A DNA stretch of 37,818 bases, taken from Actinomycetota bacterium. Lineage in GTDB: Bacteria; Actinomycetota; Rubrobacteria; Rubrobacterales; Rubrobacteraceae. The stretch covers positions 1-37,818 of the forward strand of contig CADDYV010000034.1 in assembly GCA_902810695.1 (NCBI GenBank). Reading direction: 5' to 3'. The notes beneath the pieces were generated by a model that worked only from the letters and a program-made list of their open reading frames with translations, was not told the DNA's origin and searched no databases. The translations under genes were made by a program, and so were the position numbers. Shown here piece by piece: positions 1 to 37,818 of this stretch (positions are counted from its first letter, which is position 1; each line of letters opens with the position of its first letter).

Positions 1-530
1 GGAAGCTCGCGCAGGCACCTTTCAAGTCGTTCCTCGATCTCCGCCACGGGTACGGAGAATGCGCCAGGGATGTGTCCGGCGCGGTATTCCTCTTCGGGAC
101 GCACATCCAGGACAATGACTTCCTCACTCTGCATCAACTTCAAAAGCTCTGTGGCACTCATTTCCCGCAGCGAGGCGCGATCTTCGAGGTAATCTCTCAC
201 TATCCGGTCGATCTCCGCCAGCCGTAAGCGGCCGAGATCACGGATCGCACGCCACACCTCAAAGACCGCTTCATCGGCCAGCCGGTAATAGGCGTAGAGA
301 CCCTCGCGCCTAACCTCCACCACCCGCGCAGCCTTCAAGACCTGAAGGTGCTGGGAAGCACTCGCGACCGGCGTGGAGGTCTCTTTAGCCACCTCCTCAA
401 CGCTGCGTTCCCCCTGGGCCAGAAGATCCATTATCTCCAGACGTTTGGAGCTGGAGAACGCCTTGCCCACCCGCGCGAATTGCTCGTAAAGTCTGTCCTT
501 GAACTCCCTGTGCTTTAGCTGGTCCACCAT
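1..530 (-). CDS. ArsR-family regulator with C-terminal rhodanese domain (partial)
   Basis: The gene starts at ATG 530 and runs off the left edge, so only about 176 residues are visible. Residues about 1-100 form an ArsR/SmtB winged helix, with recognition-helix text VASASQHLQVLKAARVVEVR and a YYRLAD wing. From about residue 125 a rhodanese fold begins (VIVLDVRPEEEYRAGHIPGA). The rhodanese active-site cysteine loop lies outside the window, so catalytic competence cannot be judged. The domain order matches the known ArsR-rhodanese fusions, which usually act as thiol- or metal-responsive repressors and sulfur carriers; the ligand is unknown here. A GGGAGG ribosome site lies about 10 nt upstream, and an AT-rich promoter precedes it. 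It is the last visible gene of a minus-strand series with a second, stand-alone rhodanese two genes upstream. Confidence 0.88.
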   Translation of the reverse strand, partial: MVDQLKHREFKDRLYEQFARVGKAFSSSKRLEIMDLLAQGERSVEEVAKETSTPVASASQHLQVLKAARVVEVRREGLYAYYRLADEAVFEVWRAIRDLGRLRLAEIDRIVRDYLEDRASLREMSATELLKLMQSEEVIVLDVRPEEEYRAGHIPGAFSVPVAEIEERLERCLREL

Positions 531-601
531 CGCTAGAGATCCTCCCGCCCTTTCATCAGCACCATCTTCGGCTGACAGGAACCCTTGTTCATATAATCTA
601 T

Positions 602-630
602 ATATTAATTGAATAATTGAGACCCGTCAA
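602..630 (-). promoter_or_regulatory. Sigma70-type promoter of the ArsR-rhodanese gene
   Basis: On the minus strand a -35 TTGACG (625-630) and a -10 TAATAT (602-607) are separated by exactly 17 nt, inside an AT-rich island that contrasts with the GC-rich surroundings. The start codon is about 70 nt downstream. The nearby stretch 590-615 has imperfect TTCA/TGAA dyad symmetry of the kind ArsR repressors bind, which would allow autorepression; this last point is inference. Confidence 0.55.
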
Positions 631-840
631 TGTTGTCTGAGCTGGATGGTGTTATACACCTATTCAGAGCAATGCTCGCCGGGGGCGCGACCTTAAATAG
701 AGTACGCCGAGAGGGCCAGCTTCGAGTAGTGGGGATCTTCAAAGGGATGCCTCCGGGTATCCGCAAGGCGAGGGATAGGCCTTCGGGAGAAGGCTAGACT
801 AACGTCCGTCGGACAAGCCAGCTCCAGGGACGAGACCTTC

Positions 841-862
841 AGGTGGTCGAGGCGGGTAGAGA
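841..862. repeat. Intergenic 22-nt motif, copy 1 (weakest)
   Basis: The sequence fits AGGTRG-N7-GGGTRGAGA exactly at the conserved positions, but its spacer differs from the other two copies (10380-10401 and 16785-16806). It lies downstream of the methyltransferase and about 310 nt upstream of the ArsR start. Confidence 0.4.
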
Positions 863-908
863 CTGATACTGATTCCTCTGGAGCTTAGCGTATAATCTTG
901 CGCGTCTG

Positions 909-1643
909 CTACTTATACTCCGTAGACTGAGACGTGTCCCGTGCTCGATGCGGAAAAGGCTCGCGCCTCCAGTTGCTCCATCGCTCGCGCAATCGCATCC
1001 CCGCAAGGCGGGCCATGAGGTCCAGTTCCGAAGGCCAGGCGTAGCGTATCTCGACCGGGTAGAATTCTATCCCTGTCTCGCTCATCGCGAGGTTGTGGGA
1101 GCTCACGCGCTGGTTTACCGGGTCGTGGCGGGAGACTTCGAGAACCGCGCGGTCTACCTCGATCTGCTTGGCCTGGACAGACTGGTAGTTGGTGAATCGC
1201 GCCGGGTCGGGCACGAAAGCCTCGATAACGAAGACCCCATTCTCATCGAGATGCCGGGCCACGCACCCGAAACAGCGGATTTGATCCTCCTGCGAAAGTA
1301 GGGCGAAGAAAGTGTTGAAGACTACGTAAACGAGCGAGAAGCGGAGCCCGGTATCGAAGTTCGCGAAATCCCCTATCGTAACGCGAATACTCTCACCGCC
1401 GGGCTTCCCTCGCAGCCTGTCTGTCATGGCTCTGGAGGCGTCTATCCCGTGGACCTCGAACCCATTCCGCGCGAGCGGGAGCGCGATGCGGCCCGTGCCG
1501 ACGCCGAGCTCCAGAATCGGTCCGGGCCCGACTAACTCCGTGAGGAAGGCGACCGTCTCTTCCGCATTCTGGGGCACGCCGGCCCACTCGTCGTACACTC
1601 CGGCCATGCGTTCGCCGTAGGTGTCGGGCCCGTAGTCTTTCAC
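909..1643 (-). CDS. Class I SAM-dependent methyltransferase (3' end frameshifted)
   Basis: A 244-residue Rossmann methyltransferase. Motif I ELGVGTGRIALPLA is near residue 45, followed by the acidic strand-2 end GIDAS and a motif IV-like LVYVVFNTFF. The substrate is not recognisable. The GTG start at 1643 follows the rhodanese stop by 13 nt; no strong ribosome site is visible, and an in-frame ATG twelve codons later is an alternative start. The C-terminus is odd. After WRREPF this frame reads PHRARDTSQSTEYK, whereas the adjacent frame reads SASSTGHVSVYGV, which resembles the usual EPF...HVSVY ending of this family. One extra base in the AAAA run at 954-957 (TTTT on the coding strand) would restore it and move the stop to 913-915. 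This suggests sequencing error or very recent damage. Confidence 0.85.
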   Translation of the reverse strand: MKDYGPDTYGERMAGVYDEWAGVPQNAEETVAFLTELVGPGPILELGVGTGRIALPLARNGFEVHGIDASRAMTDRLRGKPGGESIRVTIGDFANFDTGLRFSLVYVVFNTFFALLSQEDQIRCFGCVARHLDENGVFVIEAFVPDPARFTNYQSVQAKQIEVDRAVLEVSRHDPVNQRVSSHNLAMSETGIEFYPVEIRYAWPSELDLMARLAGMRLRERWSNWRREPFPHRARDTSQSTEYK

Positions 1644-1656
1644 CTATGTACTGGAT

Positions 1657-2019
1657 CTAGCTCTCGATCTCATATCCCCTCTCACGCCAGGCGCTCAAGC
1701 CGCCCTCCATGTTGGCGACGTTCGTGTAGCCCATCTCCTTGAGGGTTTTCGCGGCCAAAGCACCACGGCCCCCGGCGGCGCAGTGGACAACGATGCGCCT
1801 GTTTTTATCCGGCAGTAGGGCAGCGGCCTGCGACTCGAGGAGGCCGCGTGGGATCAGGGTCGCACTGCCGATGTGTCCCTCATCCCACTCGTTCTGCTCC
1901 CGCACATCCAGCACCATTACTTCCTCACCAGATTCGAGGGCGTCGTGAACTTCACCGGCGCTTACCTGCTCCGTCTCCCGCCTGGCTTCTTCTACCAGAT
2001 CCTCATAGCTCTTCGGCAC
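1657..2019 (-). CDS. Single-domain rhodanese (sulfurtransferase-like)
   Basis: A 120-residue stand-alone rhodanese domain. It has VMVLDVREQNEWDEGHI (the CH2A-like segment) around residues 34-50 and the active-site loop HCAAGGRGALAA, in which the cysteine would carry the persulfide. The end GGLSAWRERGY is the classic C-terminal helix signature. The family transfers sulfane sulfur to acceptors such as thiols or cyanide; the in vivo acceptor is unknown. The start is GTG 2019, supported by a strong GGAGGAGG seven nt upstream. It precedes the methyltransferase by 13 nt and probably shares its transcript. Confidence 0.9.
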   Translation of the reverse strand: MPKSYEDLVEEARRETEQVSAGEVHDALESGEEVMVLDVREQNEWDEGHIGSATLIPRGLLESQAAALLPDKNRRIVVHCAAGGRGALAAKTLKEMGYTNVANMEGGLSAWRERGYEIES

Positions 2020-2133
2020 TCTCGAACCTCCTCCGGATCACCTGCAGCGATCATGTTAGCACCGCAAGCAAATCCGGAAGAAGCAGGATAATAAACCAGA
2101 GCTACGACCTGGCGGAACGGAGGTTCAGCGTAT

Positions 2134-3084
2134 CTAGGCTTTCCTGTATTCGGTCGTAACTGTGCAGGTGCCGTCGGGAAGCTCTGATATTTCGTAGTCA
2201 CCGAAGAGGATCGGGTCGGCGGTCACGAGGCACAGAAAAAGTCTGACGGCGAGGTTGCGGATCTCGCTTTCGGCGTGGGCGTCGGCGCGCATCTCGATGA
2301 TGTGCCTCAGGGCCCGGACGTTGCCGGTCAGGACCATCGGGGCCTCCGTCTCGTTGGGCAGGAGCGAGCGGGCGGTCTGCTGCACCTTCTTGCGGGCGTC
2401 GGTCTTGTAGTCTGCGGAGAGCATCGCGCTGCCGCCCTCCTGGCGCTCGAGCAGGCTGTCGGCCATCTCCTGGTACTCCTTCGCAGCCCGGTCGGCGCGC
2501 TCCTCGAAGAGCCGGTGGAGTTTCTCGTCCTCCTGGTACTCGGGGCGCTCCACGAAACGCAGCACAGTCCCGGAAACGTAACGTTGACTTACCTGCGAAA
2601 AACCCATCCCGGCGCGGTGCCGCACCAGCTCGTGGGTGACGCTGCGGCTGATCCCGTACAGGAGGAAGCTGAAGTTCGCGTGCTCCAGCACGGAGCCATG
2701 CCCGGCGGAGGTCAGGCGCTCGAAGTAGGCGGCGGCGTTCTCGTTCTTCGTCCTCCTGGGGCCGAAAGACATGTAGCACGTCTGTCCGGCCGTCTTGCAG
2801 AGCTGGGAGGATCCGGGGAGTGGGGTTGGATCCTCGAGGTACTCTGGAAACTTCAGCTCGGGGTCGAAGCCTTCGAGAAATCCTGCAAGGCCCGCCACGT
2901 TCGTCTGGGGCCGCGCCAGCATGACGACGCCGGGCGCCTTGAGGTATGGCGTTCCGTTCTGCGTACGGAAGGTCGGCGCGTGGATGGCCGGAAATCCGTC
3001 CGCAACGCTGCCTCCAAATTTCTCGAACAGCTCCGATACATGCCGCGCTTCAGGTCTTTCGGTCTTCAACAGGCTCCCTTCCAT
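2134..3084 (-). CDS. thyX: FAD-dependent thymidylate synthase ThyX
   Basis: A 316-residue ThyX, which makes dTMP from dUMP using methylene-tetrahydrofolate, NADPH and FAD without needing the ThyA/DHFR cycle. The signature is present as RHRAGMGFSQVSQRY, preceded by VTHELV. ThyX from organisms such as Thermotoga has RHR-X7-S; here the count is RHR-X8-S, the longer variant. GHGSVLEHANFSF and a C-terminal LTGNVRALRHIIEMR helix also fit. The protein is longer than the roughly 220-250 residue minimal family members, with about 60 extra N-terminal residues. The ATG at 3084 has only a weak ribosome site; a TTG a few codons in, behind GGAAGGGAG, is an alternative start. A promoter is visible upstream. 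Confidence 0.95.
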   Translation of the reverse strand: MEGSLLKTERPEARHVSELFEKFGGSVADGFPAIHAPTFRTQNGTPYLKAPGVVMLARPQTNVAGLAGFLEGFDPELKFPEYLEDPTPLPGSSQLCKTAGQTCYMSFGPRRTKNENAAAYFERLTSAGHGSVLEHANFSFLLYGISRSVTHELVRHRAGMGFSQVSQRYVSGTVLRFVERPEYQEDEKLHRLFEERADRAAKEYQEMADSLLERQEGGSAMLSADYKTDARKKVQQTARSLLPNETEAPMVLTGNVRALRHIIEMRADAHAESEIRNLAVRLFLCLVTADPILFGDYEISELPDGTCTVTTEYRKA

Positions 3085-3102
3085 CCAACTCGCTTGATCA
3101 GA

Positions 3103-3131
3103 AGATTAGCTACTCTCTGGAGGTCTCACAA
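3103..3131 (-). promoter_or_regulatory. Probable thyX promoter
   Basis: On the minus strand TTGTGA (3126-3131) and TAATCT (3103-3108) are spaced by 17 nt, about 20 nt upstream of the thyX ATG. The boxes match consensus only partly, so this is a plausible rather than certain call. Confidence 0.4.
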
Positions 3132-3269
3132 GGCCAAGTTTGCAAGAGCACAACGTCGAATGCGCCATAATGCAAAATTTCAGGCTGGTGCCGAACGGTT
3201 AATGGAGGCTATTGAATTTTATGTCCCGGTGTGAAACCCTGGAGACCTTCGTGCGTAGGTATTAACGAT

Positions 3270-3317
3270 GAAGCTGGGCCGGCCACCTATCATCCCCCTC
3301 CCTTCCGGCCCGGCTTC
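3270..3317 (+). promoter_or_regulatory. Long stem-loop in the lipoprotein leader
   Basis: Arms 3270-3282 (GAAGCTGGGCCGG) and 3305-3317 (CCGGCCCGGCTTC) pair over 13 positions with one G-U wobble, enclosing a 22-nt pyrimidine-rich loop. The structure ends about 18 nt before the ribosome site of the lipoprotein gene and has no T-tract, so a 5' UTR element is more likely than a terminator. Confidence 0.6.
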
Positions 3318-3346
3318 TCTTGATTTATCCTCATAAGGAGAAGCTG

Positions 3347-3952
3347 ATGAAGATAGTCTCGAAAACTCACCAGCAGGCAGGGGGATCCAGGTTATCCGCC
3401 AGGGGCGGTGTCTTCTGGCTCGTTCCAGCGTTTCTTCTGGCGGCCATCCTGACAGGCTGTTCCGGCAGCAATAGCAGCGGGACCACCGCACAACAGACCT
3501 CCACGCAACAGGCTTCTGCTTCTGCAACGAGCGAGACGACGGCCAAAAACGGAACCACCAAAGCGAAGACCAGCAGCTTCACGATAACCAACTCCGGCGG
3601 AGCGACACAGACGAGCAGCTCGGTTGCGGAGCAAAGCTCCAACGCCGGACAAGCGAGCGCCCGGAAGGCAACGCTCAGGATAGAGGGCACACCGGGCACG
3701 AAGTTCTCCGGCGCTTGCGCCGCGGCAGGCAAAGCAGAAGACCTGAATGGGCAGGTTCCGGCACGTTACGTCTACAACCTGGACGGCCAAGGGCTTGCGT
3801 GCCGGATCTACAAGCAGAGCAACGGCGGGGTTCTCAAGCTCACTCTCGATGCCGGAAACGACCACACCTCGCAACAGATCACCTCCGGCACCATAAGGCT
3901 TGCCTACAACAACGGCAGGATCTCCGTCTCACAAACCTCGTTCAGCCCGTAA
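3347..3952 (+). CDS. Secreted lipoprotein, Ser/Thr-rich linker with C-terminal beta domain
   Basis: A 201-residue predicted lipoprotein. The signal peptide has hydrophobic core FWLVPAFLLAAI and lipobox LTGC, with the lipidated cysteine at about residue 38. Residues about 40-110 are low-complexity Ser/Thr/Gln/Ala, a typical wall-spanning linker. Residues about 115-200 form a compact domain with two cysteines (SGACAAAG, GLACRIY), likely disulfide-bonded, and alternating beta-like strands. The cysteine pattern loosely recalls MmpS-like beta-sandwich domains, but I do not recognise the family with confidence. The ATG at 3347 is chosen because AAGGAG lies six nt upstream; a TTG nine codons earlier lacks one. 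The gene is transcribed divergently from thyX. Confidence 0.85.
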   Translation: MKIVSKTHQQAGGSRLSARGGVFWLVPAFLLAAILTGCSGSNSSGTTAQQTSTQQASASATSETTAKNGTTKAKTSSFTITNSGGATQTSSSVAEQSSNAGQASARKATLRIEGTPGTKFSGACAAAGKAEDLNGQVPARYVYNLDGQGLACRIYKQSNGGVLKLTLDAGNDHTSQQITSGTIRLAYNNGRISVSQTSFSP

Positions 3953-4049
3953 GGCCGCCGGTCAGGAGCACCAGTCCTCAAAATTCACAGAGAACTCTTT
4001 CTCCTTCGATCCTGCCCATCTCGGCCGTCTTCGTCCCGGTCGCGGCTCT

Positions 4050-4844
4050 CTAGCTGGGAAACGTCCCGCTGGTAACGTTGACGAACGTTCCGGTGATGGC
4101 CGCAGCCCGGTCGGATGCCAGAAACGCCGCCACCTCCGCAACCTGCTCCAACCGGGGTGAGCGGCGCAGCATCCTCATCTCATCGAGACGGTCGAGCAGG
4201 CCCTGAAAGGCTTCCTCATCCATCTCCATGCTGCTGTTGACCGCGGCGAGCTTTTCTGGCGAGAGCGTCTCGGGAACTCCAGCCGCCCAGATACCTAAAA
4301 CGCGCACGCCGTACGGTCCAACCTCGGCTGCCAGGTTGCGGATGAGGGTGTCGGTCGCCGCATCGGCGGGACCGGTGCCGCCCATCATCGGACTTCCATT
4401 GGCGGATCCGCTGTCCAGCGCGAGGAGGACGCCCGATCCCTGCTCGATCATCTGCCGCGCAGCCGCCCGCGCGGTTATGAAGTTCGCGGTGATCCCGGTC
4501 GTGATGGGACGGGTGAAGTCTTCTGTGCTCATTTCGATGAGCGGCACCCCCTGAACGTCTCCGCGCGAGATGAGGTTGAAGGAGATGTCAAGGCTGCCCG
4601 CCTGAGCAGCTACAGCACTTGCATGCTCTTCGACGGCCTGCTCGTCGAGGGCGTCGAGTTCTGCAACCTCGACCAGGCCGCCTGCGGCCCTGATGTCTGC
4701 GGCGACCGCCTCAAGCGACTTCCTGGTGCGTCCCGCAAGGAAAACTCTCGCGCCCTCACGGGCGAAGGTCCGGGCGACGCCGCCACCGATACTCCCACCC
4801 GCCCCGTAGATCACGGCGTTTTTGTCCTGGAGTAGCGATGTCAT
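4050..4844 (-). CDS. SDR-family protein lacking the catalytic Tyr/Lys
   Basis: A 264-residue Rossmann protein with the SDR cofactor loop GAGGSIGGG near residues 15-23 and an arginine after strand 2 (AGRTRKSLE) that suggests NADP(H). The usual catalytic region is altered. After the LALDSGSANG strand, where YxxxK should lie, the sequence reads TGPADAATDTL, so both Tyr and Lys are absent. The rest of the fold (RNLAAEVGPYGVRV, ITGTFVNVTSG) is intact. It may bind nucleotide without classical oxidoreductase chemistry, or use other residues. It is the last gene of an eight-gene minus-strand run, and its ATG overlaps the upstream reductase stop (ATGA). Confidence 0.88.
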   Translation of the reverse strand: MTSLLQDKNAVIYGAGGSIGGGVARTFAREGARVFLAGRTRKSLEAVAADIRAAGGLVEVAELDALDEQAVEEHASAVAAQAGSLDISFNLISRGDVQGVPLIEMSTEDFTRPITTGITANFITARAAARQMIEQGSGVLLALDSGSANGSPMMGGTGPADAATDTLIRNLAAEVGPYGVRVLGIWAAGVPETLSPEKLAAVNSSMEMDEEAFQGLLDRLDEMRMLRRSPRLEQVAEVAAFLASDRAAAITGTFVNVTSGTFPS

Positions 4845-5404
4845 CCCTTAACTTCCTTCCCTGCTGGCTGGTAGGTAAGGACCACGACGCCCGAACTGAA
4901 CGTCTTCGTCTCTACGAGTTTCAGGATCTTCGTATCGAGCCCGCTCCTGAAGAGGCTCTTTCCGCTTCCCAGGACAATGGGAAAGACCATAAGCCGGTAC
5001 TCGTCTATCAAGTCGTGCTCCATCAGCGTGTTAGCCAGGCTGCCGCTACCGAAGACGAGGATGTCTTTGCCAGGCTCTTGCTTCAGCCTGGATACCTCTT
5101 CAGCAATATTCTCCCCGATCAGGGTCGAGTTGTTCCACTCCAGGGGCTCTTCGAGGGTCGTGGAGACCACGTACTTGGGGTAGCCGTTCATCATGTCGGC
5201 GTACTCCCCGGCCTGCTCGCTCATGTGGGGCCAGGCCGCCGCGAAACCTTCATAGGTCACCCTTCCCAGCAGCAGAGCGCCGGCGGTGGAGAGCTCGTCG
5301 AATTTGAAATTCTCCTGTTCTTTGCTTGCAAACTGGAAAGTCCAGCCTGGATCTTCCACCACACCATCTAGCGACACGAACTCCGATACGACTACCCTAC
5401 GCAT
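4841..5404 (-). CDS. Dihydrofolate reductase-family (RibD C-terminal domain) protein 1
   Basis: A 187-residue RibD-C/DHFR-fold reductase of the YwjB/YyaP type. It starts with VVVSEFVSLDGVVEDPG, has LLLGRVTYEGFAAAWP, the NADPH-loop segment DILVFGSGSLANTL and the end-strand region PIVLGSGKSLF. Family members reduce pterin- or riboflavin-like substrates in principle, but most are uncharacterised, so the substrate is unknown. ATG 5404 has AAGGAGG six nt upstream, located inside the preceding hydrolase gene, whose stop it overlaps by eight nt. It is clearly paralogous to the protein at 7681-8244 (shared TLEEPLEW-NSTLI block). Confidence 0.9.
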   Translation of the reverse strand: MRRVVVSEFVSLDGVVEDPGWTFQFASKEQENFKFDELSTAGALLLGRVTYEGFAAAWPHMSEQAGEYADMMNGYPKYVVSTTLEEPLEWNNSTLIGENIAEEVSRLKQEPGKDILVFGSGSLANTLMEHDLIDEYRLMVFPIVLGSGKSLFRSGLDTKILKLVETKTFSSGVVVLTYQPAGKEVKG

Positions 5405-5945
5405 GGTGGTCCTCCTTTATGATTTTCTGAATATCCCGAGCGACTTCGGAGAGATCGTCGTCAAACTGATGTCCGCGCCCATCGAACTCGCGAACGTTCA
5501 CCTCGGGGAGTTTCGCCTCGTACAGAGCGAGGTGCGCGAACGGCACGACTTCGTCATCGCGGCTGTGGTAAAGGAATATCGGAATTCCTCCGGGGAGCTT
5601 CGAGGCGAAGTCCTCTGGCAGCACATGCTCTTCGACCTCCCAGCCCCCGGTTCCCACATAGGGCGTAGCGACGAGGAAGAGTCCTGTGACGGACTTCTCC
5701 ACCTCCTGTTCGGAAAGGTACTTGAGCAGGAATAACGCGCCTAAAGAGTGCCCGACGAGGATCACTTCGCCATCCATCGCGGCAAGTTCTTTCGAGATCC
5801 GGGCTTTCCATGCCTCGGGGCTCTCTTCATCAGGCATCTCTGGACACCACACATCGTATGCGGCCCCAAGCTTATCCCCGAGATTCGCTGCCAGTTTTCT
5901 GTCTTCCTCGTATGCCCCTTCTCCTCCGCCGTGGATAAACAGCAC
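5397..5945 (-). CDS. Alpha/beta hydrolase (RBBP9/YdeN-like), probable non-AUG start
   Basis: A small alpha/beta hydrolase of 182 residues. The opening strand LFIHGGGEGAY supplies the oxyanion region, GHSLGA holds the nucleophile serine, HSRDDEVVP the acid and GRGHQF the histidine, so the triad is complete. The start is uncertain. GTG 5945 would cut the first beta strand short and has no ribosome site at proper distance. Four codons upstream, ATA at 5955-5957 lies seven nt after a good AAGGAG and would give (M)KRQVLFIHGGG. No ATG, GTG or TTG lies between it and the upstream in-frame stop. The substrate is unknown; the family includes serine esterases of small substrates. Confidence 0.88.
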   Translation of the reverse strand: MLFIHGGGEGAYEEDRKLAANLGDKLGAAYDVWCPEMPDEESPEAWKARISKELAAMDGEVILVGHSLGALFLLKYLSEQEVEKSVTGLFLVATPYVGTGGWEVEEHVLPEDFASKLPGGIPIFLYHSRDDEVVPFAHLALYEAKLPEVNVREFDGRGHQFDDDLSEVARDIQKIIKEDHHA

Positions 5946-5958
5946 CTGTCTTTTTATA

Positions 5959-6585
5959 TCAGGGCTCCTTTAGCACTCGGTAGGTAAGGTGCGTGACCCC
6001 ATCACCCTCCATCACCTCTGTACTCTCCAATTCTATGGGCGTGCTCCCCAGATGCTCGAACAACCTGATACCCGCCCCGAGCAGTATGGGCACAAGGTCT
6101 ATGTGTATCTCATCAAGCAGCCCGGCCCTGATGCACTGCTGCACGATGCTCGCAGCCCCCACAGCTACGTCCTTCTCTCCTGCCACCTCCTTTGCCTGCT
6201 CTACAGCACTCTCGACGCCATCTGTGACGAAAGTGAAAGGAGATCCCTCATAGACCCATTCTTGCGGGACGGTATGGCTGACAACGAAGGTTGGTACGCC
6301 CAAAGGGGGGTTGCCGCCCCACCCGTTAGTGATCTCGAAAGTCCTGCGTCCCGTCACAAAGGCCCCTATCCTGATGTGCGCCTCCCGAAGGAGCTGGGCG
6401 CTCTGTGGGGAGACTTTGAACACCATATTGGTGCCCGGCAGCCTGTATTCGGTGTCGCCGCTGGAGTACCACTCAAAGAGCCGCTCCCCGCCCTCCCCAA
6501 GGGGCCGCTCGGGGCCATCGTTCGGACCGGCGATGAATCCGTCCAGCGACATCGTGAGCCCTGTAGAAACTTTACCCACGTTCAT
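5959..6585 (-). CDS. Dihydrofolate reductase-family (RibD C-terminal domain) protein 2
   Basis: A reductase of about 208 residues with VSTGLTMSLDGFIAGPND at the N-terminus, GAFVTGRRTFEITNGWGG, an NADPH-binding segment VAVGAASIVQQ and VPILLGAGIRLFEHL. It is a different subtype from the other two RibD-C paralogues here, with a longer insert after SLDGFIAG. ATG 6585 sits only about two nt after GGAGG; GTG 6579, two codons later, is eight nt from it and gives MGKVSTGL, so it may be the true start. Its stop (TGA 5959-5961) adjoins the hydrolase start region, and the hydrolase ribosome site lies within its last codons. The substrate is unknown. Confidence 0.88.
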   Translation of the reverse strand: MNVGKVSTGLTMSLDGFIAGPNDGPERPLGEGGERLFEWYSSGDTEYRLPGTNMVFKVSPQSAQLLREAHIRIGAFVTGRRTFEITNGWGGNPPLGVPTFVVSHTVPQEWVYEGSPFTFVTDGVESAVEQAKEVAGEKDVAVGAASIVQQCIRAGLLDEIHIDLVPILLGAGIRLFEHLGSTPIELESTEVMEGDGVTHLTYRVLKEP

Positions 6586-6602
6586 CTCCTCCAGACTACC
6601 CG

Positions 6603-7016
6603 CTAATCTCGGGCGGGTATCTGCTGGATGCACCAGCGGTTGCCGTCGGGATCTCTGAAGAAGACGCACCCGACGTAGTCGAGTTCCTCCCCTTCGCGGA
6701 CCGGGCGGTACGCGCCCTCGTCGAAGATCTGGAACTCGCCAACGTCAACGCCTCTCTCGACCAGTTGAGCGCGCGCAGTGCGCAGGTCCTGAACGACCAT
6801 GAACACGCCATCAAGGTAGCCGGGTTCCATATCCACTGTCCCTTTTCCCAGGTGGATCGAACACGCCGAGCCGGGCGGTGTCAGTTGGACGAGGCGGATC
6901 CCGTCGCCGACTCTGTGGTCAATATCCACCGCGAAGCCCATCTTCTCCGCGTAGAAGTCTCTGGCGCGATCTATGTCCGAGACCGGGACCGTGACCACCT
7001 CTATCTTCCAGTCCAT
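6603..7016 (-). CDS. VOC (glyoxalase/bleomycin-resistance-fold) protein
   Basis: A 137-residue vicinal-oxygen-chelate fold protein with two beta-alpha-beta-beta-beta halves. The first is IEVVTVPVSDIDRARDFYAEKMGF and the second begins around GVFMVVQDLRTARAQL. It ends with CVFFRDPDGNRWCIQQIP, the usual DPDGN turn. Such proteins act as metal-dependent lyases, isomerases or dioxygenases, or as drug-binding proteins; nothing in the sequence fixes which. ATG 7016 is preceded by AAAGGAG about ten nt upstream. The gene ends 17 nt before the next reductase and is probably cotranscribed with it. Confidence 0.9.
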   Translation of the reverse strand: MDWKIEVVTVPVSDIDRARDFYAEKMGFAVDIDHRVGDGIRLVQLTPPGSACSIHLGKGTVDMEPGYLDGVFMVVQDLRTARAQLVERGVDVGEFQIFDEGAYRPVREGEELDYVGCVFFRDPDGNRWCIQQIPARD

Positions 7017-7098
7017 GATCTGCTCTCTCCTTTCTTGCAGCTACGTCCGAAGAGCCCGAGATGACGGTGAGTCAGATTCCTTGAAGGCTGGATCCTGA

Positions 7099-7590
7099 CT
7101 ACGATTCGTCACGGCGCCTCAGGAGTTCCTCCACGGCACTCGGTAGCCTGGTCTCAAAATCCAACACCTTCGCCCACTCCGGCGCAATGGAGATGCGCGC
7201 CATCTGCTTGTAGAGCGAGCGCACCTCCGCCTCGAACGCCCGAAACTGCTGCTCGTCTTTCATGACCTTCCTGGACGCTTCCAGGTACTCGGAGGGCACG
7301 CCGTCGAAGATCTCCACGCTCGCCGTGCCGCGCACCAGCAGCGCACGATAGGGCTGCGCGTCGGTGTCGATGGTCAGCGCCACCTTAGGGTTGGCGGCAA
7401 GTGCCTTCACCTTGTAGGCGTTGGAGGCGGTGCACACGACGATCCGCTCGTCCTTCCAGAGGAACCCAATCGGGATCACACGCGGGTTTCCGTCCGTGCC
7501 GTTGTAGGCCATCCGCGCCGGGATCGCGGAGTGCAGCAACTCCTGGGCGAGCGGATCGTTCATTATCTGGATAGCGTCCTCTTGTTGCAT
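7099..7590 (-). CDS. Pyridoxamine 5'-phosphate oxidase-fold protein
   Basis: A split-barrel flavin-binding fold of 163 residues. The opening LLHSAIPARMAYNGTDGNPRVIPIGFLW is the typical first hairpin, followed by IVVCTASNAYKVKALAANP and VALTIDTD. The protein could bind FMN, F420 or haem; the sequence does not decide. ATG 7590 is chosen because AAGGAG lies eight nt upstream; a TTG eight codons earlier has no site. The C-terminal helix (EVRSLYKQMARISIAPEWAK) is longer than in the minimal PPOX protein at 13811. Confidence 0.88.
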   Translation of the reverse strand: MQQEDAIQIMNDPLAQELLHSAIPARMAYNGTDGNPRVIPIGFLWKDERIVVCTASNAYKVKALAANPKVALTIDTDAQPYRALLVRGTASVEIFDGVPSEYLEASRKVMKDEQQFRAFEAEVRSLYKQMARISIAPEWAKVLDFETRLPSAVEELLRRRDES

Positions 7591-7680
7591 ACCCCTTTCT
7601 CCTTCCGATCTCAATCGGATGTAGCACGGTCAGGGTACTCGAAGTCCACGCCGAGCTTTCCTTCATCGAGAGCTTCCACC

Positions 7681-8244
7681 TCAAGAACTCTGTTCACTCG
7701 CCGGCCGGTAGGTGAGGTAGAGAACGCCCGTAGAAAAGGTCTTCGAGTCCACGAGTTCCAGGGGCTTTGTTTCCGCTTCGTCATCGAAGAGGCGTTTGCC
7801 GCTACCTACGAGGATCGGGTGGATCATGAGCTTGAGCTCGTCGAGGAGACCGTATCTCAACAGCGACCGGACGAGAGTACCGCTGCCAGAGATCACGATG
7901 TCCTTGCCCGGCTGGTTCTTGAGCTTCTCGATCTCCTCTGCGACGTTCTCCTTGATGAGCGTGGAGTTGCTCCACTCCAGGGGCTCCTCCAGCGTCGTGG
8001 AGACGACGTACTTCTGGAGGCTGTTCATAGTCGCGGCGATCGGGTTCTCTTCGGGATCCTGCTTGGGCCAGTACGCCGCCCACTCTTCGTAGTTCACCCG
8101 CCCCATCAGCATCGCGTCAGAAGAGGCGAATCCTTCCTCGATCGCCTGCCCCATCTCGTCGCTCCAGTAAGGGAATTGCCACCGATCCGGCGACTCCATC
8201 ACCCCGTCCAGCGACAAAAACTCCGCCGCGACTACTTTCCTCAC
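7681..8244 (-). CDS. Dihydrofolate reductase-family (RibD C-terminal domain) protein 3
   Basis: A 187-residue paralogue of the protein at 4841-5404, of the same length. It shares the start VVAAEFLSLDGVMESPD, the middle VVSTTLEEPLEWSNSTLI and the cofactor loop DIVISGSGTLVRSLL, and ends LTYRP. GTG 8244 is chosen because AAAGGAGG lies six nt upstream and because the family motif then begins at residue 2; an open frame extends 32 codons further upstream without support. The substrate is unknown. The two sister genes probably arose by duplication within this cluster, with the hydrolase, RibD-C protein 2, VOC and PPOX genes now between them. Confidence 0.9.
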   Translation of the reverse strand: MRKVVAAEFLSLDGVMESPDRWQFPYWSDEMGQAIEEGFASSDAMLMGRVNYEEWAAYWPKQDPEENPIAATMNSLQKYVVSTTLEEPLEWSNSTLIKENVAEEIEKLKNQPGKDIVISGSGTLVRSLLRYGLLDELKLMIHPILVGSGKRLFDDEAETKPLELVDSKTFSTGVLYLTYRPASEQSS

Positions 8245-8326
8245 GTCAGTCCTCCTTTGTGTGGTCCTGCGCTTCATCGTTTCTGGATCAGCTATCATCT
8301 CTCTCGATTGTGGATCGCGCCGCTGA

Positions 8327-9412
8327 TCAACCTCCAGCAAAAGACTTTGTGACGATCCCTGCGACTTGCTCGGCGGCGTCGAAATGGGCTGTGAGCCTGT
8401 TCTTGGTCAGCGCGAACGTGGTCCCGGTGGCGGTGTCCGCATATGCGTTGCTCCCGCCGACGCCCCCTACCCCGAACACGGTCGGCGTGTCCTGTCCGAT
8501 GGAGTAGCCCAGCCCCCACGAGGTAGGGAATCCGAAGATCTCATCAATGCCGCTCATTGCCACAGCCGAGACTTCGCGCAGCCTCCCTGGCGATATCAGG
8601 CGTACTTCGTCCACCTCTCCCAGCAGCGCCGCGTACATGCGCGCCACGGCGCGGGCAGTGACGCCACCGGCGGTGTTGGACTTCAGCACGTCAGCACGGT
8701 TGCCGTAAGCTGCCGTCGTGCATTCCGGCGGCCCTAGCTTGAACACCGGCGAGTCCTCGGGCATCCCGGCAAACATCTCCTGATTGCCTTCGGCTTCCTC
8801 TAGCCGGGCCAGCCTGCCCTGTTCGGAGGCGGGAACGGCGAAGAACAGCTCGTCCTCGACTCCCAGAGGTGTTGCTACTTCCTCCCGGAGCACCTCTGAG
8901 ATAGGCCTGCCGGTAGCGCGGCGCACGATCTCGCCGATGATGTAGCCCCAGGTCACGGCGTGGTAGCCGATCTTGGTGCCCGGCTCCCACCAGGGCTCGG
9001 CGTCGGCGATGATCGCGCACATCTTCTCCCAGTCGCACATGTCCTCTACCGTGAGGCCAGCAGGCAAGCCCGGCACGCCCGCCGACTGGCTCAGCGCGTG
9101 CCGCACGGTCGCGGTTTCCTTGCCGTGGGCGCCGAACTCCGGCCACAGTTCCACGATCGGGGTGTCGTAGTCAAGCGCCCCACGCTCGGCGAGCACGTGC
9201 ACCACGGTCGCGGCTACGCCCTTGCCGATCGAGAAACTAAAGAATGGCGTATCCGAAGTGACCGGACGTCCGGTTTCGTGGTCGGCAACTCCTGCCGTGG
9301 CGTCTACCACCAGTTCGCCGCGGTGGTAGACGGCGACCTGTAGTCCCCGCTCGGCTCCGGACTCGACCAGTTCGTCTATCGCTTCCTGGACCTGCCGCTG
9401 AATGTCGTTCAT
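8327..9412 (-). CDS. Serine hydrolase, beta-lactamase class C/EstB type
   Basis: A 361-residue penicillin-binding-protein-like hydrolase. The catalytic SxxK is FSIGKGVAA and the Tyr motif is GYHAVTWGY, in the YxN position. The third box near the C-terminus is FGVGGVGGSNAY, in place of a strict KTG. No signal peptide is visible, so it is probably a cytoplasmic esterase or beta-lactamase-like enzyme rather than a resistance enzyme. ATG 9412 is supported by a purine-rich AAAGGA close upstream and by the family start pattern; a start 20 codons earlier is possible but unsupported. It is the promoter-proximal gene of the minus-strand enzyme run ending at 4050. Confidence 0.9.
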   Translation of the reverse strand: MNDIQRQVQEAIDELVESGAERGLQVAVYHRGELVVDATAGVADHETGRPVTSDTPFFSFSIGKGVAATVVHVLAERGALDYDTPIVELWPEFGAHGKETATVRHALSQSAGVPGLPAGLTVEDMCDWEKMCAIIADAEPWWEPGTKIGYHAVTWGYIIGEIVRRATGRPISEVLREEVATPLGVEDELFFAVPASEQGRLARLEEAEGNQEMFAGMPEDSPVFKLGPPECTTAAYGNRADVLKSNTAGGVTARAVARMYAALLGEVDEVRLISPGRLREVSAVAMSGIDEIFGFPTSWGLGYSIGQDTPTVFGVGGVGGSNAYADTATGTTFALTKNRLTAHFDAAEQVAGIVTKSFAGG

Positions 9413-9539
9413 GATCCTTTCCCTTCTCAAAACAGGCTGGCCTGAGCATACAGCAGTAGTCCTGAAAAACAACTAGCAGATTGTATATAACAAGCAATCT
9501 CGACCAATTGCGGCCAATCGCCACCCTTCTCTGTTCTAC

Positions 9540-10316
9540 TCAGAGCATGATTCTGCCTCCGGCCATATCCAGGGTGAGGCCGGTAAGCCAGGAGGAGCTC
9601 TCTGAGGAGAGGAACAGGGTAGCCAGCGCCACGTCCTCGGGCGTCCCCATCCGTCCCAACGGGAACGAGGCGGCCCGCTGCTGTTTTTGATCTTCTGTCA
9701 TCAAGTTCTGTATGCGTTCGGTCAGGATGGAGTCCGGTGCCAGGCAGTTGACTCGGACGCCGTGCGCGCCGACCTCGTCCGCCACCTTCCGGGAGAGCAT
9801 CACCACCCCCGCCTTGGCCGCCGCGTAGGCCGTTGGGGCGCGGGTAAGAACACGCCCCGCGCTGGAAGCCATCGTGATGATCGAGCCGCTTCCTCGTTCG
9901 ATCATGGCCGGCAGGAAGCTCTTCAGCGTGAGAAAGGTGGAAGTGAGGTTGCCGTCTATGGCGGAGTGCCACTCCGCCTCGGTGATCTGGGCAGTCGGTC
10001 CCGGGGGCGGTCCGCCGCCCCCTGCGAACGCGACCAGTACCTCGACCGGACTCAGCTCGTGCTCCACTCGCTCGCGCATGCGCTCGATCGCCGCGAAGTC
10101 GGTTACGTCGGCGGCGACCCCTATCGCCTGGCCGCTCCGGGAGCGGATCTCGTCCACCACAGCGCGGACTCTGGCCTCATCCCGGCCATTAACCGCGACC
10201 CTTGCGCCGTTAGCGGCGAGCAGGCGGCAGGTTGCGGCACCGATGCCGCCAGATCCACCGGTGACCACAGCTACCTTGCCAGCGAGGTCAGGGTAGGTGG
10301 GGATGTTTATGGTCAT
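9540..10316 (-). CDS. SDR-family oxidoreductase (FabG-like)
   Basis: A canonical short-chain dehydrogenase of 258 residues. It has cofactor loop TGGSGGIGAA, NGRDEARV after strand 2, AFAGGGG in the NAG position, catalytic serine in ITMASSAG and YAAAK. The C-terminal LDMAGGRIML is typical. It probably reduces a keto group or oxidises a hydroxyl group with NAD(P)(H); the substrate is unknown. ATG 10316 has AGGAGG seven nt upstream. It lies 101 nt behind the LAL regulator with a copy of the AGGTRG-N7-GGGTRGAGA motif in the gap, so it may be regulated separately from it. Confidence 0.92.
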   Translation of the reverse strand: MTINIPTYPDLAGKVAVVTGGSGGIGAATCRLLAANGARVAVNGRDEARVRAVVDEIRSRSGQAIGVAADVTDFAAIERMRERVEHELSPVEVLVAFAGGGGPPPGPTAQITEAEWHSAIDGNLTSTFLTLKSFLPAMIERGSGSIITMASSAGRVLTRAPTAYAAAKAGVVMLSRKVADEVGAHGVRVNCLAPDSILTERIQNLMTEDQKQQRAASFPLGRMGTPEDVALATLFLSSESSSWLTGLTLDMAGGRIML

Positions 10317-10379
10317 AGCATCACCTCCTGGTCGAGCAATGATGGTATTGCAGGACCAGGTGGAAAGACATCTACCCAA

Positions 10380-10401
10380 AGGTGGATCCAGGGGGTGGAG
10401 A
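10380..10401. repeat. Intergenic 22-nt motif, copy 2
   Basis: This copy fits AGGTRG-N7-GGGTRGAGA. Aligned over 10371-10405 it matches 26 of 35 positions with 16776-16810, and most differences are transitions. It sits 64 nt upstream of the SDR ATG (minus strand) and just after the LAL regulator stop. The flanking bases add an inverted half-site: CTACC-CAAA-GGTGG at 10372-10385. Confidence 0.5.
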
Positions 10402-10417
10402 TGCTGGTGAGGGGTTG

Positions 10418-13195
10418 CTAGAGGATTTTCAGTTCTCTTGCTCGCGCCACCGCCTGCGTGCGGCTGTTGACCCCGAGCTTGCGGTAGAGGTTGTTGATAT
10501 GGGTCTTGACGGTGCCCACGCTGACGAAAAGCTCTCTGGAGATCCGGCGGTTGCTCTCGCCGGCGGCTATGAGCTGGAGAACCTCGATCTCGCGCCCGCT
10601 CAGGGGTTCGGGGAGCCCCGCGATCGCTGACGCAGCACCCGAGGCATCCCGCTCCAGCACCGCCAGGAGCTTCCTGAGATAGTGCGTCGGGACGCGGCCA
10701 GGCAAATCTAATCTTCCCCGCTGCCGAGCTTCGAGTGTCGCGGAGAGGATCTCGACCATCCGGGGACCTTCGTCGGCAAAGGTCCTGACGTAGCCCTCTG
10801 GTTCGGCGAGGACGAGTGCTTCTTCCAGGATGCCCACGGCTCGCTCTTTCTCGCTTTTTGCCTGCAAGGCCAGTGCTTTTAGCGCAAGTGTCTCTATTGT
10901 TCTGCCTGTCGTCTCTACCGTCTCGTAAAGCTGCGCCAGCAGCCGCAGCGCCTCGTCTGGCTCGTTTCGGGCGAGTAGCAGTCGCGCCAGGATCAGACGC
11001 TCCAGCTCCCGCAAGTTGCGCTGGATCCCACCCGCTGCCCGCTCGTGCTCGGATGTGGCAGCCGCCAGATATCCCCTCATCAAATGCAGCCGCGCTTTCC
11101 AGAGCGCAGCACCGACGATCGCCTGAGGAGCACCCGAGTCCCGCGCCAGCCGCTCTGCCCTGCGGGCAAGATCTAGGGCGCTCTCCGCATCGCCCTGCGC
11201 CTGTCTTACCCGCGAGAGGGCGATATATCCTCGCATGAGGATCTCGAACTCTCCCGTGCGTCCGGCGAGCTTTACGCCTTCCGTCAAGTGGATCGCCGCG
11301 GACTCAAGGTCGTCCCACTCGTAGAGAAGCTCGCCCATCCCGATGCGCACGCTCCCCATGGCCGGCAGAAGCTCGCTCCCCCGCCCGGCTGCAAAGTCGA
11401 GGGCGCGCCGCAGAATGTCGTCGGCCTCGCGGAGATGTCCCCGTGCCAGTTGCAGATGGGCATGGGATGCCATGGCGCTCAACGCGATGTAATCGTGTCC
11501 GGCGGCCCGGCCCAGAGCCCCGGCCTCGGCAAATGCTACGCCCGCCGACTCGAGGTCGCCAGCGGCACGATAAGCCTCAGCCAGACAAATGGCGGCAAAT
11601 GGACGCGGGTTCAGGTTGTCCTCGGGCAGAAGAGAGAGGGCTCGCCGGGCGTGCTCGATGGCATCCTGCGTATCCCCCTGGAGGCGGGAGTATAGGGAGC
11701 GGACAGCCTCGGTAGTCGCCTGCAGATACTGGGGATCCTCATCGCCCGAGAGCGACTTCTCACCCCGACCTTCCCTCGCCATTCTGCCCGCACCCTCGGC
11801 TTCTCGCAGGAGAGACTCGACGCCATCGAACCGTCCGATCAGGATCAGCGCCGCGGCGTACCAGACCAGCAAAAGCGGTCGGCGACGCATCGTCTCTTTG
11901 GGAAGCTTTCTGAGCCAGTTAAGCAGCGTCACCACCTCGCCGCGATACCAGGTCTGGCCGATACCCTGCTCCATCAGCCGCGCCGCCCGCTCGTAGTCGC
12001 CGGCGGAGAGTGCATGCCGGACCGCCTCGGCGTCGAGTATGTTTTCCTCGCACCATTCGGAGGCCCTGAGGTGCAACACTGCCAGCTTCTCGGACCGTTC
12101 GCGTTCGAGTTTGCCACGCAGGAAGTCGGCGAAGAGGTGATGGTAACGATACCAGCGTCGCTCATCATCCAGGGGGACGACGAAGAGGTTCTCCCTCTCC
12201 AATCTCTCCAGCATCCTCTGGCTGTCACTGCGACCGGTTACCGCGTCGCACAACGGGCCGCTGAGGCTGTCCAGGATCGAGGTTTCGAGCAAGAACGTCT
12301 GCACACCTTCGATCTGCCTCTCCAGGACCTCTTCAGCCAGGAAATCGAAGACGTCGCGGTGCTCCCCGGAGAAGGAGCGGATGAAGCCCGAGATGTCCTC
12401 GCGATCTCTCATCGAGAGCGCGGCCAGCTGCAAGGCCGCGACCCAACCCTCCGTTATCTCTTCCAGCGCCGCTGCGTCCTCGGTTGAGAGGTCAAGGCCC
12501 ATCACGTCCTTCAAGAAGGCCGCCGCCTCCTCTGGTGTGAAGCGCAAGTCGGCGGCATGCAGCTCTCTCATCCGGCTTCGGGCCCGCAACCTGGCGAGCG
12601 GCAGGGGCGGGTCCACGCGGCTGGAGATGACGAGGTGAGCATCATCCGGCAGACGCTCCAACAAGAAAGAGACGATCCGGTGCACGCTCTCGGAGTCGAT
12701 CACATGGTAGTCGTCGAGGATTATGGTGATCTCCACCGGAAGTTCGGCAAGCTCGTTGACCAGCGCCCCCAGCACCGCCTCCATCCGCGGCGGCTCGGGC
12801 GAGCGGAGCGCGGCCAGCACCCCTTCACCGAACCCCTCTTCGACGTTACTTCCTAGCGCGGCGACGAGGTAAGAGAGGAATCGGACGGGATCGTTGTCTC
12901 CCTCATCCAGCAACACCCAGGCGACGGGACGTCCGCTGCGTGCCTGATCCCCGGCCCATTCGTAGAGGAGAGTGGTCTTGCCGAAGCCCGCGGGGGCGGA
13001 GAGCAGGGTTAGCCTGCGCCCCGGCTCGCGCGCCAGGCTCTCGATCAGGCGCAGCCTTCTAACCAGCTTCGAACGCTCCTGGGAAGGGTGCAGCTTGGTT
13101 GACAGGAGCGGGTCCAACGCGCGGATCACCTCCGGTGAGCTTTGCTCCTCGACACCACCCCGCCGCCCGACGATGCAGCGTCGCTTCAAAGCCAC
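10418..13195 (-). CDS. LAL-type (MalT-like) LuxR-family transcriptional activator
   Basis: A 925-residue STAND regulator. The N-terminus has the P-loop LLSAPAGFGKTTLL (lysine about residue 73), a Walker B ITIILDDYHVI and an NB-ARC-like ATPase region. A long middle of TPR-like helical hairpins follows (about residues 400-830). The last 65 residues are a LuxR/GerE HTH (LSGREIEVLQLIAAGESNRR, then VGTVKTHINNLYRKLGV). MalT-type proteins bind an inducer with the helical domain, oligomerise with ATP and activate nearby genes; the inducer here is unknown. The GTG start at 13195 has only a weak ribosome site. The adjacent SDR and the divergent gene at 13461 are plausible targets. Confidence 0.93.
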   Translation of the reverse strand: MALKRRCIVGRRGGVEEQSSPEVIRALDPLLSTKLHPSQERSKLVRRLRLIESLAREPGRRLTLLSAPAGFGKTTLLYEWAGDQARSGRPVAWVLLDEGDNDPVRFLSYLVAALGSNVEEGFGEGVLAALRSPEPPRMEAVLGALVNELAELPVEITIILDDYHVIDSESVHRIVSFLLERLPDDAHLVISSRVDPPLPLARLRARSRMRELHAADLRFTPEEAAAFLKDVMGLDLSTEDAAALEEITEGWVAALQLAALSMRDREDISGFIRSFSGEHRDVFDFLAEEVLERQIEGVQTFLLETSILDSLSGPLCDAVTGRSDSQRMLERLERENLFVVPLDDERRWYRYHHLFADFLRGKLERERSEKLAVLHLRASEWCEENILDAEAVRHALSAGDYERAARLMEQGIGQTWYRGEVVTLLNWLRKLPKETMRRRPLLLVWYAAALILIGRFDGVESLLREAEGAGRMAREGRGEKSLSGDEDPQYLQATTEAVRSLYSRLQGDTQDAIEHARRALSLLPEDNLNPRPFAAICLAEAYRAAGDLESAGVAFAEAGALGRAAGHDYIALSAMASHAHLQLARGHLREADDILRRALDFAAGRGSELLPAMGSVRIGMGELLYEWDDLESAAIHLTEGVKLAGRTGEFEILMRGYIALSRVRQAQGDAESALDLARRAERLARDSGAPQAIVGAALWKARLHLMRGYLAAATSEHERAAGGIQRNLRELERLILARLLLARNEPDEALRLLAQLYETVETTGRTIETLALKALALQAKSEKERAVGILEEALVLAEPEGYVRTFADEGPRMVEILSATLEARQRGRLDLPGRVPTHYLRKLLAVLERDASGAASAIAGLPEPLSGREIEVLQLIAAGESNRRISRELFVSVGTVKTHINNLYRKLGVNSRTQAVARARELKIL

Positions 13196-13340
13196 TCTTT
13201 CGACGTTCTCGTGTAGCAGATTTTTACATAGTTATCGTCTCACATGCCATATTGCAGATCCTGGTTTTCGAGACGCGGCTGCTCATTTGCACGCCCAATT
13301 CAACACAGGAAGCCCGACCACACAGACCGGTACGGGTAAC

Positions 13341-13369
13341 CTGTACTTCCGTACAGATGGGAAACCATC
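13341..13369. promoter_or_regulatory. Two adjacent inverted repeats upstream of the 13461 operon
   Basis: CTGTAC-TTCC-GTACAG (13341-13356) is a perfect 6-bp dyad. It overlaps by one base a second dyad, GATGG-GAAA-CCATC (13356-13369). Both lie in the 265-nt gap between the divergent LAL regulator and the F420-type operon. They could be repressor operators or RNA hairpins in a leader; the sequence does not decide. Confidence 0.45.
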
Positions 13370-13460
13370 CTTTCTCCCGTTGCAGCAACGCCAGCTCTTC
13401 TGGATAGTTAAGGCGCGAAGCACAACCGGCCAGATAACGCAGACGAGATCGGAGGCGGAT

Positions 13461-13814
13461 ATGGCAAGCATCAGGGAGAAGATAGAGCGCGAGATTGCGG
13501 GCTGGAAGGAGGTGGAGGTGAGATCGCACCGGTATGGCGGAGTCGAGTTTCGGGTGAAGGGTCACGAGATCGGACATCTGCACGGCGACAGGCTGGCGGA
13601 CCTTCCGTTTCCAGTGAAGATGAGGAAGAAGCTCGTGGCGGAGGGCAAGGCGCAGCTACACCACGTCCTTCCGCAGACGGGATGGGTAAGCTATCGGATC
13701 CAGAGCGAAAAGGATGTCGAGGGCGCGCTGGAGCTGTTCCGGCTCAACTACGAGAGGCTGATGGAGCGCGGTCGGCATGAGGACCGGGGCGAGGCGGTCG
13801 TGGAGGAGTCATGA
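13461..13814 (+). CDS. Luciferase-domain (DUF5519-like) protein
   Basis: A 117-residue protein with VEVRSHRYGGVEFRVKGHEI, GHLHGDRLADLPFPVKMRKK and HHVLPQTGWVSYRI, a pattern I recall from proteins annotated as 'luciferase domain' or DUF5519. No enzymatic role has been established to my knowledge; the conserved His-rich GHLHGD could bind a ligand. ATG 13461 is chosen because GGAGG lies five nt upstream, although the same frame is open for another 480 nt upstream, which is the shadow of the LAL gene. The last codons overlap the next gene by four nt (ATGA), so the two are cotranscribed. Confidence 0.8.
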   Translation: MASIREKIEREIAGWKEVEVRSHRYGGVEFRVKGHEIGHLHGDRLADLPFPVKMRKKLVAEGKAQLHHVLPQTGWVSYRIQSEKDVEGALELFRLNYERLMERGRHEDRGEAVVEES

Positions 13815-14224
13815 GCGTGTTTACCGAGAAGGAGATCGAGTATTTGAGGGAGCAGCGGCTGGGGAGGCTGGCGACGGTGAACGCGAGGGGCGAGCCGCAC
13901 GTGGTGCCGGTGGCTTTCCGGTACAACGAAGAGGCGGACGCGGTAGACATCGGCGGGCACCGCATCGCGAAGACCAAGAAGTACCGTGACGCGGGTTCTA
14001 CCGGAAGGGTGGCATTCGTGGTTGACGACGTGTTGCCGCCGTGGCAGGCGCGGGGCGTGGAGATCAGGGGTCGCGCGGAGATCCACGGAGAGGGCGGAGG
14101 CGATATCGGCCCCGGCTTCGCTCCGGAGTTGATCCGGATACACCCCGAGCGCATCGTGAGCTGGGGCCTCGACTCGGACGCCTTCAGCCGGAACAGCCGG
14201 ACGGTTGGCCGGAAGAGCGCATAA
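13811..14224 (+). CDS. PPOX-class, probably F420-dependent oxidoreductase
   Basis: A 137-residue split-barrel protein. The first hairpin LGRLATVNARGEPHVVPVAF is characteristic, followed by VDIGGHRIAKTKKYRD, where basic residues contact the cofactor phosphate, and VAFVVDDVLPPWQARGVEIRG. The end LIRIHPERIVSWGLDSDAF matches F420-dependent PPOX proteins of actinobacteria. F420 rather than FMN use is inferred from this family resemblance. The gene starts within the stop of the preceding gene (ATGA) and converges on an F420-type LLM gene 34 nt away. Confidence 0.88.
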   Translation: MSVFTEKEIEYLREQRLGRLATVNARGEPHVVPVAFRYNEEADAVDIGGHRIAKTKKYRDAGSTGRVAFVVDDVLPPWQARGVEIRGRAEIHGEGGGDIGPGFAPELIRIHPERIVSWGLDSDAFSRNSRTVGRKSA

Positions 14225-14258
14225 CCCAGGCTCGACCGGCGAGAAAGAAGCCCCGGAT

Positions 14259-15140
14259 CTAGAACTCGGCGACTGCGGGGATGACCTCCCGACCTATAAT
14301 CTCCAGCGGCGTGATGCGTTCCACGTTGGGGACGGCCCCGATCACCGTCTCGATTCCCATGCCTGAAAGCCAGCGCAGTTGCCCGATCAACTCCCCTGCC
14401 CTCTCACCCCGCTCGCCTACCTCGAAGGCGAACGCGCAGGTCTTCTCTATATCCTCGTACTCCCTACCCTCGGCCTCGCAGTGTCCTCGCAACACGTCGA
14501 GCTTCTTCGGTATCTCCGAGCCGGGGCGCAGGCTGCACGCGTCGGCGTAACGCGCAACCAGGCGCAAGGTTTTCCTCTCGCCATCACCTGCGATCATGAT
14601 GGGCGGATGGGGCCTCGCGATGCTCTGCGGGAGGTTGAGCGGACGCGCCAAGCGGTAATGCTTTCCCTCGAACGGGTGCTCGTCACCCCGCTCGCCACTC
14701 CACATCCGCAGGGCTATCCGAATCACCTCCTCCAGCATCTCGAAACGCTCCCTCTGCGGGGGGAATGGGATACCAAGCCCTCTCGCCTCCTCCTCGTAGT
14801 GCCCAGAACCGATACCCAGAGCGGCACGGCCTCCAGAGAGCACATCGAGCGTGGTAACGGCCTTGACCAGCACACTCGGATGGCGGAAGTGCACCCCGGA
14901 GACCATCGCGGTGAGCCTGATCGCCCTGGTGTTGGCGGCGATGAACGAGAGCATCGTATAGCACTCCGGTTCGTTTGCTAGCGGACCACCCATGATCGGG
15001 TGCTGCCAGAGGTGGTCCGCCACACCGATACGGTCGAACCCGGCTTCTTCGGCGGTCCGGGCGATCTCGGCCAGCGTAGCCCCAAATCGCTTGGGACCAC
15101 CCGTCCAGTCGAAGCTGTTGAGTTGAATTCCGAGCTTCAC
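14259..15140 (-). CDS. LLM-class F420-dependent oxidoreductase
   Basis: A 293-residue TIM-barrel of the luciferase-like monooxygenase superfamily. It starts KLGIQLNSFDW, with ARTAEEAGFDRIGVADHLW, VSGVHFRHPSVLVKAVTTLD and LGIGSGHYEEEARGLGIPFP, all typical of the F420-dependent branch. The segment HPPIMIAGDGERKTLRLVARYAD binds the cofactor phosphate region in homologues. The substrate is unknown. GTG 15140 has AGGAGG six nt upstream. In the corrected cupin frame the preceding stop would overlap this start as GTGA, so the two genes are likely coupled. Confidence 0.92.
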   Translation of the reverse strand: MKLGIQLNSFDWTGGPKRFGATLAEIARTAEEAGFDRIGVADHLWQHPIMGGPLANEPECYTMLSFIAANTRAIRLTAMVSGVHFRHPSVLVKAVTTLDVLSGGRAALGIGSGHYEEEARGLGIPFPPQRERFEMLEEVIRIALRMWSGERGDEHPFEGKHYRLARPLNLPQSIARPHPPIMIAGDGERKTLRLVARYADACSLRPGSEIPKKLDVLRGHCEAEGREYEDIEKTCAFAFEVGERGERAGELIGQLRWLSGMGIETVIGAVPNVERITPLEIIGREVIPAVAEF

Positions 15141-15143
15141 ACC

Positions 15144-15530
15144 TCACCTCCTGCCTGTTGCACGAGCCAGGCTACCTGGAGCTGATCCCCCTCGATCCAC
15201 TCGGTTACCTGCCATGCGTCCGCTGGTGTGGATGTCTACGTGCCGGGCCTGTCCGTCTCCGGAATTGACGAACCTGTGCGGTACGCTGGCCGGGGCGACG
15301 ACGATGTGGCCGCCTCTGGCCTCGATGGTGGCCTCGCCCACCGTGAAAGTGAGCTGGCCCTCCTGGACGACGAAAACCTCCGCGTAGGGGTGGGTGTGCA
15401 ACTCGGGACCCTGCCCGGACGGCGTCTCCGAAAGGAAGAACGAGACGTTCGCACCGCCATAGAGGTATCCCTCGAATCTGTAGTGGTTCCCGCTGTGCGG
15501 AAGTTCGTCTTTGTCTATGACACGGGTCAT
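15144..15530 (-). CDS. Cupin-domain protein (C-terminus probably frameshifted)
   Basis: A small single-cupin protein of 128 residues as read. Motif 1 is GPELHTHPYAEVFVVQEG, with two histidines and a glutamate as metal ligands, and motif 2 is PASVPHRFVNSGDG. Function could be a dioxygenase, isomerase or sensor. After HTSGRMAG the frame runs into NRVDRGGSAPGSLARATGRR, which looks non-native. Removing one G of the pair at 15208-15209 (CC on the plus strand) gives AVTEWIEGDQLQVAWL and a stop overlapping the next gene's GTG. HTSGRM-VTEW is the ending I expect for this subfamily. ATG 15530 is preceded by AAGGAG. Confidence 0.87.
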   Translation of the reverse strand: MTRVIDKDELPHSGNHYRFEGYLYGGANVSFFLSETPSGQGPELHTHPYAEVFVVQEGQLTFTVGEATIEARGGHIVVAPASVPHRFVNSGDGQARHVDIHTSGRMAGNRVDRGGSAPGSLARATGRR

Positions 15531-15561
15531 TTTCTCCTTCTTCTGGGTAGCTGCACTGGTG

Positions 15562-15954
15562 TCAGCGGTTCAAAAACGACGGCGCACCCGCGATCGGGCT
15601 CAGATGAAGACCGGCCAGCAGCCAGCGCCCATCCCGCTCAGCGAAGATCAGCGTCGCGCGAAACTCTCCGCCCACGTCGTTGCCCTGGAACTCGCCCGCC
15701 TGCTTCTGACGACCCGTCGCTACCGCAGCTTCACCGTAGAAGCGCATTTCTATCTCGTCGAGCCCGAAAGACTCGTAGGATAAGCCCCTCGCGTACCGCC
15801 CCAGCCACTGCTCCTTATTCAACATGAAGCCGAGCGGCCCCACACCGACGAAGTCTTCTGTCAGAGCCTCTTCCAGGAACGCGGCATCTTCGCGCTGCTC
15901 GGCTGCAGCCCACTTCTGAACAAACTCCTCCAGTCGCTGGCTCCGGTTGTCCAT
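15562..15954 (-). CDS. NTF2-like (SnoaL/DUF4440-type) protein
   Basis: A 130-residue cone-shaped NTF2-like fold. The N-terminal helix is EEFVQKWAAAEQREDAAFLEEALTEDFV, followed by GFMLNKEQWLGRYARG and the curved sheet strands EIEMRFYGEAAVATGRQ and FRATLIFAERDGRWLLAGLHLS. Members serve as isomerases, hydrolases or ligand-binding proteins; no catalytic residue set is diagnostic here. It is a single minus-strand gene 31 nt before the cupin gene and is probably cotranscribed with it. Confidence 0.85.
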   Translation of the reverse strand: MDNRSQRLEEFVQKWAAAEQREDAAFLEEALTEDFVGVGPLGFMLNKEQWLGRYARGLSYESFGLDEIEMRFYGEAAVATGRQKQAGEFQGNDVGGEFRATLIFAERDGRWLLAGLHLSPIAGAPSFLNR

Positions 15955-16027
15955 CTCTCCTCTCCTTTGGTGGTAGATCTTTACGAATCGCGTTATGGAC
16001 CAGGTTGCGGTGGCCCCCTTTCACACC

Positions 16028-16675
16028 TCATTGTTCGCCGACGCTCAGGTTGTTGGCGCCGCCGGTGATGGAGATGTGGTAGCGGTCTGTGGCGCCGTTG
16101 TAGTTTGTGCTCTGCAGGTCGAGTTCGCCGCCTGATGCGGCGACGTGTCGCTCGTCGAACTTCAGGTTGGTGACGCCTCCTTCCACGCGCAACCGCGCGG
16201 CCACCCTTTCGGGGAGGCGGATGGCGGCGTTGCTGACGCCGCCGAGGATAACCACACCCACGGTGCCCGAGGGAGCGGGAAGCGCTACCTCCAGGCGGCT
16301 CGCGCCTCCTTTAAGAGAGAGCGAATCCAGATGAAGCCCGCGCAGGTCGGCGTCGAGCTTCGAGACTCCGCCACGAACCTCGATGTCCCAGGGTATACGC
16401 GCGTTGAGTGCAACCTGGACGGGACGCTCCGACGGGCAGCCCGGCCAGTCACAGGACGAAGTTCGGGGATAGCGGATCGCTACGATACCTTCTTGCTCCC
16501 TTACCGCCAGCATCCGGTTTTCACAGCGGACGCTGTAGAGATCCCGCAGATAAGAGTCGGCCCGGATGAAGATCCGGTAGGCGCCGTTTGCGAACCGCAG
16601 GCACGCGCCTCTCGATGAGCCGGGGTTCCCAAGATTCATAAGATCCGTGCCCCCTGCTCCGGGTTCCCATACCAC
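16028..16675 (-). CDS. Hypothetical beta-repeat protein (LiaF/DUF4097-like)
   Basis: A 215-residue protein I cannot name. The second half is built of short repeated strands with the recurring pattern GG(V/A)S-K/R/N-L or I, as in VRGGVSKLDADL, LKGGASRLEVAL, LGGVSNAAIRL, VEGGVTNLKF and ITGGANNLSV. This suggests a right-handed beta-solenoid similar to the adhesin-like domains of LiaF/DUF4097 proteins. No signal peptide or membrane segment is visible. GTG 16675 is the only conventional in-frame start. An ATG at 16737 in another frame would join this frame if one more T existed in the TTTT run at 16700-16703, giving a product about 21 residues longer. One copy of the 22-nt motif lies upstream. Confidence 0.75.
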   Translation of the reverse strand: MVWEPGAGGTDLMNLGNPGSSRGACLRFANGAYRIFIRADSYLRDLYSVRCENRMLAVREQEGIVAIRYPRTSSCDWPGCPSERPVQVALNARIPWDIEVRGGVSKLDADLRGLHLDSLSLKGGASRLEVALPAPSGTVGVVILGGVSNAAIRLPERVAARLRVEGGVTNLKFDERHVAASGGELDLQSTNYNGATDRYHISITGGANNLSVGEQ

Positions 16676-16784
16676 GGCATCGTCTCGTACACCCTCGGAT
16701 TTTCTCTCTGCTCCGCTGAACGATTCTCTGTTCTCATGCGCCTACAGTTGTACAGAGGGAGCGGGCGGAGGGGGATCGGTCAAA

Positions 16785-16806
16785 AGGTAGATCTGGGGGG
16801 TAGAGA
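16785..16806. repeat. Intergenic 22-nt motif, copy 3
   Basis: This copy fits AGGTRG-N7-GGGTRGAGA and shares the ATCYR(G) spacer with the copy at 10380-10401. It lies between the divergent beta-repeat gene (minus) and the YqhA remnant (plus), 48 nt from the alternative ATG at 16737. Confidence 0.5.
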
Positions 16807-16957
16807 TTCTTGCGGTTCGACCCTCAGGTATGCCCTGATCAGATCAGCTTTCGCCACATCTCCCCGGCAACTTCCGAGGCTTGCATCCTACAGCCAGGCT
16901 TGCCGCCGGGTACCGAAGACTGCACGCTTCCGCCGGTTTGCTCCATTTATCGGGCAT

Positions 16958-17549
16958 ATTTCTCGCACGAAGCGCCGGCGAAACACCTTTGAGAGCCTCT
17001 TCGAACGCGGCCTCTGGAGCATCAGGCTCTTCATACTCATCCCGGTAGCCGCGTGCGTTGCGATGGCCCCTAGGGGCGCTGTACCTCGCGCTCGCCGACG
17101 TGGCCCACTTCTTCGATCTGCTGTTCGATTACGCTTTTCTTAGCCCGGCAAACCAGACGAAGGTCCGCAGTGAAGCCGTAACCACGATTATCAAGGCGCT
17201 CGATGTGTTCCTTATATCCTCCCTCCTGATCGTCGCATTCGGGCTCTACGGGCTTTTCGTCGGGAAGATAGACGTAGCCGAGAGATCCGAGGTGGCCTCG
17301 CGCCTGCTCAAGATCGAAACTTTAGAAGAGCTGAAAGAGCGCGTCGCGAAGCTCCTCGTCGTCATTCTCGTGGTGGAGTTCTTCCAGCGCGCATTGGGTC
17401 TGACCTACCACAATGCTCTGGATATTCTCTACCTGGCTGCCGCCATCCTGCTCGTAAGCGGGGCCCTCTACCTCACAGGTCGCCGATCCCAAGAAGAGCT
17501 GTCAAAACCAGCTAATGAGGACGCCGAAGGACAGCGCGCTGGTCGTTAG
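16958..17549 (+). pseudogene. yqhA: YqhA-family (UPF0114) membrane protein, frameshifted
   Basis: Two adjacent frames together give one UPF0114 protein. The first encodes FESLFERGLWSIRLFILIPV, the first membrane helix. The second continues LGALYLALADVAHFFDLLF, then KALDVFLISSLLIVAFGLYG, VAKLLVVILVVEFFQRALGL and ILYLAAAILLVSGALYL, four helices in all as in Escherichia coli YqhA. Deleting one C of CCCC at 17066-17069 fuses them as VAMALGALYL. No good start codon or ribosome site is visible; ATT 16958 is used only as a rough limit. It could be a sequencing error, but the missing start also fits real decay. Function of the family is poorly known. Confidence 0.7.
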
Positions 17550-17565
17550 CCAGGCTCAGGCCTGG
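17550..17565. terminator. Hairpin between convergent yqhA and YjzC-like genes
   Basis: CCAGGC-TCAG-GCCTGG is a perfect 6-bp stem with a 4-nt loop, placed exactly in the few bases between two convergent genes and overlapping the minus-strand stop codon. No long T-tract follows on either side, so termination efficiency is uncertain. Confidence 0.5.
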
Positions 17566-17768
17566 ATATTCGTCCCACGCCAGCGGGTGTGCTCGCCGAG
17601 GCCGGGGACTTCGGGGAACTCCTCGCCTCTGGAGAGCTGGATGCGGACGGGGGGCTGCATGGTTCCCCGGTCGCAGATGTAGGTCCCGGAGAAGGGAGCC
17701 TTCTGCCCGGGTTTGTAGCTCGGGCCGTAGTGCCGGTAGCGGGCCAGGATCTCTTCCAGGTCGGTCAT
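17556..17768 (-). CDS. Small YjzC-like protein
   Basis: A 70-residue protein with YKPGQKAPFSGTYICD, a PPVRIQLSRGEEFPEVPG middle and EHTRW near the end. The order PGQKAP-SG-Y, RGE-FPP, W recalls the small YjzC-type proteins of unknown function. ATG 17768 follows the serA stop by one nt, with no strong ribosome site of its own, so translation is probably coupled to serA. A role linked to serine metabolism is possible but not shown. Confidence 0.7.
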   Translation of the reverse strand: MTDLEEILARYRHYGPSYKPGQKAPFSGTYICDRGTMQPPVRIQLSRGEEFPEVPGLGEHTRWRGTNIQA

Positions 17769-17769
17769 T

Positions 17770-19353
17770 CTAGCTGAGGGTGACGGCGCGGGCTTCCTTG
17801 AAGCCAGGGATCTGCAGCAGGGCTTCGATCACACTTTCCGGGACGGGTTCGTCCACCGTCACGGCCATCGCCGCCCGGGAGCCCGGCTCTCCACGCCCGA
17901 CGGCCATGTTTCCGATGTTGATGCCGTGCTCGCCCAGAGCGGTGCCCAGCTTCCCGATCATACCTGGCACATCCTCGTTGCGGATGAAGAGCATGTGCTT
18001 CTCGGGCTCGATGTCCATGTCGAAGCCCATGGCCCCGACCAGACGCGGCTTCATCCGGGGTCCGACGAGCGTACCGCTCGCCATGCTCTCCCCCTCTGCG
18101 CTCTCCAGCCGCAGTACGACCAGGTTGGTGTAGTCGGCGCTCTCCGAGTAGCGCGAGGTCTCGACCCTGAAACCTCTCTCCCGGGCGAGCGCCGGGGTGT
18201 TGACGAAGTTCAGTGGTTCGTTGACCATCGGCGCAAGCAGGCCCTTCTGCGCGGAGACATCCAGAAGCCTGGTGTCGTAGCCGGAGATATCACCTCGGTA
18301 CTCGATCTTGAGGTGGTTTCCGGGACGGTCGGTTAGCTGGTAGAGCAGGTTTCCCAGCAGCTCGCAAAGCCCCGAGAACTGGGCGACAAACTCTGCCCCT
18401 TCGCCTACCGGGACCGGCGCGTTTATGGCGTGCACCGGGACCGCCCCGCGCAGGGCGATGGAGACCTGCTCGGCGGCTGTGATCCCGGCCCGGTCCTGCG
18501 CCTCGGCGGTGCTCGCCCCGAGGTGCGGCGTAACCACTACGTTGGAGAGCGAGAAGAGCGGAGAATCTGTTACCGGCTCCTCGGCGAAGACATCCAGTGC
18601 GGCACCGGAGATCTCACCTTCCTTGAGCGCGTTGTAGAGGGCCGTCTCGTCCACGAGGCCGCCGCGAGCCACGTTCAGCAGGTAGGCGCTCGGCTTCATC
18701 TTCGCCAGAGCCCCCTCGTCTATCATGCCCGTCGTCTGCGGGGTGCGCGGGACGTGCAGCGAGACGAAATCGGCCTCGGCGAGGATATCCTCGACTTCCT
18801 CGACCCTCTCGACGTTCATCGAGCGCATCCTCTCTTCGGAGACGTAGGGGTCGTAGGCGAGAACGCGCATCCCCATCCCGCGAGCGCCGCGGGCGACAAT
18901 GGAGCCGACGTGCCCCAATCCCACCAGCCCCAGCGTCTTCTCCGCGACCTCGATGCCCTTGAACGCGCTCCGCTTCCACTCTCCGGCGCGCAGCGAGGCG
19001 TCGGCGGCCGGGATGCGCCGGGCAACCGCGAGCATCAATCCCAAAGTGTGCTCGGCGGCGGCAACGGTGTTGCTCTCCGGGGCGTTGGCGACAATGATGC
19101 CGCGCTTGGTCGCCGCCTCGACGTCTATGTTGTCCACCCCGATCCCGGCCCGGCCCACCGCCTTGAGGTTCTGTGCCACCTCGATGACCTCCGCCGTAAC
19201 CTTCGTCCCGCTGCGGACGATGAGGCCGTCGTAGGAGCCGATCTTCTCCAGAAGCTCCTCCGGCGAGAGGCCGAGGAGCACGTCCACATCGAACTCCTCC
19301 TTGAGAAGCTCGATGCCGGGCTCGGCGAGCTTTTCGGTTATGAGTACCCTCAA
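17770..19353 (-). CDS. serA: D-3-phosphoglycerate dehydrogenase
   Basis: A 527-residue type 1 PGDH, which oxidises 3-phosphoglycerate to phosphohydroxypyruvate, the first step of serine synthesis. The catalytic and NAD domains show GRAGIGVDNID, the dinucleotide loop VGLGHVGSIVA near residue 150, NVARGG (catalytic Arg), ALDVFAEEP (Glu) and TPHLGAST (His). An intervening domain (about residues 320-450) and a C-terminal ACT domain, HMLFIRNEDVPGMIGKLG, follow; the ACT domain is the usual site of serine feedback. The start overlaps the aminotransferase stop by four nt (ATGA), so the pair is one operon. Confidence 0.97.
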   Translation of the reverse strand: MRVLITEKLAEPGIELLKEEFDVDVLLGLSPEELLEKIGSYDGLIVRSGTKVTAEVIEVAQNLKAVGRAGIGVDNIDVEAATKRGIIVANAPESNTVAAAEHTLGLMLAVARRIPAADASLRAGEWKRSAFKGIEVAEKTLGLVGLGHVGSIVARGARGMGMRVLAYDPYVSEERMRSMNVERVEEVEDILAEADFVSLHVPRTPQTTGMIDEGALAKMKPSAYLLNVARGGLVDETALYNALKEGEISGAALDVFAEEPVTDSPLFSLSNVVVTPHLGASTAEAQDRAGITAAEQVSIALRGAVPVHAINAPVPVGEGAEFVAQFSGLCELLGNLLYQLTDRPGNHLKIEYRGDISGYDTRLLDVSAQKGLLAPMVNEPLNFVNTPALARERGFRVETSRYSESADYTNLVVLRLESAEGESMASGTLVGPRMKPRLVGAMGFDMDIEPEKHMLFIRNEDVPGMIGKLGTALGEHGINIGNMAVGRGEPGSRAAMAVTVDEPVPESVIEALLQIPGFKEARAVTLS

Positions 19354-20507
19354 GCGGTTACCCCGCTCTTCGAGAACACCCGCTGCGCCGCCCCGACGCC
19401 GCTGCCTAGCTCGACCGGGTGGCCGAGGGATTCGAGCGCCAGCTCTATGGCGGCGATGGTGGAGATGATGTCGTAGGCGTCGAAGTAACCGCAGTGGCCG
19501 ATACGGAAGATCTTACCGCTCATCTGGCCCTGGCCGTTGGCGATCTGTATCCCGTGTTCCTCGAACACGACCCTGACGAGCTGCTTGCCGTCCACGCCCT
19601 CCGGCGCCCACGCCGCCGTGACCGCGGTGTTCATGTCCTCGTCCGGCCCGAAGAGCCTCAAGCCCATGCCCTTCACCCCGGCGCGCGCCGCCCGGCCGAG
19701 CAGGACGTGGCGCGCGAGGGCGTTCTCGAAGCCCTCGTCCATGATCTGCCTGAGGGCTATGTCAAGCTGCATGATGAGGCTCACCGGCGGGGTCCACGGC
19801 GTCTGAGGCGGGGTCTTCTCATAAGCCTTCTTCGCCGCCGTCCAGTCGAAGTAGAAGCGCGGCATCCGCGACTCCTCGTGCGCCCGCCACGCCCTCTCGG
19901 AGACGCTCACGAACCCGAGCCCCGGCGGGGTCATGAGCGCCTTCTGGCTGCCCGCGACGACCACATCCACGCCCCAATCATCGGTCCTCAGCTCGCAGCA
20001 GCCGAGCCCGGAGACGGCGTCCACGACCGTAAGTACGTTCTCCGTAGCCCTCGCGAAGCCCTCGATGTCGTTGACCGTCCCCGTAGAGGTCTCCGAGAGC
20101 ACGCAGATGGCGGCCTTTATCTCCGGGTCCGTGGCGAGGGCTTCCGCCACCTCGTCGTTATCCGCCTTCTGGCCCCAATCGTAGGCGAGCTCGATAACCT
20201 CCAGCCCGAAAGCCCGGCCCATCTTGACCCAGCGCTCCCCGAAGTTGCCGTTGTTCACGACGAGAACCCTGTCTCCGGGCGAGAAGAGGTTCTGGACCGC
20301 CCCCTCAAAAGCCCCGGTCCCGCTCGCGGCGTAGGTGAAGATGTCGTTGTCGGTCATAAAGACCCGCTTGAGGTTTTCGTTCACCCTGGTGAAGACCTCG
20401 CCGAACTCCGGCGTGCGGTGGTGGATGATCGGGAGCGCCCCCGCCGCCGACACCTCCGGCGGGATGGGAGTCGGACCGGGCGACATAAGACGATACTTGT
20501 TCATCAT
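19350..20507 (-). CDS. Class V aminotransferase (alanine/serine-glyoxylate type)
   Basis: A 385-residue fold-type I PLP enzyme. It starts RLMSPGPTPIPPEV and has YAASGTGAFEGAVQNL (phosphate cup), VDAVSGLGCCELRTDDWGVD (Asp to the pyridine N) and VAGSQKALMTPPGLGF, with the PLP lysine near residue 190. The family covers serine-glyoxylate, alanine-glyoxylate and, in some lineages, phosphoserine-type transamination. Its ATGA overlap with serA suggests that it supplies or consumes serine or phosphoserine here; this is inference from context. ATG 20507 (or 20504) lies about 12 nt after GAGGAG. Confidence 0.92.
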   Translation of the reverse strand: MMNKYRLMSPGPTPIPPEVSAAGALPIIHHRTPEFGEVFTRVNENLKRVFMTDNDIFTYAASGTGAFEGAVQNLFSPGDRVLVVNNGNFGERWVKMGRAFGLEVIELAYDWGQKADNDEVAEALATDPEIKAAICVLSETSTGTVNDIEGFARATENVLTVVDAVSGLGCCELRTDDWGVDVVVAGSQKALMTPPGLGFVSVSERAWRAHEESRMPRFYFDWTAAKKAYEKTPPQTPWTPPVSLIMQLDIALRQIMDEGFENALARHVLLGRAARAGVKGMGLRLFGPDEDMNTAVTAAWAPEGVDGKQLVRVVFEEHGIQIANGQGQMSGKIFRIGHCGYFDAYDIISTIAAIELALESLGHPVELGSGVGAAQRVFSKSGVTA

Positions 20508-20740
20508 GGTCTCTGAAGGCTCCTCTCTGTCTGACTCCCGGCTATTTTAGACACAACCTCTCACGAAAGCTACATAGTGGGGCAGAGAGTTTACAAGCTG
20601 TTGCTTTCCTGACCAGGAGTTTCCCACGAGACACGCAGCAGCAAGTCATCAGCGAAGTCCTGACAACGTCGCTGAGCACTAAAGCCAGGAGCCTCTCGAA
20701 ACGATAATAGAAACAATAGCGGCAGGCTCGAGAGTCTAGG

Positions 20741-20746
20741 TAGTAT
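20741..20746 (+). promoter_or_regulatory. -10-like box just upstream of the three-gene operon (possible leaderless start)
   Basis: TAGTAT ends four nt before ATG 20751, and no Shine-Dalgarno sequence is present. This suggests a very short or absent 5' UTR, though the spacing is slightly tight for a TSS exactly at the ATG. The 243-nt gap separates it from the divergent aminotransferase gene. Confidence 0.4.
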
Positions 20747-20750
20747 ACAA

Positions 20751-22241
20751 ATGGCAAGGATATTCTACGACGTAGAACAGGCGGCGCGTAAGCTAGGAAG
20801 TTCCGTGCAGGAGGTCGAAGCTCTGATCTCCTCGAAAGAGCTTTCGATCTTATCCATCGGCAACAGACGCGTGATACCCGCCAGAGACGTTGACAACTTG
20901 CTCAACCGCAACACCCCCAGGCCCATAAATTCATCCAGAGCCAGGGAAGTCGGCTCCGTCTCTGGCAAGGAACATTCGGGAGATAAACACCAACGAACAG
21001 AGAGACCCGCTGAAGACTACGGCAGAATAATCGAAGCAGCTCAGAGGCTGGGCAAATCTATCAACCAGGTGAAACAGATGATCGCTGAAGGGCATCTATC
21101 TCTGGACCCGAATAGCGGAAAGCTGGTTACGCTCGCTCAAGGCTCGGATACCTCACCGGACGATCGGGTCGCGCGAAAGGCTCCGGCAATCCCACCGGGT
21201 AGGAATGTCAAAGCACGGACTCAAAACGAGCCTGATACCCGGAGGATAAGCGAGCTCGAGGAATGGATACGAGACCTCCAAGACGAACTACATGCCGCGA
21301 GAGAAGAAAAAGAGGGTCTGGTTGAAGAACTGCAACAAGAACGTGAGGGGCACCAGAGAGACCTTCGCGACGCTCAGTACGAGATAAACCAGCTCGATGC
21401 TGCGCTGGAGAACCAGCGCCGTAACCACGCCGAGCAGATCAAGGCTCTACGCGAGGAGTTGAAGAAGAACTCAGCAGACAAGGATGACGATAAGCAGGAT
21501 CCAAAGCCGGGTCGAGGCTATCTACGTAGATTCATTACTGCGCAAACATCCGATGCCCAAAGAGAGAGGGAGCTAGAAGACGAAGTCAAGGCACTCAAGG
21601 TAACCCTGCGGACCGACAGAGCCTATCTGCAACGAGAGTTGGAAAGAGAACGGGAAGGACGCAAGCAGGATAGCCTGAAGGCTCAGGAAAAGCTGGACTC
21701 CGAACTCGAGAGCCTGCGTAGCGCTTTGGAAGCCCGGAACAGAGCGCTACAGGCAGAGCTGGAAGAGGTGCGATCGCACCTAGAGGACGAGAGGGCTAGG
21801 AGATCGTCCGCGGAAGAACTCTTACGCTTAGAAAGGGATAAGAGACAACACCTGGAATCCGAGATCGGTATCCTGAATGAGATCCGCCGTCTTCTCGGAG
21901 CAGGCAGCACACAACAGTCCGAACAGTCTGCGGACGGCACTCCTCCAGCACTGGATCCAGACGGCGTCTCCAGCAAACTCGTCCTCAAAACCCCGTCGGG
22001 TCAGGTCTCCCTATCATCGCCCTTTGAGCTGGACGACAAAGAAAAAGAGTTGCTGTCGCTAATCGCCGAGCACGGCGAGTTGACGGCGGAGCAGATCACG
22101 ACCCTGACCGGGCGTCCCCGGCACCGCGCGGTCAGGGACCTGGAGGAGTTACTGGACCGGCTCAAAGATGAAGACATCGATATCGTAAAGCAGAGCGGGA
22201 ATCGTTACATCTTCGATCCCGCTACGCTACAAGACCTGTAA
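20751..22241 (+). CDS. Tandem HTH / coiled-coil / winged-helix protein of a BrxD-helicase operon
   Basis: A 496-residue protein I cannot assign to a named family. Residues about 4-52 form a MerR/excisionase-like HTH (FYDVEQAARKLGSSVQEVEA, IPARDVDNLL). A second similar unit lies at about 90-125 (IIEAAQRLGKSINQVKQMIA). Residues about 160-385 are a long charged coiled coil rich in E, R, Q and L. Residues about 425-496 form a winged helix (LLSLIAEHGELTAEQITTLT, then RHRAVRDLEELLDRL). The layout suggests a DNA-binding, oligomerising scaffold or sensor for the ATPase and helicase that follow. A 13-nt gap with a strong ribosome site separates it from the ATPase. One hand-counted 60-nt sample (20881-20940) has 32 G/C, low for this window. 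Confidence 0.8.
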   Translation: MARIFYDVEQAARKLGSSVQEVEALISSKELSILSIGNRRVIPARDVDNLLNRNTPRPINSSRAREVGSVSGKEHSGDKHQRTERPAEDYGRIIEAAQRLGKSINQVKQMIAEGHLSLDPNSGKLVTLAQGSDTSPDDRVARKAPAIPPGRNVKARTQNEPDTRRISELEEWIRDLQDELHAAREEKEGLVEELQQEREGHQRDLRDAQYEINQLDAALENQRRNHAEQIKALREELKKNSADKDDDKQDPKPGRGYLRRFITAQTSDAQRERELEDEVKALKVTLRTDRAYLQRELEREREGRKQDSLKAQEKLDSELESLRSALEARNRALQAELEEVRSHLEDERARRSSAEELLRLERDKRQHLESEIGILNEIRRLLGAGSTQQSEQSADGTPPALDPDGVSSKLVLKTPSGQVSLSSPFELDDKEKELLSLIAEHGELTAEQITTLTGRPRHRAVRDLEELLDRLKDEDIDIVKQSGNRYIFDPATLQDL

Positions 22242-22254
22242 GGAGGGGAGCAGC

Positions 22255-23544
22255 ATGGCGCTTACCAGGAACACTGCCAGAGACATAATCAGCGCTCTGC
22301 GCAACGGGACCGTCCCGCGAGAAGGGCTGCACGAGTACGCTGTGGGTCTCGATCAGCACATGAAGGTGATGAACGAAGACCTGGACGATGTAGCTGCGGG
22401 TAGGGGACGGGTAAAGTTCGTCCGCGGCGAGTATGGAGCAGGCAAGACCTTCCTCTCGCACCTCCTGATGGAAACGGCCTTAAAGAGACGCTTCGTCGTC
22501 TCCAACGTGGTTATCTCCAGGGACACGCCCCTGCACAAGATGGAAGAGGTCTACCATGAGATCGTCAACAACCTGAGTACGCCACGTCAGAAGACCAGGG
22601 CGCTGCAGGGCCTCATAAACAACTGGATCCTCCGTACGGAGGACCACCTGATCCGGGTCGAAGACTTCAGCGAAGATGATCCTCGCCTACTCAAACGGAC
22701 CGAAGAGGAGATCGAGAACAAGCTCGCTATCCTGGCGAACGAACGCTCAGACTTTCCGGCCGTACTTCGTGCTTACTACAGGGCGAATGCTCAGGATGAC
22801 TACCAATCGGCTCAGCGGCTGCTAGGCTGGCTCTCGGGAGAGAAGAACGTTAGCGCCCAGGTAATGCGTCAGACGGGAGTAAAAGGGCGCATAGACCAAA
22901 CTATGGTCTTCTCCTTCTTGCGCATCCTGGCAGAGATCGCCCACCAAGCCGGAAGATCCGGTTTCGTTGTGGTGCTGGATGAGGTCGAGACGATCACGCG
23001 CCTCAGAACAGCATATGAGCGCGAGCAAAGCCTGCAGACCATCCGCCAGATCGTGGACGCAGTAGATGAGGGACACCTGCCCCGCTGCTACTTCGTCTTC
23101 ACCGGAACCCCGGACTTCTTCGACAATGCTCGCAGGGGCGTTCGCTCGCTCCGACCACTCGACGAGCGCATCCGGCTGGAAGATCCGAACGATCCGCACC
23201 CCAACTACCGGCAGGCACAGATCGTGATCCCGGAATTCGACCGCAATAAGCTCTTGACTGTAGGCAAACGTGTCCAGGAGATCTATGAGATAGCCTACGG
23301 CGCCTTGGACTCCTCCAGGGCCTCGGACGCATTGCTAGAGTCCCTCGCGGACCGGATGACCGCCCGGTTCGGTGGAGAGGTCGGGATCGTACCCCGGCAG
23401 TTCCTGCGCCAGTTCGTGGACACCTTCGACCGCATACAGGCTTACGAGGATTACGAACCTCTGGGCAGGATAGACGAAGAGCTCTCCCGGCAGCTATCTT
23501 CCAACAACCTCACGGAAATAGAGGAAGCCAACCTTACCTGGTAA
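22255..23544 (+). CDS. BrxD-type (DUF2791) P-loop ATPase
   Basis: A 429-residue ATPase resembling BrxD, the ATP-binding protein of type 2 BREX (DUF2791 family). Walker A is GEYGAGKTFLSHLL (residues about 58-65), Walker B is FVVVLDEVETI (about 238-243), and a sensor-like FVFTGTPDFF follows near 282-290. In BREX, BrxD is encoded beside an Lhr-type helicase; its biochemical role is not settled. ATG 22255 has AAGGAGG eight nt upstream. The stop is immediately followed by the helicase start with no spacer, implying translational coupling and probably complex formation. No Pgl or methyltransferase genes are nearby. Confidence 0.87.
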   Translation: MALTRNTARDIISALRNGTVPREGLHEYAVGLDQHMKVMNEDLDDVAAGRGRVKFVRGEYGAGKTFLSHLLMETALKRRFVVSNVVISRDTPLHKMEEVYHEIVNNLSTPRQKTRALQGLINNWILRTEDHLIRVEDFSEDDPRLLKRTEEEIENKLAILANERSDFPAVLRAYYRANAQDDYQSAQRLLGWLSGEKNVSAQVMRQTGVKGRIDQTMVFSFLRILAEIAHQAGRSGFVVVLDEVETITRLRTAYEREQSLQTIRQIVDAVDEGHLPRCYFVFTGTPDFFDNARRGVRSLRPLDERIRLEDPNDPHPNYRQAQIVIPEFDRNKLLTVGKRVQEIYEIAYGALDSSRASDALLESLADRMTARFGGEVGIVPRQFLRQFVDTFDRIQAYEDYEPLGRIDEELSRQLSSNNLTEIEEANLTW

Positions 23545-25674
23545 GTGGCAGAGTCAGCGTACTTCCGGCTCTCCGAGAGGCTTCAGCGGGGTATCGTGTC
23601 GGTGCTCCGGTGGACGGATTTCCGTCCGGTGCAGGAGCTCACCATCGAGGCCGTGTTCGCGGACAAGAATGTAGTTGTCCTGGCTCCCACAGCCGGGGGG
23701 AAGACAGAGGCGGCCTTCTTCCCCGTGCTGGACCTTCTCCACCTGGACTCGGTCGAAGGTGTCGGGTGCATCTACGTCTCCCCGCTGCGGGCGCTGCTGA
23801 ACAACCAGGAGGGCAGGATCCAACAACTCGCCGGGTTGGTCGGGCTGGATGCCTTCAAGTGGCACGGAGACGTAGGCGCAAGTCCCAGGAACCGCTTCCT
23901 CAAGAGTCTGGCGAGCGTGCTGATGACCACGCCTGAGTCGCTCGAAGTTCTTCTGATGAGCGGACAGGGTGAGAAGTACCGGTTGTTCGATAACGTGCGG
24001 TTCATCGTAATAGACGAGATTCATGCCTTCGCCGCCGATGACCGCGGCGCTCATTTGATGGCGCTCATAGAGCGCATTCAGAGAACCTCAAACACGGACA
24101 TACAACGCATCGGGCTCTCTGCTACCGTGGGTAACCCCGAAGACCTCGCCGTCTGGATGCAGGGAACCAGCGAGAGGGAGTGGACAGTAGTTGACCCACC
24201 TCAGATCCCGAGAAAAAGAACGGTAAAGATCCACTACGCAGAAGGAGAATCTGAAGAGACTGCAGCCTCGGCTGTACCGGTCGCCTACGGTCGCAAGAGT
24301 ATCTTCTTCACCCAGGGTCGTGCAGAGACCGAACGTGTGCGGCAAGCTTTTGCACGTCAAGGGGTCGAGGTCTTCGTCCATCACTCTTCGGTCTCCAAGA
24401 GCTTCAGAGAAGAAGCGGAAAGAATATTCATGGAGACCGAGAGAGCCGCCACCATAGTCAGCACCTCGACGCTGGAGTTAGGCATAGACGTTGGCGACCT
24501 CGACCTCATCCTACAACTTGACGCACCGTTGACCGTTTCATCTTTCTTGCAGCGTATGGGCCGCACCGGCAGGCGTGAAGGAACCAACCCTCACATTGAG
24601 TTCTTCACGACCAGCAGAGAGAGTTTGCTGCAGGCTGTAGCGATAGTAAATCTGGCTCGGCGGAGGTTCGTTGAAAAGGTCGAGCCCTCTCAGAAGAATT
24701 TCCCAGTTTTTCTGCACCAGATACTGGCGCAGGTTGTCGAGCGAACATACGTGAGAAGGTACGCACTTTGGCAGGCCCTGCAGGGTCCCACCTCCTTTCG
24801 CGACATAAGCCGCGATAACTTCGATAAGGTCGTGGATCATCTCCTAAAGACGGGAATCCTCGAGCTATTAGATCGGGGACTCGTCTTAGGAGAAGAAGGT
24901 GAGCGCATCTTCGGCGGGAGGAACTTCTTCAACCTGTACTCCGTCTTCGAGACACCGGCTGAAGTAGTGGTGAAGACAAAGGACGGGCGTGTAATCGGAA
25001 CGCTCGAGACCATGTTCGTACGCCGGATGAAGAACGAGGAGTTCAGCTTCCTCCTCGCCGGTAGAGCGTGGCGGGCTGTGGACGTAGACCTGGTTAATGG
25101 AGTTGTAGTAGCGATCCCGGTCGCTGGCGGAGAGGCTCCAAAATGGCACGGCGCAGGCGGGTTTCTCGGGCGTGAGATCGCCGAGGAGATGCGATGTATT
25201 CTGCTTTCAGAGGAGGAATTTCCTTTTGTAGACAATGCAGGCCGGGAGCAGATACGGCAGATGAGCGAGGAGCTTCGACCTATTCTCATTCGTGATCGTT
25301 GCCCCATCACTGTCGAGAAAGACAAAGCTCATGTTCACACTTACGCAGGAGGGAGAATCAATGCCACCATCGCAGCCCTGCTTGAAGACGGTGGCATAAT
25401 CGAGGTTCGAGGACTTGGAGATTTAGGGCTCACTCTAAAGAGTGCTTTGGGCATAACCACCGTCAGGAAAGCTCTACTCAAGCTGCAAGGTTCCGCCGCT
25501 CATCTGTCTCCCTCAGATCTGGCTCGAATCGTGTCCAAGAAGCAGCGAGGGAAACTGGCCAAGTTCCAACCGTATCTTCCTGCAGACCTTGAAGGTGAGT
25601 ATCTCGCGAACAAGCTATTCGATCTTCAAGGGATGTCGTCGCTTGTAAAAGAAGCAGGTTTTGAAATCATTTGA
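23545..25674 (+). CDS. Lhr/BrxHI-type DEAD/DEAH superfamily 2 helicase
   Basis: A 709-residue SF2 helicase. It has a Q-motif region FRPVQELTIEAVF, motif I APTAGGKTEAA (lysine about 53), motif Ia VSPLRALLNNQ, motif II VIDEIHAF (about 157-160), motif III LSATVGNP, motif V TSTLELGIDVGDLD and motif VI QRMGRTGRREG (about 336-343). After the RecA pair comes an Lhr-like winged helix and a beta-rich domain with MFVRRMKNEEFSFLLAGRAW. It probably translocates on nucleic acid as partner of the BrxD-like ATPase. GTG 23545 directly abuts the ATPase stop. Two hand-counted 60-nt samples (24601-24660 and 25201-25260) each have 31 G/C, against 47 in a gatA sample (31201-31260). Confidence 0.9.
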   Translation: MAESAYFRLSERLQRGIVSVLRWTDFRPVQELTIEAVFADKNVVVLAPTAGGKTEAAFFPVLDLLHLDSVEGVGCIYVSPLRALLNNQEGRIQQLAGLVGLDAFKWHGDVGASPRNRFLKSLASVLMTTPESLEVLLMSGQGEKYRLFDNVRFIVIDEIHAFAADDRGAHLMALIERIQRTSNTDIQRIGLSATVGNPEDLAVWMQGTSEREWTVVDPPQIPRKRTVKIHYAEGESEETAASAVPVAYGRKSIFFTQGRAETERVRQAFARQGVEVFVHHSSVSKSFREEAERIFMETERAATIVSTSTLELGIDVGDLDLILQLDAPLTVSSFLQRMGRTGRREGTNPHIEFFTTSRESLLQAVAIVNLARRRFVEKVEPSQKNFPVFLHQILAQVVERTYVRRYALWQALQGPTSFRDISRDNFDKVVDHLLKTGILELLDRGLVLGEEGERIFGGRNFFNLYSVFETPAEVVVKTKDGRVIGTLETMFVRRMKNEEFSFLLAGRAWRAVDVDLVNGVVVAIPVAGGEAPKWHGAGGFLGREIAEEMRCILLSEEEFPFVDNAGREQIRQMSEELRPILIRDRCPITVEKDKAHVHTYAGGRINATIAALLEDGGIIEVRGLGDLGLTLKSALGITTVRKALLKLQGSAAHLSPSDLARIVSKKQRGKLAKFQPYLPADLEGEYLANKLFDLQGMSSLVKEAGFEII

Positions 25675-25717
25675 CGCTTTGTATTTCGATCTCCTACTCA
25701 TCTGATCCCTGTAAAGC

Positions 25718-26518
25718 TCAGAACTCCTTCAGAACGTCACCCACGCTCAGCCTCCCGGGACTGTCGTGGATGAGGTTTTGCCCGAAGAGCACTTTGCCGC
25801 CGAATCTGCGATATGTGGCGAGCGTGCGGAGAGGTTCTTTGCTTCTGTCGGCGGTTTGCTGGTCTATGGTGGGGATCGCGCATCGGGCGCAGGGCTTTAC
25901 GACGCGGAACTCCATCTCTCCGATACGGATGCGGCTCCAACCATCTTCGGCGTGTGATCCGCAGCCGCTGACGACGAGGTTGGGCCGAAAGCGGTTCATG
26001 GGCAGCGGCTCCTGGAGCCTGCCGTTCAGGTTTTTAAGAGAAGCCTCGGAGATGAGCAGAAACGGGAAGCCGTCGGCGAGGCCGACCTGATCCCCTGATC
26101 TCCCGTAATCCTGGCGTACGATCCTTACAGATGATTCCGGCAGATAGACCAGCCTGCACCTCACTCCCAGAAACTCACCGAACCACCGGTCGGCCTCTTT
26201 GCCCACCGGCAGCACGCTCACTTCATCGCTCCAGACACTGGCCTGAACAGGCTCACGGGCTGCAGGCTGGAAGGGCACGCACAACGTTGACATCCCCGGA
26301 GCGTCCACGGCGAGACCATCGGGATGCAGGCCAACCCGGATCAGGGCCATCCGCGGGAGCCTGCGCTGCGAGAGGAAGACGCCTTCCTCGTCAACCAGCA
26401 TCCAGCGGCGGTCGTGGCGCAGGCCGCGCTCGTCCACCTCTGAGGTATCCAGGGAGATACCGGATGTGGATTTGATCGGGTAGATGTTTATCTGGCTCAG
26501 GGTGATACCGCTCATCAT
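25718..26518 (-). CDS. MOSC-domain protein (mARC/YcbX-like)
   Basis: A 266-residue protein with an N-terminal beta-barrel (INIYPIKSTSGISLDTSEV, GLRHDRRWMLVDEEG) and a C-terminal MOSC domain. The latter includes FRPNLVVSGCGSHAEDGW and the cysteine motif VVKPCARCAIPTID, whose first Cys ligates molybdenum in mARC-type enzymes. The family reduces N-hydroxylated compounds or handles molybdenum cofactor sulfur. The start overlaps the preceding stop (ATGA), so it ends a gatB, IlvD-like, MOSC operon. It converges on the helicase gene 43 nt away, with no clear terminator hairpin between them. Confidence 0.92.
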   Translation of the reverse strand: MMSGITLSQINIYPIKSTSGISLDTSEVDERGLRHDRRWMLVDEEGVFLSQRRLPRMALIRVGLHPDGLAVDAPGMSTLCVPFQPAAREPVQASVWSDEVSVLPVGKEADRWFGEFLGVRCRLVYLPESSVRIVRQDYGRSGDQVGLADGFPFLLISEASLKNLNGRLQEPLPMNRFRPNLVVSGCGSHAEDGWSRIRIGEMEFRVVKPCARCAIPTIDQQTADRSKEPLRTLATYRRFGGKVLFGQNLIHDSPGRLSVGDVLKEF

Positions 26519-27747
26519 CCGAAGCCGGCTCCTTCGAGCGCCGGGAGCGCCGAGTGAGCGTAACGGATGGCGTAGGCTGTTCCAGTAGGTTCCTCACCCA
26601 CAAAAGGCACCCGGAGATCCAGGTCATCAGCTTTGACGTTCGCGCGGATGCGCCGCCTCTCGAAGTCCATCCGCAGGTGATCCCCATCCTCCAGGCGTCC
26701 GATGACCCCATCCTCGGAAGCTTCGGGTGTGGTGAGGGATACCCAGATCCCCGCCGCGTCCTCCGGTTCCATCCCGTCGGTGAATACGGGAACGTTTCCA
26801 GCGAGTCCTGCTTCCTCCAGAGCTTCCTGGAGCCGGACGAGCCTCAACAGTCCCGGACCGCCTCGCGGACCGCAACCGCGCAGCACTATAAAGGCGGAAT
26901 CATCTACCTCGCCATCGCGCACCGCCCGCGCCGCCTCTTCCTCGGAGTCAAAGACCCGGCAATCTCCCTCCACCTCCGGCAGGTCACCTGGAACCCGGCA
27001 GACGGCTTCCATACCAGATGCCCTTCCCCTCATGAAGACAAGCCGCCCGCCGGTAGTCTCCGGGGCTGGCGGCGCGGGCGGCAGGGACTCTTTCAGGAAA
27101 CCAGATACGGTGCTCGTATCGTGGATGTCCTCGCCCAGATACGCCAGCAGTCCCTCCAGCCCGTGCTCCCGGAACCACGCGGACTCTTTACCGGCGACCT
27201 GCGGGGTTTCACGGCCTACCACCCTTATCGTGTCCTCGAACCCGAAGACCTGCGCCTCCCTGGCGATGGTCGCCAGATGCACTAGAAGCTCCGATCCCCC
27301 GCCCATCGAGAGCCCCGCCCGCAGCGCGTTCGTCAAAGAGAAGCTCTCGACCACGTAGTCGGCCTGCGGCCAGTTTTCACGTGCGATCTCCACGGCGACT
27401 TCTGCCGGGCTCTTTCCGAACCGCGATAGCCCCATTGCTGCCAGAGCCCCGGTGAACGGAGTCTCTGGCCGGGCCGCGCAGACCGCCGGAAGGTCTCTGC
27501 GGATGGCGGCGATCAAACCCGCAGCGAGCATCTCCGGGGAGTCCGCGTCGAAGAGCAGAGCCTGGGGCTCAATAGAGACGAGGCTGGCTTCGAGAAGGTC
27601 CGCGGTCCACTCCCGTACCAGGGCGACGCCCCCTGCAAGCGCCTCCGGAGCGGGGACAGGAACCGGCTCGCCACCTGCTTCCCTTACAGCATCTTTGTGA
27701 TCGGGAGCGCCCGGCGAGAAGATCGCGATGCGCGGAATGTCGCTCAG
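26515..27747 (-). CDS. Degenerate IlvD/Edd-family protein, probable CTG start
   Basis: A protein of about 410 residues that aligns by eye with dihydroxy-acid dehydratase (IlvD). [22 protein letters not shown] matches the substrate-loop helix, [12 protein letters not shown] the GPKGGPGM segment, and [11 protein letters not shown] the end domain. Key catalytic features are gone. The NCDKITPGM iron-sulfur ligand region reads DADSPEML, and the DGRFSGG serine loop reads [10 protein letters not shown]. It is also well short of the 550-600 residue norm. It may be a non-catalytic or repurposed paralogue. No ATG, GTG or TTG precedes 27531 in frame, yet good homology extends further upstream. CTG at 27745-27747, overlapping the gatB stop as CTGA and eight nt after GGAGAGG, is the likely start. 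Confidence 0.75.
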
Positions 27748-29201
27748 GAGCCCAGCCTCTCCATGAGGATCTCACGCACCTGTCCGCCGTCGGCGTTGCC
27801 ACGGGTCGCTTTCATGACCTGCCCGATGAGGAAGCCTATGACCTTCTTGTCACCCTCGCGCACCCGCTGGGCCTCTTCGGGGTTGGCGGATATCACCTCT
27901 TCCACCACGCCCGAGAGCTCATCCGCTCCCATCTGGGCAAGGCCCTCGCGCTCGACCACCGCAGAGGGCGACTCGCCGCTCTCGAAGATTCTGGCGAGAA
28001 CATCTTTGGCCGCCGAGCGGGAGATCGTACCGTTCTCGACCAGACCGATCAGCTCGATCATACGCTGCGGCGTTACCTTCGTGTCTGATATCTCCGTACC
28101 AGCCTCGTTGAGAAGCGCCCGCAGGTCGCCGGAGATCCAGTTGGCCGCCTGCTTGGGATCTACTTCGAAAGCGACCTTCTCGTAGTAGCTGGCGAGTTCT
28201 CTGTCGGAAGTGAGCACCCCGGCATCGTACTCGGAGAGGCCGTACTGCTCGACGAAGCGGGCGCGCATCGCCTCCGGCAGCTCTGGCAGGCGGCTACGCA
28301 GCTCGTTTATCCAGGCTTCGGTAAACTCCAGCGGCAGCAAGTCTGGCTCCGGGAAGTAGCGGTAGTCCTCGGCAAACTCCTTGGAGCGCGTCTCGTAGAC
28401 CTCGTCTCCCTCCGGGTCGTAATGCATGGTTCTCTGCTGGACCTGCCCTCCGGCCTCCAGGACCTCGCGCTGCCGCCTCAGCTCGCGCAAGAGGCCCCGC
28501 TCCATGAAACGGAAGGAGTTGATGTTCTTGAGCTCGGTCTTGGTCCCGAAGGAGCCGTCGGGGTTGCGGATGGAGACGTTGGCCTCGCAGCGGAGCTGGC
28601 CCTTCTCCATGTCCGCCTCGGAAGCGCCGACGGCCTGCAGGATCTCCTTCAGGCGCACCGCCGTCTCGCGGGCGGCTTCGGGCGAGGGGATGTCGGGCTC
28701 GGTTACGATCTCCATCAACGGCGTGCCGCTGCGGTTGAAGTCTATGAGCGAACCGGTCGAGCCGTGCATCCGGCCCGAAGTGCCGACGTGCACGTTCTTG
28801 GCCGTGTCCTCTTCGAGATGCAGCCGCTGGATGCGTACCCTCACCGTCCCCTCCGAGGTCGGCACATCAATGTATCCGCCAGTGCAGATGGGCTCCTCGT
28901 ACTGCGAGATCTGATACCCCTTCGGCAGGTCCGGGTAGAAGTAGTTCTTGCGCGCGAACACCGCCCTGGGCGCAACCTCGCAGCCCATCGCGAGCCCCGC
29001 CATCACCCCGAGCTCCACCGCCCGCTCGTTGATGACCGGCAGAGCCCCCGGATGCCCGAGACAGACCGGGCAGGTGTGGGTGTTCGGCGGGTCTCCGTAC
29101 GCGACCCGGCAGCCGCAGAACATCTTCGTCCTCGTGGCTACGTGAGCATGAAACTCTAGCCCGATTACCGCCTGGTACGTCCTCCGCTCCTTGGTCTCCA
29201 A
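27744..29201 (-). CDS. gatB: Asp/Glu-tRNA amidotransferase subunit B
   Basis: A 485-residue GatB, the tRNA-binding kinase subunit that activates Glu-tRNA(Gln) or Asp-tRNA(Asn) for amidation. It starts with [11 protein letters not shown] and has the zinc site FCGCRV plus [11 protein letters not shown] (four cysteines), then [20 protein letters not shown] and [17 protein letters not shown]. The C-terminal YqeY-like tail ends [20 protein letters not shown]. The start is TTG 29201, behind AAGGA. The partner gatC-gatA genes lie 1.05 kb away on the same strand, separated by an oppositely oriented signalling gene. Confidence 0.97.
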
Positions 29202-29379
29202 GAGTCCTTACACCTCGCCCTCGTTCAGATGACTTATCCTTTATTCTATTTTATCTGACGCCGCTACGGGCCACCCGGTAAACGATACTCACAACAGATT
29301 GCTCTGGTTTCAAGGCAATCACACACTCGCGTATGAGCTTTTCGATGCTAAACTGAGAGAAGCATAGTACAAGATCTCA

Positions 29380-30252
29380 ATGCAACAAATGGAAGACAAA
29401 ACCCTTGAGAAGAGTTCCGGGCGGCCTTATCTGGTAGTTTTGAGCGGGCCGAGTTTGGGTGATTTCTTCGTGCTTGAGGGAAATAGTTCGATCCTGGGCA
29501 ACGACCCTTTCAGGGCCGATGTGGTCATACGAGACATAGAGGTAGAGCCGGAGCACGCCGAGCTACGCCGGGAGCCTGATTCCAGCGGGTTTGTGATCCG
29601 GGACCTCGGGACCGGCAAAGGGACCAGCGTGAATGGAGAGCCCATTAAGGATGGGACACAACCTCTACACCATGGGGACCGGATCTTTATCGGCGACAGC
29701 GCTTTAGAATTTGTGAGCCAGGACCCACTGAGAGAGCACTTCCACAATGAGATCCAGCGTCTCATCAACGAGGACTACCTTACCGGCCTCACGGTCAAAA
29801 ACCGCTTCGACGAGGAGTTCGAACACGCCCTGGAAACGGCTCGCGTCCAGGGCCTCCCCCTGAGCGTCCTGATGGCCGACATAGATAACCTCAAGAAGAT
29901 AAACGATGCCTACGGGCACCTGGTTGGTGAGTTCATAGTCGGTGAGATCGGGCGCATCATCCGCGAGTCGCACATACAGCATGAACGCTGCGCCACCCGC
30001 TTCGGCGGGGATGAGTACCAGATCCTCCTGCCCGGCACGACCAAACAGGAAGCTCTCGAAGCGGCGGAGGAGATCCGGCGCGAAGTCGAGGAGTACGCCT
30101 TCGAGCACAACGGCACAGCGGCAAACCCTACCATCTCTCTAGGTGTCGCCACCTACCCCGAAGATGGTCAGACCACCATCGAGCTCACCCACGCCGCCGA
30201 CGAAGCCCTCTACCGCGCCAAGCGCACAGGCGGTAACGCGATCAGCGATTAG
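29380..30252 (+). CDS. FHA-GGDEF diguanylate cyclase
   Basis: A 290-residue two-domain signalling protein with no membrane segment. Residues about 15-112 are an FHA phosphothreonine-binding domain (SILGNDPFRADVVIRD, GTGKGTSVNGEPI). Residues about 125-288 are a GGDEF domain (DYLTGLTVKNRFDEEF, LMADIDNLKKINDAYGH, RFGGDEYQILL). The active-site loop is GGDEY, a conservative change, so c-di-GMP synthesis is plausible. No RxxD inhibitory site is visible just upstream of it. No Shine-Dalgarno sequence precedes ATG 29380, and a TAGTAC box ends nine nt upstream, suggesting a short or absent leader. The stop is two nt from the converging gatA stop. Confidence 0.93.
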   Translation: MQQMEDKTLEKSSGRPYLVVLSGPSLGDFFVLEGNSSILGNDPFRADVVIRDIEVEPEHAELRREPDSSGFVIRDLGTGKGTSVNGEPIKDGTQPLHHGDRIFIGDSALEFVSQDPLREHFHNEIQRLINEDYLTGLTVKNRFDEEFEHALETARVQGLPLSVLMADIDNLKKINDAYGHLVGEFIVGEIGRIIRESHIQHERCATRFGGDEYQILLPGTTKQEALEAAEEIRREVEEYAFEHNGTAANPTISLGVATYPEDGQTTIELTHAADEALYRAKRTGGNAISD

Positions 30253-30254
30253 CC

Positions 30255-31697
30255 CTACGGCTTCATCTCGTACTCGAAGCCCGAAACCTCCTCGACGGCG
30301 CGGGCGGCGCGCAGGATCAGGGGCTCGGTGAAGTGGTCCCCCATGAGCTGCACGCCGACCGGCAGCCCTTCGGAGAGTCCACCGGGAACGCTTATGGCCG
30401 GGATGCCGGCGAGGTTTGCCGGGATGGAGCAGACGTCCTGGTAGTACATGGCGAGCGGATCGTCCACCTTGGCCCCGACCTCGAACGCCACCGTAGGTGC
30501 GGTCGGGGAGAGCAGCAGGTCGAACTGCGAAAAAGCCGACCGGAAATCCTCGATAATCTTGGTTCGCACCTTCTGGGCCTGGCCGTAGTACGCCTCGTAG
30601 TAACCGGTGGAGAGCGCGTAGGTGCCGAGCATAATGCGCCGTTTGGCCTCATCCCCGAAGCCTTCCTCGCGGGTCCTGCGGTACATCTCGTGCACTCCCT
30701 CCGCCGGGACCCGCAGACCGTAGCGCACCCCGTCGAAGCGGGCGAGGTTCGAGGAAACTTCCGCCGGGGCGATGATGTAGTAGGCTGGAAGCGCGTACTC
30801 CTGATGCGGCAGGTGCGCCTCACCGACGCTCGCACCGGCCTCCTCCAGTTCTCCGGCGATGCGCTCGACTACCTCGCGCACGCCGGGATCTATCCCTTCG
30901 CCCATCATCTCGCCCACCAATCCGATGCGCAGCCCGGAGACGCCGCCCTCCAGCTCCGAGAGATAATCCGGGACCTCGACGTTGGCGCTCGTGGAGTCGT
31001 GGGGATCGTGGCCGGCAACCGCCTGCAAGAGCAGCGCCGCGTCACGCACGTCGCGAGTCATCGGCCCGACCTGATCCAGAGAAGAGGCGAAGGCGACGAG
31101 CCCGTGCCTTGATACGCGCCCGTAGGTAGGTTTGAGCCCCACGATGCCGCACAGCGCGGCGGGCTGCCGGACCGAGCCTCCGGTGTCGGTGCCGAGCGCC
31201 CACCACCCTTCGCCCGCCGCGACCGCCGCCGCCGAACCTCCGGAAGAGCCGCCCGGAACCCGCGAGAGGTCCCAGGGGTTGCGCGTCGGTCCGTAGGCGG
31301 AGTTCTCGGTCGAGGAGCCCATCGCGAACTCGTCCATGTTCGCCTTGCCGACCATTACCAGGTTCTCCCCGAAGTTCACAAGCGCCGAGGCGTCGTAGAG
31401 CGGCTCGAAGTTCTCCAGTATTCGCGAACCGCACGTCGTTCTCACGCCCCGGGTGGAGAGCACATCCTTGACGGCCAGGGGCACGCCGTCCCACGGTTTC
31501 AGGTTCCCATTTCTGGCATCCACCTCCGCCGCCCGCGCGAGCGTGAGCTCCGGCGTGGTGGTGATGAAGGCTTTTACCTCCGGCTCGACAGCCTCGACGC
31601 GCTCGTTGGCTGCCTCTGCCGCTTCCTGCGCCGAGACCTCGCGGCTGCGTATCTTCTGCGCCAGCTCGTAAGCCGTCAGTTCCAGCAACCCTGCCAA
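30255..31697 (-). CDS. gatA: Asp/Glu-tRNA amidotransferase subunit A
   Basis: A 480-residue amidase-signature enzyme that releases ammonia from glutamine for GatB. The Ser-cisSer-Lys triad is visible: lysine in VPLAVKDVLSTRG near residue 79, cis-serine in PGGSSGGSAAAVAAGE and nucleophile serine in GTDTGGSVRQPAALCG. The glutamine-binding SPTAPTVAFEVG and the C-terminal GLPVGVQLMGDHF also fit. It begins one nt after the gatC stop. Length and motifs are normal for bacterial GatA. Confidence 0.97.
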   Translation of the reverse strand: MAGLLELTAYELAQKIRSREVSAQEAAEAANERVEAVEPEVKAFITTTPELTLARAAEVDARNGNLKPWDGVPLAVKDVLSTRGVRTTCGSRILENFEPLYDASALVNFGENLVMVGKANMDEFAMGSSTENSAYGPTRNPWDLSRVPGGSSGGSAAAVAAGEGWWALGTDTGGSVRQPAALCGIVGLKPTYGRVSRHGLVAFASSLDQVGPMTRDVRDAALLLQAVAGHDPHDSTSANVEVPDYLSELEGGVSGLRIGLVGEMMGEGIDPGVREVVERIAGELEEAGASVGEAHLPHQEYALPAYYIIAPAEVSSNLARFDGVRYGLRVPAEGVHEMYRRTREEGFGDEAKRRIMLGTYALSTGYYEAYYGQAQKVRTKIIEDFRSAFSQFDLLLSPTAPTVAFEVGAKVDDPLAMYYQDVCSIPANLAGIPAISVPGGLSEGLPVGVQLMGDHFTEPLILRAARAVEEVSGFEYEMKP

Positions 31698-31698
31698 C

Positions 31699-31980
31699 CT
31701 AATCTATCCTCGGGACGGCGAACTGGTTGTCTGCGGTCTCGGGAGCGGTGGAGAGAGCTTCTTCGGGCGAGAGCTCGCCGCGCGGCTCGTCGGGCCTGAA
31801 CACGTTGGTCAGGTTTAGAGGGTTCGAGGTCGGCGGCACGTCGGAGAGGTCCAGCTCCCCTATCTTCTCGATGCTCTCCAGGATCGCACCGAGCTGCCCG
31901 CTCATCTTCTTCACCTCTTCGGCGGTCAAACCCAGCCGCGCCAGGTTCGCCACATGCCGTACCTGCTCTTCGGATATCAT
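31699..31980 (-). CDS. gatC: Asp/Glu-tRNA amidotransferase subunit C
   Basis: A 93-residue GatC that stabilises the GatA-GatB interface. It has VRHVANLARLGLTAEEVKKM at the N-terminus and the LDLSDVPPTSNPLNLTNVFR belt segment. ATG 31980 is chosen because GAGGAG lies five nt upstream; an upstream in-frame start 16 codons earlier lacks a site and would add non-family sequence. It is followed immediately by gatA. Confidence 0.95.
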   Translation of the reverse strand: MISEEQVRHVANLARLGLTAEEVKKMSGQLGAILESIEKIGELDLSDVPPTSNPLNLTNVFRPDEPRGELSPEEALSTAPETADNQFAVPRID

Positions 31981-32032
31981 CGAAGCTCCTCTGTAATTTT
32001 TTGTGTAACCCTCAGAGTACCCTACCAAAGCC

Positions 32033-33655
32033 TCAGAATGCCGCCAGGAGTTTGGGAGCGACCTGCTTCTTGCGGCTCATGACGCCGGGCAGGTCAATGA
32101 CGCCCTCTTTGGAAGTCGTGTCGAAGGCGCGCTCGACGATGGTGCGCTCCCCGGCGCACAGCAGTTCCGTGCCACCCTCGATAATGTCGGTTACCATGAG
32201 CGCCGAGAGCAGATAGCCGTTTTTCTCCCGCTTCTTCTCCAGCTCTCCGAGCAGTTCGTCCTTGCGACCGAGCAGACCGGAGCCGACGGTCTCTACCTGC
32301 GAAATGCTCATCTTCTCGCCCGTTCCAAGCGCGTACTCCTTGGAGTCGCGCTCTATGATCTCCTCCGCGGAGAGCTCCGATACATCAGAAGACGCCTCGA
32401 ACATCTCCATCCCGAACTTTTCGGCGTCGAGATCCAGAAGCTCCTCCAGGTACTTCACGACCTCTTTGTCCCGCCCGGTAGTGGTCGGCGAGTTGAGGAT
32501 AACGGTATCCGAGAGGATGGCCGCGAGCAGCATCTTCGCGGTGGACTCCTCCGGTTTCAGGCCGTTTGCTTTGTAGCGCTCGATGATGAGGGTCGCCGTC
32601 GAGCCCACGGGATCGAAGGTGGCGGCGATGGGGGTGCTGGTCTCGATGTCGCCGATGTGGTGGTGGTCCAGGATCTCGACGATCTGAGCCTTCTCCACTC
32701 CGGGCACGCTCTGGCCTGTCTCGGCGTGGTCTACCAGCAGAACCTTGCGCGGCTCGGGGTTCAACAGGTCGGTGCGGGTGATGATGCCCAGCGGCACGTT
32801 GTCATCATCAACCGCGATCGCCGCCCGGTAGTGTATCTCCATCACCTGCTCGGTTATGTCGGTCAGGAGGTCGTCCGGCGAGACGGTCAGCGGGTTCTCG
32901 CTCATGATCTCCCAGCAGGGGACCGAGAGCTGGATCATCCGGCTCGTCACGTAGGAGTCGAGCGGCGAGAGGATGACGGTCGTGCCGTTTTTCTTCGCCA
33001 TCTCCAGGATCTCATCCTCGGGATAGGACTCGTTGGAGATGACCAGCACCCCGGCTCCTAGCTCGATAGCCCGCTTCTGGGCTTGCTCGCGATCCCCGAC
33101 CACCACGATGTCGCCGTGCTCCATGTACGTGCCCATGGTCTCGACGCCCATGGAGATGACCCACAGCCTGCCGGTGGTCTCCTTGTCCTCTCCTACCAGC
33201 AGCTTCCCTTCGAGCACATCTACCATCGAGCCCACCGAGACCGGCGTCCCCTCGAAGGTGGAAGCCTCGCGCGACTCCCGGATGTACATGCGCGCGAGGT
33301 TGCGCTCGGTCACGATCCCGATGAGCGAGCCGTCGTAGTCCACTATGGGCACCTGGCTGACGTTGTTCTTGGACATCGCGAGCCCAACGTTGCGTAAAGG
33401 CGCATCCTTCCTCGCGATAACCAGGTCCGTGTGCATCACATCCTTGACCCGCAGCATGATGTGGTTCAGGAGCTTGGGAAGTTCGGCGCCGCTCTTCTCC
33501 AGAGCCCACCGCGTCTGGGTGTTCGGCTCCCCGAGCCGGGCCGGGGTGTAGGTGTTGTTCGGGTCCACCAGGTTCTTGAACTCGGCGTAACCTATGGCCG
33601 AGGCTATGGTGTCCGTGTCCGGGTTGCGATGTCCGGTCACATATACGTGAGCCAT
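32033..33655 (-). CDS. Manganese-dependent family II inorganic pyrophosphatase with CBS-DRTGG insert
   Basis: A 540-residue DHH-family pyrophosphatase, which hydrolyses PPi to phosphate. N-terminal metal motif VTGHRNPDTDTIASAIGYAE and later VDHAE, LDHHHIGDI and the DHHA2-type SRKKQ end mark the catalytic core. Inserted between them (about residues 70-310) are two CBS motifs around a DRTGG-like domain (VVVGDREQAQKRAIELGAGV). In known CBS-PPases these bind adenine nucleotides and regulate activity. AGGAGG lies 12 nt before ATG 33655. It sits between pcrA and gatC on one probable transcript. Confidence 0.95.
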   Translation of the reverse strand: MAHVYVTGHRNPDTDTIASAIGYAEFKNLVDPNNTYTPARLGEPNTQTRWALEKSGAELPKLLNHIMLRVKDVMHTDLVIARKDAPLRNVGLAMSKNNVSQVPIVDYDGSLIGIVTERNLARMYIRESREASTFEGTPVSVGSMVDVLEGKLLVGEDKETTGRLWVISMGVETMGTYMEHGDIVVVGDREQAQKRAIELGAGVLVISNESYPEDEILEMAKKNGTTVILSPLDSYVTSRMIQLSVPCWEIMSENPLTVSPDDLLTDITEQVMEIHYRAAIAVDDDNVPLGIITRTDLLNPEPRKVLLVDHAETGQSVPGVEKAQIVEILDHHHIGDIETSTPIAATFDPVGSTATLIIERYKANGLKPEESTAKMLLAAILSDTVILNSPTTTGRDKEVVKYLEELLDLDAEKFGMEMFEASSDVSELSAEEIIERDSKEYALGTGEKMSISQVETVGSGLLGRKDELLGELEKKREKNGYLLSALMVTDIIEGGTELLCAGERTIVERAFDTTSKEGVIDLPGVMSRKKQVAPKLLAAF

Positions 33656-33680
33656 TTCGTATCCGCTCCTCCTAGAAGGT

Positions 33681-35804
33681 TCAAATCTTGCTCAAAGGCG
33701 CTATCTCCGGCACGAAGATGCGCTCCTCCCCCCCAAACCTGACAACTACCTTACCATCACCGGCCTCGACGACCTCCCCCACCCCGAACTTCGCGTGCCG
33801 GACTTTCTCCCCGGCCCGATAGTTGTCCGCCGTCGAACCGATTTTCTCCGGTTCGCTCCTGCGCGGCAAGGTGCCGCTCCACCTGCTGCTTGATGGTAGG
33901 GTGCCCGCCTTGAATTCCTCCGGTATCTCCGAGAGAAACCGAGAGGGTATCTGATACTCCCGCTCGCCCCAACTGGAGCGCAGCTTGGCGTAGGAGAGCG
34001 TGAGCGACTTCATCGCGCGTGTGATCCCCACGTAGCACAGCCGCCTCTCCTCTTCCAGGTTTTGCTCGTCCAGTGAACGGGCGTGCGGGAAGGTTCCCTC
34101 CTCCATCCCCACGATGAATACGTGAGAGAACTCCAGCCCCTTGGCGTTGTGGAGCGTCATCAGGGCGACCCTCCCCTCTGCTCCCGCGCTATCCGCCTCT
34201 GAGTAGAGTGCCTGCTCCTGCAAGAAACCTTCGAGCGTGGCTTCTGGCTCCAGGGCCTCGTACTCACGGGCGGCGTTGACCAGCTCCTCCAGGTTCTCTA
34301 GGCGCGCCTCCGCCTCGATGGTATTCTCCGCTTCGAGTTCTCCTTTGTAACCGGACTCCTCCAGGACCGCCTCTATCAGCTCCGACGGTTTGACCTCCCG
34401 CGCCGCAACCCGCCAGCCCTCGAAAAGCTCCCGCACGGTCCTGCAAGCCTTCTGGGCCTTGCCCGCGAGCCCGGCCCGGTCCGCTTCGGAAAGGGCATCG
34501 TAGAGCGATATCCCTTCCCGCTGCGCGTGCTCCGAGAGTCGCGCCACAGAAGTCGCGCCGAGCCCTCTTTTGGGGACGTTTACGATCCGCTCTAGTGAAA
34601 CCGAATCGTCGGGGTTGGCGATCACCGCGAGGTAGGCCATCGTGTCCTTGATCTCCGCCCGCTCGTAGAACCTCACGCCGCCTACCACCTGATACGGCAC
34701 GCCCTCGCGCACCAGCACGTCTTCCAGGGCCCGGCTCTGCGCGTTGGTGCGGTAGAAGACGGCGATCTCCGTAGGACGTGCCCCCGCGTCCAGCAAACGC
34801 TCGATCTCCGAGACCACGAACCGCGCCTCGCCGTACTCGTCTGCCGCAGTAAAGACGCGGATTCCCTCGCCCTCTTCCCCGTCGGTCCACAGCCTCTTGG
34901 CCTTGCGCGAGGCGTTGTTCGCCACCACCGCGTTCGCCGCATTGAGGATCGTCTGCGTCGAGCGGTAGTTCTGCTCCAGCTTCACCACCGTAGCGTCCGG
35001 GTAGTCCCGCTCGAAGTCCAGGATGTTGCGGATGTCCGCGCCTCGCCAGGAGTAGACCGACTGATCATCGTCTCCGACCACGCAGAGGTTGCGGTGTCTG
35101 GCGGCGAGGATGTTCACCAGGCGGTACTGGGCGTGGTTGGTGTCCTGGTACTCGTCAACGCTTATGTACTTGAAACGGCTCTGGTAGCGGTCGCGGACTT
35201 CGGGAAAGACTTCCAGGAGTGCGACGGTCTGCATGATGAGGTCGTCGAAGTCCATCGCGTCGTTCTCGTAGAGGCGCCTCTGGTAGAGGTCGTAGACCTC
35301 GGCGACGTTCTCGGCGATGTAGCCCTCCGTGTTCTTCAGGAAGTCGTCGGGGCTTATGAGCTGGTTCTTGGCCGAAGATATCTGTGCCGCGAAAGAGCGC
35401 GGGTTGAACCTCTTGGGGTCTTTGTCCAGCTCGACGATGCACCGCTTGACGAGCCTCACGCTATCTGCCTGGTCGTAGATGGTGAACTCGCGCTTGTAGC
35501 CGAGCTTGTCGGCGTGGGCGCGCAAGATGCGGGCGCAGAAGGCGTGGAAGGTAGAGACCCACATCTTGCGCGAGTCCGGTCCCACCAGAAGCGCCACCCG
35601 GTCTTTCATCTCTTTGGCGGCCTTGTTGGTAAAGGTTATCGCCAGGATCTCATCCGGCGCGGCGAGACCCTGATCCAGGATGTAGGCTATGCGGTGCGTG
35701 AGCACGCGGGTCTTCCCGCTCCCGGCTCCGGCCAGGATCAGGAGCGGCCCCTCGGTATTGGTTACTGCCTCAAGCTGCGTCGAGTTTAATGATTCTGGAA
35801 GCAC
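33681..35804 (-). CDS. pcrA: UvrD/PcrA-family ATP-dependent DNA helicase
   Basis: A 707-residue SF1A 3'-5' helicase for repair and replication restart. The start LNSTQLEAVTNTEGPLLILA leads to motif I AGAGSGKTRVL, motif Ia ITFTNKAAKEMKDR, motif II ISVDEYQDTNHAQ, motif III VVGDDDQSVYSWRGADI, motif IV LEQNYRSTQTIL, motif V LMTLHNAKGLEF and motif VI RLCYVGITRAMKSL. The C-terminal Tudor-like end KVRHAKFGVGEVVE is the PcrA hallmark for RNA polymerase contact. GTG 35804 lies nine nt after an extended -10 box. It heads the pcrA, pyrophosphatase, gatC, gatA group. Confidence 0.96.
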   Translation of the reverse strand: MLPESLNSTQLEAVTNTEGPLLILAGAGSGKTRVLTHRIAYILDQGLAAPDEILAITFTNKAAKEMKDRVALLVGPDSRKMWVSTFHAFCARILRAHADKLGYKREFTIYDQADSVRLVKRCIVELDKDPKRFNPRSFAAQISSAKNQLISPDDFLKNTEGYIAENVAEVYDLYQRRLYENDAMDFDDLIMQTVALLEVFPEVRDRYQSRFKYISVDEYQDTNHAQYRLVNILAARHRNLCVVGDDDQSVYSWRGADIRNILDFERDYPDATVVKLEQNYRSTQTILNAANAVVANNASRKAKRLWTDGEEGEGIRVFTAADEYGEARFVVSEIERLLDAGARPTEIAVFYRTNAQSRALEDVLVREGVPYQVVGGVRFYERAEIKDTMAYLAVIANPDDSVSLERIVNVPKRGLGATSVARLSEHAQREGISLYDALSEADRAGLAGKAQKACRTVRELFEGWRVAAREVKPSELIEAVLEESGYKGELEAENTIEAEARLENLEELVNAAREYEALEPEATLEGFLQEQALYSEADSAGAEGRVALMTLHNAKGLEFSHVFIVGMEEGTFPHARSLDEQNLEEERRLCYVGITRAMKSLTLSYAKLRSSWGEREYQIPSRFLSEIPEEFKAGTLPSSSRWSGTLPRRSEPEKIGSTADNYRAGEKVRHAKFGVGEVVEAGDGKVVVRFGGEERIFVPEIAPLSKI

Positions 35805-35813
35805 CAGTTTGAA

Positions 35814-35823
35814 AGTATACCAG
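35814..35823 (-). promoter_or_regulatory. Extended -10 promoter of pcrA
   Basis: On the minus strand TATACT (35814-35819) is preceded by TGG, giving an extended -10. Only nine nt separate it from the GTG start, and no ribosome site is present, so the mRNA is probably leaderless or nearly so. Confidence 0.5.
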
Positions 35824-35923
35824 CACGATATACCCCGCTCGCCGCCCCATCCAACCCCTGCGAAAACCTGTCAAGAAACCTCCAAAAATAGTCCTTTCGA
35901 GGGATAGTACCAACCTCCAACCT

Positions 35924-35936
35924 TAGATAGTATCTA
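35924..35936. promoter_or_regulatory. Perfect palindrome, possible operator
   Basis: TAGATA-G-TATCTA is a perfect 6-bp dyad around one base in an AT-rich stretch between divergent promoters. It could bind the adjacent NarL-type regulator; this is inference. Confidence 0.35.
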
Positions 35937-36044
35937 TAACTACAAACAATAAGAGAAGTAGGGGGCTTTAACACGAAGGGAGTTGCCTATGCGTTGCGTA
36001 TACAGACGCGCAGAAAAATAGGCTATCTTGCCGAAGCTTTGCTC

Positions 36045-36108
36045 CACCTCTCGCTTTAAGGCTGGCATTAAAGAGAGGTGTTCTCTGAGGTGATCCCGAG
36101 TCTCTCGG
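36045..36108 (+). promoter_or_regulatory. Tandem hairpins in the response-regulator leader
   Basis: The first hairpin pairs CACCTCTC (36045-36052) and TTTAA (36055-36059) with TTAAA and GAGAGGTG (36068-36080): 13 pairs with a two-base bulge and 8-nt loop. A smaller CCGAG-TCT-CTCGG hairpin (36096-36108) follows. Both precede the GTG start by 30-95 nt. Confidence 0.5.
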
Positions 36109-36138
36109 AGAGAGGGCATGAGAAGAGGATGTTGAGTT

Positions 36139-36909
36139 GTGAGTAGTGGGCAAAGCGAAGATAAGAGTGGTAATCGAAAAGAGCCCGCTGCAGCCAGGAT
36201 CATCATAGCCGATGATCATCCTATGTTCAGCTATGCGCTTGGCAGGATGCTGGAAGATCATCCGGAATTTGAGGTAGTTGCCAAGGCTTCTGATGGACAG
36301 GAAGCTCTGCAACTGTGCCGCAGTCTCAAGCCTGATCTGGTTTTGATGGATCTGAGGATGCCCAGGATGGATGGCATCAAGGCAACCCGCGCCATAAAGG
36401 CGGAGCTTCCTCGCACCATCGTCTTGGTGATAACGGTCTCCGAGGACCTTGAGCATCTCGCAGATGCGCTTCAGGCCGGGGCCGGGGGCTACATACTCAA
36501 GAGTGCCCTCCCACATCAGATAACCGATGCGATCCACAAGGCGCTCGGGGGAGAGTTTCCCCTAAACCAGGAAGTCGCCATGCAGCTTTTGATGCACCTG
36601 CTAGAGAAGAGATCATCAGATGCTCAAGCTGGGAAGGATCCCTTTGAAAGGCATGCTCTAACCCCACCCCTACATGCTAATAGTAACAACAATGCAGGTG
36701 CGCTCTCACCCCGAGAGCTTGAGGTACTGCAACTCATAGCCATAGGGAAGACCAACCGCCAGATAGCCAGGGAACTGTTCCTAAGCACCAGCACCGTAAA
36801 GAACCACGTTCAACGCATCCTCACCAAGCTAGGAGCCTCGGATCGCACCCAGGCAGCGATAAGAGCCATCGAGCTTGGCCTGCTCTCCGAGCGCAAAAGA
36901 AGAAGATAA
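36139..36909 (+). CDS. NarL/FixJ-type response regulator
   Basis: A 256-residue two-domain regulator. The receiver domain (about residues 18-140) has the acidic pair IIIADDHPMF, the phosphoacceptor in DLVLMDLRMPRMDG and the lysine in YILKSALP. A linker leads to a LuxR/GerE HTH (LSPRELEVLQLIAIGKTNRQ, then TSTVKNHVQRILTKLGASDR). No sensor kinase gene is in the window, so its stimulus is unknown. The GTG start at 36139 has a weak AGAGGA about ten nt upstream, behind tandem hairpins. The secreted LamG protein downstream is a possible target. Confidence 0.93.
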   Translation: MSSGQSEDKSGNRKEPAAARIIIADDHPMFSYALGRMLEDHPEFEVVAKASDGQEALQLCRSLKPDLVLMDLRMPRMDGIKATRAIKAELPRTIVLVITVSEDLEHLADALQAGAGGYILKSALPHQITDAIHKALGGEFPLNQEVAMQLLMHLLEKRSSDAQAGKDPFERHALTPPLHANSNNNAGALSPRELEVLQLIAIGKTNRQIARELFLSTSTVKNHVQRILTKLGASDRTQAAIRAIELGLLSERKRRR

Positions 36910-36924
36910 AGGTGCCAAAGACAA

Positions 36925-36956
36925 AGAGGTTTTGTAACTCTCTGTAGAGCACCTCT
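36925..36956 (+). terminator. Nested hairpin after the response regulator
   Basis: AGAGGT (36925-36930) pairs with ACCTCT (36951-36956) around an inner CTCT-CTGT-AGAG stem. There is no T-tract, so it may be a weak or Rho-linked terminator or part of the LamG leader. Confidence 0.35.
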
Positions 36957-37035
36957 GACCCAGGTCGAAATACCCAATAGAAATAGCCACCATACCCATA
37001 TACAGCTTTCGGTGAGCCATCCAAACTTGATAGGT

Positions 37036-37099
37036 GTCGTGGCGACTTCTGGGGTGAGTTGTCTTACCCGACGGGACAGGGCTTTCGCTCCACTGCCCT
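37036..37099 (+). promoter_or_regulatory. Structured 5' leader of the LamG gene
   Basis: Three consecutive stems are visible: GTCG-TGG-CGAC (37036-37046), GGGTGAG-TTGT-CTTACCC (37052-37069, one G-U pair) and AGGGC/GCCCT (37078-37082 with 37095-37099). They end about 33 nt before the ATG. I could not match them to a riboswitch class. Confidence 0.4.
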
Positions 37100-37131
37100 A
37101 CATCCGAGAACCCCAGAAGAAAGGAAAGCAG

Positions 37132-37806
37132 ATGATAAAACGTAGGTTCTCTATTCTGTTGGTGGCTTTTACGCTGGTGGTCTTGCTAACGTTCGGCGGC
37201 ATCGCTTATGCTGCAACCCTGAGAGCCCTCTGGTCCATGGAAGATCCAACCACGCTGGTGGATAGCTCGGGCAACGGCAATAACGGCACCACTACAGATA
37301 TAACCAGCACCGATGGTTTTGCGGGTAACGGCTATCACTTCAACGGCTCTAGCTCCATGGCAACAGTCCCATCCTCTGACTCTCTAAATCCAGGTACTTC
37401 AGATATTCAGATGACCGTTCACGTCAGGTTCACCAAGCCCCCAAGCGCAGCGGTGGGTGATTACGATGTTATCCGCAAGGGACTCTCTAACTCTGCGGGC
37501 GGGGATTACAAGATGGAGATGCTGGCCAGAAACAACCGCACCAAGGCCAAAGGCTTCTGTTTGTTCAAGGACTCCTCTGGAAAGGTAGGCAAGATCATAA
37601 ATGGTCCCAACCTCGCAGATGGCCGCTGGCACACCGTAAGCTGCACCAAGAGTGCAACGAGTGTTCAGCTTACCGTAGACGGGACAACCTACACAAATCA
37701 GGTGGCGATAGGGTCTATCTCCAACACCCAGCCGTTGTCTATAGGAGCCAAGAGTGGTGGTGGAGACTGGTACTCTGGAGACATGGATGAGGTATCAGTC
37801 CAGTAG
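37132..37806 (+). CDS. Secreted LamG/concanavalin-fold protein
   Basis: A 224-residue exported protein. The signal peptide RRFSILLVAFTLVVLLTFGG ends in an AYA-type cleavage site at about residue 27. The mature part is a single LamG-like jellyroll: LWSMEDPTTLVDSSGNGNNG, then GYHFNGSSSMATVPSSDSLN, DGRWHTVSCTKSATSVQLTV and LSIGAKSGGGDWYSGDMDEV, the standard LamG-3 order. Such domains bind carbohydrates or act as modules of surface proteins; no catalytic domain is attached. ATG 37132 is chosen for AAGGA six nt upstream and because the signal peptide starts there; an open frame extends 40 codons further upstream without support. Confidence 0.9.
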   Translation: MIKRRFSILLVAFTLVVLLTFGGIAYAATLRALWSMEDPTTLVDSSGNGNNGTTTDITSTDGFAGNGYHFNGSSSMATVPSSDSLNPGTSDIQMTVHVRFTKPPSAAVGDYDVIRKGLSNSAGGDYKMEMLARNNRTKAKGFCLFKDSSGKVGKIINGPNLADGRWHTVSCTKSATSVQLTVDGTTYTNQVAIGSISNTQPLSIGAKSGGGDWYSGDMDEVSVQ

Positions 37807-37818
37807 AAGCTGCGATGG

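Follow-up and report, generated by a model that had tools for sequence, protein, structure and literature searches.

A candidate three-gene anti-phage module built on a BrxD-BrxHI pair in a Rubrobacteraceae genome

The BrxD ATPase and the BrxHI helicase have so far been discussed mainly within BREX type 2, whose remaining components are PglW, PglX, PglY and PglZ. A winged helix has been reported at the end of the BREX-2 PglZ, whose gene lies just before brxD, and a role as loader of BrxHI has been proposed for BrxD by others (PMC12839542). Shango, in which a related ATPase-helicase pair (SngB and SngC) is combined with one TerB protein (SngA), has been experimentally found to be antiphage (PMC10250203). 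In both types of locus, the gene preceding brxD encodes a component of the system. SngC, BrxHI, DruE and DpdJ have been grouped in an SF2 clade that is potentially distinct and whose defining trait is antiphage function (PMC12278908). Druantia type III (DruH-DruE) provides a precedent for the association of a sensor with a helicase (PMC13192584, PMC13316683), the sensor role of DruH being itself indirectly supported (PMC13192584).

The operon described here lies within a window of 37,818 nucleotides, the whole stretch of DNA that was analysed, and consists of three genes, designated A, B and C. Judged by sequence, B and C are already recognisable as relatives of BrxD and BrxHI, and A is their unrecognised partner. 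On balance, we take the operon for an anti-phage module of three genes, so far uncatalogued and with the BrxD-BrxHI pair at its core, in which A is probably the exchangeable sensor subunit of an undescribed defence variant. No description of an HTH/coiled-coil protein combined with BrxD and BrxHI was found in the open-licence literature searched. The first-pass annotation of this DNA had called the operon a candidate undescribed defence or DNA-processing module. The word undescribed stands for the libraries and literature searched; it does not extend to B and C, recognised relatives of BrxD and BrxHI, nor to the layout, which parallels that of Shango, a system left unnamed there although related TerB-linked ATPase-helicase operons were mentioned.

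Organization of the operon and its products

The features of the operon and of its flanks are reported in Table 1. The three genes, all on the plus strand and separated by gaps of 13 and 0 nt, are positioned exactly as annotated at first. Their GC content is 55-58% and their GC3 0.61-0.73, against 64-67% and 0.84-0.90 for the serA, aminotransferase, gatB and gatA genes of the window. A contrast of about 52% against 78% (gatA) had initially been put forward from hand-counted samples; the contrast is real, its size is smaller, and gatA itself is at 67%. The counterpart operon found in a second genus (genome G005) is likewise lower in GC, with a GC3 of 0.50 for its gene A. Counts of promoters and terminators around the operon showed no clear excess over shuffled sequence, and no nuclease was recognised among the three genes. 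Further to the right, a short IlvD/Edd-like protein (window 26515-27531) adjoins gatB, as it does in most family members examined.

Table 1. Features of the operon and of the adjoining regions; positions refer to the window.
Feature	Position	Strand	Basis
Gene A, HTH/coiled-coil/winged-helix protein, proposed sensor/adaptor, 496 aa	20751..22241	+	ORF and domains
A, HTH_17 (Xis/BldC/MerR-like) domain 1, residues 5-54	20763..20912	+	Pfam E=9.5e-10
A, HTH domain 2, residues 90-127	21018..21131	+	Rv2175c_wHTH E=6e-6; AF2
A, long coiled coil, helices 162-243 and 255-384	21234..21902	+	AF2 pLDDT mostly >90
A, C-terminal beta-hairpin and winged helix, residues 410-488	21978..22214	+	AF2, domain alone, mean pLDDT 84.6
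Gene B, BrxD-family ATPase, 429 aa	22255..23544	+	NF033438; separate tree lineage
B, Walker A, GEYGAGKT	22426..22449	+	translation reading
B, Walker B, VVVLDE	22966..22983	+	translation reading
Gene C, BrxHI-type SF2 (Ski2/Lhr-like) helicase, 709 aa, GTG start	23545..25674	+	PADLOC BrxHI, SngC
C, helicase motif I, APTAGGKT	23683..23706	+	translation reading
Left flank, class-V aminotransferase, conserved in family	19350..20507	-	matched in 35/39 family genomes
Right flank, MOSC-domain protein	25718..26518	-	adjacent gene
Approximate lineage-specific segment, missing from G017 slot	20606..25735	.	L069 homology ends ~20605, restarts ~25736

The first HTH domain of A is modelled by AF2 with a pLDDT of about 79-90, and its top Foldseek matches are Pukovnik Xis and BldC (best E=0.014). 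The second is recognised by the Rv2175c_wHTH model with 26.5 bits, slightly below the cut-off of 27.1. The C-terminal domain produced only generic winged-helix matches (MarR/IclR/ArsR-type), and all Foldseek matches of both the N- and the C-terminal parts are above E=0.001. In the full-length model, obtained from a two-sequence alignment, the HTH and coiled-coil parts are well supported, with an uncertain overall arrangement (pTM 0.23). Pfam and AF2 together bear out the tandem-HTH, coiled-coil and winged-helix architecture that had been read from the translation. A model covering the whole of A was found in none of Pfam, NCBIfam, PADLOC 2.0.0 and PHROGs.

The relative of A in G005 is a protein of 783 aa, 40% identical over the aligned columns (30% by tblastn), which carries an additional N-terminal domain and three HTH repeats, the extra one being read from sequence, in place of the two found in the window. 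Between the same genomes, B and C are 67% and 63% identical, so that A changes much faster. A could merely be a transcription regulator of the BrxD-BrxHI pair, as those found upstream of other defence loci, given that it is the first gene of the operon and that its N-terminus is HTH_17/BldC/Xis-like. We consider this unlikely, because A also features a coiled coil of about 220 residues and a C-terminal winged helix, is encoded on the same strand as B and tightly spaced from it, diverges rapidly with a varying number of HTH repeats, and occupies the place where Shango and BREX-2 encode system components.

The product of gene B is matched by Pfam BrxC_BrxD (E=8.6e-125) and, with 429.6 bits over residues 5-424, by the NCBIfam BrxD model NF033438, whose cut-off is 350; no PDB sequence match was found. 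The PADLOC BrxHI model PDLC02503, for which no cut-off is given, scores C at 723.9 bits over residues 4-703 (E=4.6e-218). In addition to motif I, the SF2 motifs DEIH, SAT and QRMGRTGRR were read in its translation, and the set is intact. A P-loop ATPase with intact Walker A and B and an SF2 helicase complete in its motifs, as originally proposed, are therefore both confirmed.

Relation of the operon to BREX, Shango and other systems

In order to place B, a tree of 31 BrxD proteins was evaluated. Group labels were taken from annotation for plasmid loci and from a reading of predicted neighbours for genome loci; Pfam was applied to four of the first genes, and the PglZ-2 and TerB_C models to five of the genomes. 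B and its G005 relative form a branch of their own (support 100/99), and the TerB-linked BrxD relatives a separate group (100/100), outside which B falls. The lineage of B sits beside BREX-2 and BREX-6, with a support of 90/86 for this join, below the starring threshold.

The genome carrying the window (G000) is about 98% complete, in 148 contigs. PglZ-2 (NF033446) was unmatched in it and strong in three BREX-2 control genomes, and TerB_C, present in two control genomes, was not found. By definition, the operon is therefore neither BREX nor Shango. PF08665 (PglZ) was also empty in G000, but this model misses BREX-2 PglZ: it scores an annotated one (L079:5254-7977) at merely E=0.012, and is thus unsafe for showing the absence of BREX-2. 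For the PglX-2 methyltransferase, the best match in G000 reaches 44.6 bits, where the cut-off is 400, and sub-cut-off matches occur also in 8 unrelated control genomes, which do not include a positive control for PglX-2. Among the neighbouring genes examined there are no pgl genes (PglW and PglY included), no TerB genes and no recognised defence genes. The earlier statements that pgl and TerB genes are missing nearby, and that the operon is self-contained and outside any BREX locus, hold for these neighbours and, as regards PglZ-2 and TerB_C, for the whole of G000.

Homologues of B and C follow one another in BREX type 2 as they do here, and the operon might be the remnant of such a locus after loss of pglW, pglX, pglY and pglZ; B scores above the threshold of the NCBIfam BrxD model, and BrxHI is the nearest family to C. 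This origin appears very unlikely, as B branches outside BREX-2 and BREX-6, PglZ-2 was not found in G000, and another genus retains the A-B pair as well as a C in the corresponding slot. Shango shares with the operon an identical three-gene plan, made of a partner, a BrxC/BrxD-family ATPase and a BrxHI-clade helicase, and the SngB and SngC models of PADLOC score B and C at 203 and 496 bits. A divergent Shango, in which SngA is altered beyond recognition, is nevertheless improbable to a like degree: A is an HTH/coiled-coil/winged-helix protein without a TerB match at E<=1, TerB_C is missing from G000, and B belongs to a different, fully supported ATPase lineage, apart from the TerB-linked group.

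A BrxD-BrxHI pair with a coiled-coil protein directly before brxD, as in the operon, is also carried by a Deinococcus psychrotolerans plasmid (NZ_CP034187). Its partner differs from A in having LRV repeats or a coiled coil alone, with no HTH_17, and its BrxD, which is long-branched and of uncertain placement in the tree, is 32.5% identical to B. On this plasmid (NZ_CP034187.1; L085:3993-7969, 12827-15657) the pair follows two coiled-coil proteins, one of them with LRV repeats, and no Pgl or TerB annotation is present within 8 kb of it. The plasmid has another brxD copy, which is truncated and is preceded by an AAA protein, McrB-like by eye. Druantia type III resembles the operon in that its effector, an SF2 helicase, is paired with a rapidly evolving protein proposed to be a sensor, but it has no BrxD ATPase, and its helicase DruE is a different one, with a reported nuclease activity.

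Distribution and chromosomal slot

Gene C is present in 4 of the 39 family genomes (G000, G005, G012 and G284) and was not found in the other 35, some of which are incomplete. Family searches detected A and B only in G000 and G005, plus one weak HTH match in G025. A and B thus occur together at only two loci, and all three genes lie on one contig solely in the window.

In G005 the operon occupies the same chromosomal slot as in the window. A and B adjoin the same aminotransferase, and the contig ends 109 residues into C; the remaining C (63% identical) opens another contig, followed by RDD, MOSC, a dehydratase-like gene and gatB, which is the order of the window except for RDD. We infer that the two contigs join, giving a C split across them. 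In keeping with the initial reading, the first gene and the ATPase are thus found together in one further genus, where the helicase lies on another contig, at its matching end. In G012, from a third genus, C alone is visible (67% identical), cut at a contig end, and the aminotransferase contig begins 90 bp upstream of that gene; the operon probably recurs there in the same slot. The C remnant of G284, from a fourth genus, is frameshifted and missing before about residue 159. Beside this broken helicase, a 132-aa HTH and zinc-ribbon-like ORF and an IS3-type transposase, both identified by eye, occupy the place expected for A and B (L106:11891-13561). In G017, a congener of G005 only 60% complete, the slot is empty, the neighbouring aminotransferase and MOSC genes being separated by about 280 bp. 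The operon is patchy rather than universal, in support of the first-pass reading.

The identities of C among the four genomes range between 59 and 67%, below those of gatB (76-82%; G000, G005 and G284) and of the aminotransferase (81-85%; G000, G005 and G012). This is compatible both with an old presence at the slot followed by losses and with exchange among members of the family. The separate origin suggested earlier was not sustained: the slot is common to several genera, and the operon may therefore be old in the family. That the genes serve housekeeping DNA repair or recombination, as the conserved slot and the Lhr-like winged-helix region of C would allow, is highly improbable, given the few genomes with C, the empty slot, the pseudogene with its transposase, and the 245 bits of C on the best repair-helicase model (cut-off 850) against 724 on BrxHI.

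Scans of genome contigs for relatives recovered only the G005 contig. Viral contigs yielded no relatives, phages none of B, and plasmids none of A or of its C-terminus. Among 395 genomes of the phylum, the BrxHI model extended the family matches by G012 alone, the others being BREX-2, TerB-linked or unplaced. Loci from Persicobacter and Azospirillum turned out on reading to be TerB-linked and BREX-like. A BrxHI-like helicase was noticed in G163 (L100:6232-7977), on an 8.5-kb contig in which BrxD was not found.

The slot, bounded by the aminotransferase and dehydratase-like genes (window 20508-25717; L059-L078), differs in its contents from one family member to another. As named by sequence reading, they include an extracellular-solute-binding/transport set, a hybrid kinase, a P450 and a PAS-GGDEF-EAL protein. 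No defence genes were recognised by eye in the slot of the relatives (L059-L078), and the idea of a defence hotspot was discarded, metabolic and signalling genes being held there instead.

Possible mode of action and the C-terminal winged helix

The roles proposed for the candidate module are drawn from Shango, the SF2 defence clade, the loader proposal for BrxD and Druantia III: A would serve as sensor or positioning factor, B as loader and C as the unwinding enzyme. A would oligomerise via its coiled coil, and its HTH array would bind DNA or a feature of the invader, either sensing it or positioning the complex; the C-terminal winged helix may contact B or DNA. At that site B, an ORC/Cdc6-like ATPase, would then load or activate C, and C would translocate and unwind the invading DNA, which could block its replication or expose it to host nucleases. 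Recruitment of the ATPase and the helicase to DNA by the HTH protein, as supposed in the first-pass annotation, is a conjecture. A three-gene set devoid of methyltransferase and PglZ isolates the BrxD-BrxHI pair, and would offer a simple test of the loader-helicase idea.

More tentatively, the pair may be a portable helicase chassis, on which interchangeable first subunits dock via a small C-terminal winged-helix-like domain. The BREX-2 PglZ, the Shango TerB protein and the Deinococcus LRV/coiled-coil protein might be such subunits, and A would provide a fourth sensor type. An unbiased HMM search with the C-terminus of A gave no significant match, and the shared adaptor is for this reason put forward as no more than a hypothesis. 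Should first subunits prove exchangeable, BREX-2, Shango and this operon would be connected by a common mechanism, and phage triggers would best be sought in the rapidly evolving first gene.

The possible C-terminal likeness was first spotted by eye and then tested, using BREX-2/6 sequences for PglZ. On average, the C-terminal profile of A scores the PglZ, TerB and Deinococcus C-termini above background. Profile-profile comparisons produced P values of 0.0036 (PglZ), 0.0047 (TerB) and 0.049 (Deinococcus), and rank enrichment, calculated on non-independent sequences, p-values of 2e-4, 0.018 and 0.014, respectively.
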